A program made the translations under genes and the position numbers. A stretch of DNA of 64,000 nucleotides from Szabonella alba. GTDB lineage: Bacteria; Pseudomonadota; Alphaproteobacteria; Rhodobacterales; Rhodobacteraceae. The stretch covers positions 372,001-436,000 of the forward strand of contig NZ_JAESVN010000001.1 of NCBI RefSeq assembly GCF_016765775.1, in the 5' to 3' direction. Under the pieces are notes generated by a model. The model did not search any database. It worked only from the letters and a program-made list of their open reading frames with translations, and was not told the origin of the DNA. How positions within the stretch are numbered: the stretch's first letter is position 1; each line of letters opens with the position of its first letter. This document shows, piece by piece, positions 1 through 64,000 of this stretch.

Positions 1-578
1 TCCGCACCGATGCCGCAGGCCGTATCGTCGCGCGCCCCATGAAGGGCACCGCGCCGCGCCATCCCGATCCGGTGCGCGATCAGGCCATTATTCAGGAATT
101 GTCCGAAAGTGAAAAGGTCCGTGCCGAAAATCTGATGATTGTGGATTTGCTGCGCAATGATATTGGCAGGATTTCACAAATCGGTTCGGTCCGCGTGCCC
201 GAGTTGTATGCCGTGGAAAGCTTTGCCACCCTGCATCAGATGTCCAGCCGGGTAGAGGGGGTTCTGACCGGCCCGCCGCTGCTGTCGCAACTGATGCCCG
301 CGCTGTTTCCCTGCGGATCGGTCACCGGCGCGCCGAAGATCCGCGCGATGGAGATCATCCATGAGCTGGAACCCTTCCCGCGTGGCCTCTATTGCGGTGC
401 CTTCGGCTGGATGGGGCCGGACGGGGCTTCGTCCTTTAATGTGACGATCCGCACGCTGTCGCTTTGGGGTGACCGGATCACCATGAATGTGGGCGGCGGT
501 GTCGTGGCCGATAGCACCGCACAAGGGGAATGGGAGGAGGCGCTGTGGAAAGCGCGTTTCGCGATGCCGCAGATGTAA
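1..578 (+). CDS. pabB: Aminodeoxychorismate synthase component I, C-terminal part (5' cut by window edge)
   Basis: The reading frame is already open at the first bases, so about the last 190 residues are visible. They match the chorismate-binding fold shared by PabB, TrpE and MenF: the segments VDLLRNDIGRI, CGSVTGAPKIRAMEII, YCGAFGWMGPDG and GGGVVADSTAQGEWEE are the family's active-site and C-terminal blocks. PabB uses chorismate and ammonia from glutamine to make 4-amino-4-deoxychorismate for folate synthesis in the cytoplasm. The choice of PabB over TrpE rests on context: the next gene overlaps it and is a class IV aminotransferase of the PabC type, the enzyme for the following step. Confidence 0.9.
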   Translation, partial: RTDAAGRIVARPMKGTAPRHPDPVRDQAIIQELSESEKVRAENLMIVDLLRNDIGRISQIGSVRVPELYAVESFATLHQMSSRVEGVLTGPPLLSQLMPALFPCGSVTGAPKIRAMEIIHELEPFPRGLYCGAFGWMGPDGASSFNVTIRTLSLWGDRITMNVGGGVVADSTAQGEWEEALWKARFAMPQM

Positions 579-1183
579 GCCTGATCGAGACGCTGGGCTG
601 GACCGGGCAGGATTTCCCGCGGCTGGCCCTGCATCTGGGCCGTCTGTCCCGCTCGGCCGCCCGGATGGGGCGTCCCTGCAATCCTGCCATGGCCGAAGCC
701 GCATTGCGCAACGCGGCTCCGCCGGGGCCTGCCCGCATGCGCCTTCTGCTGGATGCGGTGGGGCGGGTGACGGTCACCGCCGCAGATTTTACGCCCGCCC
801 CGGCGGTCTGGCGCGTCGGGCTGGCCGACACGCGGCTGGACCCGGACGATCCCTGGCTGACGCTGAAATCCACCCGCCGCGCGGTCTATGACACGGCCCG
901 GGCCGCGCTGCCCGCAGGGTTGGATGAGGTGATCTTCCTCAATCACCGCGATGAGGTCTGCGAGGGCACGATCACATCGCTGTTCTTCGACCGGGGACAG
1001 GGCTGGCGCACGCCGCCGCTGCAATCGGGGCTGTTGCCGGGTGTCCTGCGCGCCGAATTGCTGGCGGCAGGAACGCTGCGTGAGGAAGTGCTGACTGCCG
1101 CGGATCTGCCGCTTGTGCGCTTGCGGCTTGGCAATTCCCTGCGCGGGCTGGCCCCGGCAGAGCTTTGCCCCCCGGAAATTTAG
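545..1183 (+). CDS. pabC: Aminodeoxychorismate lyase-like class IV aminotransferase
   Basis: A PLP enzyme of fold-type IV, about 212 residues. The segment LKSTRRAVYD carries the likely PLP lysine, NHRDEVCEGTITSLFF resembles the cofactor phosphate-binding region, and LLPGVLRAELL is the family's GxLPGxxR motif. PabC-type enzymes split aminodeoxychorismate into p-aminobenzoate and pyruvate. I place the start at GTG 545, preceded by GGGAGGAGG a few bases upstream; an in-frame ATG at 530 is the alternative. Either start lies inside the end of pabB, so the two are probably translationally coupled. Other class IV aminotransferases look similar, so the function leans on the pabB neighbour. The gene ends 12 bases before a convergent transporter gene. 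Confidence 0.82.
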   Translation: MESAFRDAADVSLIETLGWTGQDFPRLALHLGRLSRSAARMGRPCNPAMAEAALRNAAPPGPARMRLLLDAVGRVTVTAADFTPAPAVWRVGLADTRLDPDDPWLTLKSTRRAVYDTARAALPAGLDEVIFLNHRDEVCEGTITSLFFDRGQGWRTPPLQSGLLPGVLRAELLAAGTLREEVLTAADLPLVRLRLGNSLRGLAPAELCPPEI

Positions 1184-1195
1184 CCCTGAAACGCT

Positions 1196-2068
1196 TCAGG
1201 CGCGGCTCAACTGCACCGCCAGAATCCCCAGGGCGGTGATGGCGACACCAACCAGATCCCAGGGGCCCAGCGTCTCCCCCAGAAGGACGGCCGCGATCGC
1301 CACCCCGAAGGCGGGGTTGAGAAAGTGGAAGGTCGCCGCCCGCACCGCACCGATCCGCCCCACCAGCGCGAACCACAGAAGTGTCGCGGCAAGGCCCGGG
1401 ATCAGACATTGATAGACAAAGGCGATGATCCAGCGGGCAGAAAGTGTGATCTCGGGCGTTTCGGTCAGGGCCGAGACAAGGCCAAGCGCGCCCGCGCCCA
1501 CCAGCATCTGCAGCCCCACGATCATCAGCAGATTGCCGCTGCCCGATGCGCCGCGCACCGACAGCGTGGCAATCGCCAGCGCCAGCGCACCCAGAATGCA
1601 GATCGCGACACCCAGCGGATCAGCCCCGCCCGACAGCCGCGTCCCCATGATCAGCAGCACCCCCGCCATGCCCGTCACCAGCCCCAATAGGCCAAGCGGT
1701 GAACTGCGCTGCCCCAGGAAGGCCCAGCCCAGCCCCGCCACGATCAGCGGCATGGATGAGGCGATGATCGCGGCCAGCGATCCGTCGATCCATTGCATCG
1801 CGACGAAGTAAAGCCCGAGATACAGCGCGTTCTGGCAAAGCCCGAAGATCAGGACCGCGCGGGCCTGCGTGCCGCGAAAGCCGCCCGGCAGGTGCCAGCT
1901 TTGCCCCATGGCGCGGGCCAGTGCGACAGCAATCAACCCCGTCACCAGAAAGCGCGCGGCCAGCGACATCAGCGGCGGCGCATCGGCCACGATGATCTTG
2001 GCTGTGGCAAAGGCCGAGGACCACATCAGCACGAAGCCGATACCCATGAGGATGGCGCGCAGGTCCAA
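1196..2068 (-). CDS. EamA/DMT family transporter
   Basis: A polytopic membrane protein of 290 residues with the ten hydrophobic segments and internal duplication of the EamA (drug/metabolite transporter) family. It opens MDLRAILMGIGFVLMWSSAF, typical of such exporters in this group. The second half has the repeat signature FHFLNPAFGVAIAAVLLGE. The start codon is TTG at 2066-2068, supported by AAAAGGGG six to seven bases upstream; the next in-frame ATG is seven codons further in. The substrate cannot be read from sequence; family members export amino acids, nucleotides or other small metabolites. It lies downstream of the HU gene, separated by a probable terminator. Confidence 0.85.
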   Translation of the reverse strand: MDLRAILMGIGFVLMWSSAFATAKIIVADAPPLMSLAARFLVTGLIAVALARAMGQSWHLPGGFRGTQARAVLIFGLCQNALYLGLYFVAMQWIDGSLAAIIASSMPLIVAGLGWAFLGQRSSPLGLLGLVTGMAGVLLIMGTRLSGGADPLGVAICILGALALAIATLSVRGASGSGNLLMIVGLQMLVGAGALGLVSALTETPEITLSARWIIAFVYQCLIPGLAATLLWFALVGRIGAVRAATFHFLNPAFGVAIAAVLLGETLGPWDLVGVAITALGILAVQLSRA

Positions 2069-2091
2069 GGCGGTGCCCCTTTTTTCATCGC

Positions 2092-2115
2092 AAAGGCCGC
2101 CCGGGCGGGGCGGCC
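2092..2115 (-). terminator. Probable intrinsic terminator of the HU gene
   Basis: On the minus strand, a 7-bp GC stem (GGCCGCC at 2115-2109 with GGCGGCC at 2101-2095) with a 7-base loop is followed by TTTG. It lies between the HU stop codon and the transporter start. The T-run is short, so efficiency is uncertain. Confidence 0.5.
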
Positions 2116-2223
2116 CCTGTCAGTCCGGAATGCGGGCGGGCGATTGCCCTGCCAGCGCCCCCGGCGGTGATCGGTCTGTCGGGGCCCGGTCGCGGCGATC
2201 CGCCGGTCCGGGCGCTTCCGCGA

Positions 2224-2514
2224 TCAGCCGTTCACGCTGTCTTTCAGAACCTTGGCGATGGTGAATTTCACCTGCTTGTCGGCGGCCTTGGTCATGGTCT
2301 CGCCGGTCGCGGGATTGCGAACCTGACGCTCGGGGCGGGCGCGGCAGGCAACCTTGCCCAGACCCGGCAGGGTAACGGCACCACCTGCGGCGACTTCACG
2401 CGCAACAACGGCGGCAATGGCATCCATCGCGGCACCGGCGGATTTCTTGTCGCCGCCCATTTCTTCGGCAACGGCGGCAATCAACTGGGTTTTGGTCATC
2501 GGTTTCACGGTCAT
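2224..2514 (-). CDS. HU family DNA-binding protein
   Basis: A 96-residue histone-like protein. Its start MTVKPMTKTQLIAAVAEEMG, the GLGKVACRARPERQVRNPATGE beta-arm region with the RNPATGE signature, and the KFTIAKVLKDSVNG ending all match HU/IHF chains. HU bends and compacts DNA as a dimer in the nucleoid. The open frame extends further upstream, but AGGAGA lies just before ATG 2514 and the family begins there, so 2514 is chosen. Compared with classic HU, the first helix has an extra MTVKP. A sigma70-like promoter is seen about 70 bases upstream and a terminator follows. HU rather than IHF is inferred from the absence of IHF-specific residues; moderately sure. Confidence 0.9.
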   Translation of the reverse strand: MTVKPMTKTQLIAAVAEEMGGDKKSAGAAMDAIAAVVAREVAAGGAVTLPGLGKVACRARPERQVRNPATGETMTKAADKQVKFTIAKVLKDSVNG

Positions 2515-2580
2515 GTCGGATCTCCTGTTCCTGCCCCCTGCAACCGGGGCGATCTCTTGCTGCCCAAGGGCGACCAAGCC

Positions 2581-2609
2581 GCTACACAGGTTTTTGCGGC
2601 CCAGTTCAA
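2581..2609 (-). promoter_or_regulatory. Candidate sigma70 promoter for the HU gene
   Basis: On the minus strand TTGAAC (2609-2604), a 17-bp spacer and TGTAGC (2586-2581) resemble -35 and -10 boxes. This would give a leader of about 60 bases before ATG 2514. The -10 match is weak. Confidence 0.4.
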
Positions 2610-2714
2610 GCAGAATTTCCCTCTGCGTGGGTTTTTCCCGCCTTGCCGCCGCGTTCGGCGCCTTGTCCGCCCCGTGCGGCCGCTGACATCGGCAAGGCTC
2701 CGCCCATATCCGCG

Positions 2715-4196
2715 TCACAGAAAGGCGGTTTCCTCAAAACTGCGCAGCTTGCGGCTGTGGATGCGTTCCAGCGGCATGTCGCGCAGCCGTTCCATCGCGC
2801 GGATGCCGATCTGCAGATGCCGCGCGACCTGTGTGCGGTAAAAATCCGAGGCCATTCCGGGCAGCTTCAGTTCCCCGTGCAGCGGCTTGTCGGACACGCA
2901 AAGCAGCGTGCCATAGGGCACGCGGAAGCGAAACCCGTTGGCGGCGATGGTGGCGCTTTCCATGTCCAGCGCAATGGCGCGCGACTGGCTGAGCCGCTTG
3001 ACCGGGCCAGACTGGTCGCGCAACTCCCAGTTGCGATTGTCGATTGTGGCCACCGTGCCGGTGCGCATGATGCGCTTCAGCTCATACCCGTCAAGCTGCG
3101 TGACATCGGCCACGGCCTCTTGCAGCGCGATCTGGATTTCCGCCAGCGCCGGGATCGGCACCCAGATCGGCAGATCGTCATCCAGCACATGATCCTCGCG
3201 CAGATAGGCATGGGCCAGCACGAAATCGCCAAGGCTCTGACTGTTTCTGAGACCTGCGCAATGGCCCACCATCAGCCAGGCATGGGGACGCAGCACAGCG
3301 ATATGGTCGGTCGCGGTCTTGGCGTTTGAGGGGCCGACCCCGATATTGACCAGCGTGATGCCCTGACTGTCGGCGCGTTTCAGGTGGTATGCCGGCATCT
3401 GCGGCATCTTCATCGGGCCGAAGGCCGGGGCGTCGGCGCGGGTGATGATCTGGTTTCCGGGCGCGACAAAGGCGGTATAGCCGCTTTTCGGATCGGCGAG
3501 CGCGGCGCGGGCGAAGGCCTCGAACTCATCAACATAGAACTGATAGTTGGTGAACAGCACATGGTTCTGGAAATGGTCGGGGTCGGTGGCGGTGTAATGG
3601 GCCAGCCGCGCCAGCGAGTAATCCACCCTTTGCGCCGAAAAGGCCGCCAGCGGAAAGGATCCGTCGGCAAAGACCGTGCGCGTGCCGTTGACGATATCAT
3701 CATTGGTTGTCGACAGGTCGGGCACGTCGAAGATGTCGCGCAGCGAGAAGTCCAGAACCCCTTCTTGCGGGATCGCGACCTCGGGGCTGCCGGCCAGCGC
3801 GAAATGCAGCGGGATCGGCGTATCCGACAGGCCGATCTGCACCGGCACGCGATGGTTCTGCATCAAGAGACCAAGCTGCTGGATCAGGTAATGACGGAAC
3901 AGGTCGGGCCGGGTGACGGTTGTCGAATAGATCCCGGGCCGGGCGACATGGCCAAAGCTCAGCCTGCTGTCAGTCTTGTCGAAGGAGGTCGTGGCCAGCC
4001 GGATCTCGGGATAAAACGCGCGGATGCGGCTGGTCGGGCGGGTTCCGGCCACAGCGGCGCCGAAATGGCGGGCCAGAAATCCGGTTGCGGTGGCGTAAAG
4101 CTCTTCCAGCCGCGCCACGGCCTTGGCGGGGTCGGTGAAGGTCGCGGTTCCGGGCATTTCCGGGGTCTGGAAGGATGGATTCAGATCGTCATGCAT
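2715..4196 (-). CDS. amn: AMP nucleosidase
   Basis: 493 residues, the usual length of bacterial Amn. The N-terminal half (about residues 20-190) is the Amn-specific domain with FYPEIRLATTSFDKTDSRLSF and GIYSTTVTRPDLFRHYL; the C-terminal half is a nucleoside phosphorylase fold with NIGVGPSNAKTATDHI, LMVGHCAGLR and the DMESATIAANG substrate-binding block. The enzyme hydrolyses AMP to adenine and ribose 5-phosphate, balancing adenylate pools. No strong Shine-Dalgarno precedes ATG 4196; an in-frame ATG 13 codons later is possible. It is a single gene here, divergent from the SDR gene. The product call is secure; the exact start is not. Confidence 0.93.
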   Translation of the reverse strand: MHDDLNPSFQTPEMPGTATFTDPAKAVARLEELYATATGFLARHFGAAVAGTRPTSRIRAFYPEIRLATTSFDKTDSRLSFGHVARPGIYSTTVTRPDLFRHYLIQQLGLLMQNHRVPVQIGLSDTPIPLHFALAGSPEVAIPQEGVLDFSLRDIFDVPDLSTTNDDIVNGTRTVFADGSFPLAAFSAQRVDYSLARLAHYTATDPDHFQNHVLFTNYQFYVDEFEAFARAALADPKSGYTAFVAPGNQIITRADAPAFGPMKMPQMPAYHLKRADSQGITLVNIGVGPSNAKTATDHIAVLRPHAWLMVGHCAGLRNSQSLGDFVLAHAYLREDHVLDDDLPIWVPIPALAEIQIALQEAVADVTQLDGYELKRIMRTGTVATIDNRNWELRDQSGPVKRLSQSRAIALDMESATIAANGFRFRVPYGTLLCVSDKPLHGELKLPGMASDFYRTQVARHLQIGIRAMERLRDMPLERIHSRKLRSFEETAFL

Positions 4197-4408
4197 CGCA
4201 GGGGTCTTTCAATTGATCCGGCATCTAACCCGAAACCGGGGGCAGGGGGCAAGCCCCCCGCGTGCAGGGCGCATCTGCGGGTATCCGGGGTCGTGGCCCT
4301 GCCGCCGCCCGCAGCTTTGCGTGACAATGTGACAGGGCGGTATCGTGCGCCCCTGATCTGCGCGGGGCGGGCCTTGCGCTGGCCGGGGCCTGCGGGAATA
4401 CTGCCCGG

Positions 4409-5251
4409 ATGACGGTGCTTCTTTCCCTTGGTCACGGCTATTCGGCGCAGGCGCTGGCACGGCTTCTGCTGCCGCAGGGCTGGCAGGTCATCGGCACGAC
4501 GCGCAGCGCCGTGAAGGCCGCCGATCTGGCGGCAACCGGGGTGGAGCCCTTAATCTGGCCGGGCGAACCCATCGCCCCGGCGCTGGCGCGTGCCACGCAT
4601 ATCCTGTCCTCCATCGCGCCCGGGGCCGGGGGCGATCCGCTGCTGGCAGCACATCGTGACGAGATCGCGGCCGCCGCGCCGCGCTGGGCGGGCTATCTGT
4701 CGACCACCGGGGTTTACGGCGACCATCAGGGCAGCTGGGTGGATGAGACAACGCCCCTGACCGCCGGAACGCAGCGCGGCAAATGGCGCATCAAGGCCGA
4801 GGCGGAATGGCAGGCGCTGGGTCTGCCGCTGCATATCTTCCGCCTTGCCGGCATCTACGGCCCCGGGCGCGGCCCGTTCGCCAAGCTGCGGGAAGGCAGC
4901 GCAAGGCGGATCGTGAAGCCGGGGCAGGTCTTTTCCCGCATCCATGTCGAGGATATTGCGCAGGTGCTGGCCGCCTCGATCGCGCGGCCCGATCCGGGGG
5001 CGGTCTATAATCTGTGCGATGACGACCCCGCCCCGCCCGAGGATGTGATCGACCATGCAGCCCATCTGCTGGGCCTGCCCTCCCCCCCGGCCGAGGACTG
5101 GGACAGCGCCGAGATGACGCCGATGGCCCGCAGTTTCTATGCTGAAAGCAAGCGGGTGCGGAATGACCGCATCAAGCGTGATCTGGGCATCCGTCTGCTT
5201 TACCCCGATTACCGCAGCGGTCTGGCCGCCCTTTTGCGACAGGGAGACTGA
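4409..5251 (+). CDS. SDR/NAD-dependent epimerase-like protein (YeeZ type)
   Basis: 280 residues with an N-terminal Rossmann motif LSLGHGYSAQALA instead of the canonical GxxGxxG. The segments YLSTTGVYGDHQG, FRLAGIYGPGRGP and IHVEDIAQVLAASI are the active-site, substrate and cofactor blocks of extended or atypical SDRs. The tyrosine in TTGVYGDHQG and a downstream lysine (KWRIKAEAEW) stand in for the YxxxK pair. Substrate and reaction are unknown; homologues such as E. coli YeeZ are uncharacterised. It is monocistronic and ends about 45 bases before the convergent FAD oxidoreductase gene. Confidence 0.75.
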   Translation: MTVLLSLGHGYSAQALARLLLPQGWQVIGTTRSAVKAADLAATGVEPLIWPGEPIAPALARATHILSSIAPGAGGDPLLAAHRDEIAAAAPRWAGYLSTTGVYGDHQGSWVDETTPLTAGTQRGKWRIKAEAEWQALGLPLHIFRLAGIYGPGRGPFAKLREGSARRIVKPGQVFSRIHVEDIAQVLAASIARPDPGAVYNLCDDDPAPPEDVIDHAAHLLGLPSPPAEDWDSAEMTPMARSFYAESKRVRNDRIKRDLGIRLLYPDYRSGLAALLRQGD

Positions 5252-5296
5252 TCCGTGCGACTGATCTGCCCGCGCCGGGGTGTTTGCGAGGTGCGG

Positions 5297-6352
5297 TCAC
5301 AGGCAGGTTTCGGGGCGGAAACCGGGCGGAATCGCGCTGTCCCGCCCGTCCAGCACAAGGTCGATCACGGTTTCGGCCAGAAGTGGCGCCATGCCGAACC
5401 CGATTTTGAACCCACCATTCAGGATGAAATGCCCGGGCCGGTCTGGCCAAGGCCCGATGATGGGCGCGCGGCTGCGCGCGCGGGGGCGCAGCCCGGCCCA
5501 GCGGTCGACCACAGGGGCGGTGATCAGACAGGGCAGCGCGTTCCGGGCACGGTCGATCAGGGTATCAAGGCGGGAATCGGTTGCGGCGGGATCGTCCCAC
5601 TCGTTTTCCGAGGTTGAGCCGATGGCAACCGTGCCATCGGAATGGGGCACGATATGCAGCCCGTCCACGAAAAGCTGCGGGGCGTCGCGCGCGTCATGGC
5701 GCAGAAGCGCGGCCTGTCCTTTGACACCCACTCCGGCAGGGCGGCCCGCCGCATTGGTCAGCGCGCCAAGCCCCGCAACACCGGTGGCCCAGATCTGCGG
5801 GCCGCCGGATTGTGCTGGCGCAGATCCCGGGCCGGACAGGATTTCGGCCCCCGCCGCCTGCAACGCGGCAATCAGCGCCGCCAGCGCCGCACGCGGCTGC
5901 AGGCGGGCCGACAGCGTGTCGCGGATCAGCCAGCCCGAGGCGCTGAAGGGTTCCCATGGCGCGCCGGTTGCCGGGATCACCGCCCAAGTCGCGCGGCCCT
6001 GCCACAGGGTCCGCGCCGTTGCGGCGCGGATATGGGCCAGCGCAAGAGCCGCGTCATCGGCCACGGGTTGCAGGCGTCCGGTCCGGGCATAGCCCGGATC
6101 GCGCCCGCCTGCCGCTGTGACCGCCTGCCACCAGTCCCCGGCCATCAGCAGGCTGTGCAACTGAAACGCCTTCTTGTCGTTCCAGGTCTCGGGAACATGC
6201 GGCGACAGCGCGCCCACCGTGCCGCCGCTGGAGCCCGCGCCGGGGCGGTCCATCTCGATCACCCGCACCTTGACCCCGCGCCGCACTGCCGCCCATGCAG
6301 CGGAAAGGCCGAGGATTCCCGCGCCATGCACGGTCAGATCCGGCGTTGCCAT
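5297..6352 (-). CDS. FAD-dependent oxidoreductase (DadA/ThiO/MnmC-oxidase superfamily)
   Basis: 351 residues. The N-terminus VHGAGILGLSAAWAAVRRG is a dinucleotide-binding GxGxxG motif followed by an acidic strand end (VIEMDRPGAGSSG). A later block WAGLRPRARSRAPIIGPWP and the C-terminal GGFKIGFGMAPLLAE close the FAD site, as in D-amino-acid-oxidase-type enzymes. ATG 6352 is chosen because GGAGAGGGG lies just upstream; the open frame runs 42 codons further without family similarity. The gene is divergent from mnmD with only 47 bases between the starts. That hints at the oxidase half of the bifunctional enzyme MnmC, but glycine oxidase or amino-acid dehydrogenase activity is equally possible from sequence. 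Confidence 0.72.
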   Translation of the reverse strand: MATPDLTVHGAGILGLSAAWAAVRRGVKVRVIEMDRPGAGSSGGTVGALSPHVPETWNDKKAFQLHSLLMAGDWWQAVTAAGGRDPGYARTGRLQPVADDAALALAHIRAATARTLWQGRATWAVIPATGAPWEPFSASGWLIRDTLSARLQPRAALAALIAALQAAGAEILSGPGSAPAQSGGPQIWATGVAGLGALTNAAGRPAGVGVKGQAALLRHDARDAPQLFVDGLHIVPHSDGTVAIGSTSENEWDDPAATDSRLDTLIDRARNALPCLITAPVVDRWAGLRPRARSRAPIIGPWPDRPGHFILNGGFKIGFGMAPLLAETVIDLVLDGRDSAIPPGFRPETCL

Positions 6353-6399
6353 TTCCCCTCTCCTGTGATCCTTGGTCGGGCAATATTGGTTTAGGCGAA

Positions 6400-7086
6400 A
6401 TGACCCCTCCCGACCAGAGCGTGCTGCCCGGACAGGTGGCAGAAATCGAATGGCAGGCGGGCGGCGTGCCTGTCGCAAGCCGCTTTGACGATCCCTATTT
6501 CAGCCTTGCCGACGGGCTGGCGGAAACGCGGCATGTATTTTTGGCGGGCAATGACCTGCCAGCGCGGTTTCGCCCCGGGTTCCATATCGCCGAACTGGGC
6601 TTTGGCACCGGGCTGAACATGCTGGCCACGCTGATCGCGGCGGGGGATGTGCCGCTGCGCTATACCTCTTTCGAGGCCTGGCCGATGGCGGCACAGGATA
6701 TTGCCCGCGCGCTTGCGGCCTTCCCCGAGGCGGCTGCGGTGGCGGGGCCGTTTCTGGATCACTGGGCCGCGGGGCGGCGGCATTTCAGCCTTGGTTCGCT
6801 GCAGGTCGAGGTGATCGTGGGCGATGCGCGCGAGACCCTGCCACGCTGGCAGGGCCGGGCCGATGCATGGTATCTGGACGGGTTTTCGCCTGCCAAGAAC
6901 CCTGAACTGTGGTCCGGGGACCTGATGGCCGAGGTCGCGCGCCACAGCGCGCCGGGCGGCACCTTCGCCACCTATGCGGCGGCAGGGTTCGTGCGGCGCG
7001 GCCTTGCAGCGGCTGGGTTCGCGGTGGAACGGCGCAAGGGCCACGGCGCCAAGCGCCATATGAGCGTTGGAGTGCTGCGACCATGA
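6400..7086 (+). CDS. mnmD: tRNA (5-methylaminomethyl-2-thiouridine34) methyltransferase
   Basis: 228 residues. IAELGFGTGLNMLATL is the SAM-binding motif typical of the MnmC methyltransferase domain, and WYLDGFSPAKNPELWS is its diagnostic active-site block (usually DGFAPAKNPDMW). The enzyme adds the final methyl group of mnm5s2U at the wobble position of several tRNAs. It stands alone here, lacking the C-terminal oxidase domain of E. coli MnmC. ATG 6400 is chosen because similarity starts there; a modest AGG lies upstream. The stop codon overlaps the next gene's ATG by 4 bases, so the transporter behind it is probably cotranslated. Confidence 0.87.
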   Translation: MTPPDQSVLPGQVAEIEWQAGGVPVASRFDDPYFSLADGLAETRHVFLAGNDLPARFRPGFHIAELGFGTGLNMLATLIAAGDVPLRYTSFEAWPMAAQDIARALAAFPEAAAVAGPFLDHWAAGRRHFSLGSLQVEVIVGDARETLPRWQGRADAWYLDGFSPAKNPELWSGDLMAEVARHSAPGGTFATYAAAGFVRRGLAAAGFAVERRKGHGAKRHMSVGVLRP

Positions 7087-7979
7087 CCCAGCAGAACACC
7101 CGTCTGGGCATCTTCCTGATGATCGCGACGGTTTTCGTCTTTTCGCTTCAGGACGCATTCGCGCGCTATCTGGGCTTTGGCTATTCGGTGCTCATGATCA
7201 TCATGGTGCGCTACTGGTTCTTTCTGGGCTTCGTGATGGTGCAGGCCGCGCTGAAGCGTGAAGGTTTCCGCGCCGCGATCCGCACCCGGCATCCCTGGCT
7301 GCATCTGGCGCGTTCGGTCGTGTTGATTACCGAGATCTGCCTGATGGTGCTGGCCTTCAGCCGGATCGGGCTGATCAATTCCCATGCGATCTTTGCCGTC
7401 TGTCCGCTGCTGATAGCGGCGCTTGCCGTGCCGGTGCTGGGGGAAAAGGTCGGCTGGCGGCGCTGGCTGGCGATTTTTGCCGGGATGGTCGGGGTCTGGA
7501 TCATCCTGTCGCCGACCAGCGGGGTGTTCACCACGGATGCGCTGCTGCCGCTGATCTCGGCGCTGCTGTTCGCGGTCTATTCGCTGCTGACGCGGCTGGC
7601 GACGCGGGATGAAAGCGCGTTTGTGTCCTTCTTCTGGTCGGGTGTGATGGGGGCGGTGATGATGACCATGGTGGGGCTGCCCTTCTGGGAATGGATGCCG
7701 CCCTTCGACTGGCTGATGCTGGGGATCTATTCGGCGCTGGCCTTGTTCGCGCATTACCTGCTGATCCGCTGCTATGACGTGGCAGAGGCCTCGGCGGTGC
7801 AGCCCTTCGCCTATTTCCAGATCTTCTTCATCGCGGTGATCGGCATCGCGGTCTATGATGAGGAACTGCGATCAAACGTCGTGATCGGCGGCGGCATCGT
7901 CATAGCGGCGGGCCTGTTCACCGTGATCCGCAGCCGCGCCAAGGCACAGGGCAAGGCGCAAAGGGTCGCGCAGCGATGA
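7083..7979 (+). CDS. EamA/DMT family transporter, first of a tandem pair
   Basis: 298 residues with ten predicted membrane segments and two EamA repeats. It begins MTQQNTRLGIFLMIATVFVF, and AEASAVQPFAYFQIFF marks the second repeat. The ATG overlaps the stop of mnmD (ATGA). The next gene is a close paralogue with the same opening and the same internal blocks (MVRYWFF, EASAVQPFAYFQ), so a local duplication is likely. The C-terminus is basic (RSRAKAQGKAQRVAQR) and cytoplasmic by the usual topology. Substrate unknown; nothing in the sequence links it to tRNA modification. Confidence 0.85.
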   Translation: MTQQNTRLGIFLMIATVFVFSLQDAFARYLGFGYSVLMIIMVRYWFFLGFVMVQAALKREGFRAAIRTRHPWLHLARSVVLITEICLMVLAFSRIGLINSHAIFAVCPLLIAALAVPVLGEKVGWRRWLAIFAGMVGVWIILSPTSGVFTTDALLPLISALLFAVYSLLTRLATRDESAFVSFFWSGVMGAVMMTMVGLPFWEWMPPFDWLMLGIYSALALFAHYLLIRCYDVAEASAVQPFAYFQIFFIAVIGIAVYDEELRSNVVIGGGIVIAAGLFTVIRSRAKAQGKAQRVAQR

Positions 7980-8003
7980 CCGGTGCAAGATGATCGGGAA
8001 AAG

Positions 8004-8870
8004 ATGACCGAACAGAATACCCGCCTTGGCATCATCCTGATGCTGATTGCCACCGTTGTCTTTGCCGTGCAGGACATGCTGTCGCGCCATCTGGCGGGCA
8101 ATTACAATGTCATCATGGTTGTGATGGTCCGCTACTGGTTCTTTGCGGCCTTCGTCATCGTGGTGGCGGGCCGCAAGGCGGGGGGGCTGCGCGCCGCGGT
8201 GAAGACGGCGCATCCAGTGCTGCAACCCTTCCGCGGCGTGCTGCTGGCGGTTGAGATCTGTGTACTGGTCGTGGGCTTCGTCATGCTGGGACTGGTCGAG
8301 GCCCATGCGATCTTTGCCTGCTACCCGCTGCTGGTGGCCGCGCTTTCGGGTCCGGTCTTGGGCGAAAGCGTGGGCTGGCGGCGCTGGGCGGCGATCGGGG
8401 TCGGGTTTATCGGCGTTCTCATCATCCTGCAGCCGGGGTTCCGGGTGTTTTCACCCTGGGCGCTGGTCTCGCTGACGGCGGCGTTCATGTTCGCGCTTTA
8501 TGCGCTGCTGACGCGCTATGTCGGCTTGCGCGACAGTGCGGCGGTGTCCTTTTTCTGGACCGGCACGGCGGGCGCGGTCGCGATGACGCTGGCCGGGATC
8601 TGGTTCTGGGAACCGATGAGCTCGCCCGACTGGGGCTGGATGGCGCTGCTTTGCGTCACCGGGGCGCTGGGGCATTATCTGCTGATCCGGGTTTTCGAGG
8701 TGGCCGAAGCCTCGGCCGTGCAGCCCTTTGCCTATTTCCAGCTGGTCTTCGGCGCGATGGGCGGCATGATCGTCTTTGGTGAAACGCTTCGGCCGAATGT
8801 CGCCCTTGGCGCGGCCGTGGTGATCGGGGCGGGGCTGTTCACGCTCTGGCGGCAGCGTGTGAAGGGCTGA
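8004..8870 (+). CDS. EamA/DMT family transporter, second of a tandem pair
   Basis: 288 residues, ten hydrophobic segments, paralogous to the upstream transporter: both open with MT(Q/E)QNTRLGI, share MVRYWFF and the block EASAVQPFAYFQ. I take ATG 8004 as the start because it aligns with the paralogue; an in-frame GTG at 7983 would add seven residues. The gap to the previous gene is 24 bases, so the two are probably one transcript with mnmD. DMT transporters of this family work alone or as homodimers, and the two genes need not form a heteromer. Substrate unknown. Confidence 0.84.
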   Translation: MTEQNTRLGIILMLIATVVFAVQDMLSRHLAGNYNVIMVVMVRYWFFAAFVIVVAGRKAGGLRAAVKTAHPVLQPFRGVLLAVEICVLVVGFVMLGLVEAHAIFACYPLLVAALSGPVLGESVGWRRWAAIGVGFIGVLIILQPGFRVFSPWALVSLTAAFMFALYALLTRYVGLRDSAAVSFFWTGTAGAVAMTLAGIWFWEPMSSPDWGWMALLCVTGALGHYLLIRVFEVAEASAVQPFAYFQLVFGAMGGMIVFGETLRPNVALGAAVVIGAGLFTLWRQRVKG

Positions 8871-11183
<2,313 letters not shown>

Positions 11184-11203
11184 ACCGTTCGGCGCAAGAG
11201 GGT

Positions 11204-11233
11204 GGAGGTGGCCCCGGGGCGGCAGCCACCTCC
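11204..11233. terminator. Hairpin between convergent fadH and EF-hand genes
   Basis: A 9-bp perfect stem (GGAGGTGGC, 11204-11212, with GCCACCTCC, 11225-11233) encloses a 12-base loop. It sits between two convergent genes and could stop transcription from either side. There is no clear T-run, so this is a guess from position and stability. Confidence 0.4.
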
Positions 11234-11243
11234 GTGCCGGGCC

Positions 11244-11489
11244 TTACTGGCCCAGCAGACCGGCGGTCACGGCGGCCTCATATTCCGCCATATCCACCTG
11301 CCCGTCGCCGGATGTGTCGATCTGGCCAAAGCTTTCATCGGTCAGGGAGGGATAGGCCGCCTGCAACTCCTCCATCGACCACAGCCCGTTGCCATCCACA
11401 TCGGGGATTTCGGGGGCTGCGGTCTGTGCCAGCGCGGGACCGGCCAGCAGCGCGGTGGCAAAGGCAAGCGTCGGAATCATGCGTTTCAT
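11244..11489 (-). CDS. Small secreted EF-hand protein
   Basis: 81 residues. A signal peptide (MKRMIPTLAFATALLAGPALAQ, cleavage about residue 22) is followed by two EF-hand loops. The first is degenerate (DVDGNGLWSMEEL) and the second is canonical (DTSGDGQVDMAEY), with Asp/Ser/Asp and a terminal Glu in the calcium positions. The mature protein is about 60 residues and periplasmic. ATG 11489 is chosen because AAGGAAAG lies upstream and the signal peptide starts there; an ATG five codons earlier is in frame. Calcium binding is inferred from the loops; the role is unknown. A palindrome lies about 80 bases upstream. Confidence 0.8.
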   Translation of the reverse strand: MKRMIPTLAFATALLAGPALAQTAAPEIPDVDGNGLWSMEELQAAYPSLTDESFGQIDTSGDGQVDMAEYEAAVTAGLLGQ

Positions 11490-11853
11490 CGTCTTTCCTT
11501 CCATAGTGAAGGCGAACGTGCTGTCCGCTGGGATTTGAGCTAAGGAAAGACAGAATGATTTTCCATCCCAATGCCAATACTGGCATTTCTGTGGGCTTCA
11601 TGCTGCCGATGTGACCTTGCTGCGGAACATTTTCCCGCGCATCGTGCCGCCCTGACCATTTTTCCGCCTGTGTGTCGCGATGGATTTGGCATCAGGCAGC
11701 CGACAGACCGGCCCCCCTGGAACCGCTGGTTGTTTCGCTGCCATGAACGATCCCTCAGAATACCCCGGACTGGTCGCGCCTTCGCCCCTTTCCTGCCCGA
11801 TTTGCCCCGCAGGAAGAAAGCCAGAGGCTGCTGCCAGTGCATTGGGGACAAGA
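11490..11853. other. Divergent intergenic region between EF-hand and LysR genes
   Basis: About 364 bases with no convincing gene. Open frames upstream of ATG 11854 lack similarity to LysR proteins. The main structure seen is the palindrome at 11570-11587. The region presumably carries both promoters, but I cannot assign boxes. Confidence 0.5.
11570..11587. promoter_or_regulatory. Inverted repeat AATGCCA-N4-TGGCATT
   Basis: A perfect 7-bp inverted repeat with a 4-base spacer, about 80 bases upstream of the EF-hand gene start and 267 bases upstream of the LysR gene. It looks like a dimeric repressor or activator site. Spacing does not fit the simple T-N11-A LysR box. Confidence 0.4.
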
Positions 11854-12759
11854 ATGGACCGACTGACCGAAATGGAAGCGTTCGCCACCGTGGTGGATCA
11901 GGGTGGGTTCACGGATGCCGCCAAGAAGATGGGCATCTCGAAATCTGCGGTGTCCAAGCATGTTTCGGCGCTGGAGGCCCGACTGGGCGCGCGCCTTCTG
12001 AATCGCACGACACGGCGCGTAAGCCCCACGGAAATCGGCCTTGCCTATTATGACCGAGCGCGCCGCGTGCTGAATGACGCAGGTGAGGCGGATGCGCTGG
12101 TCACCTCGATGCAATCGGCCCCCTCGGGGCTGCTGCGCATTTCGGTCGCGACCGATTTCGGCGTCAATCTGCTCTCGCCGATTCTGGGGGATTTCCTGCT
12201 GGAATATCCCGACATCACCGTGAACATGGTGCTGAACAACCGCTATGTCGAACTGATCTCGGAAGGGTTCGACATGGCCGTGCGGATCGGGGAACTGGAA
12301 GACAGCAGCCTGCGCGCGCGCAAACTGACCGAAACGACGAAGCGGATGATCGCCTCACCCGCCTATTTCCAGCGCTATGGACGGCCCATGCGCATCGACG
12401 ATCTGAATGAACACAAACTGCTGCATTATTCCAATCAGGCCAGCGGCAATGTCTGGAAAATCCCGGCGCCCTCCGGCGAAAAGCGGCAGGTGCGCACGGC
12501 GGGCTGGCTGACGGTGAATGATGGGCAATCGCTGCTGAATGCCGCGATCTCGGGGCTTGGCATCGCCTATCTGCCCTCTTTCCTTTACGCTCAGGCGATG
12601 AAAGAGGGGCAGATCGAAGAGGCGATCCCCGGTCTGCCGGTGGAAACGCTGGGCATCTATGCCGTCTATCCGCCGGGGCGCTTTACCCAGCCCAAGGTAC
12701 GGGCCTTTATCGACTTTCTAGCCCGGCGCTATTCCGATAAGGGGCCAGACATCTGGTAA
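11854..12759 (+). CDS. LysR family transcriptional regulator
   Basis: 301 residues. The N-terminal winged helix-turn-helix is clear (MDRLTEMEAFATVVDQGGF, then AAKKMGISKSAVSKHVSALE and RLLNRTTRRVSPTEIG). The effector domain begins near residue 90 with LLRISVATDFG and includes FDMAVRIGELEDSSLRARKL, typical of the CrgA-like LysR group. ATG 11854 starts the family similarity; GGGGA lies about ten bases upstream. Earlier in-frame starts add residues with no family match. The divergent neighbour 365 bases away is the EF-hand gene, but control of it is only a guess. Confidence 0.9.
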   Translation: MDRLTEMEAFATVVDQGGFTDAAKKMGISKSAVSKHVSALEARLGARLLNRTTRRVSPTEIGLAYYDRARRVLNDAGEADALVTSMQSAPSGLLRISVATDFGVNLLSPILGDFLLEYPDITVNMVLNNRYVELISEGFDMAVRIGELEDSSLRARKLTETTKRMIASPAYFQRYGRPMRIDDLNEHKLLHYSNQASGNVWKIPAPSGEKRQVRTAGWLTVNDGQSLLNAAISGLGIAYLPSFLYAQAMKEGQIEEAIPGLPVETLGIYAVYPPGRFTQPKVRAFIDFLARRYSDKGPDIW

Positions 12760-12889
12760 TGCAAAGCGCATCGCGCAAGACAAACATCGTCCGCAGGGGG
12801 CCTTATATCAGGGCCATGACGGTGAAAGCGCACTGACGACGGAAAGGTGGGACGGCCGGTATCCCTCCCGGCCCAACGACAGACTTCCG

Positions 12890-13993
12890 TCACCGGGTCG
12901 AGGTCACGATGGCCTCGACCCGTCTGTTTCGCATCCGGCCCTGCTCGGTCCGGTTATCGTCGCGCGGGGACAGATACCCCACACCCTCTGCCGCGATCCG
13001 GCCCGCGCTGATGCCATATTGCTGCACAAGCGTATCGCGCACCGCCTCGGCCCGGCGTCGGGACAGAATGACATTTCCCTGCAGCGCGCCCGAGGCATCG
13101 GTATGGCCGACCAGCGTGACACTGCGTCCGGCATCGGCGCGCAGCCAGTCGGCAAGCCGCTTCAGCGCCGTGTCATCGCCGCCGGTCAACCGCGCCTCAC
13201 CCGATGCGAATTCCAATCCCTCAAGGACCAGCCGCCCCGCATCATCCAGCGCCTCTGCCGGGGCAGCGCCCCCGGGGGGCAGAGCCGTTGCGCTGCGATT
13301 GGCGGTCGAAAGCGTGGTGGCGACGCCGGATCCGTTCGGGGGGGCTGATGCGCCTGTCGGGCGCGGCGGGGGTCTGTCCGGAGTCTGCCCATCGGCTGAC
13401 GCGGCCCCGGCCATGGGCGGCGAAACCTGCACGATCTGCACATGACCTGTCCGCACCGAACGGCTGACCAGCACAGTCACCGCCTCATCCCGGCCGCGTG
13501 TCGCGGCCAGAAAGCGGTAATCGCCCAGATCCACATGCATGTCGGGTTCGGGCAGAATTTCGGTTGCAAAGCGGAAATCGAAACCACCGCAGGCGGTGGC
13601 TGCGCATTCAAGGCCGATGTCATATCCTGCCGCGCGCAACTGGTCACGCAGCGGGGCGATCAGACCCAGCGTTCCCTCGGTATTGTCCTCGATGCGATAG
13701 GCGCGGCGAAGGATCTGGCCCTCACGCTGTTCGACGGGCAGGATACCGTTCTGCCAGATGCCGGTCGGCAGTGCATAGCTGGACAGAGCGGCCATTTCGG
13801 CGCGGGTCTCGGTCGTGGATGGCGGAAGGATCAGGGAAAGGTCGGAGGCAGCGACAGGGCGCAGCGCGCCCATGGCCACAAGGCAGACCGTGCCGCAGGC
13901 CATGGCCTGCCGCCAGTTGCGGCCCCGATATCCGGTCCCGGCCTGCCCGGGCCTTTTGCGCCTCACGCCTGTGATCCTGTCAAACTGCTTCAA
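12890..13993 (-). CDS. OmpA family outer-membrane/peptidoglycan-associated protein
   Basis: 367 residues. A basic N-terminus with a hydrophobic stretch (MACGTVCLVAMGALRPVAAS, about residues 31-50) looks like a signal peptide or membrane anchor. The middle part (about 50-200) is of unknown fold and contains two cysteines (GLECAATACGGFDF). A Pro/Gly/Thr-rich linker (200-245) leads to an OmpA-C domain (about 250-367) with VTLVGHTDASG, NVILSRRRAEAVRDTLV and the NRRVEAIV ending that binds diaminopimelate. It therefore probably links the envelope to peptidoglycan. The start is uncertain because the 30 basic residues before the hydrophobic segment are long for a signal peptide. Confidence 0.83.
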   Translation of the reverse strand: MKQFDRITGVRRKRPGQAGTGYRGRNWRQAMACGTVCLVAMGALRPVAASDLSLILPPSTTETRAEMAALSSYALPTGIWQNGILPVEQREGQILRRAYRIEDNTEGTLGLIAPLRDQLRAAGYDIGLECAATACGGFDFRFATEILPEPDMHVDLGDYRFLAATRGRDEAVTVLVSRSVRTGHVQIVQVSPPMAGAASADGQTPDRPPPRPTGASAPPNGSGVATTLSTANRSATALPPGGAAPAEALDDAGRLVLEGLEFASGEARLTGGDDTALKRLADWLRADAGRSVTLVGHTDASGALQGNVILSRRRAEAVRDTLVQQYGISAGRIAAEGVGYLSPRDDNRTEQGRMRNRRVEAIVTSTR

Positions 13994-14003
13994 CTGGCCT
14001 GCA

Positions 14004-14723
14004 TCATCCGGCCTGCCTCAGCCGGTAATGATACTGTCCCACAAGCGTCATTCCGAGGGAAGCATAGAGCGCGCGGGCCGGGCTGTTTGATTCGGTCACA
14101 ACCAGACTTAGCCCTTTTGCCCCATTATCCAGTGCCCATTGGGCTGCCATCCGCAAGATGTTGTTGGCGGAACCCTGCCGACGCATCGCGGGCAGCACCT
14201 CCAACGCATGCAGCATCGCCGTGTCTTCGTGAATTGCGGCAAAGGCGACACCCGCCGCGCGGTCATGCCTGCGGCCCAGCAGGGCGCATTTCGGGCCATG
14301 GACCCGATCCATCACCGCAAGGCGGCCCGGTCCGATCCCGGCCTCGGCCCAGATATCGCGGGCAATTTCCAGGGGCGGCCAATGGGCAAAGGCCGTCATC
14401 GGATCGGGGGCGGGGCTGGCGATCGTTGCGGCGTCGCCGTGATAGGCCACAACGGGGTCTTTGACGACATAGCCGCGCGCATCCAGCGCTGCGTCCAGCG
14501 CATCATCGCCTGCGCGGATCATGAACAGCGCAGGCTGGCCAAGTGCCGCCATTGCATGTTCGGCCAGTGCGATGTCATCCGGCACCCAGCCGCCCTCGGC
14601 CGTTGCGGCAGATACGCGCTGCCCGCCGCCCTGACCCTCGCGGATTGCCCAGGGGCCGACGCGGTGACGGAAGGCCGGAGGCCATGACGCCTCCAGCAGA
14701 TCATAAAGCGCCTGCGGCGTCAT
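14004..14723 (-). CDS. GNAT family N-acetyltransferase
   Basis: 239 residues. The C-terminal part has the GNAT acetyl-CoA site: MLHALEVLPAMRRQGSANNIL is motif A with Arg-x-x-Gly, followed by NSPARALYASLGM, the usual NxxAxxLYxxxGF block. The N-terminal 120 residues have little to recognise. The ATG overlaps the stop of the upstream cinA-like gene by 4 bases, so the pair is cotranscribed and coupled. The acceptor substrate is unknown. Confidence 0.82.
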   Translation of the reverse strand: MTPQALYDLLEASWPPAFRHRVGPWAIREGQGGGQRVSAATAEGGWVPDDIALAEHAMAALGQPALFMIRAGDDALDAALDARGYVVKDPVVAYHGDAATIASPAPDPMTAFAHWPPLEIARDIWAEAGIGPGRLAVMDRVHGPKCALLGRRHDRAAGVAFAAIHEDTAMLHALEVLPAMRRQGSANNILRMAAQWALDNGAKGLSLVVTESNSPARALYASLGMTLVGQYHYRLRQAG

Positions 14724-15442
14724 TCCCCGAACAAAGCCGCCAGCCGCGTCATCGCGGCATCGACCTGCGCGCCATCCGTGCCCCGGATCACCAGATTGGT
14801 GCCATAGGCGCCATTGGCCTGAAACGGATAGGACCCCATTGAAAGGTCGGGAAACTCCGCCGCCAGCGCGCCGAAGGGGGCCGCGACCTCGCCCTCACCG
14901 CGCATCACGCGCAAGGACTGGCTGAGCAGCGGCGCACCACCCGTCAGCGTGGGCAGGACCGTCGCAACCATCGCCTGAAAGACATTGGGAACGCCCGCCA
15001 TCACATGCACATTGCCGAGGGTGAAGCCGGGGGCGATGGAAACCGGATTGTCGATCAGGGTCGCGCCATCGGGAATGCGCGCCATGCGTTTGCGCGCCTC
15101 GTTGAACTCCATCCCCTGCCGGTCGTAATGCGCCTGCATCAGCGCCATTGCATCGGCGCGATGAGAGATGGCCACGCCAAAGGCCGCCGCGACCGCATCG
15201 GCGGTGATATCGTCATGGGTCGGCCCGATCCCGCCCGAGGTGAACACCGTGTCATACCGCTCGCGCAGGGCGTTCAGTGCCTCTATGATGCGCGGCGCCT
15301 CATCGGGGACGGCGCGCATCTCGGAGAGGGTGACGCCGATGCGCGTCAGTTCTCCGGCGAGGTGATGGGTATTGCCGTCGCGCGTGCGGCCCGACAGGAT
15401 TTCATCGCCAATGACCAGCATGGCGGCGGTGGGATTGGGCAT
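14720..15442 (-). CDS. CinA-type molybdopterin-binding domain protein
   Basis: 240 residues, consisting only of the MoCF/CinA N-terminal domain. AAMLVIGDEILSGRTRDGNTHHLAGEL at the start, VFTSGGIGPTHDDITADAVAAAFG and the later PNVFQAM block are the family's signatures. The C-terminal nicotinamide-nucleotide amidase domain of full CinA is absent, as in many alphaproteobacterial homologues. Proposed roles of this domain include ADP-ribose or nucleotide pyrophosphatase activity, not proven here. ATG 15442 has AAGGAAG upstream. It overlaps the GNAT gene and is divergent from map. Confidence 0.85.
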   Translation of the reverse strand: MPNPTAAMLVIGDEILSGRTRDGNTHHLAGELTRIGVTLSEMRAVPDEAPRIIEALNALRERYDTVFTSGGIGPTHDDITADAVAAAFGVAISHRADAMALMQAHYDRQGMEFNEARKRMARIPDGATLIDNPVSIAPGFTLGNVHVMAGVPNVFQAMVATVLPTLTGGAPLLSQSLRVMRGEGEVAAPFGALAAEFPDLSMGSYPFQANGAYGTNLVIRGTDGAQVDAAMTRLAALFGE

Positions 15443-15496
15443 CGGGATCTTCCTTGCGGTTTCTGCCTTTGGTATAAGACTGCCGCCCCCCCGTTT

Positions 15497-15526
15497 CAAA
15501 TGGCAAACCGCCCCTCTGGCCATTTG
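15497..15526. promoter_or_regulatory. Inverted repeat CAAATGGC-N14-GCCATTTG in the cinA-map promoter region
   Basis: Two perfect 8-bp arms (15497-15504 and 15519-15526) with centres 22 bp apart, about two helical turns. They lie in the 135-bp gap between divergent genes, 50 to 80 bases upstream of map. The layout suits a dimeric regulator; no regulator is identified. Confidence 0.4.
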
Positions 15527-15577
15527 CGGCAGGGCGTCCTATCTAGGGCGCAGGAAAAAACGGACGGAACGGGACCG

Positions 15578-16384
15578 GTGGACGACACGCGCGGACGCAT
15601 CACGAAAGACGGGATCCGCATCCATGAGGATGCCGATTTTGCGGGAATGCTGGCGGCCGGCGAGGTCGCGGCCGGGATCCTTGACGATGTCGGGGCATTG
15701 GTAGTGCCGGGTGTGACAACGGCGGAATTGGATGATTTCATCACCGCCGAAGTGACGCGGCGCGGTGTTGTGTCCGCCACGATCGGTTACAAGGGCTATC
15801 GTCACGCCTCGTGCATTTCGGTCAATCATGTGGTCTGCCACGGTATTCCGGGCGGCAAGGTTATCAAGGATGGCGATATCCTGAATATCGACGTCACGGT
15901 CATCAAGGATGGCTGGTTCGGCGATACCAGCCGGATGTTTGTGGCCGGAGCCGCATCGCGCAAGGCGGCGCGGCTGATCGAGGTCACGCATGACGCGCTG
16001 ATGCGCGGGATCGAGGCGGTGCGCCCGGGTAATACCTTTGGTGATATCGGGGCGGCGATCCAGTCCTATGTCGAGGCGCAACGCATGAGTGTGGTGCGCG
16101 ATTTCTGCGGGCACGGGCTGGGCCGGGTGTTCCATGCGCCCCCCAATGTGCTGCATTTCGGCCGCCCCGATACCGGGCCCGTGCTGGAGGAAGGCATGTT
16201 CTTCACGATCGAGCCGATGGTCAATCTGGGGCGGCCCGAAACCAAGGTTCTGGCCGATGACTGGACGGCGGTGACGCGGGACAAGTCACTGTCGGCGCAG
16301 TTTGAACATTCGGTCGGCGTGACGGCTACGGGATGCGAGATTTTCACCCTGTCGCCTGCCGGGAAATTCCTGACCGGGGTCTGA
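15578..16384 (+). CDS. map: Type I methionine aminopeptidase
   Basis: 268 residues, normal for MetAP-I. The metal and substrate residues are visible: His88 in VCHGIPGG, Asp105 in NIDVTVIKDGWFGDTS, Asp116 in the same block, then FCGHGLGRVFH, FFTIEPMVNLG and QFEHSVGVT with the last His and Glu ligands. It removes the initiator methionine from nascent proteins. The start GTG 15578 gives the length and N-terminus expected (DDTRGRITKDGIRIHE); longer in-frame starts run through the divergent gene. The ribosome binding site is weak (GGAACGGGA). Monocistronic, ending 72 bases before a convergent gene. Confidence 0.93.
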   Translation: MDDTRGRITKDGIRIHEDADFAGMLAAGEVAAGILDDVGALVVPGVTTAELDDFITAEVTRRGVVSATIGYKGYRHASCISVNHVVCHGIPGGKVIKDGDILNIDVTVIKDGWFGDTSRMFVAGAASRKAARLIEVTHDALMRGIEAVRPGNTFGDIGAAIQSYVEAQRMSVVRDFCGHGLGRVFHAPPNVLHFGRPDTGPVLEEGMFFTIEPMVNLGRPETKVLADDWTAVTRDKSLSAQFEHSVGVTATGCEIFTLSPAGKFLTGV

Positions 16385-16455
16385 CGCTGTGGTTTCCCGG
16401 TCGTCCTTGCGGATCGCAGGGATCAACCGGCCCCAGTCAGATTACCCCGGTCAGA

Positions 16456-16782
16456 TCACCCAGTCAGATCGGTCTGCCCGCGCGGGCGCGGCAGTGCATC
16501 GCTGTCGGCGGGCAGGGCGACCAGACCGCCGAACCGCGCGCCATGCACGGCGGCGGGTCTGCCCGCGATCAGGCACAGAACGATTGCCGCCGCCTGCCAG
16601 CCGCTTTCCCCCTCACGCCGCCAGCCGATGCCCGCGCGCAGATCTTCGACCAGTTGCAGGCGCGCGCCGGTGCCATCTGTCGCGCGCAGGCTCAGGCAAT
16701 CATCGCAGAACCGCCCCGGATAGCGCGGGTTCGGCACGACGTCCGCGCCGCAGCCCGGGCAGGGGGCGGCGGCAGGGGTCAT
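16456..16782 (-). CDS. Small zinc-ribbon-like protein of unknown function
   Basis: 108 residues. The N-terminus has two CxxC knuckles, Cys8/Cys11 (CPGC) and Cys26/Cys29 (CDDC), that could hold one zinc ion. The rest is a weakly hydrophobic helix (GWQAAAIVLCLIAGRP) and a Pro/Arg-rich tail. It is the last gene of the rsmD operon, and its ATG overlaps the stop of the HAD gene. That coupling argues it is real even though I do not recognise the family. Three GTCAGAT repeats span its 3' end. Confidence 0.6.
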   Translation of the reverse strand: MTPAAAPCPGCGADVVPNPRYPGRFCDDCLSLRATDGTGARLQLVEDLRAGIGWRREGESGWQAAAIVLCLIAGRPAAVHGARFGGLVALPADSDALPRPRGQTDLTG

Positions 16783-17432
16783 ATCCCCAGCTTGCCCGGA
16801 ATCTCGCGCAGCGACCGGATCACCTCGGCCCCCACCGCCGCAAGCGCCGCACCGTCATCATGTTCGGCCAGCCCGAAACAGCGGATGCCCGCGCGCTGCG
16901 CCCCAAGGCATCCTGTAGGGCTGTCATCAACCACGACACAGGCTGCAGGATCGGCCCCAAGGGCGGCAGCGGCATGCAGCCAGAGACCGGGATCGGGTTT
17001 CGGACAACCCAGCGTCTGCCCGGAATAAAGATGCCCGCGAAACCGCGCCAAGATGTCAGGATGCTGGCCCAGCGTGATGCCCATTTTCCGGTCCGACCCG
17101 TTGGATCCCACGGCATAGGGAATGCCCGCCGCGTCCAGCCGGTCCAGCACCTCGGTCACACCGTCGATCAACCCGGTGCCCTGTTCCAGTTTCGCGTAGA
17201 GTTTTTCGTAGAAATCCGCGACCCAGCTTGGCGGCAGATCGGCACCAAGCGCGCGGGCCTTGTCGTAAAGCCCCTGCATCGTGCCGCCCAGAAACTGCAC
17301 TTCCATCTCGGCCCGGGGCATCCGCAGGCCATGCCCGGCCAGATCCACGGCCAGAAGGTCAAAGGTCAGGCTTTCGCTGTCGACAAGCACGCCGTCACAA
17401 TCGAACAGCACGGCACGGATCGGCGGGGTCAT
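16779..17432 (-). CDS. HAD-superfamily phosphatase (subfamily IA)
   Basis: 217 residues. Motif I is FDCDGVLVDSE (nucleophile and acid Asp), motif II the SNGSDRK segment, motif III the Lys in GCPKPDPGLW, and motif IV VVVDDSPTG. A helical cap lies between motifs I and II. Relatives include phosphoglycolate phosphatase and beta-phosphoglucomutase-like enzymes; the substrate cannot be fixed. It overlaps the rsmD stop and the zinc-ribbon start by 4 bases each, so all three are tightly coupled. Confidence 0.85.
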   Translation of the reverse strand: MTPPIRAVLFDCDGVLVDSESLTFDLLAVDLAGHGLRMPRAEMEVQFLGGTMQGLYDKARALGADLPPSWVADFYEKLYAKLEQGTGLIDGVTEVLDRLDAAGIPYAVGSNGSDRKMGITLGQHPDILARFRGHLYSGQTLGCPKPDPGLWLHAAAALGADPAACVVVDDSPTGCLGAQRAGIRCFGLAEHDDGAALAAVGAEVIRSLREIPGKLGI

Positions 17433-17998
17433 GGCAGGGCTTTCATCAGGGTTATCACCGTCTCGCCATAGCGGCGCTGGTCCAGAAGGTCAAAGCCGGG
17501 GGGCGGTGCGGGCGCGGTGCTTTCCTCCCAGACGATCCGCGCGCCGGGGGCGATCCAGCCGCCCACAAGGGCCGAGGCCAGCGCGGCCTCACCCAGCCCC
17601 TTGCCATAGGGCGGGTCCAGAAAGACCAGATCGAAGCCCGGGCCGCGATGCTCCCCCAGCCGTGTTGCGTCACGCCGGTAGACATCCGTGACCCCCATGG
17701 CTCGCAGGATCTCGATATTGCGCCGCAAAAGAGCGCGTGCCGTGATGCCGTCATCGACAAAGGTGACATGGGCGGCACCGCGTGACAGGGCCTCAAGCCC
17801 CAGCGCGCCGGTTCCGGCGAAAAGATCCAGCACTCGCGCGGCCGTCACCGGGTCACCGCCGACGGCCGCGCCATTCACCAGCAGGTTGAACACCGCCTCG
17901 CGCACCCGGTCGGATGTCGGGCGCAGATGGGCGCGGGCATCGCCCTCGCCCACCGGGGCCAGATGGGTGCCGCGAAATTTTCCGCCGATGATCCGCAT
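17429..17998 (-). CDS. rsmD: 16S rRNA (guanine966-N2)-methyltransferase
   Basis: 189 residues. It begins MRIIGGKFRGTHL, the RsmD signature, followed by RPTSDRVREAVFNLL, the SAM site VLDLFAGTGALGLEALSRGA and the catalytic FLDPPYGKGL motif (DPPY). It methylates G966 of 16S rRNA during 30S assembly. The start codon shares one base with the upstream stop (TGATG), and the gene overlaps the HAD gene by 4 bases. Confidence 0.95.
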   Translation of the reverse strand: MRIIGGKFRGTHLAPVGEGDARAHLRPTSDRVREAVFNLLVNGAAVGGDPVTAARVLDLFAGTGALGLEALSRGAAHVTFVDDGITARALLRRNIEILRAMGVTDVYRRDATRLGEHRGPGFDLVFLDPPYGKGLGEAALASALVGGWIAPGARIVWEESTAPAPPPGFDLLDQRRYGETVITLMKALP

Positions 17999-19236
17999 CA
18001 GCGCAGCAGCGTCTTGAGATCGGTGGCCGGGTCGGCAACCAGTGCCGGATCGGGGGAGCGCCCCGCCTCGATCAGCCGTTTGGCGACCATGAAGCCGCGC
18101 GGATCATTCATCGCATCCACCGCCAGCAGACGGTCCCCGGCATAATACCAATGCGACAGCGCGCCCTCAGTGGCCCGCACCACGATCCGGTCATGGCCCG
18201 CATTCAGCCCCGCGATCTGCAGTTTCACATCATATTGGTCCGACCAGAACCACGGCATCGGCAGATAGGGCCGGTTCGCTCCGGTCAGGTTTGCGGCCAC
18301 CGCCTCGGCCTGATCTATCGCGTTCTGCACCGATTCCAGCCGCATCCGGCCCCCGCCCACCACTGGGAATGACGCACAATCGCCCGCCGCCCAGACATGC
18401 GGGGCAGAGGTGCGGCCAAATTCATCCGTGGCGATGCCATTCTCCAGCGTCAGGCCCGCTGCCCCGGCCAGCGCGGTTTCCGGCGCAATGCCGATGCCGA
18501 CGATCACCACATCCGCCGCGATCTCGCGCCCGTCCGACAGCACCGCACCTGTCACACGGTCAGTGCCGGTCAGGCGCTGCAATCCGGTCGATTCCAGCAG
18601 TGTTACGCCATGGCCGTGATGCAGGTCGCGGAAGAAATCCGAGGTTTCGCGGCAGGCCACCCGTTGCAGGATGCGCGGCGCCATTTCCAGCACCGTGACC
18701 TCAAGCCCCAGTTTGCGCGCCACCGCCGCCCCTTCCAGCCCGATATAGCCGCCGCCCACGACCAAGGCCCGCGCACCGGCATGCAGATGCGGGCGCATCG
18801 CATCCACATCGGCCAGATCGCGCAGCGTAAACACCCCCGGCAGCACACCTCCGATGGTCGCAGGCAGGCGGCGCGGCACCGAACCGGTGGTCAGCACCAG
18901 ATCGTCATAGGCCAGCCGCCCGCCGCCCGACAGCGTGATCTGGCGCGCGGCGCAATCGATGGCTGTTACCGCCTCACCCATGCGCAGCGCGATATCGTTC
19001 TGCTGGTAGAACTCGACGGGGCGCAGGAACAGCCGTTCGGCGGGCACATCGCCCAAGAGATAGGCCTTGGACAAAGGCGGGCGCTGATAGGGGGGCACGG
19101 GTTCCGCCCCGACAAGGGTGACAGCACCGGTATGACCCAGTGCGCGCAGCCTTGCGGCCAGCGCCGCCCCCGCCTGACCGGCACCCACGATGACGATGCC
19201 CGCCTCTGTCCCAGCCTGTGCCGCGCGATCCGACAT
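17998..19236 (-). CDS. FAD/NAD(P)H ferredoxin reductase-type oxidoreductase
   Basis: 412 residues. IVIVGAGQAGAALAARLRALG is the FAD motif, ALVVGGGYIGLEGAAVARKLG the NAD(P)H motif, and HVWAAGDCASF the second FAD block. The C-terminal reductase domain has the YLPMPWFWSDQYDVKLQIAG segment of the putidaredoxin/rubredoxin reductase group. Such enzymes pass electrons from NAD(P)H to a small ferredoxin, often for a P450 or Rieske oxygenase, but no partner lies nearby. ATG 19236 has GGAAAGGA upstream; the open frame continues upstream without similarity. It heads the rsmD operon and is divergent from the peroxiredoxin gene. Confidence 0.85.
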   Translation of the reverse strand: MSDRAAQAGTEAGIVIVGAGQAGAALAARLRALGHTGAVTLVGAEPVPPYQRPPLSKAYLLGDVPAERLFLRPVEFYQQNDIALRMGEAVTAIDCAARQITLSGGGRLAYDDLVLTTGSVPRRLPATIGGVLPGVFTLRDLADVDAMRPHLHAGARALVVGGGYIGLEGAAVARKLGLEVTVLEMAPRILQRVACRETSDFFRDLHHGHGVTLLESTGLQRLTGTDRVTGAVLSDGREIAADVVIVGIGIAPETALAGAAGLTLENGIATDEFGRTSAPHVWAAGDCASFPVVGGGRMRLESVQNAIDQAEAVAANLTGANRPYLPMPWFWSDQYDVKLQIAGLNAGHDRIVVRATEGALSHWYYAGDRLLAVDAMNDPRGFMVAKRLIEAGRSPDPALVADPATDLKTLLR

Positions 19237-19369
19237 TTTCGCTGTCCTTTCCTGCCGCGCCGGCCTGATGGCGCCTTTTTCCGGCCTCGGCCCCGCCCGG
19301 GGCTGGTCTGAAACCGCGCCAGAGCCTATATCCGGCTTCAGAGGAAACGCAACCGAGAGGGACCGAGAG

Positions 19370-19858
19370 ATGACCATTTCCACCGGCGACCGCCTGCCCG
19401 ATGCAACCTTCGTGCGGATCGGCGCGAATGGCCCCGAGGAGGTGAGCGTCGAAACCCTCACCAAAGGCCGCAAGGTCGTGATTTTCGCCGTGCCGGGCGC
19501 CTTCACCCCGACCTGCCATTCGGCCCATGTGCCCAGCTTCATCCGCGCCAAGGACGGTCTGGACGGCAAGGGTGTCGAAGAGATCATCTGCGTTTCGGTC
19601 AATGACCCTTTCGTGATGAAGGCATGGGGTGAGGCGACAGGCGCCAGCGAGGCCGGGATTTCCCTGCTGGCCGATGGCAGCGGCGCTTTCGCCTCGGCCA
19701 TGGGCCTGACCTTCGACGCGCCCGCCGTGGGTCTGGTCGGCCGCTCCAAGCGCTATGCGCTGATGGCCGAGGACGGCGTCGTGAAAGTCCTGCATCTGGA
19801 AGAATCCCCTGGCACCTGCGAACGCTCGGGCGGTGAGGCGCTTCTGGCTGCGATCTGA
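19370..19858 (+). CDS. Peroxiredoxin (Prx5/AhpE-type, redoxin family)
   Basis: 162 residues. AVPGAFTPTCHSAHVPSF is the Prx5 active site with the peroxidatic cysteine at Cys49; CVSVNDPFVMKAWGEA and the C-terminal EESPGTCERSGGEALL block follow the family. The Cys in GTCERSG could resolve the sulfenic acid. It reduces hydrogen peroxide and organic hydroperoxides, with glutathione or thioredoxin as likely donor. ATG 19370 follows GAGAGGGACCGAGAG. It is monocistronic, ending in a strong terminator 50 bases later. Confidence 0.92.
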   Translation: MTISTGDRLPDATFVRIGANGPEEVSVETLTKGRKVVIFAVPGAFTPTCHSAHVPSFIRAKDGLDGKGVEEIICVSVNDPFVMKAWGEATGASEAGISLLADGSGAFASAMGLTFDAPAVGLVGRSKRYALMAEDGVVKVLHLEESPGTCERSGGEALLAAI

Positions 19859-19908
19859 CCTCAGTCCGGGCCGCATTCCGGGGAGTCCCGGGACATTGAC
19901 AAGGCAAG

Positions 19909-19945
19909 GCCCCGCGCGCCAGTCCGCGCGGGGCTTTCCATTTTG
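19909..19945 (+). terminator. Intrinsic terminator of the peroxiredoxin gene
   Basis: A perfect 10-bp stem (GCCCCGCGCG, 19909-19918, with CGCGCGGGGC, 19925-19934), a 6-base loop and the tail TTTCCATTTT. It lies 50 bases after the peroxiredoxin stop. Confidence 0.85.
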
Positions 19946-20006
19946 ATCCATGGCTCCTATAGCGGTTGGGCGGGATGACCCCGCCGAAGCTCCTGACAGG
20001 ATCACG

Positions 20007-21164
20007 ATGCGAACGATCACCACGACCGACGATCTTGCCGCCTTCTGCGAGGCCGCGAAATCCCAGCCCTATGTCACCATTGACACCGAGTTCCTGCGCG
20101 AACGGACCTATTGGGCAAAGCTTTGCCTGATCCAGATGGCGCTGCCGGGCAAGACCGGTGAGGCGGTTCTGGTCGATCCGGTCGAAGGCGCGGAGATGTC
20201 GTTGGAACCGCTTTACGACCTGTTCCGCCACAAGGCGACGGTCAAGGTCTTTCACGCGGCGCGGCAGGATCTGGAGATCTTTTTCGTCGAGGGCAATGTC
20301 TTTCCCGAACCGCTGTTTGACACGCAGGTTGCCGCCATGGTTTGCGGGTTCGGCGAACAGGTCGGCTATGAAACGCTGGTCCGCAAGATCGCGCATCAGC
20401 CGCTGGACAAGACCTCGCGCTTCACCGACTGGTCACGCCGTCCGCTGTCGGAGGCACAGCAGGTCTATGCGCTGGCCGATGTGACCCATCTGCGCGTGAT
20501 CTATGAAAGCCTTGCCGCGCAGATCGCCAAAAGCGGGCGGCAGAAATGGGTCGAGGAGGAACTGGACGTTCTGACCGATCCGGCCACCTATACGACCACG
20601 CCCGATGAGGCATGGCAAAGGATCAAGACGCGCACCACTTCGGGCCGGTTTCTGGCCGTGGTGAAGGAACTTGCGCGCTTCCGTGAGGATTACGCGCAGA
20701 AAAACAACGTGCCGCGCAGCCGGGTCATCAAGGATGATGCGCTCCTGGAGCTGGCCTCGACCCGACCCGTGAATTCCGAGGAACTGGGCCGTTCCCGCCT
20801 GCTGCTGCGTGAGGCGCGGCGCGGGGATATTGCCGATGGTCTGATCGCCGCCGTGAAGGCCGGGCTGGAGGCCAAGCCCGAAGACCTGCCGAAGGTCGAT
20901 GACAGCCGGGAACAGTTGCAGGTCAATCCGGCGCTGGCCGATCTGCTGCGCGTGTTGCTGAAGGCCAAGTCCGAGGATCTGGGCGTGGCGGCCCGGCTGA
21001 TCGCCTCGGCCTCGGAACTGGACCTGATCGCGGCGGGGCAGCGCGATGTGCCCGCGCTGTCGGGCTGGCGGCGCGAAGCCTTTGGCGAGGATGCGCTGCG
21101 GCTGTGCAAGGGTGAGATCGCGCTGACGGCCAAGGGCAACAACATCAAGGTGTTGCGGCTCTGA
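20007..21164 (+). CDS. rnd: Ribonuclease D
   Basis: 385 residues. The DEDD-type 3'-5' exonuclease residues are visible: Asp and Glu in TIDTEFLRERTYW, Asp in FHAARQDLEIFF and Tyr/Asp in VYALADVTHL. The C-terminal half holds HRDC-type helices (FREDYAQKNNVPRSRVIKDDALLELA). RNase D trims the 3' end of tRNA precursors and other structured RNAs. ATG 20007 follows AGGATCACG and starts the similarity. A copy of the dispersed two-hairpin repeat follows the stop by 35 bases. Confidence 0.94.
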   Translation: MRTITTTDDLAAFCEAAKSQPYVTIDTEFLRERTYWAKLCLIQMALPGKTGEAVLVDPVEGAEMSLEPLYDLFRHKATVKVFHAARQDLEIFFVEGNVFPEPLFDTQVAAMVCGFGEQVGYETLVRKIAHQPLDKTSRFTDWSRRPLSEAQQVYALADVTHLRVIYESLAAQIAKSGRQKWVEEELDVLTDPATYTTTPDEAWQRIKTRTTSGRFLAVVKELARFREDYAQKNNVPRSRVIKDDALLELASTRPVNSEELGRSRLLLREARRGDIADGLIAAVKAGLEAKPEDLPKVDDSREQLQVNPALADLLRVLLKAKSEDLGVAARLIASASELDLIAAGQRDVPALSGWRREAFGEDALRLCKGEIALTAKGNNIKVLRL

Positions 21165-21198
21165 CGGCAGGGCCGCCGTCCGGAAACCGCCGCCCCTT

Positions 21199-21264
21199 TT
21201 TCTGTCCCGAAATATCCCGGGGGGTGAATTTGGCGCGAGCCAAAGAGGGGGGCAGCGCCCCCTT
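21199..21264 (+). repeat. Dispersed two-hairpin repeat, copy A
   Basis: Core GAAATATCCCGGGGGGTGAA, then stem 1 TTGGC-GCGA-GCCAA (21230-21243) with a GNRA-type loop, then stem 2 GGGGGC-AGC-GCCCCC (21248-21262) followed by TTG. It lies between the convergent rnd and phhB genes and may double as a terminator for rnd. Confidence 0.75.
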
Positions 21265-21299
21265 GTCTCCGGCTGGCAGCAGACGCCCCGGCGTGCCTT

Positions 21300-21599
21300 T
21301 CAGATCCCTGCCAGCCGGTCCATGCGCTCTGCCAGCAGGATATCCAGATCGCTCAGCCCGGCAATGGCATGGGTCGTCAGCGTCACCTCGACCCGGTGAT
21401 AGGTATTGGACCATTCGGGATGATGGTTCAGCTTTTCGGCCCAGATCGCCGCGCGCATCATGAAACCCATCGCCTCAGCAAAATCGGCAAAACGATAGCT
21501 GCGGGTGATGGCCTCGCGCTCTGGCACAAGGGCCCAGCCCTTGGCCAGCAGGGCCTCCAGCGCGGCAGGATCGGGGGCTGCGTAGTCGGGCTGTTTCAT
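21300..21599 (-). CDS. phhB: 4a-hydroxytetrahydrobiopterin dehydratase
   Basis: 99 residues, the usual size. [20 protein letters not shown] and [13 protein letters not shown] are the active-site signature of pterin-4a-carbinolamine dehydratases, with the His-His-Pro and the later His and Asp. The enzyme recycles pterin cofactor after aromatic amino acid hydroxylation, though no hydroxylase gene lies nearby. Its ATG overlaps the stop of the GST gene (ATGA), so it is coupled to it. Confidence 0.92.
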
Positions 21600-22198
21600 G
21601 CCTTGGCCACCAGCGCATCATCCAGCGCCGTTGCCCGGATATAGGCCGGGCGGGCCACCAGCCGGTCGCGCCATGCCAGAAAGGCCGGGCGGTCGGGCAG
21701 GGTGCCGAATTGCAGCCCCCAGATCACCTGCGCGCCAACATAAAGATCCACCGCCGAAAAGGCCGAACCGCCCAGCCAGTCGTGGCCTTCAAGCGCGCCC
21801 TCCAGCGTGTCAACGGCGCGCTCGAAACTGCCATAGCCGACGAACCCGGATTTTCCGGGCGGTACCACAACCTCCAGCGCGCGATTGGTGACGGCGGCCT
21901 CAAGCGGGCCTGCGGCAAAGAACATCCAGCGTAGGAAAGAGGCGCGGTCATCGCCCTGCAAGCCTGCCTCGGGATAGGCCTCGGCCAGCCATGCGCAGAT
22001 CGCGGCGCATTCGGTGACGACATGGCCCTCTTTCACCACGGCGGGCACTTTGCCCATCGGGTTGATCGCCAGATAATCGGGGCTGTTCATCGCCGGGCCA
22101 TAGTCCAGCACCACCGTGTCATAGGGCTGGCCCACTTCTTCCAGCATCCAGCGCACGATCCGCCCCCGTGATTGCGGATTGGTGTAGAAGGTCAGCAT
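21596..22198 (-). CDS. Glutathione S-transferase family protein
   Basis: 200 residues. The thioredoxin-like N-domain opens [21 protein letters not shown] with a Ser where the catalytic residue is expected, then [11 protein letters not shown] with the cis-Pro and [16 protein letters not shown] as the glutathione gamma-Glu site. The alpha-helical C-domain has [18 protein letters not shown] 22198 is taken because similarity begins there; the frame continues upstream. It overlaps phhB by 4 bases. The substrate is unknown. Confidence 0.88.
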
Positions 22199-22232
22199 TC
22201 CGGTCGCTCCGATTGATCCATCCTGCCAAAGC

Positions 22233-23414
22233 CTAGCCGCTTTGGTCGATTCGGCGGAAGGGTCCATAGCTGGTCATCACCTCGATCTCTTCATCCACGG
22301 CGCGGCGCTCGGCCTCAAGATAGCGCGCCACGGACTCGGAAAAAGAGGGTTCAGCCAGCCAGTGCAGCGAATGGACCGGGCGGGGCAGATAGCCGCGCGC
22401 CAGTTTGTGTTCGCCCTGCGCGCCCGCCTCGACCCGCGCTAGCCCCTGCTCGATGGCCCAGTCGATGGCGCGGTAATAGCAGAGTTCGAAATGCAGGCAG
22501 GGATGATCCTCGATACAGCCCCAATAGCGACCGTAAAGCGTATCGCGCCCGATGAAATTCAGCGCCCCCGCCACGGGCCGCGCGCCGTCAAAGGCCATGA
22601 CCAGCAGGATGTCATCGCGCATCGCCTCGTGAAAGGCGGTGAAGGCCGCGCGGGTCAGATAGGGGTGGCCCCATTTGCGGTTGCCGGTATCCTGATAGAA
22701 GATCCAGAACGCGTCCCAATGTTCCGGCAGGATTTCATCGCCCGTCAGCGCCCGGATGGTCAGGCCTGCGGCGGCGGCGGTCTGGCGTTCCTTGCGGATC
22801 GCCTTGCGCTTGCGTGAGGACAGATCGGCCAGAAAGTCGTCAAACCCGTCATAGCCCCGGTTTTCCCAATGAAATTGCTGCGTGACGCGATGCAAAAGGC
22901 CCATCTCGGCCCCGCGTTCGGCCTCATCCCCGGTGCAGAAGGTGACATGCAGAGAGGACAGGCTGTTGGCCTCGGCGATCTGCATCGCGGCGGCAAGGAT
23001 GGCGGCGGTGCCGGTCGCCTCCACCCCCGGAAGGGTCAGGAAGCGGCGGCCTGTGGCCGGGGTGAAGGGCACCGCGACCTGCAGTTTGGGGTAATAGCGC
23101 CCGCCCGCCCGTTCGTAAGCATCGGCCCAGGAATGGTCGAAGACATATTCGCCCTGACTGTGGGATTTGAGGTAAAGCGGGCAGGCCGCGATCAGCCGTC
23201 CGGCATCGCGCACCAGCAGCGCCTGTGTCTGCCAGCCGGTACCGGGCCCTGTGGAGCCTGACCCGTCCAGCGCCGCCAGAAAGCGATGGGTGGTGAACGG
23301 ATCGCGCGGACGCCCGCCATCGGCCGCCTCTGGACAGGCCAGCGCATCCCAGTTCTGCGCCGGGATATCGGCGAAATCCTTGTGCAAGGTGATCTGGAAT
23401 TCGGGATCGGTCAT
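22233..23414 (-). CDS. FemAB-like GNAT acyltransferase (DUF482)
   Basis: 393 residues matching the DUF482/COG3146 family: WADAYERAGGRYYPKLQVAVPFTPA in pieces, FHWENRGYDGFDDFLADLSSRKR, WGCIEDHPCLHFELCYY and VEAGAQGEHKLARGYLP. The fold is two GNAT-like domains, as in FemAB peptidyl transferases, so transfer of an amino acid from aminoacyl-tRNA is a possible but unproven activity. The family is widespread in alphaproteobacteria without a confirmed role. ATG 23414 has no strong ribosome binding site. A copy of the two-hairpin repeat lies about 50 bases upstream. Confidence 0.82.
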   Translation of the reverse strand: MTDPEFQITLHKDFADIPAQNWDALACPEAADGGRPRDPFTTHRFLAALDGSGSTGPGTGWQTQALLVRDAGRLIAACPLYLKSHSQGEYVFDHSWADAYERAGGRYYPKLQVAVPFTPATGRRFLTLPGVEATGTAAILAAAMQIAEANSLSSLHVTFCTGDEAERGAEMGLLHRVTQQFHWENRGYDGFDDFLADLSSRKRKAIRKERQTAAAAGLTIRALTGDEILPEHWDAFWIFYQDTGNRKWGHPYLTRAAFTAFHEAMRDDILLVMAFDGARPVAGALNFIGRDTLYGRYWGCIEDHPCLHFELCYYRAIDWAIEQGLARVEAGAQGEHKLARGYLPRPVHSLHWLAEPSFSESVARYLEAERRAVDEEIEVMTSYGPFRRIDQSG

Positions 23415-23461
23415 TCTGGCTTTCGCATCTGAAGGGGCGGAACGGGCTGAGAGTGCGGGAC

Positions 23462-23529
23462 GGGGGCTGTCTGCCCCCGGCCTGCGGCAGCGCCGCAGTC
23501 TCCCCCGAGGATATTTTCAACAGGTGAAG
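23462..23529 (-). repeat. Dispersed two-hairpin repeat, copy E
   Basis: On the minus strand: TTCACCTGTTGAAAATATCC, TCGGGGG, stem 1 CTGCGGC-GCT-GCCGCAG and stem 2 GGGGGC-AGACA-GCCCCC. It starts about 40 bases after the phosphodiesterase stop, in the same orientation, and ends about 50 bases before the FemAB-like gene. Confidence 0.75.
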
Positions 23530-23570
23530 ATCGCAGGCATGGGCAGAGGGTGGCGCGCGGCGTCGCGGCG

Positions 23571-24350
23571 TCAAGGGCGAGGGGCGGGTCTGTAGCCTTC
23601 GAAGGTCACATTCGCGGCAATGCGGCGGGCCTTGTCCTCGTCTGCCTGCGATCTGATCGTCCAGCACAGGATCGCCGCCCCCTGCCGGGCCAGTTCGGCG
23701 ACACGGGGGCGGCCCAGATCGGCGGCCTCATGCGACAGGAAGGACGCATCGCAGCGGTCATAATCGGGAATGGCGCACAATTCATCGCAGCGCGCGGGCG
23801 GCACGGGCGCCCAATCCGCCGGATCCCAGGCGGCGGTTGTCAGCCCACGCGGCAGATGCGGGGCAAGGGCTGCCAGAAGTGCCACCGAATGCGGGTTGAA
23901 GGACATCAGCGCCACGGGCCCCGCATAGCCCGCAAGGGCCGCCACGGTCGCGGCCTCAAGCCGTCCGTCGGTCGGGCCCATGCAGCCGGTCTGGTCTTTC
24001 AACTCAATCAGCAGCGCCGCCCGGCCCGCGACCAGCGCCAGCACTTCGGCAAAGGTCGGGATGCCTTCCTGCCCGCCGGACAGCGTGATGCGGCCCAGAC
24101 GTTCTGCGGGCAGGTCGCTGATCAGCCCCTGATGCCCCGTCAGCCGTTCGAGCGCCTCGTCATGAAAGACCATCGCCACCCCGTCCGAGGACAGTTGCAG
24201 GTCGATCTCGATGCCGTAACCCCGGTCTATGGCCGCCGCGATGGCGGCGCGGCTGTTTTCGGGGCGGCCTGCCGCGCGATCATGAAAGGCGCGATGCGCG
24301 ATCGGTGCCGCCAGAAAGGCCGGGGGGAGGGGAGGGGACATTCCGGGCAC
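23571..24350 (-). CDS. Glycerophosphodiester phosphodiesterase
   Basis: 259 residues of the GDPD/PI-PLC barrel. IAHRAFHDRAAGRPENSRAAI carries the catalytic His-Arg and Glu-Asn, GIEIDLQLSSDGVAMVFHDEALERLT the metal Glu/Asp and second His, and LLIELKDQTG another acidic ligand. The usual HRG is HRA here. The enzyme splits glycerophosphodiesters to glycerol 3-phosphate and an alcohol. There is no signal peptide, so it acts in the cytoplasm. An ATG three codons in (24341) is an alternative start. The RidA gene lies 32 bases upstream on the same strand. Confidence 0.9.
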   Translation of the reverse strand: MPGMSPPLPPAFLAAPIAHRAFHDRAAGRPENSRAAIAAAIDRGYGIEIDLQLSSDGVAMVFHDEALERLTGHQGLISDLPAERLGRITLSGGQEGIPTFAEVLALVAGRAALLIELKDQTGCMGPTDGRLEAATVAALAGYAGPVALMSFNPHSVALLAALAPHLPRGLTTAAWDPADWAPVPPARCDELCAIPDYDRCDASFLSHEAADLGRPRVAELARQGAAILCWTIRSQADEDKARRIAANVTFEGYRPAPRP

Positions 24351-24382
24351 CGGGCCAGAGGGATCGGGGATTGGGGACAGGA

Positions 24383-24853
24383 TCAGGCGATCTCGAAAAT
24401 CGCCTCGATCTCGACCGCGACGCCGAAGGGCAGCGAGGCGGCAGAGACGGCAGAACGCGCGTGACGGCCCCGGTCACCCAAGGCGGCGACAAGGAAATCC
24501 GACGCGCCGTTGATGACCTTGGGCTGATCGGTGAAATCGGCGGTGGAATTGACGAAACCGGTCAGTTTCACGACCCGCACCAGACGTTCGATATCACCGC
24601 CGCAGGCCGCGCGCAGCTGCGCCAGCAGGCTGATCGCGCAGCATTTCGCGGCCTCGGCACCCTGTTCGACGGCCATGGTTTCCCCCAGACGACCCTTGAG
24701 CATGGCACCGTCCTTCTGGCTGATCTGGCCCGAGACATGCACAAGATTGCCGGTCACGACATAGGGCACATAATTCGCGGCAGGGGCCGGGGCATCGGGC
24801 AGGGTGACGCCAAGCTCGGCAAGGCGGGATTCGATGCGGGTGGCTGCGGTCAT
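24383..24853 (-). CDS. RidA/YjgF family protein
   Basis: 156 residues, longer than the 125-130 of classic RidA and resembling the YjgF-like group with an N-terminal IESRLAELG extension. GNLVHVSGQI, the AKCCAISLLAQLRAA helix and VEIEAIFEIA at the end fit the trimeric fold. RidA proper hydrolyses reactive imines from PLP enzymes. The catalytic Arg of RidA (in RxxxxVxxLP) appears as ARSAVSAASLPFGVAVE. ATG 24853 has AAGGACA upstream; a start five codons earlier is in frame. Activity in this subgroup is not established. Confidence 0.85.
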   Translation of the reverse strand: MTAATRIESRLAELGVTLPDAPAPAANYVPYVVTGNLVHVSGQISQKDGAMLKGRLGETMAVEQGAEAAKCCAISLLAQLRAACGGDIERLVRVVKLTGFVNSTADFTDQPKVINGASDFLVAALGDRGRHARSAVSAASLPFGVAVEIEAIFEIA

Positions 24854-25021
24854 GGTCTTGTCCTTCATTGGCTTCGTCCTGCCATGTGGAGCCTGCGGGC
24901 GCAGGGCGCCATCGCAGGTTTACCCGTGGCAGGGCGGTTCGGGACGAGCCTATCCGCGCCGCCCCGCCGCCGCAAGGCAGGGCGGGCAAGGCTGTCGACA
25001 CTGGCAAGGGCGCGCTGTGGA

Positions 25022-27226
25022 TCAGTTGCCGAAGATACCCAGAACCTCTTGCAGGATGCGTTCGGCCAGATCGCCGCCCCCACCACTTGGAGCGGGGGCC
25101 TGCTGCTGGCGCTGGTCCGGGTAATAGGGCTGCTGTGCGTATTCGTCCTGCATGACGCTGCCATCGGCATTCATCACCGGCGGCAGGCGCGGCTCGGGGA
25201 TCAGCATGGGCAGCGGGCGGGCGGGCAGGCCCTCATGCACGCGGATCATCACCTCCCGCCAGATCTCGGCCGGGATGCCGCCGCCGGTGACGCCCGACAG
25301 CGGGGTATTGTCGTCATAGCCCATCCAGACGCCCGCGACGTAATCGGCGGTGAAGCCCAGAAACCATGCGTCCCGCGCCGCCGAGGTGGTGCCGGTCTTG
25401 CCTGCCGCCTCACGCCCCGGAAGGCGCGCGCGCTGGCCGGTGCCTTCCTCGATCACGCGCGACATCATATAGGTCAGATATTGCGCGCTTTCCTCGGATA
25501 TCACCCGTTCGCCGATACCGCCTGCCTGCCCGATCAGGGGCGTGTCATCGCCGCGCAGCCGCAGGTCGATCAGGCCGAAGGGCCGCACGGCGGATCCGCC
25601 GTTCAGGATGCCCGCATAGGCCCCGGTCATTTCCAGCAAGGTCGATTCCGATGCGCCAAGCGCAAGGGCCGGGCCATCGGCAAGGCTGCTTTCGACGCCG
25701 AAATCGGTGGCCACCGCGCGCACCAGATCACGGCCCATCGCCTCAGAAATCCGCACCGCCGAGGTGTTGACCGATTCTTCAAGCGCCTTGGTCAGGGTGA
25801 TGACCCCGAGATATTTCCGCGTGTAGTTCTGCGGCGACCACGGCCCCGAACCGGGAATGTCGATGGTCAGCGGTTCATCCTGCACATAGTCCGCCGGACT
25901 GTAGCCGAAATCCAGTGCTGCGGCATAAAGGAAGGGCTTGAAGGCCGAACCTGTCTGCCGTTTGGCCATGGTGGCGCGGTTGAAACTGCCCGGCGGTTGC
26001 GGCTTGCGCCCGCCCACCATGGCGCGCACGGCGCCATCGGCCGACATCACCACCACGGCGGCCTCTGCGGTGGATCCTTCGCGCACCTTGGCCGCGAACA
26101 CATCCGCCAGCGCCGATTCGGCTGCCGCCTGCAGGCGCTGGTCCAGCGTCGTGCGCATGGTGACATCTTCGGTCGTGGTGCTGGTCAGGAAATCGGGGCC
26201 TTCCGACATGACCCAGTCGGCGAAATATCCGCCGGTCTGCGATTCGGCGGCCTCGGACAGCGAGGCGGGGTTCTGGCGCGCGGCCTCGGCCTCGGCCATG
26301 GTCAGATAGCCCTGTTCCTGCATCAGACCGATCACCACGCCGGCGCGTTCGCGGGCGCGCTGCATATTGTTGGTGGGGGCGAAATAGGACGGCGCCTTCA
26401 GCAGACCGGCCAGCATGGCGGCCTCGGCAGCATCGACCTGATTGGCCGATTTGCCGAAATAGCGCTGTGCTGCCGCCTCGAACCCGCGCGCGCCTGCACC
26501 CAGATAAGCACGGTTCAGATAGATCGTCAGGATATCGGCCTTGGAATACTTGGCCTCCAGCGCCAGCGCATAGGGCACTTCGCGGATCTTGCGCCAGAGG
26601 CCGCCGCGGCGGCAGTCGCTTTCGTATTCGGCCTCGGATTTCCATTCGGCGGTGTCATAAGGCACGCCAAGGCACAGCAGCTTTGCCGTCTGCTGCGTGA
26701 TGGTGGAGCCGCCATTGCCCTCAAGCGGGCCGCGCCCCTCGCGCAGGTTGATGCGGATGGCCGAGGCGATGCCGCGCGGGCTGATCCCCAGATGCCAGTA
26801 GAAACGCTTATCCTCGGTCGCGACCACCGCATTATGCAGGTGTTGCGACACTTTTCCGGCGTTGATCTGTCCGCCGAAACTTTCGCCGCGCCAGGCAAAG
26901 ACGCGATCCTCGCGGTCCAGCAGCGTGACAGACCCGCGCGCTCGCCCGTCCAGCATCGCCTCAAGCGGGGGCAGGGTCGTGTAGAAATAGAACACCACCC
27001 CGGCAAGGATCATCGCGGAGACCGCGCCGACGCGCCAGGTGAAGCCCCACAGGATGCGGAACACGAATCGCACGAATGCCGCAATCCAGCCCAGAGGCCC
27101 GCGCGGACCCCGTGGCGGGCGCGGCGCGGATTTGCGCGCCGGTTTGGTGGCGCGGGGCTTTGCCGGTGCCGCCGCTCGTCTGCGATCCGCCACAAGGGGG
27201 GATCGACCATTGCCATTTCTGCTCAT
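25022..27226 (-). CDS. Class A penicillin-binding protein (glycosyltransferase/transpeptidase)
   Basis: 734 residues. A basic cytoplasmic tail (1-46) is followed by a membrane segment (about 47-82). The GT51 domain has the catalytic Glu138 (VVATEDKRFYWHLGI) and GNGGSTITQQTAKLL. The transpeptidase domain has SxxK at Ser427 (TGSAFKPFLY), SxN at Ser485 (SVNTSAV) and KTG at Lys610 (AGKTGTTSAARDAWF). It polymerises and crosslinks peptidoglycan in the periplasm. An unusual loop of about 20 residues with Cys185 and Cys205 interrupts the GT domain. The tail is Pro/Gln-rich. It is PBP1A/1C-like; the exact class is uncertain. Confidence 0.93.
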   Translation of the reverse strand: MSRNGNGRSPLVADRRRAAAPAKPRATKPARKSAPRPPRGPRGPLGWIAAFVRFVFRILWGFTWRVGAVSAMILAGVVFYFYTTLPPLEAMLDGRARGSVTLLDREDRVFAWRGESFGGQINAGKVSQHLHNAVVATEDKRFYWHLGISPRGIASAIRINLREGRGPLEGNGGSTITQQTAKLLCLGVPYDTAEWKSEAEYESDCRRGGLWRKIREVPYALALEAKYSKADILTIYLNRAYLGAGARGFEAAAQRYFGKSANQVDAAEAAMLAGLLKAPSYFAPTNNMQRARERAGVVIGLMQEQGYLTMAEAEAARQNPASLSEAAESQTGGYFADWVMSEGPDFLTSTTTEDVTMRTTLDQRLQAAAESALADVFAAKVREGSTAEAAVVVMSADGAVRAMVGGRKPQPPGSFNRATMAKRQTGSAFKPFLYAAALDFGYSPADYVQDEPLTIDIPGSGPWSPQNYTRKYLGVITLTKALEESVNTSAVRISEAMGRDLVRAVATDFGVESSLADGPALALGASESTLLEMTGAYAGILNGGSAVRPFGLIDLRLRGDDTPLIGQAGGIGERVISEESAQYLTYMMSRVIEEGTGQRARLPGREAAGKTGTTSAARDAWFLGFTADYVAGVWMGYDDNTPLSGVTGGGIPAEIWREVMIRVHEGLPARPLPMLIPEPRLPPVMNADGSVMQDEYAQQPYYPDQRQQQAPAPSGGGGDLAERILQEVLGIFGN

Positions 27227-27364
27227 GCCTGTCTGCCGCCGTCTTGATGCCGCGCCCTTGATGCCGCGTCCCGCTCTTGCCGCGTAACATAGACCGGATG
27301 GGGCGGTTTGTGGAGGGTCAAGGCGAACGATTCGAATTGTTGATCTGCCTATTTTTTAATCTGA

Positions 27365-27380
27365 TGGCCAAGTAAGTGCA
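27365..27380 (+). promoter_or_regulatory. Candidate sigma54-type promoter for glnK-amtB
   Basis: TGGCCAAGTAAGTGCA keeps the invariant GG and GC dinucleotides at the required 10-bp separation of the TGGCAC-N5-TTGCA consensus, with mismatches elsewhere. It would start transcription about 120 bases before glnK. Two GTGCAAAAA repeats (27376 and 27387), 11 bp apart, overlap its 3' end. The surrounding 100 bases are AT-rich for this genome. Confidence 0.4.
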
Positions 27381-27514
27381 AAAAATGTGCAAAAAGCCGG
27401 TTTTCACCCTGCGGATGTAGGGCGCTTTCCTTGTGCCGCAGCTTGGCGGCCCGCCTTCTGTCCTCGTTGGCCCCGCAAGAAAGGGCCGCCTGCTGAACGC
27501 AAAAGGGGATGAAC

Positions 27515-27853
27515 GTGAAACTGATCATCGCAGCAATCAAACCGTTCAAGCTGGAGGAGGTGCGCGAGGCGCTCACTTCTATCGGCGTGCGCGGCATGAT
27601 GGTGACCGAAATCAAAGGGTTCGGTTCGCAGTCCGGCCATACGGAAATCTATCGCGGGGCGGAATATGCCGTGAATTTCGTGCCGAAGGTCCGGCTGGAA
27701 ATCGTGGTGACCGACAGCCTTGCCGATCAGGTCGTCGCAACCATCGCGACCACCGCCAAGACCGACAAGATCGGTGACGGCAAGATCTTCGTGCTGGATG
27801 TGGCGCAGGCCGTGCGGGTGCGCACCGGCGAAATCAACGATGATGCGCTTTGA
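27515..27853 (+). CDS. glnK: P-II nitrogen regulatory protein GlnK
   Basis: 112 residues. The T-loop GFGSQSGHTEIYRGAEY carries the modified Tyr51, followed by AVNFVPKVRLEIVV and the C-terminal KIGDGKIFVLDVAQAVRVRTGE ATP-binding segment. The trimer senses 2-oxoglutarate, ATP/ADP and glutamine and plugs AmtB. An ATG at 27509 is in frame, but AGGGG at 27504-27508 directly abuts it; the same site sits six bases from GTG 27515, and this start puts the tyrosine at the canonical position 51. I therefore choose GTG. amtB follows 22 bases later. Confidence 0.94.
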   Translation: MKLIIAAIKPFKLEEVREALTSIGVRGMMVTEIKGFGSQSGHTEIYRGAEYAVNFVPKVRLEIVVTDSLADQVVATIATTAKTDKIGDGKIFVLDVAQAVRVRTGEINDDAL

Positions 27854-27875
27854 TCGCGCTGGGGAAGGGGAAACC

Positions 27876-29237
27876 GTGAAAATGTCGAACTGGAAAAACC
27901 TGACGGGGCTTGCGGTCTTGACCGCCGCTCTGGCCTTTCCGGCCCATGCGCAGGAGGTGGCAGAAACCGCCGAGGCCGCCGAAGCGGCGGTCGCCGTGGC
28001 CGTGCCGACCGATATGGCCTTCATCATGAACTCGCTGATCATGCTGATCGGCGGCTTCCTTGTGTTCTGGATGGCGGCGGGCTTTGCCATGCTTGAGGCT
28101 GGTCTGGTCCGCTCCAAGAATGTGACCATGCAGCTTCTGAAGAACGTCTCGCTGTTCTCGCTGGCCTGCTTTGCCTATTACCTGATCGGCTACAACGTCA
28201 TGTATCCGGGCGACAGCTGGATCATCGAGGGCGTGTTCGGATCCATCGGCACCGCGGTGCTTGAGGCCGTGGGCATCGGTGCCGACGGGGCGGATGATTA
28301 CAGCTATGCCTCGACCAGTTCGGATTTCTTCTTCCAGGTCATGTTCTGCGCCGCCACCGCCTCGATCGTTTCGGGGGCACTGGCCGAGCGTATCAAGCTC
28401 TGGCCTTTCCTTGTCTTCACGGTGGTGCTGACCGGGCTGATCTATCCGATTCAGGCCTCGTGGAAATGGGGCGGCGGCTTCCTTGATGGTGCGGGCTTCC
28501 TTGACTTCGCAGGCTCGACGGTCGTCCATTCGGTCGGTGGCTGGGCAGCCCTTGTCGGTGCCATCATCCTCGGGCCGCGTCTGGGCAAATACAAGGATGG
28601 CCGCGTCAATCCGATGCCGGGTTCCAGCCTGCCGCTGGCCACGCTGGGCATGTTCATCCTGTGGATGGGCTGGTTCGGCTTCAACGGCGCGTCGCAACTG
28701 GCGCTGTCCTCGGTGGGGGATGCTGCCGATGTTGGCCGGATCTTCGCCAATACCAATGCGGCAGCGGTCGGGGGTGTGATCGCGACGCTGATCCTGACGC
28801 AGATGATCTACAAGAAGGCCGATCTGACCATGGTGCTGAATGGCGCGCTGGCCGGTCTGGTTTCGATCACCGCAGAACCGTTGACCCCTTCGCTGGGTGT
28901 AGCCACCCTGATCGGGGCCGTGGGCGGCGTGATTGTTGTCTTCTCGGTGCCGCTGCTGGACAAGTTCAAGATCGACGATGTCGTGGGCGCCATTCCGGTC
29001 CACCTGTTTGCCGGGATCTGGGGCACGATTGCGGTGGTGCTGACCAACAGCGACGCGAATATCGGCACGCAGCTTTATTCGATCATCGTGGTCGGTCTCT
29101 TTGTCTGCGTCACCTCTGCCGTTGTCTGGTTCATCCTCAAGGCCACCATGGGCCTGCGTGTGGATCAGGAGGCCGAGGTGAACGGCCTCGACAAGGCCGA
29201 ACTGGGGATGGAAGCCTATCCCGAATTCAAGGTCTGA
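27876..29237 (+). CDS. amtB: Ammonium transporter
   Basis: About 453 residues. A signal peptide (NLTGLAVLTAALAFPAHAQ) precedes eleven membrane segments. Family blocks include GFLVFWMAAGFAMLEAGLVRSKN, DFFFQVMFCAATASIVSGALAER, the pore region FAGSTVVHSVGGWAALVGA with the first pore His, and IDDVVGAIPVHLFAGIWGT with the second His. It conducts ammonium across the inner membrane and is gated by GlnK. Start GTG 27876 has GAAGGGG five bases upstream; ATG 27882 is two codons later and equally in frame. It forms an operon with glnK and ends in a strong terminator. Confidence 0.95.
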   Translation: MKMSNWKNLTGLAVLTAALAFPAHAQEVAETAEAAEAAVAVAVPTDMAFIMNSLIMLIGGFLVFWMAAGFAMLEAGLVRSKNVTMQLLKNVSLFSLACFAYYLIGYNVMYPGDSWIIEGVFGSIGTAVLEAVGIGADGADDYSYASTSSDFFFQVMFCAATASIVSGALAERIKLWPFLVFTVVLTGLIYPIQASWKWGGGFLDGAGFLDFAGSTVVHSVGGWAALVGAIILGPRLGKYKDGRVNPMPGSSLPLATLGMFILWMGWFGFNGASQLALSSVGDAADVGRIFANTNAAAVGGVIATLILTQMIYKKADLTMVLNGALAGLVSITAEPLTPSLGVATLIGAVGGVIVVFSVPLLDKFKIDDVVGAIPVHLFAGIWGTIAVVLTNSDANIGTQLYSIIVVGLFVCVTSAVVWFILKATMGLRVDQEAEVNGLDKAELGMEAYPEFKV

Positions 29238-29260
29238 GGCGCAAGCCCCTGAAACAGATC

Positions 29261-29294
29261 GGCCCGGGCGGTGACGCCCGGGCCTTTCCTTTTG
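29261..29294 (+). terminator. Intrinsic terminator of glnK-amtB
   Basis: A perfect 10-bp stem (GGCCCGGGCG, 29261-29270; CGCCCGGGCC, 29275-29284) with the tetraloop GTGA, followed by TTTCCTTTT. It lies 24 bases after the amtB stop. Confidence 0.9.
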
Positions 29295-29339
29295 GAGCGA
29301 CACCCTGAGGGCGCGCAGGCGTGGCCGTTCAGACCCCGA

Positions 29340-30524
29340 TCAGACCCCGGTCGCGACAATCGCCCGGGCCAGCACGGGCACCGTCGCCGCATTCAGACCC
29401 GCAATGTTCAGCCGCGAATCGCCGACCATGTAGATGCCGTGATCGCGGCGCATGGCCTCAACCTGTTCGGGGCTCGCGCCAAGGCGCGAGAACATGCCCC
29501 GGTGATGCGCGATGAAATCGAAGCGGTCGGAATTGGTCAGGCGGCGCAACTCGTCCGCCAGTTGCCGCCGCAGGCCCAGCATCGACAGCCGCACCTCTTC
29601 CAGTTCCGCCTGCCAGTCGGCGCGCAGGGCCTCATCCGTCAGGATCATCGTCACCAGACGCGCGCCATGATCGGGCGGAAAGCTGTAATTTTGCCGGTTC
29701 AGGAAGGCCAGATTGCCCTGCAGCACCGGTTGCTTCGCGGCCCCGGACGCGATGGCCAGCAAAAGTCCGGCCCGTTCCCGGTAGATGCCGAAATTCTTGG
29801 AACAGGAGGCCGCGATCAGAACCTCGGGCAGGCGCGCCGCAATCAGCCGCGTGCCCGCCGCATCCGCCTCAAGCCCGTCGCCAAAGCCCTGATAGGCAAT
29901 GTCGATAAAGGGCAGCGCGTTCTTGCGGATCAGCAAATCAGCAACCGCGCCCCATTGCGCAAGGGTCAGGTTTGCGCCTGTCGGGTTGTGGCAGCAGCCA
30001 TGCAGCAGCACGACATCGCCCTCGGCCACGGCCTCCAGATCCGCCAGCATCGCGTCGAAATCCACGCCGCGCGTTGCCGCGTCGAAATAGCGGTATTCGG
30101 CCATTTCGATGCCCAGAAAGCGGATGATGGACGGGTGGTTCGGCCATGTCGGGTTCGACAGCCAGATCTTCGCCCCGGGCCGTGCCAGCCGGATCAGTTC
30201 CAGCGCCTGCCGGATCGCGCCGGTGCCGCCCGGCGTCGCGATGGCGGCAATCCGCCCGGTCTCCACCGTATCCCCAAGGATCAGACCGGACAGCGCCGCC
30301 GCATAGGCCGGATCGCCCGCCAATGTGGTATAGGTCTTGCTGTCCTCAACCTCCCACAACCGCTTTTCAGCGGCCTTGATGGCCCGCATGACCGGCGTCA
30401 GGCCGGTCGCATCCTTGTAGACGCCCACACCAAGGTCGATCTTGTCGCGGCGCGGATCCTCCTTGAAGGCCTGAATCAGGGCAAGGATCTTGTCGGCGGG
30501 CTGTGGTTTCAGGGCGTCGAACAT
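29340..30524 (-). CDS. Aromatic/aspartate aminotransferase (class I, TyrB/AspC type)
   Basis: 394 residues. KIDLGVGVYKDATGLTPVMRA is the N-terminal substrate loop of the Ibeta subgroup; YTTLAGDPAYAAALSGLILG, the NPTWPNHPSII block, LLHGCCHNPTGANLT and the PLP lysine in SCSKNFGIYRERAG follow. The C-terminal GLNAATVPVLARAI precedes the end. It transfers amino groups between aspartate or aromatic amino acids and 2-oxoglutarate. The VDSRLNIAG-type segment (here VGDSRLNIAGL) carries the carboxylate-binding Arg. Aspartate versus aromatic preference cannot be settled by eye. It lies 57 bases downstream of sseA on the same strand. Confidence 0.9.
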   Translation of the reverse strand: MFDALKPQPADKILALIQAFKEDPRRDKIDLGVGVYKDATGLTPVMRAIKAAEKRLWEVEDSKTYTTLAGDPAYAAALSGLILGDTVETGRIAAIATPGGTGAIRQALELIRLARPGAKIWLSNPTWPNHPSIIRFLGIEMAEYRYFDAATRGVDFDAMLADLEAVAEGDVVLLHGCCHNPTGANLTLAQWGAVADLLIRKNALPFIDIAYQGFGDGLEADAAGTRLIAARLPEVLIAASCSKNFGIYRERAGLLLAIASGAAKQPVLQGNLAFLNRQNYSFPPDHGARLVTMILTDEALRADWQAELEEVRLSMLGLRRQLADELRRLTNSDRFDFIAHHRGMFSRLGASPEQVEAMRRDHGIYMVGDSRLNIAGLNAATVPVLARAIVATGV

Positions 30525-30580
30525 CAGGGAACTCCGATACGTTCAGAAAAGGGGCGGGGACGGGCGGACCGGTGCCGCGG

Positions 30581-31450
30581 TCACGCGGCGGGGCCGGTCT
30601 CGACCTTCAGATCCTCATACATGCCCCATTCGGCCCAGGATCCGTCATAGAGCGCGTGGTTCCTGTGGCCGATCCGTTCCAGCGCCAGCGACAGGACCGC
30701 CGCTGTGACCCCCGACCCGCAGGTCGTGATCGCCGGGCGGGTCAGGTCCACCCCCGCCGCCTCGAACGCGGCGCGCAGATCGGCGGGCGGCTTCATCGTG
30801 CCATCGTCCTGCAGCAATGTGCCGAAGGGCAGGTTGCGCGATCCGGGAATATGGCCCGCGCGCAGGCCCGGGCGCGGCTCGAGCGCGTCGCCCCGGAACC
30901 GGGCGGCGGCGCGGGCGTCGATGATTTCGGCCTCACGCAGTTTCGCGGCATGGGCCACCTGCGTCACATCCTTCACCAGATGGTTCTGACGGCTGATGGT
31001 GATATGCCGATCGCGCAGCACCGGGGGCATATCCTCAATCTCGCGGCCCTCGGCGCGCCATTTCGGCAGGCCGCCATCCAGCACCGCCACATCGGTCTTG
31101 CCCATCAGGCGGAAGGTCCACCAGACGCGGGCGGCCGAAAACAGCCCCGCCCCGTCATAGATCACCACCTGATGCCCGTCGCCCACGCCCATGGCCCGCA
31201 GGCGCGAGATGAATTTCTCGGGCGGGGGGGCCATATGCGGCAGGCCGGACCGCTGATCCGAAATATCCTCGATATCGAAGAACCGCGCGCCGGGGATATG
31301 CCCCTGGGCGTATTCCGCCTTCGCATCGCGCTTCTGGTCAGGCAAATACCACGAGGCATCCAGCACCCGCAGATCGGGATCCTTCAGATGGGCGGCAAGC
31401 CAGTCAGTCGAAACCAGTGTTTTCGGGTCATCGGCGGGCGATGGGGTCAT
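30581..31450 (-). CDS. sseA: 3-mercaptopyruvate sulfurtransferase
   Basis: 289 residues with two rhodanese domains. The inactive N-domain has LRVLDASWYLPDQKRDAKAEY and HIPGARFFDIEDISD; the active C-domain has the IIDARAAARFRG segment and the loop TTCGSGVTAAVLSLAL. CGSGVTA identifies mercaptopyruvate sulfurtransferase rather than thiosulfate rhodanese. It transfers sulfur from 3-mercaptopyruvate to thiols or cyanide. ATG 31450 has GGGAGG upstream; the frame extends 20 codons further without similarity. It ends 57 bases before the aminotransferase gene. Confidence 0.93.
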   Translation of the reverse strand: MTPSPADDPKTLVSTDWLAAHLKDPDLRVLDASWYLPDQKRDAKAEYAQGHIPGARFFDIEDISDQRSGLPHMAPPPEKFISRLRAMGVGDGHQVVIYDGAGLFSAARVWWTFRLMGKTDVAVLDGGLPKWRAEGREIEDMPPVLRDRHITISRQNHLVKDVTQVAHAAKLREAEIIDARAAARFRGDALEPRPGLRAGHIPGSRNLPFGTLLQDDGTMKPPADLRAAFEAAGVDLTRPAITTCGSGVTAAVLSLALERIGHRNHALYDGSWAEWGMYEDLKVETGPAA

Positions 31451-31520
31451 GACGGGCCTCCCTTGGCATCCCGGCCCCGGATAGCCCGTCAGGCCGTCCC
31501 AATCAAGCACAGCCAGTGTC

Positions 31521-31591
31521 CTTCACCTGTTTCGAAATATCCTCGGGGGTGAATTGGCCGCAAGGCCAAGAGGGGGCAGACAGCCCCCTTT
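31521..31591 (+). repeat. Dispersed two-hairpin repeat, copy B
   Basis: TTCACCTGTTTCGAAATATC, CTCGGGGGTGAA, stem 1 TTGGCC-GCAA-GGCCAA (31554-31569, GNRA loop) and stem 2 GGGGGC-AGACA-GCCCCC (31572-31588) with TTT. It lies between smpB and sseA, both on the minus strand, so it reads antisense to them. Confidence 0.75.
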
Positions 31592-31601
31592 CGCCGTCAC
31601 G

Positions 31602-32075
31602 TCAGGAATTCTGCTTCAGAAGCCGCGCCTTCTGCCGGTTCCAGTCGCGTTTCGCCGAGGTTTCGCGCTTGTCGGCCAGTTTCTTGCCCTTGGCGATCCC
31701 TATCTTCAGCTTCACGATGCCCCGGTCGTTGAAATACATCCGGATCGGCACCAGCGTCATGCCTTCACGCGCCGTCGCATTCCACAGCCGCGCCAGTTCC
31801 CGCCGTGACACCAGCAGCTTGCGCCGCCGCCGTTCCTCATGCCCCCAGGTCTTGGCCTGCAGATAGGGGGCGATATAGCCGTTGATCAGCCATAATTCGC
31901 CATTCTCGACCGAGGCATAGCTTTCCCCGATATTGGATCCGCCCTGTCGCAGGCTTTTCACCTCGGACCCGAAAAGGATGATGCCCACCTCGAGATCATC
32001 CTCGATGGCGTAATCGAACCGCGCCCGGCGGTTTTCGGCGATAAGTTTGCTGTTGGGATCTGATTTCGGTACCAT
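31602..32075 (-). CDS. smpB: SsrA-binding protein
   Basis: 157 residues. [20 protein letters not shown] with the preceding [25 protein letters not shown] and the basic C-terminal tail ([20 protein letters not shown]) are the SmpB signatures. It binds tmRNA and brings it to stalled ribosomes for trans-translation. No tmRNA gene was found next to it. ATG 32075 begins the similarity. It is divergent from the membrane-protein gene that sits behind the tandem operators. Confidence 0.95.
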
Positions 32076-32172
32076 GACCGGCCCGAGATAAGCGCAGGCT
32101 GGCCCTCTGTCCAGTGGCCGCAGTGCAAAGCGTCAGGCAGCAGGGACGTGGCGTCATACGGGGTGGCAGGCA

Positions 32173-32218
32173 TTGAACATGGTTCATGTCTGTGGAAAAT
32201 ATTTTGAACGACGTTCAT
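32173..32218. promoter_or_regulatory. Tandem palindromic operators TGAAC-N3-GTTCA over a putative promoter
   Basis: TGAACATGGTTCA (32174-32186) and TGAACGACGTTCA (32205-32217) share TGAAC-N3-GTTCA, with centres 31 bp apart, about three helical turns. A possible -35 (TTGAAC, 32173-32178) lies in the first and an AT-rich -10-like stretch (AAAATATTTT) lies between them. The second would cover the transcription start. This is a classic repression layout for the gene at 32234. Confidence 0.6.
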
Positions 32219-32233
32219 AGCAAGGAGGCTGCC

Positions 32234-33454
32234 ATGCCCGATCTCGTCAATACCGAAGATCTGGTCCGCGAAGGTGTGCTGAGCGCGGAACAGGCCCGGA
32301 TCATCGCCGCGCGGTCGCGCAGCGCTATGGTCGCGCTGGGGGTCAATGCCTTGCTTTGCGCGGGCGTCCTTGCGGCGGCGCTGGGCTTTGTCTTCTGGCT
32401 GGCCGATCCCGTTGCGGTCGCGGTGCTGGGCGGGCTGTTTCTTGCACTGGGTGCCATGCTGCTGCTGCGCGGGACATCTGCGATGCCGATGATCGGTAAT
32501 GCGGCGGCGTTGATCGGGGCGGTGATGCTGGGCGCGGGATCGGCGGTCGAGATTCTGGACAAGCTGCCACAGGTCGCAGGCGGCTGGGCGCTATTCGTGA
32601 TGGGGGCGGTGCCGGGGCTTGCGGCCGCATGGGCGCTGCGGCGCGGACCCCCGGCCGCACGGTTCCTTGCGGGTGCGGTACTGCTGATCGCGCTCGCGCT
32701 GCATCTGCTGGGGCTGTCGCGCGCGATTGACAGTCTGGGCCTGCAGGTCCTGACCCTGCCGCTGGCAAGCCTTTATGCGGCGGTCCTGCTGGTTCTGGCG
32801 GGACTTGCAACCAATCTGCGGCCAGTGACGGCGCTGGCGATCCTGCCCTTCGCGCAGATGCTCAGTGGCGCGGCGCCCTATTGGTCGGAGATCTATGCGC
32901 TTTACTCGCCCGAACCGACGCTGACGATCCTGCAGATGGGGCTGTTGCTGGTGGCCAGTCTCTGGGCGGCCCGACACTGGTCCGAATCCCGCGACGGGCG
33001 CGTGGCGCGTCATGCGGGTCTCCTTGGCATCATGGCCTTCGTCGTGGGCAACCTGTCCTTCCTGATCGGCGCGCTGACGGGCGATGTTGTGGGGGACAGC
33101 TGGGCCGGGATAGGTCATGGCCGGTTCATCAGACCCGATGGCAGCCATGACTGGGAGGCCGCAGACGCCGCGCGCCGCGCCTATGCCGCAACGGCCCTGA
33201 CGATTCCCGACTGGGTTTTCGCGCTGGTCTGGACGGCACTTCTGGCGGCAGGGGCGATCTGGACGGCGCATCGCGCGCAGCGGGGGCTGTTCAACACCAT
33301 ACTGACCTTTGCCGTGATCCATGGTGTCACCCAGACTTTTGACAGTTTCGGCGATCACCCGCTGGCCTATGTCATCGGTGGTCTGGCAGTGATCCCGCTG
33401 GCCTGGGGTGTCTGGCGGCTGAACCTCTGGTTCGAGGCGCGCACGCCCGCCTGA
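32234..33454 (+). CDS. Multi-pass membrane protein, DUF2157-like
   Basis: 406 residues. A short cytoplasmic N-terminus (MPDLVNTEDLVREGVLSAEQ), typical of DUF2157 proteins that begin with a small helical domain, is followed by about ten hydrophobic segments. A soluble loop (about residues 295-330: GIGHGRFIRPDGSHDWEAAD) lies near the end. AAGGAGG five bases before ATG 32234 fixes the start. Function is unknown; homologues are plain inner-membrane proteins. Two well-ordered palindromes over its promoter suggest tight control by a dimeric repressor, not encoded nearby. tadA follows 47 bases downstream. Confidence 0.75.
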   Translation: MPDLVNTEDLVREGVLSAEQARIIAARSRSAMVALGVNALLCAGVLAAALGFVFWLADPVAVAVLGGLFLALGAMLLLRGTSAMPMIGNAAALIGAVMLGAGSAVEILDKLPQVAGGWALFVMGAVPGLAAAWALRRGPPAARFLAGAVLLIALALHLLGLSRAIDSLGLQVLTLPLASLYAAVLLVLAGLATNLRPVTALAILPFAQMLSGAAPYWSEIYALYSPEPTLTILQMGLLLVASLWAARHWSESRDGRVARHAGLLGIMAFVVGNLSFLIGALTGDVVGDSWAGIGHGRFIRPDGSHDWEAADAARRAYAATALTIPDWVFALVWTALLAAGAIWTAHRAQRGLFNTILTFAVIHGVTQTFDSFGDHPLAYVIGGLAVIPLAWGVWRLNLWFEARTPA

Positions 33455-33501
33455 TCGCGCCCGGCCTTGAAAAGCTGCCCGTAAGGCGGCATTGCAAGGG
33501 C

Positions 33502-33954
33502 ATGAGCATGTTCCGGTCCCATATGGAGGCAGCGCTGGCCGAGGCGCGGGCCGCCGCCCTGCGCGGTGAGGTTCCGGTGGGCGCGGTCGTCGTGTCCCCC
33601 GCAGGCCGGATCATCGCCCGCGCGGGCAACCGCACGCGGGAACTGAGCGACCCCACCGCCCATGCCGAGATGCTGGCCATTCGCGCGGCTTGCAGCGCCC
33701 TTGGGACCGAACGTCTGGGCGGGCATGATCTTTACGTCACGCTGGAACCCTGTCCGATGTGCGCAGGCGCCATTTCGGCGGCCCGGATCGCGCGGCTCTA
33801 CTATGGCGCGGCAGATCCGAAATCGGGCGGGGTGGCACAGGGCGCACGGGTGTTTTCACATCTGCAATGCCACCATGTGCCGGAAATCTATGACGGCATC
33901 GCGGCGGGCGCGGCCGGTGACCTGCTGACCACTTTCTTCGCCGGTCGGCGCTGA
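33502..33954 (+). CDS. tadA: tRNA-specific adenosine deaminase
   Basis: 150 residues. The zinc and catalytic residues are in TAHAEMLAIRAA (HAE) and TLEPCPMCAGAISAARI (PCxxC). VPVGAVVV and the YYGAADPKSGGVAQG segment are further TadA features. It converts A34 to inosine in tRNA-Arg(ACG). The start may be ATG 33502 or an ATG seven codons later. A hairpin without a T-run separates it from the convergent hydrolase gene. Confidence 0.93.
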   Translation: MSMFRSHMEAALAEARAAALRGEVPVGAVVVSPAGRIIARAGNRTRELSDPTAHAEMLAIRAACSALGTERLGGHDLYVTLEPCPMCAGAISAARIARLYYGAADPKSGGVAQGARVFSHLQCHHVPEIYDGIAAGAAGDLLTTFFAGRR

Positions 33955-33991
33955 AGCATTCATCCAGCCCTTCCTCCTGCCGCCAATAGCC

Positions 33992-34012
33992 GCGCCGGAG
34001 GCATCCCGGCGC
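33992..34012. terminator. Hairpin between convergent tadA and UPF0173 genes
   Basis: A 7-bp GC stem (GCGCCGG, 33992-33998; CCGGCGC, 34006-34012) with a 7-base loop in the short convergent gap. There is no T-run on either side, so it is only a candidate. Confidence 0.3.
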
Positions 34013-34025
34013 AGTTCTGGCCTTG

Positions 34026-34721
34026 TCAGAGGGCAATTGCCTCCATCACCTGCGGCTCGATGACCTGCACGCCGGGCAGGCCCGTGATCAGATCATCCGC
34101 CGATTGCGCAAGGATCGGGAATGTCCGGTAATGGCAGGGGATCACGGTCTTGAAGTCAAAAAACTTCCGCGCCGCAAAGGCCGCGCGCTTCATGTCCATC
34201 GTATAATGGCCCCCGGCACAGAGGATGCCGATATCGGGCTGGTGATATTCCGCCATCCAGCCCATATCGGCCATGATGTCGGTATCGCCCGAGACATAGA
34301 TCACATGGCCCTCGCCCGCGATCATGAACCCGGCCTCGGACCCTGCGGGGATCAGACCCTTTGAGGTGAAATCGACGCTGGCGGAATGGGTGGCGTTGAC
34401 CATCGTGACCGCAGCCCCGCCCAGATCAAGCGTGCCGCCCTTGCCAAACCCCATGGTCTTGACCCGGTCCTGCGCGCCCAGCCACTCGGAAAGCTCATGG
34501 ATACAGGCAATCGGGATGTCCTTGTCCCGTGCGATTTCCGCCGCATCCCCTGCATGGTCGCCATGGCCATGGGTCAGCAGGATATGGGTCGCGCCCGCCA
34601 ATGCCTCATCCCGCCGTCCGGCGGGAAAGACCGGATTGCCGGTCAGCCATGGATCCACCAGCAGCACGGCCTGTTCGATCTCGATCCGGAATCCGGAATG
34701 GCCCAGCCAGATGATCTTCAT
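34026..34721 (-). CDS. Metal-dependent hydrolase, UPF0173 (metallo-beta-lactamase fold)
   Basis: 231 residues. The metal site is THGHGDHAGD (HxHxDH), supported by THSAS, YVSGDTDIM and the C-terminal PCHYRTFPIL His. The opening MKIIWLGHSGFRIE and DPWLTGNPVFP are typical of UPF0173/YtkL. Substrate unknown. The ATG overlaps the stop of the LysR gene by 4 bases, so it is coupled to that regulator. Confidence 0.9.
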   Translation of the reverse strand: MKIIWLGHSGFRIEIEQAVLLVDPWLTGNPVFPAGRRDEALAGATHILLTHGHGDHAGDAAEIARDKDIPIACIHELSEWLGAQDRVKTMGFGKGGTLDLGGAAVTMVNATHSASVDFTSKGLIPAGSEAGFMIAGEGHVIYVSGDTDIMADMGWMAEYHQPDIGILCAGGHYTMDMKRAAFAARKFFDFKTVIPCHYRTFPILAQSADDLITGLPGVQVIEPQVMEAIAL

Positions 34722-35713
34722 GATGTCTCTCCTCTATGCGGAACGGGGTCTGCGCCGTCGAAATTCCCGGCAGCGGGCGCTGGCAGGGGATCCGGCAACC
34801 CCGCCACGGCGGCGGCCAGATCCGCCTTGCAGCGGGCGATGATGAAATCGACGAACAGCCGGATCTTGGGGTCGCGCAGGCGGCGATGCTGCGTCAGGCA
34901 GGTCAGTTGCGTGGGCTGCGGCGGGGTCGCGACGGCCACGGGCAGAAGCCGCCCCTCGCGCAGATGCTGCGCCACCTCGAACAGCGGTTTCAGAACGATG
35001 CCGCGCCCGTCCAGCGCCCAGCCGGTCAGCACATCGCCGTCATCCGATTCGAACGGTCCCGCAATCTCGTATCGGCGCGGGCCGTCCTCGGTCTGCAGCG
35101 TCCACTGGAACTCCTTGGCGCCGGGAAAGCGCAGGTTCAGGCAGTCATGCTTGTCTGCCAGCAAGGCCGCGCCATCAAGGGGCATCCCGCGCCGTTCGAT
35201 ATAGGCGGGCGCCGCGCAGAGCACGCGCGGGCAATCGGCGACCAGCCGCATTTTCAGCGTCGAATCCTCCAGCGTGCCCAGATGGAAGGCCACATCCAGC
35301 CCTTCGGCGGTCATGTCCACATGCCGGTCCGACAGGCGCAGGCGCAGGTCTATCTGCGGATAGATATCCTTGAAGGCAGGCAGATGCGGCCCGATGAAGC
35401 GCCGCCCGACCCCCAGCGGCGCCGCGACAAAGATCGTGCCGCGCGGGTTCTGGGTGACATCCATCACCGCCGCCTCGGCCTCTTCGATCGTGTCCAGCAC
35501 CTTGCGCGCGCCGTCATAAAAGATGCGACCATTCTCGGTCGGTTGCAGGCTGCGCGTTGTGCGGTTGAACAGCCGCACGCCCAGATGTTTTTCTAGTTCC
35601 GAAATCCGGGATGACGCGACCGCCGCCGAAACCCGCTGATCGCGGGCTGCCGCACTCATGCTGCCCAGTTCATAGACACGGACGAACATTTTCAGCGTCT
35701 GCACATAGGACAT
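34718..35713 (-). CDS. LysR family regulator, likely controlling puuD
   Basis: 331 residues. The winged helix domain reads LKMFVRVYELGSMSAAARDQ, VSAAVASSRISELEKHLGVRLFNRTTRSLQ; the effector domain starts near PRGTIFVAAPLGVGRRF. The 30-residue C-terminal tail is Pro/Gly-rich and unusual. It is divergently transcribed from puuD with 129 bases between the start codons, the standard layout of a LysR protein and its target. It is coupled to the UPF0173 gene downstream. The inducer is unknown; a purine breakdown product would fit. Confidence 0.9.
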   Translation of the reverse strand: MSYVQTLKMFVRVYELGSMSAAARDQRVSAAVASSRISELEKHLGVRLFNRTTRSLQPTENGRIFYDGARKVLDTIEEAEAAVMDVTQNPRGTIFVAAPLGVGRRFIGPHLPAFKDIYPQIDLRLRLSDRHVDMTAEGLDVAFHLGTLEDSTLKMRLVADCPRVLCAAPAYIERRGMPLDGAALLADKHDCLNLRFPGAKEFQWTLQTEDGPRRYEIAGPFESDDGDVLTGWALDGRGIVLKPLFEVAQHLREGRLLPVAVATPPQPTQLTCLTQHRRLRDPKIRLFVDFIIARCKADLAAAVAGLPDPLPAPAAGNFDGADPVPHRGETS

Positions 35714-35842
35714 GGGTTTTACCCCCTCGGGATCGGGTGATTATACGGCACGGCTTGAAAGTGATCTGCTATTTGTCGAATTAACAGAAAGGTGCGCCCC
35801 GGTATAGCCTTGCATATCGGCAGGATCACGAAAGGAAAGCGG

Positions 35843-37081
35843 ATGGAACAGGCGTTGCACTGGGCGGTGCTCTGGGACTGGGTCGAGGTCGCGGTGCGCT
35901 GGGTCCATGTGATCACGGCAATCGCCTGGATCGGCTCGTCCTTCTATTTCATCGCGCTGGATCTGGGCCTGCACCGGGACCGCAACCTTGCCTCGGGCGC
36001 AGATGGGGAGGAATGGCAGGTCCATGGCGGCGGTTTCTACCATATCCAGAAATATCTGGTCGCCCCCGCCTCGATGCCCGATCACCTTGTCTGGTTCAAA
36101 TGGGAAAGCTACGCCACATGGCTGTCGGGTTTTGCCATGCTGATCCTTGTCTATTACCTCGGGGCCGAGCTCTATCTGGTCGATCCCACTGTGGCCGATC
36201 TGGCGATCTGGCAGGCGGTGGCGATCTCGCTCGGCTCACTCGCCTTTGGCTGGATCGCCTATGACACGATTTGCAAGACGCGGTTCGGCGATGACAATAC
36301 CCGGCTGATGATCCTGCTTTACATCCTGCTGGTCGCGATGAGCTGGGGCTATACACAAGTCTTTTCGGGCCGGGCGGCACTGCTGCATCTGGGGGCCTTC
36401 ACCGCCACGATCATGTCGGCCAATGTGTTCTTCACCATCATGCCCAATCAACGCATCGTGGTGGCGGATCTGAAGGCGGGGCGGAAGCCCGATCCGAAAT
36501 ACGGCAAGATCGCCAAGCAGCGCAGCACGCATAACAATTACCTGACCCTGCCGGTGCTGTTTCTGATGTTGTCGAACCATTACCCGCTGGTCTTTGCCTC
36601 GCAATACAACTGGCTGATCGCGGCGCTGGTCTTCCTGATGGGGGTGACGATCCGGCATTATTTCAACACCACTCATGCCCGCCAGGGCAACCCGACCTGG
36701 ACCTGGGCCGCGACGGCAATCCTGTTCCTGATCATCGCATGGCTGTCGACCGTGCCCCGGCCCGAGGATGCCGCCGCCCGGGCCGATCTGTCGGGGGAGG
36801 CGCTGCGCTATGCCAGTGCCGAAGGCTTCGATCAGGTCAGCGATATCGTGATGGGCCGCTGTTCCATGTGCCACGCGGCCGAACCGGTCTGGGAGGGGAT
36901 GCACTGGCCGCCCAAAGGTGTGGTGCTGGAAACCCCCGAACAGATCGCGACCGAGGCGCGGCGGATCTATCTGCAATCGGGGCTCAGCCATGCCATGCCG
37001 CCCGGCAACCTGAGCTATATGGAACCGCAGGAACGCGCGGCCATCGTGCGCTGGTTCACGCAGGCAGCTGAAAAAGGTTGA
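35843..37081 (+). CDS. puuD: Urate hydroxylase PuuD with C-terminal cytochrome c
   Basis: 412 residues. The N-terminal 300 form a membrane domain with about eight helices (RWVHVITAIAWIGSSFYFIALD, then GGFYHIQKYLVAP, then WGYTQVFSGRAALLHLGAFTA in pieces, with conserved His residues). The C-terminus is a heme-binding domain with the CxxCH motif GRCSMCHAAEP and a later methionine. This is the membrane urate oxidase type that passes electrons to the respiratory chain through its own cytochrome c. ATG 35843 follows AAAGGAAAG. It is divergent from a LysR gene that probably controls it. Confidence 0.92.
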   Translation: MEQALHWAVLWDWVEVAVRWVHVITAIAWIGSSFYFIALDLGLHRDRNLASGADGEEWQVHGGGFYHIQKYLVAPASMPDHLVWFKWESYATWLSGFAMLILVYYLGAELYLVDPTVADLAIWQAVAISLGSLAFGWIAYDTICKTRFGDDNTRLMILLYILLVAMSWGYTQVFSGRAALLHLGAFTATIMSANVFFTIMPNQRIVVADLKAGRKPDPKYGKIAKQRSTHNNYLTLPVLFLMLSNHYPLVFASQYNWLIAALVFLMGVTIRHYFNTTHARQGNPTWTWAATAILFLIIAWLSTVPRPEDAAARADLSGEALRYASAEGFDQVSDIVMGRCSMCHAAEPVWEGMHWPPKGVVLETPEQIATEARRIYLQSGLSHAMPPGNLSYMEPQERAAIVRWFTQAAEKG

Positions 37082-37213
37082 TCCTGCGGACGGCCAATAG
37101 GCGCGGGCAAGGGGCCGTCAATCCGGGGCAGGCCCGGTTCGGCTGCTGCCCTGCTGCTTGAAGCGGCGCGCAATCCCCGCTAGGGCAGCGCCATCCCCCT
37201 TGCAGGCAGGATC

Positions 37214-38068
37214 ATGACCCGCAACCGCGCCACCGCCATCGGTTTTACCGCCGTCCTGATGTGGGCGCTGCTGGCGCTGTTCACCGTGGGTTCGGCGCCT
37301 GTGCCGCCCTTCCTGCTGACGGCGCTTTGTTTCGGCATCGGCGGCGGGCTGGCGCTGATCTGGCTGCTGGCGGGGCGGGGGTTGTCAGTGCTGCGCGATG
37401 TGCCGCCGGGTGTCTATCTGTTCGGCACGGCGGGGCTGTTCGGCTATCACTTCCTGTATTTCAGTGCCCTGCGCATGGCCCCCGCGGCCGAGGCGGGGCT
37501 GATTGCCTATCTCTGGCCGCTGTTCATTGTTCTGTTCTCGGGCCTGCTGCCCGGAGAACGGCTGCGGGCGCTGCATCTTCTGGGGGCGGGGCTGGCCTTT
37601 GCGGGGGCGGCGCTGATCGTGCTGCGCGGCGGGGCCTCGTTTTCCCCGGCGGCATTGCCGGGTTATGGCCTTGCCTTTCTCTGTGCGCTGACATGGTCAA
37701 CCTATTCGGTCGTCTCGCGCCGCTTTGGTGCGGTCCCGACCGAGGCGGTGACGGTATTCTGTCTCGCCACGGCGCTGCTCTCGGCTCTTGCGCATCTGGC
37801 GCTTGAGCAGACTGTCTGGCCCGCGGGTCCAATCGGCTGGCTGTCGGTTCTGGGGCTGGGGCTGGGGCCGGTGGGGGCCGCGTTTTTCACTTGGGATATC
37901 GGCATGAAAAGAGGCGACATCCAGTTGCTGGGTGTCGCCTCTTATGCCGCGCCGCTGTTATCGACGCTGGTTCTGGTTCTGGCCGGGATCGCACAGGCGA
38001 CGCCGGTCCTGTTGCTGGCCGCGATGCTGATTGCAGGCGGCGCCCTGCTTGCAGCGCGGGCGCGTTAG
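37214..38068 (+). CDS. EamA/DMT transporter, aromatic amino acid exporter-like
   Basis: 284 residues with ten hydrophobic segments and two EamA repeats. The block AEAGLIAYLWPLFIVLFSGLLPGERL and YGLAFLCALTWSTYSVVSRRF resemble YddG-type exporters. ATG 37214 follows GCAGGATC. Substrate remains unknown. Single gene, convergent with the small DUF465 gene across a GC hairpin. Confidence 0.84.
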   Translation: MTRNRATAIGFTAVLMWALLALFTVGSAPVPPFLLTALCFGIGGGLALIWLLAGRGLSVLRDVPPGVYLFGTAGLFGYHFLYFSALRMAPAAEAGLIAYLWPLFIVLFSGLLPGERLRALHLLGAGLAFAGAALIVLRGGASFSPAALPGYGLAFLCALTWSTYSVVSRRFGAVPTEAVTVFCLATALLSALAHLALEQTVWPAGPIGWLSVLGLGLGPVGAAFFTWDIGMKRGDIQLLGVASYAAPLLSTLVLVLAGIAQATPVLLLAAMLIAGGALLAARAR

Positions 38069-38090
38069 CGGCCTGTTGCGGTCATCCCAG

Positions 38091-38117
38091 CCCGGGTCGG
38101 CCTCAGTCCGGCCCGGG
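38091..38117. terminator. GC hairpin between convergent genes
   Basis: A stem of about 10 bp (CCCGGGTCGG, 38091-38100; CCGGCCCGGG, 38108-38117) with one G-T wobble and a 7-base loop sits in the 58-base convergent gap. It lacks a T-run, so termination is a guess. Confidence 0.35.
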
Positions 38118-38126
38118 GGGTGCGGC

Positions 38127-38291
38127 CTATTGCGCCAGCCGGGTGATTTCTTCCTTGAGGCGCAGCTTCTGCTTTTTCATTTCGGCGATCTTCAACGCGT
38201 CGGTCGCAGGGCTCCTTTGGGCCTGTTCCACCTGATCTGAGAGGGTTTCGTGCTTACGGCGCAGTTCCTGCAAGTGCGAAGCAACGGTCAT
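38127..38291 (-). CDS. Small YdcH/DUF465 family protein
   Basis: 54 residues: MTVASHLQELRRKHETLSDQ at the start, ending KLRLKEEITRLAQ. Two short heptad-rich helices with LxxxHxxL and an IAEMKKQKLRLKEE block match the DUF465 family, which forms helical hairpins. The function is unknown. AGGAGG lies six bases upstream of ATG 38291, a strong ribosome binding site. The gene is on the minus strand, convergent with the transporter. Confidence 0.82.
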   Translation of the reverse strand: MTVASHLQELRRKHETLSDQVEQAQRSPATDALKIAEMKKQKLRLKEEITRLAQ

Positions 38292-38390
38292 TCATATCCT
38301 CCTATAACCTGGTTACGTAACAACAGTGCAACACGAAATCCGAGTCGTGTCACCTGAAACCGGATCATGGCGGCGGCTGATTGCACAGGC

Positions 38391-39149
38391 TTATCCGAAA
38401 AGCCGCGACAATCCGCCGGCATGGCGGAACACGGCATCGGCCTCGGGGGTGTGGTGCTCGCGGTCGCCGGGATGACAGTCGTGCTCATGGATCACGAAGG
38501 GCGCGAGCAGCCGCAGCGCCGCGCGCCCCCCCTTGCGGGCCCGGATCACCACACGGCCCGCCTCGCGCCCCCGGCGCGCGGCAAGGGGCAGGATCGCCAC
38601 TGAACCCATCTTCGGGCCAAGCGCCGTCAGCCCCTCGCCCAGCCGGTCGGCCCGCAGGATCATCGTCAGCCAGCCACCCGGCCGCACCCGCCGCAAGGCG
38701 GCCCCGGTCCAGTCGGCAAGGCCCAGTTCCTCGCGCAGGGCGCGGTCTCGGCCCGGATCGCGGGCGGGGGTGCCATGGGCCGGGTAATAGGGCGGGTTGG
38801 TCATCACATGGTCGAAATCGCGGCGCAGGTCCAAAGGCATCGCCGCGATTGAACCCTCGACGATCTCACAGTCCAGCCCCGCCCGCGCGGCGTTGCGCCG
38901 GGCCAGATCGGCATAGGGGGGCTGCAGTTCCAGCCCCGCGAGCCGCAGCCCCGGCACCCGCAGGCCCAGACACAGCATCGCCGCCCCCGCGCCGCATCCC
39001 AGATCCAGCACGCTTTGCCCAGCCTGCGCATCGCAGCAGGCCGCCAGCAGGACCGGATCGGTTGCCGCACGGTAACCGTCGCGCGGTTGCCACAACCGCA
39101 GACGCCCCCCCAGAAAGGCGTCATCGGTCAGCTCGGCCGCAGCAAACAT
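38391..39149 (-). CDS. TrmN6-like tRNA1(Val) adenine N6-methyltransferase
   Basis: 252 residues. VLDLGCGAGAAMLCLGLR is the SAM site and HVMTNPPYYPAHGTPARDP the NPPY motif of N6-adenine methyltransferases. The opening DDAFLGGRLRLWQPRDGYRAATDPVLLAA matches the TrmN6/YfiC group. The predicted role is A37 methylation in tRNA-Val. Its ATG follows the stop of the DUF2007 gene with no gap, so the two are coupled. Other small-molecule methyltransferases share the motif; the call is by opening block. Confidence 0.82.
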   Translation of the reverse strand: MFAAAELTDDAFLGGRLRLWQPRDGYRAATDPVLLAACCDAQAGQSVLDLGCGAGAAMLCLGLRVPGLRLAGLELQPPYADLARRNAARAGLDCEIVEGSIAAMPLDLRRDFDHVMTNPPYYPAHGTPARDPGRDRALREELGLADWTGAALRRVRPGGWLTMILRADRLGEGLTALGPKMGSVAILPLAARRGREAGRVVIRARKGGRAALRLLAPFVIHEHDCHPGDREHHTPEADAVFRHAGGLSRLFG

Positions 39150-39365
39150 CTAGCGCCCCGTGGGAATGTCGTTATCTACCAGCACGGCATTGGCCATGAA
39201 ATGGTCCTGATCGCGCACCATCAGGCGGCGCGGAATGGCCGATGTGCCGCCATGCAGCGCGCTCATATGCAGGTCGAGATCGAAAACCTCGATCCCCTCA
39301 CCCTGCAAAAGGGCGGTCGCAAAGGCGATGACCGTCGGGTCCGTGCTGCGCAAAAGCTCTTTCAT
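39150..39365 (-). CDS. DUF2007 domain protein
   Basis: 71 residues. MKELLRSTDPTVIAFATALL followed by GIEVFDLDLHMSALHGG and IPRRLMV matches the DUF2007 signal-transducing-like fold. Function unknown. ATG 39365 directly follows AAAGGG, an unusually tight site; an ATG four codons upstream (39377) is the alternative. The stop abuts the TrmN6-like gene. The longer open frame upstream is an artefact of the polyprenyl synthase gene on the other strand. Confidence 0.75.
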   Translation of the reverse strand: MKELLRSTDPTVIAFATALLQGEGIEVFDLDLHMSALHGGTSAIPRRLMVRDQDHFMANAVLVDNDIPTGR

Positions 39366-39443
39366 CCCTTTGCACATAGTGCCAGTCAGGCTATCTGTCG
39401 AGAAGGCAGAAGGCGGGAAGACAGAAAGACATCGGGGGCGGAA

Positions 39444-40478
39444 GTGTTGGACAAGGCAGAGGGCGGCGCAGAGGGCAGGGCAGCGGCGAATACCGGGGAC
39501 AAGCCACAGGATCGCCTTGCTGCGCGACTTTCGCAGGACATGGCGGCGGTCAATGCGCTGATCCGGACGCGCATGGCCTCGGAACATGCGCCGCGCATCC
39601 CCGAGGTCACCGCCCATCTGGTCGAGGCCGGGGGCAAGCGCCTGCGCCCGCTGCTGACACTGGCCGCCGCGCGTGCCTGCGGCTATGCGGGCGCGTTTCA
39701 CGTCCATCTCGCGGCCACGGTGGAATTCATCCATACCGCAACCCTTCTGCACGACGATGTGGTGGATGAAAGCACGCGCCGGCGCGGGCGGCCGACGGCG
39801 AACCTGCTTTGGGACAACAAATCCTCGGTTCTGGTCGGGGATTACCTGTTTTCCCGCAGTTTTCAGCTGATGGTCGAGACCGGCAATCTGCGGGTTCTGG
39901 ACATTCTGGCCAATGCCTCGGCCACCATTGCCGAGGGGGAGGTGCTGCAACTGACCGCAGCGCAGGATCTGGCCACGACCGAGGCGATCTATCTGCAGGT
40001 CGTGCGTGGCAAGACGGCGGCGCTGTTTTCGGCGGCAACCGAGGTTGGGGGCGTCATTGCCGGGGCGCCTGAAGATCACGTCCGCGCACTGCACACCTAT
40101 GGCGATGCCCTTGGGATCGCCTTCCAGATCGTCGACGACCTGCTGGATTATACCGGCAGCGCCGAGGTGATCGGCAAGAATCCCGGCGATGATTTCCGCG
40201 AACGCAAGCTGACCCTGCCGGTCATCAAGGCGGTGGCGCTGGCCGATGCTGCCGAACGTGCCTTCTGGCAGCGCACCATTGAAAAGGGGCGGCAGGAAGA
40301 GGGCGATCTTGAGACCGCGATGGACATCATGGCACGGCACGGCACGCTTGCCGCCGCACGGCAAGATGCGCTGGACTGGGCGGCGCAGGCGCGCGCCGCG
40401 CTGGAGGTTCTGCCCGAAAGCGATCTGCGCATGATGCTGCAGGACCTTTCCGATTACGTCGTGTCGCGCATCAACTGA
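39444..40478 (+). CDS. ispB: Long-chain trans-polyprenyl diphosphate synthase
   Basis: 344 residues. The first aspartate-rich motif is in LLHDDVVDESTRRRGRPT, the second in QIVDDLLDYTGS; GGKRLRPLLTLAAARACG is the allylic substrate loop. These enzymes make the C40-C50 side chain of ubiquinone. The chain length (octa- or decaprenyl) cannot be read; decaprenyl would fit a Q10 bacterium. Start GTG 39444 has GGGGGCGGA upstream and gives a normal N-terminus. It is divergent from DUF2007 and about 30 bases from the aminotransferase gene. Confidence 0.9.
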   Translation: MLDKAEGGAEGRAAANTGDKPQDRLAARLSQDMAAVNALIRTRMASEHAPRIPEVTAHLVEAGGKRLRPLLTLAAARACGYAGAFHVHLAATVEFIHTATLLHDDVVDESTRRRGRPTANLLWDNKSSVLVGDYLFSRSFQLMVETGNLRVLDILANASATIAEGEVLQLTAAQDLATTEAIYLQVVRGKTAALFSAATEVGGVIAGAPEDHVRALHTYGDALGIAFQIVDDLLDYTGSAEVIGKNPGDDFRERKLTLPVIKAVALADAAERAFWQRTIEKGRQEEGDLETAMDIMARHGTLAAARQDALDWAAQARAALEVLPESDLRMMLQDLSDYVVSRIN

Positions 40479-40506
40479 CCCGGACCCTTAGCTTGCAGGA
40501 CCCGCC

Positions 40507-41685
40507 ATGGTGAACCCGATCTTTGCCGCCGCCGGAACCTCGATCTTCGAGACCATTTCAAGGCTGGCGATTGAAACCGGCGCGATCAATCTGGGGCAGG
40601 GCTTCCCCGAGGGGATGGAGCCGCCCGAACTGGTCGAGGCGGCCATTGCCGCGTTGCGCGACGGCCCGCATCAATATCCGCCGATGCTGGGCCTTCCGGC
40701 GCTGCGGCAGGCGGTGGCGCAGAATGCCGCGCGCTTTCTGGGGGTCGATTGCGACTGGACGCAGGAGGTTCTGGTCACATCCGGCGCGACCGAGGCACTG
40801 GCCGATAGTTTTCTGGCGCTGATCGAGCCGGGGGATGAGGTCATCATTCTGGAACCGGCCTATGATGCCTATTCCCCGCTGATCCGCCGTGCGGGCGGGG
40901 TGCCGGTGCCGGTGCAGATGCTGCCCCCCCAGTGGCAGGTCCCGACCGAGGCGCTTGCGGCAGCGGTGACAGGGCGCACACGGATGATCGTGATCAACAA
41001 CCCGATGAACCCCATCGGCCGCGTCTTTGACGATGCGGAACTGGCCTTTCTCGCCGATCTAGCGATCTCGCATGATCTGACCGTCGTGGCCGATGAGGTT
41101 TACGAACATCTGGTCTTTGACGACCGGCCCTTCCTGTCGCTGCTGGCGGTGCCGGGGCTGCGCGAACGGGTGGTTCATATCGGATCGGCGGGCAAGACCT
41201 TTTCGGTCACCGGTTGGAAGGTCGGTTATATCATCGCGGCGCCCGCGCTGATGGCCCCCATCGCCCGGGCGCATCAGTTTGTGACCTTCACCACGCCCCC
41301 CGCGCTGCAGGCGGCGGTGGCGATGGGGCTGGCCCTGCCGGATGCCTATTTCAACGGCCTGCGGCGTGACCTGCAGGCGCGGCGCGATCTGCTGGTCCAA
41401 GGGCTGCAAGGCGCGGGCTTTGCGGTCGATCCGGCCGATGCGACCTATTTCGTCATCACCGATGTCTCGGACCTGCAGGCGCACGACGGCTGCGGACCGG
41501 CGGATTTCGATTTCTGCCTGCGCCTGACGCGGGAGGCGGGGGTGGCGGCGGTGCCGATCTCCAGCTTTTACGGCAATCGCGACGTGACCTCGCATATCCG
41601 GTTCTGCTTTGCCAAGCGGACCGAAACATTGCAGGACGCCATCGGGCGGCTGGCGGACTGGCGCAAGGGCGCGTTGCGGGCCTGA
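40507..41685 (+). CDS. PLP-dependent class I aminotransferase (YbdL/kynurenine aminotransferase-like)
   Basis: 392 residues. INLGQGFPEGMEPPELVEAA, VTSGATEALADSFLALIEPGDEVI, NNPMNPIGRVF and the PLP lysine in SAGKTFSVTGWKVGY are standard fold-type I blocks. The last, with the NPIGRVF loop, is typical of the YbdL/KAT group acting on methionine, glutamine or kynurenine. It is about 30 bases downstream of the prenyl synthase gene and may share its transcript. The exact substrate is uncertain. Confidence 0.85.
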   Translation: MVNPIFAAAGTSIFETISRLAIETGAINLGQGFPEGMEPPELVEAAIAALRDGPHQYPPMLGLPALRQAVAQNAARFLGVDCDWTQEVLVTSGATEALADSFLALIEPGDEVIILEPAYDAYSPLIRRAGGVPVPVQMLPPQWQVPTEALAAAVTGRTRMIVINNPMNPIGRVFDDAELAFLADLAISHDLTVVADEVYEHLVFDDRPFLSLLAVPGLRERVVHIGSAGKTFSVTGWKVGYIIAAPALMAPIARAHQFVTFTTPPALQAAVAMGLALPDAYFNGLRRDLQARRDLLVQGLQGAGFAVDPADATYFVITDVSDLQAHDGCGPADFDFCLRLTREAGVAAVPISSFYGNRDVTSHIRFCFAKRTETLQDAIGRLADWRKGALRA

Positions 41686-41697
41686 CGCAACCCGGGT

Positions 41698-42441
41698 TCA
41701 GGGCAGGGCGGCGGGAACGGCCGCCGCCCCGGGCACCAGCGCGCGGGAATGGTCGGGCAATACCGCATCGTCAAAGAAATCCGGATGCGCCGCCGCGATG
41801 CTGGGCAGGGCGATCAGGATCTCCCGCAGATGGCGCCGCATGGCGCGGGCCGCGCCCTCGCCATCATGCGCGGCAAGGCAGGTCAGGATGTCCTCATGCT
41901 GATGGATCAGCACATTCAGCGGTGACGCATCGGGCAGCGACAAAAGCCGCACGCGGTCAGTCTGAAACCGTGCGGTTTCAACGATGCGATGCGCGAATTC
42001 GTTCTGCACGATATCGGCCAACTCGCGGTGGAACGCCTCGTCGAAACTGTTGAATTCGGCGTAATCCCCGGCATCCGAGGCGGCGCGCTGCCCCGCGATC
42101 AGTTCCCCCAGACAGCGCAGGTTGGCGGGCGTGGCCAGTGCTGCGGCATGGCGCGCAATATCGGATTCGATGGCTTCGCGCACGAAACGGGCATTCACCA
42201 CCTCACGCACAGAGATTTTCATTACATAGGTGCCCCGGCTGGGCCGGATCTCGACCAGCCCTGCCTCGGACAGTTTGATGAAGGCCTCGCGCACGGGTTG
42301 GCGTGAGATGCCGTATTGCGCTGCGATCTCTTTTTCCGACAGCGCCGATCCCGGCGGCAGGCGCAGTTCCGCAATCGCACGGCGCAGCTGGGCAACCAGT
42401 TGCGGTGCGATGGGATCGGTCATGCGTAGGGCGGGTTGCAT
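41698..42441 (-). CDS. GntR family regulator (FadR/FCD subfamily)
   Basis: 247 residues. The N-terminal winged helix has AIAELRLPPGSALSEKEIAA and YGISRQPVREAFIKLSEAGLVEI; the C-terminal FCD domain has FNSFDEAFHRELADIVQ and later His residues (LIHQHEDIL, RRHLREIL) for a metal or carboxylate ligand. ATG 42441 has AGGAGAG upstream; the frame extends farther without similarity. It is divergent from the TRAP cluster, and the 134-base gap holds a perfect palindrome. Confidence 0.9.
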   Translation of the reverse strand: MQPALRMTDPIAPQLVAQLRRAIAELRLPPGSALSEKEIAAQYGISRQPVREAFIKLSEAGLVEIRPSRGTYVMKISVREVVNARFVREAIESDIARHAAALATPANLRCLGELIAGQRAASDAGDYAEFNSFDEAFHRELADIVQNEFAHRIVETARFQTDRVRLLSLPDASPLNVLIHQHEDILTCLAAHDGEGAARAMRRHLREILIALPSIAAAHPDFFDDAVLPDHSRALVPGAAAVPAALP

Positions 42442-42468
42442 CCGCGCTCTCCTGTCAATGCGATTCGG

Positions 42469-42507
42469 ACTTGTCAAGTTGCCCTTGAGGTGAAACATAC
42501 CGGTATG
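42469..42507. promoter_or_regulatory. Palindromes in the GntR-TRAP intergenic region
   Basis: CATACCGGTATG (42496-42507) is a perfect 12-bp palindrome with the GTATG half-sites typical of FadR-type operators. ACTTG-T-CAAGT (42469-42479) is a second palindrome 27 bp upstream (centre to centre). The regulator next door is the obvious candidate to bind the first. Confidence 0.5.
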
Positions 42508-42575
42508 GTGGTAGGGAGCAAGCGGGAGGCTTGACCCCGGCGCCAGAGAAAGATCGGAATTGGGAGGTTCCACTG

Positions 42576-43604
42576 ATGACTTTGCATAAGGTTCCGGCGT
42601 TTGGCCGCCGGTCTTTTCTGGCCACGGGCGCTGCCGCCCTTGCAATGCCCGCCCTTGCCACACGCGGGCTGGCGCAACAGACCTTCACCTGCCGCATCGC
42701 CCATACCGAGGGGATCGGAACGCCGATCACTAATGCGTTCGATGCCTGGACCGCGATGCTGAACGAACGGTCGGGCGGGCGGATCGAGGCACAGCATTTC
42801 CCCGCCGCACAGCTTGGCGGGTTGGCCGAGGCGCTGGAAGGCAGCCGGATCGGCACGATTCAGGCCACGACCGCCGGACCCGACAGCGAAGAGGCGATTG
42901 CGCCCGAAATCGCGGCCCTCGGCGGTGCGCCGGGTTTCATCTACAAGAACGAGGCGCATGTCGATGCGGTCCTGCAGGGCGATCTGGGCAAGAAAGCCTC
43001 AGAGATCGCGCGCGAGAAGACCGGGGTGGAATTCGTTGCATATGGCGAAACCGGTTTCCGCCATATCCTTGCCAAGCGTCCGGTGCATTCGCTGGCTGAA
43101 CTTGCAGGCCTGAAGATCCGCGTGCCGCAACTGCGTATCTGGGTCGATTTCTGGACCCTGCTGGGGGCTGCCCCGACGCCGCTGCCCTATAGCGAGCAGT
43201 ATTCGGCGCTGTCGACCGGGATCATCGACGCCATCGATTCGGATGTCTTCTCGATCGAAGGCTTCCGTTTCCATGAACAGGCCAAGCATCTGACGATGAC
43301 GGGCCACTGGTTCCTGCCCAAGGCGGTGCGCGTCAATGCCGCTTGGCTGGACAGCCTGCCCGAGGATCTGCAGGATGTTGTGCGGTCTTCGGCGCAGGAG
43401 GCGTTCGAGGAACAGCGCCGCGTCAACCGCGCGCTGGCCGATCAGACGCTGGAGACGCTGAAGACCAACGGGGTAGAGGTTTTTGTGCTTCCGGCAGACG
43501 AACTCGCGCAGATGGAGACGGCAACCGCGCCGCTGTTCGATCAGTTCGGTTCGGTCAGCCCCGAGACCGCCGAGATGATCGCCGCCATCCGCGCACTTGG
43601 CTAA
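42576..43604 (+). CDS. TRAP transporter solute-binding protein (DctP family)
   Basis: 342 residues. The N-terminus has a Tat-type signal (FGRRSFLATGAAALAMPALA, cleavage near AQQ at residue 34). AHTEGIGTPITNAFDAW, AQHFPAAQLGG, GLKIRVPQLRIW and GIIDAIDSDVFSIEGFRFHE are DctP blocks, including the carboxylate-binding Arg in IRVP. It captures an acidic or sugar-like substrate in the periplasm for the permease downstream. ATG 42576 follows GGGAGG. First gene of the TRAP cluster. Confidence 0.92.
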   Translation: MTLHKVPAFGRRSFLATGAAALAMPALATRGLAQQTFTCRIAHTEGIGTPITNAFDAWTAMLNERSGGRIEAQHFPAAQLGGLAEALEGSRIGTIQATTAGPDSEEAIAPEIAALGGAPGFIYKNEAHVDAVLQGDLGKKASEIAREKTGVEFVAYGETGFRHILAKRPVHSLAELAGLKIRVPQLRIWVDFWTLLGAAPTPLPYSEQYSALSTGIIDAIDSDVFSIEGFRFHEQAKHLTMTGHWFLPKAVRVNAAWLDSLPEDLQDVVRSSAQEAFEEQRRVNRALADQTLETLKTNGVEVFVLPADELAQMETATAPLFDQFGSVSPETAEMIAAIRALG

Positions 43605-43614
43605 GTCAGACGGC

Positions 43615-45489
43615 ATGGAACCCAGGAACCCTTCAGACGCCGTTCCGGCGGCGTCTGGTCCCGCAGCGGTCGCCGGCCTTCGCCGGGCCGCCGATCTGGG
43701 GCTGGAGCTTGCCGCGACCGCGATGATTCTTGTTGCGGTCGGGGTGGCCTGCCTGCAGGTCGTCATGCGCTATGTCTTCAGCGCCGCCCTGCCATGGCCC
43801 GAAGAAGTGGCGACATGGGCCTTCACCTGGGCGGTGATGCTGGGCATGGCGCTGGCCACGGGGCGCGGCGCGCATATCGCCATCGACGTTCTGCCGCGCC
43901 TTTTGCCCGAACGGGCAGGGGCGGTGCTGCAATTCCTGACCGCCTCGGTCATGGCGACGGCCAGCGTGGTGCTGCTGGTGCATGGCATGGACTATGTGCA
44001 GCGCGCGATCTCGGCCTCACCTGCCTTGCAGATGCCGATGAAATACCTGTTTCTGGCGGTGCCGGTCGGGGCTGCGTTCAATCTTTTCTTTCTGTTCTGG
44101 CCGGATGGCCGGCGCGGTTTCCTGCAAGGCGCGGGGATCGTGGCCTGCGGGGTTCTGTTCTATCTGGCCACCCGCAACGGCGCGGGGTTCCTTTACAGTG
44201 AGGCCAGCGGCCCGATGGTGCTGGTCGGTGTCGGGCTCGTGGGCATCATGATCGGCGTGCCGGTTGCTTTCGCGCTGATGCTGGCCTCGTTCACGGCCTT
44301 TGCCTCGGCCAACCCGATCCTTCTGGTGACCATCGCGCAGAATATGGGCGCCTCGCTGAATTCCTTCACCTTGCTGGCGATTCCCTTTTTCATCATGGCG
44401 GCAGCGGTGATGAACGCGGGCGGCATCACCCCGCGTCTGGTCGATCTGGCGATGATGATGGTGGGCCATCTGCGCGGCGGGCTGGCGCAGGCCAATGTGG
44501 TGACCAACACGATGCTGGCCGGGGTTTCGGGATCCTCGACCGCCGATGCCTCGACCATTGCCAAGCTTCTGGTGCCGGAAATGGCGCGGCGCGGCTATGA
44601 CCGTCCTTTCGCCGCCGCCCTGACGGCTGCGGGATCGACGCTGGCAAATCTCATTCCGCCCAGTCTGGGGTTGATCATCTATGCCGCCCTTGCCTCGGTC
44701 TCGGTCGGCGCGCTGTTCGTGGCGACGCTGGTGCCGGGGTTGATGATGGCGGCGGTGCTGATGTTCGTCGTGTGGCTGCTGTCGCGCCGCCGGGGCTATG
44801 GCGGTGATATGCCCAAGGCATCCGGGGCCGCGCGTCTGCGCGCGCTGCTGCTGGCGATTCCGGCGCTGATCCTGCCGGTGATCATCGTGGGGGGCGTGCG
44901 TTTCGGCGTATTCACCGCGACCGAGGCCGGGGCCATCGCGATGATCTATGCGCTGTTCTGCGGCACCTTTCTTTATCGCAAGCTGACCGGCCGCAATCTG
45001 CTCGAGGCCGTGCGCGATGCGGTGATGGATACGGTTGTCATCGTCATCATCATTGCGGCGGCGGCGCCATTTGCATGGGTTCTGGCCTTTGAACAGGTGC
45101 CCCAGAAAATCGCGGCGGGGCTGGCGGTACTGGTGGAGCGGCCATGGCTTCTGATGCTGGCGGTCAATGTCTTTCTGCTGATCGTCGGATTGTTCATGGA
45201 GATGATCGCGGCGCTCGTCATCCTTGTGCCAATCCTTGTGCCGCTGATGGTTCTGGCGGGCTATGATCCGGTGACCTTCGGCCTTGTCATCGTGATGAAC
45301 CTTGTGATCGGTGCGCTGACCCCGCCGCTGGGGGTGCTGATCTTCACCACGGCCCGGGCGGGTGGGGCGGATCAGGTGGCGACCTTCCGCGCGGTGCTGC
45401 CGTTCCTGCTGGCCATGATCTGCGTGCTGCTGCTGGTTGCCTTCGTTCCTGCGCTGACGCAACTGCCGCTGCGCTGGCTGGGCCCCTGA
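43615..45489 (+). CDS. TRAP transporter fused permease (DctQ-DctM)
   Basis: 624 residues. Residues 1-165 form the four-helix DctQ part (MRYVFSAALPWPEEVATWAF is its signature). The remainder (about 200 on) is the 12-helix DctM permease (FFIMAAAVMNAGGITPRLVD, GVSGSSTADASTIAKLLVPEM, GSTLANLIPPSLGLIIYAAL in pieces). It uses the sodium gradient to import the substrate held by the binding protein. ATG 43615 lies ten bases after the previous stop; a TTG at 43597 is in frame. Q and M fusions are common in this group. Confidence 0.93.
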   Translation: MEPRNPSDAVPAASGPAAVAGLRRAADLGLELAATAMILVAVGVACLQVVMRYVFSAALPWPEEVATWAFTWAVMLGMALATGRGAHIAIDVLPRLLPERAGAVLQFLTASVMATASVVLLVHGMDYVQRAISASPALQMPMKYLFLAVPVGAAFNLFFLFWPDGRRGFLQGAGIVACGVLFYLATRNGAGFLYSEASGPMVLVGVGLVGIMIGVPVAFALMLASFTAFASANPILLVTIAQNMGASLNSFTLLAIPFFIMAAAVMNAGGITPRLVDLAMMMVGHLRGGLAQANVVTNTMLAGVSGSSTADASTIAKLLVPEMARRGYDRPFAAALTAAGSTLANLIPPSLGLIIYAALASVSVGALFVATLVPGLMMAAVLMFVVWLLSRRRGYGGDMPKASGAARLRALLLAIPALILPVIIVGGVRFGVFTATEAGAIAMIYALFCGTFLYRKLTGRNLLEAVRDAVMDTVVIVIIIAAAAPFAWVLAFEQVPQKIAAGLAVLVERPWLLMLAVNVFLLIVGLFMEMIAALVILVPILVPLMVLAGYDPVTFGLVIVMNLVIGALTPPLGVLIFTTARAGGADQVATFRAVLPFLLAMICVLLLVAFVPALTQLPLRWLGP

Positions 45490-45516
45490 GCGGAACGAAT
45501 TGAAAGGAAAACGAAG

Positions 45517-46545
45517 ATGACACGAACCCGCATCGCGATCGTCGGCCTTGGCATGGCCGTGACGCCCCATGCGAAAGGTCTGGTTGATCTGGCCGACCGG
45601 GTGGAGGTGCTGCATGCCTTCGCCCCGTCGCCGGACCGGCGGGCAGAGTTTGCCGCCCGTTTCCCCTTTCCGGTCTGCGACAGTCTGGACACCATCCTTG
45701 CCGATGACCGGGTTGAGGCCGTGGCCGTGTTCAGCCCCGCCAATACCCATGCCGAGATCGGGCTGGCCTGCGCGCGGGCAGGCAAGCATGTGCTAATGGA
45801 AAAGCCGCTGGAGATCAGCACCGCCCGGGCTGAGGCGCTGGTGGAGGGATGCCGCGCTGCCGGGGTGCGGATGGGCGTCGTGCTGCAGCATCGCTTCCGC
45901 CCTGCCGGGATGCGCGCGGCCGAAATCCTGCGTTCGGGTGCGCTTGGGAGGATTGCGGGCTGTTCCACGACGATCCGTCTTTGGCGGCCGCAATCCTATT
46001 ATGATGAACCGGGCCGGGGCAGCTTTGCCCGTGACGGGGGCGGGGTGCTGATCTCGCAAGGCATTCATACGCTGGATCTGATGCTGTCGCTGGCCGGTCC
46101 GGTGGAACGGGTCAGCGGCTTTGCCGTCACCACGCCGGTCCACCGGATGGAAACCGAGGATATGGTCTGCGCCGCCGCGCGCTTTGCCAATGGCGCCATC
46201 GGCACGATTGACGCCACAACCGCCGCCTTTCCCGGCTTTCATGAGGAAATCATGATCACCGGCGAAAAGGGCACGCTGGCCCTGCGCGGCGGCGAATTGC
46301 TGGTGCAGCTTCAGGATGGCGGGGTTGAGCGGATCGAGGTCGATACCGGGGCAGGCGGAACCGGGGCCGATCCGATGGCCTTTCCGCATGATTTCCACCG
46401 TGCGGTGATGGCCGATTTCATCGAGGCGGTCCGGACGGGCCGCGACCCGGCGGTGACGGGGGAGGAGGCGCTGCGCGTCCACCGCCTGATCGACGCGCTG
46501 ATCGAGACAGGCCGCACGGGCGCGGCGGTTGAGGTGCGGCAATGA
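45517..46545 (+). CDS. Gfo/Idh/MocA family oxidoreductase (1)
   Basis: 342 residues. RIAIVGLGMAVTPHAKGLVDL is the NAD(P) Rossmann motif, with HVLMEKPLEIST as the EKP catalytic lysine block, and RDGGGVLISQGIHTLDLMLSL carries the GG and His of the active site. It is the third gene of the TRAP cluster and overlaps the next dehydrogenase by 4 bases. Family members oxidise sugars, inositols or sugar acids; the imported substrate is likely one. Confidence 0.9.
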   Translation: MTRTRIAIVGLGMAVTPHAKGLVDLADRVEVLHAFAPSPDRRAEFAARFPFPVCDSLDTILADDRVEAVAVFSPANTHAEIGLACARAGKHVLMEKPLEISTARAEALVEGCRAAGVRMGVVLQHRFRPAGMRAAEILRSGALGRIAGCSTTIRLWRPQSYYDEPGRGSFARDGGGVLISQGIHTLDLMLSLAGPVERVSGFAVTTPVHRMETEDMVCAAARFANGAIGTIDATTAAFPGFHEEIMITGEKGTLALRGGELLVQLQDGGVERIEVDTGAGGTGADPMAFPHDFHRAVMADFIEAVRTGRDPAVTGEEALRVHRLIDALIETGRTGAAVEVRQ

Positions 46546-47555
46546 GCGTGCGTTTTGCGGCCATCGGGCTGGATCACCGGCATATCTATCACATGGTGGG
46601 CGAATGTCTGGCCGCAGGCGCCGTCTGTGTGGGCTATTGCCCCGAAACCAGCGACCCGCGCGTGCTGGAGGGGTTCCGCGAACGCTTTCCCGATCTGCCG
46701 CAACGCCCGCGTGAGGCGCTGTTCGACGATCCGGATGTGCAGGTCGTGCTTTGTGCCGCGATCCCCGCCGACCGGCCTGCTATCGCGATCCGCGCCATGC
46801 GGGCAGGCATGGATGTGATGCTGGACAAGCCCGGGGCGGTGTCGCTGGCGCAGGTGGATGACATGGCGCAGGTGGCGGCGGAAACCGGGCGGATCCTGTC
46901 GATCTGCTTTTCGGAACGGTTTGTGGTGCGTGCCTGTGAACTGGCGGCGAAACTGGTGGCCGACGGGGCCATCGGGCGGGTGATCCAGACCACCGGGCTG
47001 GGCCCCCATCGGCTGAACCGGGCGATCCGGCCCGAATGGTTCTTCCGGCCCGATACCTTTGGCGGAATCCTGACCGATATCGCCAGCCATCAGATCGACC
47101 AGTTCCTGTTCTTCACCGGAGCGGACAATGCCCGGATTGTCGCGGCAGCGGTGGCGAACCGCAATCTGCCGGATGTGCCGGAGTTTCAGGATTACGGCGA
47201 TATCCTGCTGGACAGCGGGGCGGCGCGCGGTTTCGTGCGGGTGGACTGGTTCACGCCGGACGGGTTGCCGACATGGGGGGACGGGCGATTGTTCCTGACC
47301 GGGACGAAGGGCAGTATCGAGCTGCGCAAATATGTCGATATCGCGGGGCGGCCGGGGGCGGATCATCTGTTTCTGACCGATGCCAAGGGCACCCGCCATA
47401 TCGACGCAAGCGGTGAACCCCTCAGCTATTTCACCCGCTTTCTGGCCGATATCCGCGACCGCAGCGCAACCGCAATGCCCGAGGGTCATGCTTTGACCGT
47501 CACCCGGTTGGCCATCGAGGCGCAGGCCATGGCGAACGGCGCGCGCAATACCTGA
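46542..47555 (+). CDS. Gfo/Idh/MocA family oxidoreductase (2)
   Basis: 337 residues. MSVRFAAIGLDHRHIYHMVG opens the fold without the tight GxGxxG; MDVMLDKPGAVSLAQVD has the catalytic lysine (DKP instead of EKP). FGGILTDIASHQIDQFLFF carries the active-site GG/His block. Overlap by 4 bases with the previous gene means coupled translation. The altered dinucleotide motif (GLDHRHI) is shared by some myo-inositol-type paralogues. It ends the cluster 136 bases before pccB. Confidence 0.88.
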   Translation: MSVRFAAIGLDHRHIYHMVGECLAAGAVCVGYCPETSDPRVLEGFRERFPDLPQRPREALFDDPDVQVVLCAAIPADRPAIAIRAMRAGMDVMLDKPGAVSLAQVDDMAQVAAETGRILSICFSERFVVRACELAAKLVADGAIGRVIQTTGLGPHRLNRAIRPEWFFRPDTFGGILTDIASHQIDQFLFFTGADNARIVAAAVANRNLPDVPEFQDYGDILLDSGAARGFVRVDWFTPDGLPTWGDGRLFLTGTKGSIELRKYVDIAGRPGADHLFLTDAKGTRHIDASGEPLSYFTRFLADIRDRSATAMPEGHALTVTRLAIEAQAMANGARNT

Positions 47556-47558
47556 TCG

Positions 47559-47624
47559 CATTGCACCGACATTGCATGGTTTGCAATTAACAAATCCTGC
47601 GCTGGCAACAGTTTGCAAATTTGA
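47559..47624. promoter_or_regulatory. TTGCA motif cluster upstream of pccB
   Basis: CATTGCA at 47559-47565, ATTGCA-TGGTT-TGCAAT at 47571-47587 and the perfect palindrome TTTGCAAA at 47612-47619 crowd the last 130 bases before pccB. Propionyl-CoA carboxylase genes in Rhodobacter are known to be controlled by the PccR/RamB-type regulator through TTTGCAAA elements, which these resemble. Confidence 0.55.
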
Positions 47625-47690
47625 CTGATTCTGCTTCCGATCCGGCGCGGACAGGGCTAACTTCCCCGAATTCCAGTGGAGGGTCGCCCC

Positions 47691-49223
47691 GTGAAAGATA
47701 TCCTGCAAGAGCTTGAATCGCGTCGCGCCACTGCGCGTCAGGGCGGCGGAGAGCGCCGGGTTGCCGCGCAGCATGCCAAGGGCAAGCTGACCGCGCGGGA
47801 ACGGATCGAGCTTTTGCTGGATGAGGGATCATTCGAGGAATTCGACATGTTCGTGCGCCACCGCTGCACCGATTTCGGGATGGAGGCGGACCGCCCCGCG
47901 GGCGATGGCGTGGTGACGGGCTGGGGCACGGTCAATGGCCGCATGGTCTATGTCTTTTCGCAGGATTTCACCGTCTTCGGCGGGTCGCTGTCCGAAACTC
48001 ATGCGCAGAAGATCTGCAAGATCATGGATATGGCGATGCAGAACGGCGCGCCGGTCATCGGGATCAATGATTCGGGCGGTGCGCGGATTCAGGAGGGCGT
48101 GGCCTCGCTTGCGGGCTATGCCGAAGTGTTCCAGCGCAATGTCCTTGCCTCGGGCGTGGTGCCGCAGATCAGCCTTGTGATGGGGCCCTGCGCCGGGGGC
48201 GCGGTCTATTCCCCCGCGATGACTGATTTCATCTTCATGGTGAAGGATTCGTCTTACATGTTCGTGACCGGCCCCGATGTGGTCAGGACCGTCACCAATG
48301 AGATCGTGACCGCTGAGGAACTGGGGGGCGCCGCGACCCATACGAAAAAATCCTCGGTCGCCGATGGTGCCTATGAAAATGATGTCGAGGCGCTGGCCGA
48401 AACGCGGCGGCTGATCGACTTTCTGCCGCTGAACAACCGCCAGAAGGCGCCCGTGCGGCCATTTTTTGATGATCCGGCGCGGCTGGAGCCCAGCCTTGAT
48501 ACGTTGATCCCGGACAATCCGAACCAGCCCTATGACATGAAGGAGCTGATCCTCAAACTGGCCGATGAGGGTGATTTCTTCGAGATCCAGCGCGATTTCG
48601 CCGCCAATATCATCACCGGATTCATCCGGCTGGAAGGGCAAAGCGTCGGCGTTGTCGCCAATCAGCCGATGGTTCTGGCGGGATGTCTGGATATTGACAG
48701 CAGCCGCAAGGCGGCCCGTTTCGTACGCTTTTGCGATGCGTTCGAAATCCCGATCCTGACGCTGGTCGATGTGCCGGGGTTTCTGCCGGGCACGTCGCAG
48801 GAATTCGGTGGCGTCATCAAGCATGGGGCGAAACTGCTGTTCGCCTATGGTGAGGCAACAGTGCCCAAGGTCACGGTCATCACCCGCAAGGCCTATGGCG
48901 GGGCCTATGACGTGATGGCCTCGAAACATCTGCGGGGCGACTTCAACTATGCCTGGCCCACGGCCGAGATCGCGGTGATGGGCGCGAAGGGCGCGACCGA
49001 AATCCTGTATCGCAGCGAGTTGGGCGACAAGGACAAGATCGCCGCCCGCACCCGCGATTATGAGGACCGCTTTGCCAATCCCTTCGTCGCGGCCGAGCGC
49101 GGTTTCATTGATGAGGTCATCATGCCGCATTCCACCCGCCGTCGCATCTCTCGCGCCTTCGCCGGACTTCGCAACAAGAAGCTGTCCAATCCATGGAAGA
49201 AGCACGATAACATTCCGCTGTGA
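47691..49223 (+). CDS. pccB: Propionyl-CoA carboxylase beta subunit
   Basis: 510 residues. [61 protein letters not shown] and [26 protein letters not shown] are the carboxyltransferase blocks with the CoA and biotin pockets. It transfers CO2 from biotin to propionyl-CoA, making methylmalonyl-CoA. GTG 47691 lies seven bases after GGAGGG and gives the canonical length; a GTG five codons earlier overlaps the ribosome binding site. The alpha subunit is 2.8 kb downstream. Confidence 0.95.
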
Positions 49224-49245
49224 TCCATATGTGTAGGAGTGGTTG

Positions 49246-50004
49246 ATGGTTCTGAAATTCAATCTGGCGGCCGAGGCCGCGGATCCCGCCGTCGCGGGGC
49301 TGGACCTTGGTGTCCTGAGCCGGGAAGACCTGGCAAATCTTGTGCTGCAGCGATCCGAGATTCTGTTCGACGCGCCAGAGCCGGGCAAGATTATCCGGGC
49401 CTGGGAGGCGGGTGACAATGGCCCGATGGAGCGGGAAATAGATCGTCTGGGTGAAGCCCTGGCGCGGCGGGCGGCCGGGGTGATCCATGCCGAATACCGC
49501 GCCCTGCGCCCTGTGCTGCAATCGATGAAACCGACGCGCCTTGCCGATATCGGCTGCGGATATGCGTTTTTCGACCTGTTCGCAGCGCGTGATCTGGGGG
49601 TGGAGATAGTGCTGATCGATCTCGAATCGAATGAGCGTCGGCATTTCGGGTTTCAAGAGGAGGGCGCGGCCTATTCCAGCCTTGCCAAGGCACGCGCTCT
49701 GCTTGAGGCGAACGGGATCGCGCCCGGGCATATCACTACGATCAACCCGAGGGATGTGGCGCCCGAGACCATCGCGCCGGTGGATCTGGCAGTCTCGTTC
49801 CTGTCCTGTGGTTTCCACTACCCGGTCGACAGCTACCTGCCATTTCTGGACAAGGCGCTGATGCCGGGGGGGGCGGCGATTTTCGACCTTCGGGGGCGCA
49901 CAGCGGGGGGCCAGTCCGCGAAACTTGCCCCCTTTGGGTCCTTGTCTGATCTGGACTCACCGCCGAAGGCGCGGCGGGTGCTGCTGCGTAAGGAGGCCGG
50001 ATGA
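49246..50004 (+). CDS. SAM-dependent methyltransferase-like protein
   Basis: 252 residues. LADIGCGYAFFDLFAARDLG is a SAM-binding motif I with VLIDLESNE as the ribose-binding acidic strand end. The N-terminal 95 residues are helical and unknown. A PVDLAVSFLSCGFHY segment is in the place of motif IV. AGGAG six bases before ATG 49246 fixes the start. It lies 22 bases downstream of pccB and overlaps the next gene by 4 bases. The substrate is unknown; the resemblance is to general class I enzymes. Confidence 0.7.
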   Translation: MVLKFNLAAEAADPAVAGLDLGVLSREDLANLVLQRSEILFDAPEPGKIIRAWEAGDNGPMEREIDRLGEALARRAAGVIHAEYRALRPVLQSMKPTRLADIGCGYAFFDLFAARDLGVEIVLIDLESNERRHFGFQEEGAAYSSLAKARALLEANGIAPGHITTINPRDVAPETIAPVDLAVSFLSCGFHYPVDSYLPFLDKALMPGGAAIFDLRGRTAGGQSAKLAPFGSLSDLDSPPKARRVLLRKEAG

Positions 50005-50375
50005 CCGGTGAGGCCGCAAAGCCCGCGATTGAAGGCGACGCCCCGATCCTGCTGCCCTCAGGGCAGCAGGTGACCTTTCTGGATGCAATCTGGAATGAAC
50101 CCGGCCCCGGGGGGCTGACCACCCGTTTCCGGTTCCTTGCGCCGGACATCGGCACCGGCGGCACCGTCGGGTTCGATCTGGCGGTGGAGGATATGGCCTA
50201 TCTGTGCGAAAGCTATGCCCTGCCGCGCGTTGCTGACAACATTCCGCCGCCGCAGCAGATCATCATCACGCTGTTCGACAGGCCGGTGGCCTTTGGTGAG
50301 GCCGCGCCCGAGGCCACGCAGTATTTTGAGGCTTACCGCATCGAGGACGGCCTCTGCATCTGGGAGATCTATTGA
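50001..50375 (+). CDS. DUF6497-like protein of unknown function
   Basis: 124 residues, no signal peptide. The segment AIWNEPGPGGLTTRFRFLAP and the ending EAYRIEDGLCIWEIY are features I associate, with low certainty, with the DUF6497 family of Rhodobacterales. Its ATG overlaps the methyltransferase stop, so it is coupled. It sits between pccB and pccA, a spot that is conserved in related genomes as far as I recall. No catalytic motif is visible. Confidence 0.6.
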   Translation: MTGEAAKPAIEGDAPILLPSGQQVTFLDAIWNEPGPGGLTTRFRFLAPDIGTGGTVGFDLAVEDMAYLCESYALPRVADNIPPPQQIIITLFDRPVAFGEAAPEATQYFEAYRIEDGLCIWEIY

Positions 50376-50589
50376 TGCGACCACCAAATCTTGCCGTCGC
50401 GCCCGTCACTTGGGGGGGGGCTGATGTAGGCCTGCCACAGAAGACCAACTTGACGAATGCCCAGTGTCATTCCTCTGCGCGCCGCGCTATTGTCCCCCAA
50501 GGCCGAACCCAAGCGGCCTTCACCTCGTATCGGGGGCGTCCGGCGGAAGCATTTTCCGGGCCTTCCCCCCAAGAAATTAGGAGTAGAGG

Positions 50590-50727
50590 ATGTCAAAGAG
50601 CACCAAAGCCGTTCTGGGCCTGTGCATGGTTGCCTTCGTGGCCGCATGCGCGCCCAAGCAGGAAGAAGTCGTTTATGTCGAGCAGCCGGTCACGACCGAG
50701 CCGACCTATACCGGCAAATACAAGTAA
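50590..50727 (+). CDS. Small lipoprotein
   Basis: 45 residues. A signal peptide (MSKSTKAVLGLCMVAFVAAC) ends in the lipobox VAAC with Cys20 for lipid attachment; the mature 26 residues are polar (KQEEVVYVEQPVTTEPTYTG). AGGAG six bases before ATG 50590 supports the start. The next residue after Cys is Ala, consistent with outer-membrane sorting. A terminator follows 7 bases after the stop. Function unknown; entericidin-like small lipoproteins are of similar size. Confidence 0.8.
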   Translation: MSKSTKAVLGLCMVAFVAACAPKQEEVVYVEQPVTTEPTYTGKYK

Positions 50728-50733
50728 GATTGA

Positions 50734-50775
50734 GGGGCGGGCCCGCGGCCCTGGCGCAGCACCCGCCCCCTTTTT
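50734..50775 (+). terminator. Intrinsic terminator after the small lipoprotein gene
   Basis: An 8-bp stem (GGGGCGGG, 50734-50741; CCCGCCCC, 50762-50769) with a 20-base loop is followed by CTTTTT. It ends the transcript from pccB or from the lipoprotein. Confidence 0.8.
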
Positions 50776-50844
50776 CCACATCCTGCCCGCCCTTCGGCCA
50801 GCAGCGATATCCCGCCCCGGGCGCAGAATCCGCGCAGGGGGTGC

Positions 50845-51255
50845 ATGATGATAAAGCATCGTGGCTTTCCGGGGCGGCTGCCCGGAACCGATTTCCAGTT
50901 TGTCATCCGCCGCGCCAACAAGCAGGGCGCAACCAAGATTGTCCGCCGCGAACGCTATCGCGACCGGTCGGCCGCGGACCGGGCCGCCGATGAGGGCTTT
51001 CTGCGCGCGCTGTGGGAACAGTTCGGTGAAGATCCGTTTGAACGCGGCAATCTGGATGCCGGGCGCCTTTCCTGGCTGATCGGTCGAGAGGTGGTTGCCG
51101 CCTCTGACCCGTTCGACCCCGCAAGCTATGACCAGTTGTTCCGGGTGGACCGCGCCCGGGCCGAGGCGGCCTTTCCCGCGATCTTCGCCCCTGACCCCGA
51201 GCCGATGGGCTGGGAGGATGACTGGGCCGATGACGATGACGAGGAGCGCGGCTAG
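50845..51255 (+). CDS. Hypothetical protein with acidic C-terminus
   Basis: 136 residues, soluble. A basic N-terminal third (GFPGRLPGTDFQFVIRRANK, then QGATKIVRRERYRD) is followed by helical, charged sequence and a tail rich in Asp and Glu (EDDWADDDDEERG). No family recognised. The start is ATG 50845 or 50848; no clear ribosome binding site. The gene lies between two terminators in the pccB-pccA interval, so it likely has its own promoter. Confidence 0.6.
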   Translation: MMIKHRGFPGRLPGTDFQFVIRRANKQGATKIVRRERYRDRSAADRAADEGFLRALWEQFGEDPFERGNLDAGRLSWLIGREVVAASDPFDPASYDQLFRVDRARAEAAFPAIFAPDPEPMGWEDDWADDDDEERG

Positions 51256-51631
51256 GCATGTTCCCGCGCATCGCCCGTTCGGAATGGCAATCTCTTGCGC
51301 AGGGCGCGGGCAGGCGGAATTTTCGCTTTGCAAGCGGCGCCGGGGAACCGGATGATAAGGCGGACGTTGTTCAGCGCATCGTCGTTCCGACTTGCGATGA
51401 CATGAGTTACCCTTCCCCGATCTGCCGGCCTGGGGATTTTTCCATCAGGCCGGCTTTTTTCGGGTTCGGATGCGAGGCGCATCCGGTCGGGGGAAGGCTG
51501 GTCGCCGCCGGAACGGTGCGGTGTGATGACAAGTTCGTGGGTAAGGTCTTTGCGGAATTTTTTCTCTGTTCCGTCGTTGGGGATAGAGTAGACTCCGACG
51601 CAACTACAACAAACGCAAGAGGCAAGGCAGC
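51256..51631. other. Gene-free stretch with strong terminator
   Basis: About 376 bases with no credible gene. The central feature is the terminator at 51424-51460, 170 bases after the previous stop. A TTGCAA (51328) followed at 19 bases by TGATAA (51353) could start a short RNA of about 95 bases ending there. The last 170 bases carry the promoter of the next lipoprotein gene. Confidence 0.5.
51424..51460 (+). terminator. Strong intrinsic terminator
   Basis: A perfect 9-bp stem (GCCGGCCTG, 51424-51432; CAGGCCGGC, 51446-51454) with a 13-base loop and six T residues. It lies far from any upstream stop (51255) and before the lipoprotein start at 51632. Confidence 0.88.
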
Positions 51632-51877
51632 ATGCGCATTCAATCCATCCTTTTCGCAACCGTGGCGGCACTGTCGCTTTCGGCCTGTGTCCAGAACGAC
51701 CCCTATGGTCAGAACCGGGGCATCCAGAACAACGCGGCGGCCCGCACTGTCGGCGGTGCCGTTGCCGGTGCCGTCATCGCCGATGTCACGGGCGGCAGCC
51801 GCACCCAAGGCGCGCTTATCGGCGCGGTCGCGGGCGGCGCTTCCTGCGCCATTCCGGGTACGGCGGGCTGCTACTGA
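51632..51877 (+). CDS. Glycine-zipper lipoprotein
   Basis: 81 residues. The signal peptide (MRIQSILFATVAALSLSAC) ends in the lipobox LSAC with Cys19. The mature part has a glycine-zipper region (TVGGAVAGAVIADVTGG and GALIGAVAGGASC), typical of the 17-kDa/Rick family of outer-membrane lipoproteins. The last residues hold two Cys (CAIPGTAGCY). AAGGCAG precedes ATG 51632. A terminator follows, so it is separate from pccA. Role in envelope integrity inferred from family only. Confidence 0.8.
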   Translation: MRIQSILFATVAALSLSACVQNDPYGQNRGIQNNAAARTVGGAVAGAVIADVTGGSRTQGALIGAVAGGASCAIPGTAGCY

Positions 51878-51942
51878 CCCTTCCTGTCTGATCGGCCGCT
51901 GCGCGACCGATCGCGCAACCGGTCCTGTCATTTCTGTTGCAT

Positions 51943-51983
51943 GGACCATCCGGGCCTTCCGCCCGGGTGGTCCTTTGCGTTTC
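51943..51983 (+). terminator. Intrinsic terminator before pccA
   Basis: A 13-bp stem with one wobble (GGACCATCCGGGC, 51943-51955; GCCCGGGTGGTCC, 51961-51973), 5-base loop, then TTTGCGTTT. It ends the lipoprotein transcript 30 bases before the pccA start, so pccA must have a promoter overlapping or downstream or rely on readthrough. Confidence 0.82.
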
Positions 51984-52012
51984 TGTACCCGTCCCATCCA
52001 GAAGGCCCAGCC

Positions 52013-54016
52013 ATGTTCAAGAAGATCCTGATCGCGAACCGGGGCGAAATCGCCTGCCGTGTCATCAAGACCGCCCGCAAGCTGGGCATTGCCACCGTGG
52101 CCGTCTATTCCGATGCCGACCGCAATGCGCTGCATGTGCAGATGGCCGATGAGGCCGTCCATATCGGCCCGGCCCCGGCGAACCAGTCCTATATCGTGAT
52201 CGACCGGATCATGGAGGCGGTGCGCGCAACCGGGGCCGAGGCGGTGCATCCGGGCTATGGCTTTCTGTCCGAAAACATGAATTTCGCGGCGGCACTGGAA
52301 AAGGCAGGCGTCGCCTTCATCGGTCCGCCCAGCCCGGCGATCGAGGCGATGGGGGACAAGATCACCTCGAAAAAGCTGGCGCAGGAGGCGGGGGTCTCGA
52401 CGGTGCCGGGCTATATGGGCCTGATCGCCGATGCCGATGAGGCGGTGAGGATCAGCGGCGAAATCGGTTATCCGGTGATGATCAAGGCCAGCGCCGGGGG
52501 CGGCGGCAAGGGCATGCGCATCGCCTGGAGTGAGGGCGAGGTGAAGGAAGGCTTCGAATCCTCGAAGAACGAGGCCGCCAGCAGTTTCGGCGATGACCGG
52601 ATTTTCATCGAGAAATTCGTGACGCAACCCCGCCATATCGAAATTCAGGTTCTGGCCGACAGCCATGGCAATTGCGTCTATCTGCATGAACGCGAATGCT
52701 CGATCCAGCGCCGCAATCAGAAGGTCATCGAAGAGGCCCCCAGCCCGTTCCTGGATGAGGCCACCCGCAAGGCTATGGGCGAACAGGCCTGCGCGCTGGC
52801 CCGTGCCGTGGGCTATACCAGCGCGGGGACGGTGGAATTCATCGTCGATGGCGACCGCAATTTCTATTTCCTTGAAATGAACACCCGGCTGCAGGTGGAA
52901 CATCCCGTCACCGAGCTGATCACTGGGGTGGACCTTGTGGAACAGATGATCCGCGTTGCGGCAGGTGAAAAACTGCCCTTCGCGCAAGAGGATCTGAAGA
53001 TCAACGGATGGGCGATGGAAAGCCGCCTTTATGCCGAGGATCCTTACCGCAATTTCCTGCCCTCCATCGGGCGGCTGACCCGTTACCGCCCGCCGGTCGA
53101 GGGCCCGACGCCGCGCGGCGGCATCGTGCGCAACGATACCGGCGTCTATGAGGGCGGCGAGATCTCCATGTATTACGATCCGATGATCGCCAAGCTGTGC
53201 ACCTGGGGCCGCGACCGCGCGCAGGCGATCGAGGAAATGCGCCTTGCCCTTGATACGTTCGAGGTGGAGGGCATCGGCCATAACCTGCCCTTCTGTTCGG
53301 CGGTGATGGATCATCCGCGTTTCGCCTCGGGCAACATCACGACCGCATTCATCGCCGAGGAATATGAGGGCGGTTTCACCGGGGCAGAACTCGACGACGA
53401 TCTGATCGGACGGGTCGCGGCGGCGGCGGCGGCGATGAACCGCGTCGCCGAGATCCGCCGCGCCCGTATTTCCGGTCGGATGGACAATCACGAACGCCAT
53501 GTCGGGGAAAACTGGGTGGTCAGCCTGCAGGGGCAAAGCCTGCCGGTTACAATCGCCGCGGACCGTGCGGGATCAACCGTGACCTTTGAGGATGGCAAGG
53601 CGCTGAGGGTTGAAAGTGACTGGACACCGGGCCAGCCGCTGGCCCGCCTGACCGTCGCGGGCAATCCGCTAGTGATGAAGGTCGGCAAGATACCCTCGGG
53701 CTTCCGGCTCCGGCTGCGGGGCGCCGATCTGAAGGTCCATGTCCGCACCCCGCGTCAGGCCGAACTCGCCGCGCTGATGCCCGAAAAACTGCCGCCCGAC
53801 ACGTCGAAATTCCTGCTGTGCCCGATGCCGGGGCTGGTGGTGAAAATCAACGTCACCGAGGGCGAGGAGGTCCATGAAGGGCAGGCGCTGGCCACGGTCG
53901 AGGCGATGAAGATGGAAAACATCCTGCGGGCTGAACGGCGTGGTGTCGTGAAAAAGATCAGCGCCGCGGCGGGGGCGAGCCTGAAGGTGGATGAAATTAT
54001 CATGGAGTTCGAATAG
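52013..54016 (+). CDS. pccA: Propionyl/acetyl-CoA carboxylase alpha subunit (biotin carboxylase and carrier)
   Basis: 667 residues. The biotin carboxylase domain (1-450) has MFKKILIANRGEIACRVIKT, HPGYGFLSENMNFA, the ATP loop ASAGGGGKGMRIAW and FLEMNTRLQVEHPVTELITG. A BT domain follows (about 460-590), then the biotin carrier with TVEAMKMENIL, the lysine of which is biotinylated. It charges biotin with bicarbonate using ATP and hands it to PccB. ATG 52013 has AAGGCCCAG upstream. Size and order match the known 667-residue alpha subunit of Ruegeria-type PCC. Confidence 0.95.
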   Translation: MFKKILIANRGEIACRVIKTARKLGIATVAVYSDADRNALHVQMADEAVHIGPAPANQSYIVIDRIMEAVRATGAEAVHPGYGFLSENMNFAAALEKAGVAFIGPPSPAIEAMGDKITSKKLAQEAGVSTVPGYMGLIADADEAVRISGEIGYPVMIKASAGGGGKGMRIAWSEGEVKEGFESSKNEAASSFGDDRIFIEKFVTQPRHIEIQVLADSHGNCVYLHERECSIQRRNQKVIEEAPSPFLDEATRKAMGEQACALARAVGYTSAGTVEFIVDGDRNFYFLEMNTRLQVEHPVTELITGVDLVEQMIRVAAGEKLPFAQEDLKINGWAMESRLYAEDPYRNFLPSIGRLTRYRPPVEGPTPRGGIVRNDTGVYEGGEISMYYDPMIAKLCTWGRDRAQAIEEMRLALDTFEVEGIGHNLPFCSAVMDHPRFASGNITTAFIAEEYEGGFTGAELDDDLIGRVAAAAAAMNRVAEIRRARISGRMDNHERHVGENWVVSLQGQSLPVTIAADRAGSTVTFEDGKALRVESDWTPGQPLARLTVAGNPLVMKVGKIPSGFRLRLRGADLKVHVRTPRQAELAALMPEKLPPDTSKFLLCPMPGLVVKINVTEGEEVHEGQALATVEAMKMENILRAERRGVVKKISAAAGASLKVDEIIMEFE

Positions 54017-54071
54017 GATGCGCCCGCAGCCGGGCGCTATTCCAGCGGGCGCCGCTGTCCGCTCTGCCGCC

Positions 54072-54509
54072 TCAGCGCCCGCTTGGAAACCGTTCCTGCA
54101 TTTCCTGCCGGGCGATGGGGAATTTGTCGATGGCGCGGGTGATCTCGCGCACATCCCAGGGCAGGGGCTTGCGCAGCGTCGTGATGCCGTCCTTGTCCAT
54201 CATCACAAGGCTGAACCCGCGCGGGCGGAACTTGCGGCGAAAGGCCGACAGGGCCGCAGGATCGGTATCGGTGATGACCACGACATCGCGTTCGATCAGC
54301 GCGCCGGGGTTTTCGCGCAGCAGTTCCATCTGGCGCAGGAAGGACGGATCGGCAGGCGTGTCTGCAAAGACCAGCACCGGGCGCTTGACCCAGTGGAATT
54401 CCTCGGGCGTCAGATCCCCGGCCTCAAGAAAGATATCCTGTTCCATTGCCTCTGCCATGGCGGCAAGCGGAATGAAACACAGCAGAAGAAGTCGGCAGAT
54501 CAGGGTCAT
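54072..54509 (-). CDS. DUF4174 domain secreted protein
   Basis: 145 residues. A signal peptide (MTLICRLLLLCFIPLAAMAEA, cleavage near residue 20) precedes a thioredoxin-like domain without a CxxC (RPVLVFADTPADPSFLRQ, ERDVVVITDTDP, GFSLVMMDKDG, then DVREITRAIDKFPIARQE). DUF4174 proteins are periplasmic and of unknown role. ATG 54509 has GGAGGA upstream; an upstream in-frame ATG adds seven residues outside the signal. It lies between pccA and the mutase on the opposite strand. Confidence 0.84.
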   Translation of the reverse strand: MTLICRLLLLCFIPLAAMAEAMEQDIFLEAGDLTPEEFHWVKRPVLVFADTPADPSFLRQMELLRENPGALIERDVVVITDTDPAALSAFRRKFRPRGFSLVMMDKDGITTLRKPLPWDVREITRAIDKFPIARQEMQERFPSGR

Positions 54510-54591
54510 GGGTCCTCCATTCCTTTCCATATAGGACGACCTGCGCCGGAACCAAAGCGTGAAGGTGGCCTAATCTTCTGCCGCATGCCGC

Positions 54592-54662
54592 TTTCACCTT
54601 GGTGCAAATACCTCGGGGGGGGCACCGCGCGGCAACAGGCGGGGCGGGGGTCAGCGCCCCCC
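54592..54662 (+). repeat. Dispersed two-hairpin repeat, copy D (divergent)
   Basis: TTTCACCTTGGTGCAAATAC, CTCGGGGGG and a GC hairpin GGGGG-TCAG-CGCCCCC keep the order of the other copies, but stem 1 is not clean. It lies in the 236-bp divergent gap 85 bases upstream of the mutase ATG, so it may sit in that gene's 5' leader. Confidence 0.6.
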
Positions 54663-54745
54663 TGCCGGACGGCCCGGCCTGTTCATCCCCGTTCCGACCT
54701 ACCCTGTCCCGATCTGCCCCGTCCCGCCTTGCAAGGAGCCCGCCC

Positions 54746-56875
54746 ATGACCGATCCGCTTTCCCTCTGGCGCAGCCTTGCCGAAAAGGAACTCAAGGGCC
54801 TCGATCCCGACAGTCTGGGCTGGGACACACTGGAAGGCATCCGCGTCAAGCCGCTTTATACCAGCGCCGATACGGCGGATCTGCCGCATATGGGCGGCGT
54901 CCCGGGTGCGGCCCCCTTCACGCGCGGCGTGAAGGCCACGATGTATGCCGGCCGCCCCTGGACAATCCGGCAATATGCGGGCTTTTCCACGGCCGAGGAG
55001 TCCAACGCCTTTTACCGCAAGGCACTGGCCGCCGGGCAACAGGGCGTGTCCGTCGCCTTCGATCTGGCCACCCATCGCGGCTATGACAGTGACCATCCGC
55101 GGGTTGAGGGCGATGTCGGCAAGGCGGGCGTTGCCATCGATTCCGTCGAGGATATGAAGATCCTGTTTGACGGCATCCCGCTGGACAAGGTGTCCGTCTC
55201 GATGACGATGAATGGCGCGGTGATCCCGATCCTTGCGAATTTCATCGTCACCGGAGAGGAGCAGGGCCATCCCCGGTCGGTCCTGTCGGGCACGATCCAG
55301 AATGACATCCTCAAGGAATTCATGGTCCGCAACACCTATGTCTATCCGCCCGAACCCTCGATGCGGATCATTGCGGATATCATCGAGTATACCGCTGCCG
55401 AGATGCCGAAGTTCAATTCCATCTCGATCTCCGGCTATCACATGCAGGAGGCAGGCGCGAACCTTGTGCAGGAACTGGCCTTCACGCTGGCCGACGGGCG
55501 CGAATATGTCCGCGCCGCGATTGCGCGCGGCATGGATGTGGACGCCTTTGCCGGGCGGCTTTCGTTCTTCTTTGCCATCGGGATGAATTTCTTCATGGAG
55601 GCGGCCAAGCTGCGCGCGGCGCGTCTTTTGTGGCATCGCATCATGTCGGAATTTGAACCGAAAAAACCCGGTTCCCTGATGCTGCGCACCCATTGCCAGA
55701 CTTCGGGTGTCAGCTTGCAGGAACAGGACCCCTATAACAACGTGATCCGCACCGCTTACGAGGCGATGGCGGCGGCATTGGGGGGCACGCAGTCCTTGCA
55801 CACCAATGCGCTGGATGAGGCGATTGCCCTGCCGACCGAATTTTCCGCCCGTATCGCGCGCAACACGCAACTGATCCTGCAGGAAGAAACCGGCATCACC
55901 AATGTCGTCGACCCGCTAGCAGGCAGCTATTACGTCGAAAGCCTGACGGCGGAACTGGCCGAAAAGGCCTGGGCGCTGATCGAGGAGGTCGAGGCATTGG
56001 GCGGCATGACCAAGGCCGTGGCCAGTGGAATGCCGAAACTGCGCATCGAGGAAACCGCCGCCCGACGTCAGGCAATGATCGACCGGGGGCAGGAGGTGAT
56101 CGTCGGCGTCAACAAATACCGCAAGGACAAGGAAGACCCGATCGACATTCTGGAGATCGACAATGTGAAGGTGCGTGACGGCCAGATCGCCCGTCTTGCG
56201 GCCATGCGCGCCAGCCGCAATCAGGCGGCCTGCGATGCCGCCTTGCTTGAACTTGGGCGGCGCACGGTTGAAGGCGGCAATCTGCTTGAGGCAGCGGTCG
56301 AATGTGCCCGGGCGCGCGCCAGTCTGGGCGAAATCTCATTGGCGATGGAGGGCACATTCGGTCGCCACAGGGCAGAGGTGAAAACATTGGCAGGGGTTTA
56401 TGGCGCCGCCTATGAGGGCGATGAGGGGTTCGCGGCCATCCAGCGCGATGTCGAGGCCTTCGCCGAGGAGGAGGGCCGCCGCCCGCGCATGCTGGTCGTC
56501 AAGATGGGGCAGGACGGCCATGACCGGGGGGCCAAGGTGATCGCCACCGCCTTTGCCGATATCGGCTTCGATGTCGATGTCGGCCCCCTGTTCCAGACCC
56601 CGGAAGAGGCCGCGCAGGATGCCATCGACAATGATGTGCATGTGATCGGCATTTCCAGTCAGGCCGCCGGGCACAAGACACTGGCCCCCAAGCTGATCGC
56701 GGCGCTGAAGGCGGCGGGGGCCGGGGATATCCTCGTGATCTGCGGCGGCGTGATCCCGCAGCAGGATTACGCCTTTCTTTACGATCACGGGGTGAAGGCG
56801 ATCTTCGGCCCCGGCACCAATATTCCCGATGCCGCCCGCGATATCCTGCGCCTGATCCGCGCCGCGCGCGGCTGA
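54746..56875 (+). CDS. scpA: Methylmalonyl-CoA mutase
   Basis: 709 residues. The substrate barrel has [40 protein letters not shown] and the [16 protein letters not shown] block; the C-terminal cobalamin domain has [18 protein letters not shown] with the axial His in DxHxxG, then [11 protein letters not shown] and [10 protein letters not shown]. It rearranges (R)-methylmalonyl-CoA to succinyl-CoA with adenosylcobalamin. AAGGAG upstream of ATG 54746 fixes the start. No cobalamin riboswitch is seen. A terminator follows the stop. Confidence 0.96.
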
Positions 56876-56886
56876 CCACAGGGATG

Positions 56887-56917
56887 GGGGCCGGAACGGT
56901 CCGGCCCCGCTTTCCTT
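56887..56917 (+). terminator. Intrinsic terminator of the mutase gene
   Basis: A 9-bp stem (GGGGCCGGA, 56887-56895; TCCGGCCCC, 56900-56908) with the loop ACGG and the tail GCTTTCCTT. It lies in the 46-base convergent gap before the GST gene. Confidence 0.75.
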
Positions 56918-56921
56918 CGGC

Positions 56922-57581
56922 TCAGGCAGGCTCCTCCGCGCGGCGTTTCATCATCGTGACAAAGGCAGGGCGCGCCTGACAGCGCGCCAGCCATGCAGAG
57001 CTCAGCGGGAAGGGGGCCAGCAACGGCGCATGGCTTTGCCCATAGCGCAGGCATTCGGCCAGCATCAGATCGGCCACGGTGAAGCGCCCGCCCAGCAACC
57101 AGTCGCGCCCCTTCAGATGCGTCTCCAGCCGTGTCAGCGGGCGTTCCAGCGCCGCAACAGCCGCCGCCATCCGGGCCGCGCCCTCGGGCGTTTCCGCCTC
57201 GCCGCGCGCAAGGGTGAACATCAGATCCAGCCCCGGATTTTCCAGTGCCGTGGCCCCGAACAGCATCCATTGATCAGTCTCGGCCGCCTCGATCGCGTCC
57301 TTCGGGGCCAGCGCCCCGCCATGATTGCGCGCGATATGCAGCGTGATTGCCAGCGATTCCGTCAGCACCATCCCACCGTCTTCCATCACCGGGATCGTGC
57401 CTTGCGGGTTCAGCCTGCGAAACGCCGCCGTCGCGGTATGGGCGGGCGCATCCGCCGCCATCGGATCGGCCAGCCGATAGGCCTGCATCACCGGCACATG
57501 GGTGAAGGGCAGGCCCAGTTCTTCCAGCAGCCAGAGGGGGCGCGTCGCGCGTGAGCGGTAGACGCCATGGATCGTCAGCAT
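56922..57581 (-). CDS. Glutathione S-transferase family protein
   Basis: 219 residues. The N-domain opens MLTIHGVYRSRATRPLWLLEE with a Ser at the catalytic position, then NPQGTIPVMEDGGMVLTESLAITLHIA with the cis-Pro and gamma-Glu site. The C-domain has LLGGRFTVADLMLAECLR. Substrate unknown. The gene is convergent with the mutase and divergent from the DUF1007 gene. ATG 57581 is the only good start. Confidence 0.88.
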   Translation of the reverse strand: MLTIHGVYRSRATRPLWLLEELGLPFTHVPVMQAYRLADPMAADAPAHTATAAFRRLNPQGTIPVMEDGGMVLTESLAITLHIARNHGGALAPKDAIEAAETDQWMLFGATALENPGLDLMFTLARGEAETPEGAARMAAAVAALERPLTRLETHLKGRDWLLGGRFTVADLMLAECLRYGQSHAPLLAPFPLSSAWLARCQARPAFVTMMKRRAEEPA

Positions 57582-57790
57582 GTCGGGGATACTCCTATTT
57601 CCGGTTCGCGCCAGATTACTGCGCTGGTGCCGCGCCGCAAGATGGCCGTTCCGCCGCCCCCGTGGTCACGATGCGGCGAGGCCGGGCCGGAAATCGCCAA
57701 TGGCGCCCCCGCCCACCCTTCCGGCGGCGGCGGCAAGCCGCTAAGCTTGACCCTGGCCGGTTTCGAGGCCCCGGTTGCGACGGAGATGAC

Positions 57791-58450
57791 ATGCGTTTCT
57801 TCCAAATGGTTCTGGTTCTGGCTTTGTCTCTGGTTCCGCGGATCGGGGCGGCGCATCCGCATATCTTCATCGACACCGAGATCGAGGTGATCTTCGATGC
57901 CGAAGGCCGGGCCGAGGCGGTGCGGGTCAGCTGGATCTATGACGATTTCTTCTCGCTTCTGATGATCGAGGACCGGGGGCTGGACAGCGATGGTGACGGC
58001 CAGTTGACCGAGGCTGAACAGACCGCATTGCAGGGCTTCGACATGGCCTGGGATGCCGATTACGAGGGCGATCTGTTCGTGCTGCTGAACGAACAGCGCC
58101 TTGCCCTTGGCCGCCCGACCGATTTCACCGCCCATTATGACGGGGCGCAGATCACCTCGACCCATCTGCGCCGCTTTGAAACTGCGGTGCCCCCGGCGCA
58201 GGCCCCGCTGATCCTGCAGGTCTATGACCCGGGTTATTACACCGCCTATACGATCACCGGACAGCCGGTGCTGACCGATCCCCCCGCAGGCTGCAGCGCG
58301 CAGGTCTATGAACCGGATCGCGATGCCGCCAATGAACAGCTTGAAGCGATGCTGAAGGAGTATTCGGCGCAGCAGGATCTGGAAATGGATTTTCCCGCCG
58401 TGGGCGCGGCCTATGCCGATGAGGTGCGGGTGACATGCCCCGGGGCCTGA
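57791..58450 (+). CDS. DUF1007 family secreted metal-related protein with EF-hand loop
   Basis: 219 residues. A signal peptide (MRFFQMVLVLALSLVPRIGA) ends before HPHIFIDT, the conserved HPH metal-like motif of DUF1007. Residues 65-76 (DSDGDGQLTEAE) form a canonical calcium-binding EF-hand loop inside the domain. DUF1007 proteins are the periplasmic part of NicO-type metal systems. GGAGA lies just upstream of ATG 57791. It overlaps the next gene by 16 bases, so the two are cotranslated. Confidence 0.86.
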   Translation: MRFFQMVLVLALSLVPRIGAAHPHIFIDTEIEVIFDAEGRAEAVRVSWIYDDFFSLLMIEDRGLDSDGDGQLTEAEQTALQGFDMAWDADYEGDLFVLLNEQRLALGRPTDFTAHYDGAQITSTHLRRFETAVPPAQAPLILQVYDPGYYTAYTITGQPVLTDPPAGCSAQVYEPDRDAANEQLEAMLKEYSAQQDLEMDFPAVGAAYADEVRVTCPGA

Positions 58451-59424
58451 TCCTGACCGGCGTTCTGGTGCTGGCGGCGCTTCTGGTTTTCTGGGGCCTT
58501 GGCGGCATGGACCGCCTGTCGGACTGGGCCGCCGCAGGCCAGCGTGATGCCCAGAATGCACTGGCGGGCGCCTTGCGCCGCCTGCGCGCCGGAGAGGCGG
58601 GGGCCTTTGCCGCGCTGATCGGACTGGCCTTTGCTTACGGCGTCTTCCACGCGGCGGGGCCGGGCCATGGCAAGGTGCTGATCGGCGGTTACGGCATGGC
58701 CGCGCGGGTGCGCCTTGGCCCGCTGATCGCCATCGCGCTGGCCTCCAGCCTTGCGCAGGCGACGACGGCGGTGGTGCTGGTCTATGCCGGGGTGCTGGTT
58801 CTGAACCTGACCCGTGAAACCATGGTCGGCGTGACCGAGGATATCTTCGCGCCGGTCAGCTATGCCGCGATCGGGCTGATCGGTGTCTGGCTGGCCTGGC
58901 GCGGCGCGCGCAGGCTCTGGCGGCAATCGCCGGGGCAGGGTGCCACGCGCGCTGCCGCCGCCGCGCAGGCGCATCATCATGACCACCAGCATGACCATGG
59001 CCCGGATCACCACCATGACGGGCACCATCATGCCCACAGCCATCACCACCATCATGACGAGGCCTGCGGCTGCGGCCATCGCCATGGCCCGACGATGGAT
59101 GAAATCGCCGAAGTCCGAGGTTTTCGCGACGCGCTGATGCTGATCGCAGGCGTGGCGATCCGGCCCTGCACAGGGGCGCTGTTCCTGTTGATCCTGACAT
59201 GGCGCATGGGCATTGACGCGGTGGGTATCGCGGGCGCCTATGCGATGGGGCTGGGCACGGCGACAATCACGATTGCGGTGGCCGTTCTGGCCGTCTGGGC
59301 GCGCGAGGGCACGATCCTTGCGCTGTCCGAGGGCCGCATGGCCCGCGCCCTGCCGCTGATCGAATTCGGGGCCGGGCTGGCCGTGGCGCTGATTTCGTTC
59401 CAGATGATGCGCGCAGCCCTTTGA
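58435..59424 (+). CDS. NicO/RcnA family nickel-cobalt transporter
   Basis: 329 residues with about six membrane segments. HAAGPGHGKVLIGGYGM is the NicO signature; AGVAIRPCTGALFLLI is the second conserved block. A loop of about 40 residues (178-218) contains more than 20 His along with Asp and two Cys and likely binds metal. It moves nickel or cobalt across the inner membrane; direction is not certain (RcnA effluxes, NicO relatives import). It is coupled to the DUF1007 gene. A repeat copy follows before pyrG. Confidence 0.87.
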   Translation: MPRGLILTGVLVLAALLVFWGLGGMDRLSDWAAAGQRDAQNALAGALRRLRAGEAGAFAALIGLAFAYGVFHAAGPGHGKVLIGGYGMAARVRLGPLIAIALASSLAQATTAVVLVYAGVLVLNLTRETMVGVTEDIFAPVSYAAIGLIGVWLAWRGARRLWRQSPGQGATRAAAAAQAHHHDHQHDHGPDHHHDGHHHAHSHHHHHDEACGCGHRHGPTMDEIAEVRGFRDALMLIAGVAIRPCTGALFLLILTWRMGIDAVGIAGAYAMGLGTATITIAVAVLAVWAREGTILALSEGRMARALPLIEFGAGLAVALISFQMMRAAL

Positions 59425-59447
59425 CAACCTGCGCCGGGTCCCCTGCT

Positions 59448-59519
59448 TTCATCTGTTCCTAAATATCCTCGGAGGGGGAGTCCCGGAACGGGACGGGGGA
59501 GGCAGACAGCCTCCCCCTT
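59448..59519 (+). repeat. Dispersed two-hairpin repeat, copy C
   Basis: TTCATCTGTTCCTAAATATC, CTCGGAGGGGGA, stem 1 GTCCC-GGAAC-GGGAC (59480-59494) and stem 2 GGGGGAGGC-AGACA-GCCTCCCCC (59495-59517). It lies between the convergent metal transporter and pyrG genes. Confidence 0.75.
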
Positions 59520-59541
59520 CGCAGTCTCAGACCAGACGGCC

Positions 59542-61185
59542 TCAGACCAGACGGCTTGCCTCGACCGCCGCGCGGACGAAATCGGCAAACAGCGGATGCG
59601 GCGCAAAGGGTTTCGATTTCAGTTCAGGATGGAACTGCACGCCGATGAACCAGGGGTGATCGGCGATTTCCACGATCTCGGGCAGGCGGCCATCAGGGCT
59701 CATGCCCGAAAAGATCAGGCCGCATTGCTCCAGTTGCGCGCGATAGCGGGTATCCACCTCATAGCGGTGGCGATGGCGTTCTTCGATCTCGGTCGCGCCG
59801 TAAACCCCGGCCACTTTCGACCCCGGTTTCAGCGTGGCGGTATAGGACCCCAGCCGCATCGTGCCGCCCTTGTCATCGGTCAGCTTGCGCTCGACCATGT
59901 GATTGCCCTGAACCCATTCCTTCAGGTGATAGATCACCGGGGTAAAGCGTTTCGCCCCGGCCTCATGGTCGAATTCCTCGGACCCGGCATCATCCACTCC
60001 CGCCAGATGACGCGCGCTTTCGATCACGGCCATCTGCATGCCCAGACAGATGCCCAGATAGGGCACCTTGCGGGTGCGGGCGAATTCCACGGCCTTGATC
60101 TTGCCTTCGGTCCCGCGCTCGCCAAAGCCGCCGGGCACAAGGATCGCATGGAAGCGCTGCAGATGGGGGGCAGGGTCCTCACGCTCAAAGAGTTCCGCAT
60201 CCACCCATTCGACCCGTACGCGGGTGCGGTTGGCCATGCCGCCATGGGTCAGCGCCTCGGCAATGGATTTATAGGCATCTTCCAACTGGGTATATTTGCC
60301 GACGATGGCGACGCGCACCTCACCCTCGGCATTGACCTTGCGGTCCATCACATCGGTCCAGCGGTCAAGGTTGGGCTTGGGCGCGGGTGAGATGCCGAAC
60401 GCGTCCAGAACCGCCTGATCCAGCCCCTCAGCGTGATAGGCCAGCGGCGCCTCATAGATGGTTTTCAGGTCATAGGCGGGGATCACATGCTCTTTGCGGA
60501 CATTGCAGAACAGCGCGATCTTTTCGCGCTCCCGGTCGGGGATCGGATGTTCCGACCGGCAGACCAGCACATCCGGCGCAAGGCCGATGCTTTGCAGTTC
60601 CTTGACGCTGTGCTGGGTCGGCTTGGTCTTCAGCTCACCGCTGGCGGCCAGATAGGGCAGCAGGGTCAGATGCATCAGGATCGACTGGCCGCGCGGGCGT
60701 TCATGGATGAACTGGCGGATCGCCTCGAAAAACGGCAGGCCCTCGATATCGCCCACCGTGCCGCCGATCTCGCACAGCATGAAATCAACCTCTGATTCCC
60801 CGATCCGCAGGAAATCCTTGATCTCGTTGGTGACATGCGGAACGACCTGAATTGTCTTGCCCAGATAATCGCCCCGGCGTTCCTTCTCCAGCACATTGGT
60901 ATAGATGCGGCCCGAGGAAATGCTGTCGGTCTTGCGGGCGGGCACACCGGTGAAGCGTTCGTAATGGCCAAGGTCCAGATCGGTTTCCGCGCCGTCATCG
61001 GTGACGAAGACCTCACCATGTTCGAAAGGCGACATCGTGCCGGGATCGACATTCAGATAGGGGTCCAGCTTGCGCAGCCGCACCGAATATCCCCGCGCCT
61101 GCAACAGCGCACCGAGGGCCGCTGAGGCCAGCCCTTTGCCCAGAGAGGAGACCACCCCGCCGGTGATGAAGATATAGCGTGCCAT
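59542..61185 (-). CDS. pyrG: CTP synthase
   Basis: 547 residues. The synthetase domain opens [20 protein letters not shown] with the P-loop, then [21 protein letters not shown] and [21 protein letters not shown]. The glutaminase domain has [23 protein letters not shown] with the nucleophile Cys, and FHPELKS with His and Glu. It aminates UTP to CTP. GGGAG lies upstream of ATG 61185. A hairpin with a T-tract lies about 20 bases before the start codon (see findings). Confidence 0.97.
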
Positions 61186-61205
61186 GGGGTCTCCCGTGCG
61201 GTTTT

Positions 61206-61236
61206 GAAAACGGCGATTCGAGCGGTCAGAATCGCC
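61206..61236 (-). terminator. Terminator-like hairpin immediately upstream of pyrG
   Basis: On the minus strand, GGCGATTC (61236-61229), loop TGACCGCTC, GAATCGCC (61219-61212), then GTTTTC. The U-tract ends about 20 bases before the pyrG start codon. It may end secG transcription or act as an attenuator in the pyrG leader. The loop's GACCGCT is complementary to AGCGGTC at 61291-61285. Confidence 0.7.
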
Positions 61237-61358
61237 TCATCACGGGAGTCGAGACATAACCGGTATTGCGGCGCTCCGCAACCGGACCGCTAGATGATGT
61301 TTTGGACTCGGGATTGGCCCACAAAGGATTGCAGGCGGTGAAAAACCGGCCTTGCGGA

Positions 61359-61754
61359 TCAGTTGCCTGCCGGTGCGGGGGCTGGTGCCGGATCATCCGC
61401 GCGCGGCGGGGTCAGCGGCGCCGAGGAGGAGGCGGGCGGCAGCAGATCCGAGCCCAGCGGCGTTTCGGCCGGGGCCGAGGACGGCGCGGGCAGCGAACCG
61501 CCGAACTGATCGACCACCGAGGTTCCGGTCGCACCGCGTGCGGCAAGGATCGTCAACGTCAGCGAGGTGATGATGAAGGCAATGGCAAGTGCCCATGTCA
61601 CCTTGGTCATTGCCGTTGCGGCGCCCCGGGCCGACATCGACCCGCCACCACCGCCGCCAATGCCAAGGCCGCCGCCCTCCGACCGCTGCACCAGCACCAC
61701 GCCGATCAGGGCGAGGGCAAGGATCAGGTGGATGGTGAGAACGACATTTTCCAT
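61359..61754 (-). CDS. secG: Preprotein translocase subunit SecG
   Basis: 131 residues. Two membrane helices (MENVVLTIHLILALALIGVV and VTWALAIAFIITSLTLTILA) flank the glycine-rich loop GGGLGIGGGGGG with the preceding QRSE of SecG. The C-terminal 50 residues are Pro/Ala/Ser-rich and extend past the typical length, as in other alphaproteobacteria. It assists SecYE in protein export. It lies upstream of pyrG, 173 bases apart, on the same strand. Confidence 0.93.
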   Translation of the reverse strand: MENVVLTIHLILALALIGVVLVQRSEGGGLGIGGGGGGSMSARGAATAMTKVTWALAIAFIITSLTLTILAARGATGTSVVDQFGGSLPAPSSAPAETPLGSDLLPPASSSAPLTPPRADDPAPAPAPAGN

Positions 61755-61910
61755 CAGCGCGGCTTTCGGGTCAGGTTTGCCGCTATCTAGGCGCTCGGGC
61801 CGCCGGGGGCAAGTGCAAAGGGGGCAGGAGCAGGCCGAAGGACCGGGGCAGCGGGCAAAATCCGGAGGCCAGAGCGATCCGGCCAGCCGGTGCTGTCCCG
61901 GTCCCTGCGG

Positions 61911-62117
61911 TCAGCGCATGTTCTTGACGAGTTCTTTCGCCATGTCGTTCTGCGCCTTCATCATCTTGGACAGCATGTCGCTGATTTGCTTCTGATCATT
62001 CATCTTGGCCGTCGCCTTCATGATCTTTTCTGCCAGCTTTTCATTTTCTTTCATACGCTTGGCTAACTCTTCAATGTCTTTCTTCACGTCTTTGTCAAGT
62101 TCGACCTTGGGCGCCAT
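61911..62117 (-). CDS. Small lysine-rich coiled-coil protein
   Basis: 68 residues with 15 Lys and 9 Met and no Gly, His, Cys or aromatic residue. The sequence KKDIEELAKRMKENEKLAEK then IMKATAKMNDQKQ and SDMLSKMMKAQNDMAKEL is a continuous amphipathic helix with heptad spacing. It is AT-richer than its neighbours, with many AAG/AAA codons. I do not recognise a family. ATG 62117 has AGGGAGTGG upstream (GGGAG). The gene is divergent from purA and about 150 bases upstream of secG. Confidence 0.65.
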   Translation of the reverse strand: MAPKVELDKDVKKDIEELAKRMKENEKLAEKIMKATAKMNDQKQISDMLSKMMKAQNDMAKELVKNMR

Positions 62118-62376
62118 CGTCCACTCCCTGAAAATGTTGCAAGTATCAGCGCCGGCAGTCTAGCATGAAGCGGGTCCCTGCCATAGCGTTCCATGGCACG
62201 CGGCAGGGGCGTTGCCACGCGTTGGGGAACACCGTGCTGCCATGCGGCGGCCTTGCGATGCCGGGGCGGATCTGTGCCAGCATACCACGTCCTGATCGGC
62301 TGCGACGCGAATCCGGGTTTCGCCGCGCGCGCCGGACCGCTATAGGACAGTCGGTTTCAAACCGAGGAGAACGGGC

Positions 62377-63669
62377 ATGGCCAATGTGGTTGTCGTGGGC
62401 GCGCAATGGGGCGATGAGGGCAAGGGCAAGATCGTCGACTGGCTGTCCGAACGCGCCGATGTGATCGCGCGCTTTCAGGGCGGGCACAATGCGGGCCATA
62501 CGCTGGTGATCGAGGGCAAGGTCTACAAGCTCAGCCTGCTGCCCTCGGGCATCGTGCGGGGCGGCAAGCTCAGCGTGATCGGCAATGGCGTCGTGCTGGA
62601 TCCCTGGCATCTGGTGTCCGAGATCGCCAAGCTGCGCGATCAGGGGGTCGAGATTTCGCCGGATAACCTGCTGATCGCCGAAAACACGTCCCTGATCCTG
62701 CCGGTGCATGGTGAATTGGACCGCGCGCGCGAGGCGCAGAATTCGGTGGCCAAGATCGGCACCACCGGTCGCGGTATCGGCCCGGCCTATGAGGACAAGG
62801 TGGGGCGCCGCGCGATCCGCGTGGCCGATCTGGCGGATGAGGCAACGCTGGATCTGCGCATCGGGCGGCTGCTGACGCATCACAACGCGCTGCGGGCGGG
62901 TCTGGGGCTTGATCCGGTCGATGCTGTGCGGCTGAAATCCGACCTGATGGCGATTGCGCCGCAGGTGCTGCCCTATGCCGCCCCGGTCTGGAAAGTGCTG
63001 ACCGAGGCGCGGCGTGCGGGCAAGCGCATCCTGTTCGAAGGCGCGCAGGGCGCCCTGCTGGATGTCGATTTCGGCACCTATCCCTATGTCACCTCATCCA
63101 ACACACTGGCCGGGCAGGCCGCCACCGGCACCGGGCTGGGGCCGACCGCGATTGATTTCGTTCTGGGCATCGTCAAGGCCTATACGACCCGGGTGGGCGA
63201 AGGTCCGTTTCCGGCCGAACTGCATGATGCCGATGGCGAAAGGCTTGGCACGCGCGGCCATGAATTCGGCACGGTGACGGGGCGCAAGCGGCGCTGCGGC
63301 TGGTTTGACGCGGTGCTGGTGCGCCAGACCTGCGCGACCTCGGGCGTCACCGGTATCGCGCTGACGAAACTGGACGTTCTGGACGGGTTCGAGACGCTGA
63401 AGATCTGTGTCGGCTATGATCTTGACGGCAAGCGGCTGGATTACCTGCCGACGGCCGCCGAGGCGCAGGCCCGCTGCACGCCGATCTATGAAGAACTGGA
63501 AGGCTGGAGCGAGTCGACCGAAGGCGCGCGGTCCTGGGCCGACCTTCCCGGTGCTGCGGTCAAATATGTGCGCCGGATCGAGGAACTGATCCAATGCCCG
63601 GTTGCCCTGCTGTCGACCTCACCCGAGCGTGACGACACGATCCTCGTCACCGATCCTTTCTCGGACTGA
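62377..63669 (+). CDS. purA: Adenylosuccinate synthetase
   Basis: 430 residues, normal length. [20 protein letters not shown] is the GTP site, [13 protein letters not shown] the IMP loop, [17 protein letters not shown] and [20 protein letters not shown] further active-site blocks, and SVTGRKR-type [14 protein letters not shown] the C-terminal signature. It converts IMP and aspartate to adenylosuccinate using GTP. ATG 62377 follows CGAGGAGAACGGGC. It is probably cotranscribed with the DUF2842 gene 36 bases later. Confidence 0.97.
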
Positions 63670-63705
63670 TCCCCCGGACTGATTCCCTCGACGGAGGCAA
63701 GGCGC

Positions 63706-63963
63706 ATGGCACTCAGCTACAAGGCAAGACGGCGCTGGTCCCTGATCATCCTGCTGGTGGGCTTGCCGCTTTATATCGTGGTAGCGGTCACGCTGGTCAA
63801 TCTGCTGGACCGCCCCCCGATCTGGGCGGAATTCCTGATCTATGTGGGATTGGGCTTTCTGTGGATGCTGCCCTTCAAATATGTGTTTCGCGGGGTCGGG
63901 CAGGCCGATCCCGATGCGGAGCCGGATGCAGGGCAGAAACCAAAGGAAAAGGCCGGGAACTGA
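63706..63963 (+). CDS. DUF2842 small membrane protein
   Basis: 85 residues. Two membrane helices (LIILLVGLPLYIVVAVTLVN and EFLIYVGLGFLWMLPFKYVF) are followed by a polar tail (DPDAEPDAGQKPKEKAGN). The MALSYKARRRW start and LDRPPIWAE loop match the DUF2842 family of alphaproteobacteria, of unknown role. GGAGGCAAGG upstream of ATG 63706. It follows purA by 36 bases. The stop codon lies inside the loop of the terminator. Confidence 0.85.
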   Translation: MALSYKARRRWSLIILLVGLPLYIVVAVTLVNLLDRPPIWAEFLIYVGLGFLWMLPFKYVFRGVGQADPDAEPDAGQKPKEKAGN

Positions 63964-63974
63964 TCCCGGCCTTT
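63948..63974 (+). terminator. Intrinsic terminator overlapping the DUF2842 stop codon
   Basis: An 11-bp stem (AAAGGCCGGGA, 63948-63958; TCCCGGCCTTT, 63964-63974) with loop ACTGA. The loop contains the stop TGA. The A-rich and T-rich ends let it work in both directions. Confidence 0.85.
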
Positions 63975-64000
63975 AGCATTTCGCGGATCCCGCATCGCCT

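Follow-up and report, generated by a model that had tools for sequence, protein, structure and literature searches.

Paired TGAAC-N3-GTTCA sites before an unannotated membrane-protein gene of Szabonella alba, putative operators of a TetR-family repressor with phage-shock-like targets in relatives

Which regulator reads the two palindromes that stand before the gene of an unannotated 406-residue membrane protein in Szabonella alba, and to which response does it belong? The question arises from a stretch of 64,000 nucleotides, here called the window, and it has a wider setting, as the switching-on of PspA/IM30 genes outside the model bacteria is, to our knowledge, poorly known. PspA is a membrane-repair protein, and PspA/IM30 is placed in the ESCRT-III superfamily. 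The reading preferred here, held with high confidence albeit on sequence comparison alone, is that the two sites, termed O1 and O2, are operators of a TetR repressor that would control an envelope-stress, phage-shock-like regulon, present in this organism in a reduced form that lacks pspA. The sites are located as follows.

Positions 32174-32186, no strand assigned: operator O1, TGAACATGGTTCA, an exact match to the motif, overlapping a putative -35 box
Positions 32205-32217, no strand assigned: operator O2, TGAACGACGTTCA, an exact match to the motif, over the expected start point

Both palindromes were confirmed at the place given in the preliminary description, with a centre-to-centre distance of 31 bp, and a motif scan found no other match in the 64 kb, even with one mismatch permitted. 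A count of two at this tolerance is unremarkable, having been equalled in 21 of 100 shuffles; the two exact sites 31 bp apart, unlike this looser count, are rare. From base composition, 0.02 exact sites are expected per 64 kb, and 1.4e-5 exact pairs at a gap of 5-35 in the entire genome. The scan of the whole genome returned four exact sites, compared with one for the backwards-pattern control, namely the O1/O2 pair, one site on another contig, in front of a TetR gene, and a fourth inside an open frame that reads, by eye, as aspartate-semialdehyde-dehydrogenase-like and is probably a chance occurrence. The intracoding site and the one-mismatch count, which falls within chance, are what can be said for regarding the palindromes as accidental and without function; set against the small number of pairs expected, the conservation at promoters and the association with TetR described below, this view already fails on conservation and can practically be dismissed.

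Within and downstream of O1 the following elements were assigned.

Positions 32173-32178, plus strand: putative -35 box TTGAAC, inside O1, inferred from aligned orthologous promoters and missed by the consensus scan
Positions 32196-32205, plus strand: AT-rich AAAATATTTT, putative -10 region between the operators, inferred from its position relative to orthologous promoters, a poor match to the consensus
Positions 32222-32228, plus strand: ribosome-binding site AAGGAGG, read directly from the sequence
Positions 32234-33454, plus strand: gene of the 406-residue polytopic membrane protein, an open reading frame putatively controlled by O1 and O2

The reading frame from the ATG at 32234 proved right, with a good ribosome-binding site in front of it. 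The suggestion that the palindromes bracket promoter boxes could be upheld only in part: a sigma-70 consensus scan of the region upstream of the gene returned no promoter, and it is the alignment of orthologues from which a -35 box in O1 and a -10 box between the sites were inferred. In these aligned promoters the first site mostly reads CTTGAAC or GTTGAAC, with an AT-rich, -10-like element some 17 bp beyond TTGAAC and ahead of the second site. With TTGAAC as the -35 box and the -10 region between the sites, one dimer would lie over the -35 box and the other over the start point. The pair might also be thought to control mainly the divergent smpB, whose start codon (32075, minus strand) lies 98 bp from O1 in a shared intergenic region. 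The sites, however, overlie the inferred promoter of the 406-residue protein and track its gene in other genera, where adjacency of smpB was left unchecked, and a main role at smpB is judged very improbable.

The protein itself is predicted to be a helical membrane protein, its model being all-helical with a mean pLDDT of 80.4. No Pfam family was reached by the window protein, no PDB entry was matched by the model in Foldseek at E ≤ 0.001, PADLOC gave no match for this protein or for the TetR, and a peptide-pattern search of the named genomes returned no relative. In the absence of a fold match no fold-based function is claimed, and a role in envelope protection is no more than a guess from the company that the gene keeps. 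DUF2157 (PF09925) was considered as a family and rejected: the window protein stays below the curated cut-off, a weak match was obtained for one of 30 homologues only (E 0.01), and a profile comparison with a DUF2157 protein from locus L255 gave 0.2% probability. At L255 (genome G709) the DUF2157 gene, with the site at its start, is oriented divergently from the gene of a distant TetR homologue and may be a membrane-protein target of analogous kind; the 406-residue protein differs in having no PF09925 match.

Homologues of the 406-residue protein are present in 41 of 394 family genomes (one genome per genus), and the loci of 30 of these 41 genomes were fetched. The preliminary description would have been refuted by a motif pair not conserved upstream of orthologues. 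The exact site was found upstream in 14 of the 30 fetched loci, or in 13 after one of them, L031 (G152), had been dropped by hand; about 75 bp upstream of the homologue, its motif forms part of the stem of a hairpin that resembles a terminator and belongs to the upstream gene, and the genome is a site-rich one. The motif is conserved to the extent that 11 of the 13 site-bearing promoters hold two or three exact sites. Only a gap of three between the half-sites works at these loci (14 of 30, against 0 for each other gap). On a tree of the 30 homologues the site label requires 3 changes, compared with 10 after shuffling, and none of 500 shuffles reached so low a number. The window protein sits at the end of a long branch (0.92 changes per column), so that persistence of the sites is not explained by residual similarity. 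A convincing site is missing from 17 of the 30 loci, five of which belong to genomes that possess the TetR; a TetR was recorded in 12 of 13 genomes with a site as opposed to 5 of 17 without (p 8e-4). In two genomes that were not fetched, G022 and G241, site clusters were seen just upstream of the homologue, among the matches listed.

The preliminary description had proposed a dimeric repressor, for example of the TetR family, with no regulator gene nearby. This last statement needs qualification, as a LysR gene lies at 34718-35713 of the window; the candidate regulator is indeed remote, on a different contig of the same genome, and has the expected site at its own promoter.

G000:C1:49491-50105, on a contig other than the window's: TetR gene of 205 residues, the candidate regulator
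G000:C1:49441-49453, on the same contig: exact site, 38 bp before the ATG start codon of the TetR gene

The gene product combines the TetR_N helix-turn-helix (PF00440, 26.3 bits against a cut-off of 24) with the C-terminal ligand domain TetR_C_33 (PF13305, 36.2 against 26.8 bits). Homologues, including a clear closer group, were detected at E ≤ 0.001 in 269 of 394 family genomes (one genome per genus). Just upstream of the 30 closest loci the exact site was found in 29, and in the thirtieth, L107 on a short contig, it is present too when read in the right orientation; 21 of these fetched loci, picked by hand, make up alignment A1. The same holds for the 80 closest named homologues, all from Rhodobacteraceae: 79 have the exact site no further than 75 bp upstream of where the match begins, whereas half-site gaps of 0-8 other than three gave 0-1 of 80 and the reversed word none, so far as comparison of sequences can tell that a gap of three is essential. 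A TetR repressor, inferred to be dimeric, is supported by the site at its own promoter, in the absence of binding data. In the promoters of the TetR genes the dinucleotide TA is concentrated 5-8 bp ahead of the site, as one would expect, by inference, of an operator lying over the start point immediately past the -10 box. Beyond the family, a search in which 24 of 337 genomes had a match and 20 loci were kept supplied 16 loci of distant TetR proteins (L244-L259), and 12 of these carry the site within 200 bp upstream.

Two further observations concern the regulator. The TetR homologues at L072 and in genomes G144, G162 and G351 are each interrupted by one in-frame stop and are possible pseudogenes. 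In G157, a divergent TetR of 25% identity (L239) has the exact site 48 bp upstream and the gene of the 406-residue protein has two sites; a new regulator may here have taken over an operator that was retained.

Whether site and regulator belong together can be judged from their joint occurrence across genomes. Single sites are a weak signal in this respect, since genomes without the TetR also carry them (0-10 each, with a mean of 2.36 over 306 genomes, the site-rich G111 and G258 being omitted and a third, G152, sitting in the lower TetR tier), and pairs were used instead. When 388 family genomes were tiered by TetR identity into 67 at ≥ 45%, 13 at 36-42% and 308 others, paired sites at a gap of 5-35 occurred in 56, 11 and 2 of them, respectively, which makes 67 of the 80 TetR-bearing genomes versus 2 of 308 others (Fisher p 4e-59), and reversed-pattern pairs in none of the 388. 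One should add that the tiers were set after the hit list was known and that genera are not independent samples; such a contrast could not easily come about in this way. Among the closer genomes, 11 of 67 have no pair inside the searched gap range. These numbers weigh on the possibility that the sites belong to some other DNA-binding protein of which the TetR gene is merely one target. No binding test exists, and G007 and G088 possess site pairs without a close TetR homologue; in G088, however, a distant TetR match (28% identity) is situated 2.4 kb from the site cluster. As the site accompanies TetR in all but one of the 80 named loci, the pairs are distributed as described, and the link persists in other families despite different neighbours, ownership by another protein is considered unlikely.

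If the sites are operators of the TetR repressor, its relatives indicate what else it may govern. In most of them tetR is followed by pspA (PF04012) and a YiaAB-like gene, usually with three sites between tetR and pspA. The gene pspA was present in the fetched flank of 61 of the 80 named TetR loci, and every one of the 61 has at least one upstream site, located within 150 bp in 59 cases and about 160-234 bp upstream in the remaining two; 51 have three or more. Conversely, all 14 genomes with pspA, out of 31 searched, contain the TetR. Further site-bearing genes in relatives include a KefC-like antiporter gene divergent from DUF2145, an LplT-acyl-ACP-phospholipid acyltransferase gene, an acyltransferase-3 gene and a gene for an FAD-binding DprE1-like protein. 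In Rhizobiaceae (L260-L263) three sites separate tetR from the divergent pspA, yiaAB and acyl-[ACP]--phospholipid O-acyltransferase genes, and the neighbours of TetR in distant families include pspA, an LplT-resembling MFS gene, a CDP-alcohol phosphatidyltransferase gene and DUF2157 genes. What has been observed directly is the presence of the sites, their conservation, and the fact that they are linked to the TetR gene and to these targets; membrane and phospholipid maintenance is the common theme of the site-bearing genes.

The distances between sites in these promoters bear on the earlier proposal of cooperative, same-face binding. The 31-bp spacing of the window pair is not a rule among relatives: upstream of orthologues of the 406-residue protein it is mostly 32-34 bp, with some cases of 23, 26 or 55; at pspA promoters spacings of 21-23 and 34-36 bp account for 108 of 113 cases, the remaining five being 56-57; and at the KefC-like/DUF2145 and LplT-acyltransferase promoters 53-54 was found. 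These values group near two, three and five helical turns and are compatible with binding to the same face. To this extent the proposal holds, but the value of about 33 bp at promoters of the 406-residue protein is perhaps merely the distance from the -35 box to the start point, and for this gene the spacing could be set by promoter geometry alone.

The wider regulon that had been suspected is accordingly found in relatives, with pspA, lplT-aas and kefC-like/DUF2145 as members, but in the present genome it comprises only two promoters at the level of exact matches. PspA could not be found in this genome by protein search or by PF04012, which leaves tetR and the gene of the 406-residue protein as a minimal regulon. 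The same combination without pspA is seen in G078, G331, G216 and the incomplete G334. At eight named loci from Pseudotabrizicola and its kin (L125, L127, L128, L129, L131, L133, L134 and L201), only the tetR site is present, with no nearby pspA, and their TetR proteins are among the nearest to that of the window's genome. As pspA, the best-understood target, is absent, the stress label for the window rests on what is seen in relatives.

Efflux pumps are under the control of many TetR repressors, and on this general ground one might expect an ordinary drug-response regulon, with the 406-residue protein as an exporter and a drug-like ligand. The authors of an RNA-seq study on R. tropici CIAT 899, in the part of it available to us, named the TetR RS28830 among regulators implicated in acid stress and likewise saw a link to efflux pumps (PMC5936775). 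The targets do not fit this expectation: neither PspA, YiaAB, the KefC-like protein and DUF2145 nor LplT-acyltransferase, CDP-alcohol phosphatidyltransferase and DUF2157, all of which were checked, are known drug pumps, and the 406-residue protein falls in no transporter family and was without a fold match at the threshold given above. An efflux regulon is therefore thought improbable. In the same portion of that study, PspA (RS28825) rose by a log2FC of 4.87 in acid growth and 4.42 in acid shock, and the gene next to it, the hypothetical RS28820, by 4.46 under acid (PMC5936775). A plasmid region of R. tropici shows the order tetR, pspA, YiaAB-like gene, with three operators between tetR and pspA; that these are the RS-tagged genes is inferred from tag order only, the record being without annotation. 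The published Rhizobium acid-stress data are in this sense open to re-reading.

DesT and FabR are TetR repressors that sense lipid composition and tune membrane lipids; the DesT operator has a TGAAC-like half-site, but both differ from the present case in the gap and in their targets, which are desaturase and fatty-acid genes. The closest solved structure is PDB 3cjd, a TetR-family regulator from structural genomics, which scored 217.7 bits with the TetR of the window's genome and 298.8 bits with the TetR family profile, and whose entry bears a generic molecule name with no target or operator given. The enterobacterial Psp system (PspF-PspABC) resembles that of the relatives in having PspA/IM30 as the core effector under a regulator and in being inducible by envelope-type stress, which in R. 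tropici is acid, so far as the accessible part of the study goes (PMC5936775). It differs in the regulator: the place of PspF, which is a sigma-54 activator held by PspA according to the portion of the source at hand (PMC9239133), is taken by the gene of a TetR repressor that has an operator of its own. Neither a PspF-type activator nor PspB or PspC turned up in the flanks that were inspected, whole genomes not having been covered, and the window's genome lacks even PspA. Two surveys of Psp systems, in the parts that were accessible, do not mention TetR, and the full-text literature yielded no account of a conserved operator linking TetR with PspA or phage shock, most subscription papers and regulon databases being unsearchable; nor did the motif string or the entry code 3cjd lead to a paper there. 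TetR repressors and PspA are each known, and their union through a conserved operator is, within the limits of this search, apparently unreported.

The following mechanism can be envisaged. A TetR dimer with the PF00440 and PF13305 domains would repress its own gene through one identical site, while one dimer on the -35 box and one on the start point of the gene of the 406-residue protein would shut out RNA polymerase; an unknown signal would then bind the repressor and release both genes. A membrane- or lipid-derived signal is probable from the nature of the targets but has not been shown. In relatives the same repressor and site would control pspA-yiaAB, the lysophospholipid transporter/acyltransferase and the KefC-like antiporter with DUF2145. 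All that is said here of binding, of repression, of the signal and of what the 406-residue protein does is inferred, as there are no binding or expression data for the window's genome. A more general proposal, for which the chances seem evenly balanced, is that Alphaproteobacteria have a widespread envelope-stress response governed by a TetR that senses membrane or lipid state, in place of PspF or a two-component system; through a conserved TGAAC-N3-GTTCA operator this repressor would regulate PspA as well as ion efflux and the re-acylation of lysophospholipids, and the 406-residue protein would be a new effector still controlled after the loss of pspA. What is indicated is a little-known control of the bacterial response to membrane damage, and with a conserved operator and a repressor that has a solved homologue in 3cjd the question is directly testable. 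Once the ligand has been identified, one would know what triggers an alternative Psp-like response in Alphaproteobacteria of the sea, the soil and root nodules, and an unannotated membrane protein is given a function to look for.

A separate observation was made on three site-rich genomes. G111, G152 and G258 contain 64, 69 and 66 exact sites, respectively, with a reversed control of 1 each; the sites (loci including L202-L221, L235 and L236) are scattered and their spacers varied. G111 and G258 have neither closely paired sites nor a site at their nearest TetR homologue, and the motif perhaps serves in site-rich genomes as a separate genome-wide signal, chromosome-organising or other.
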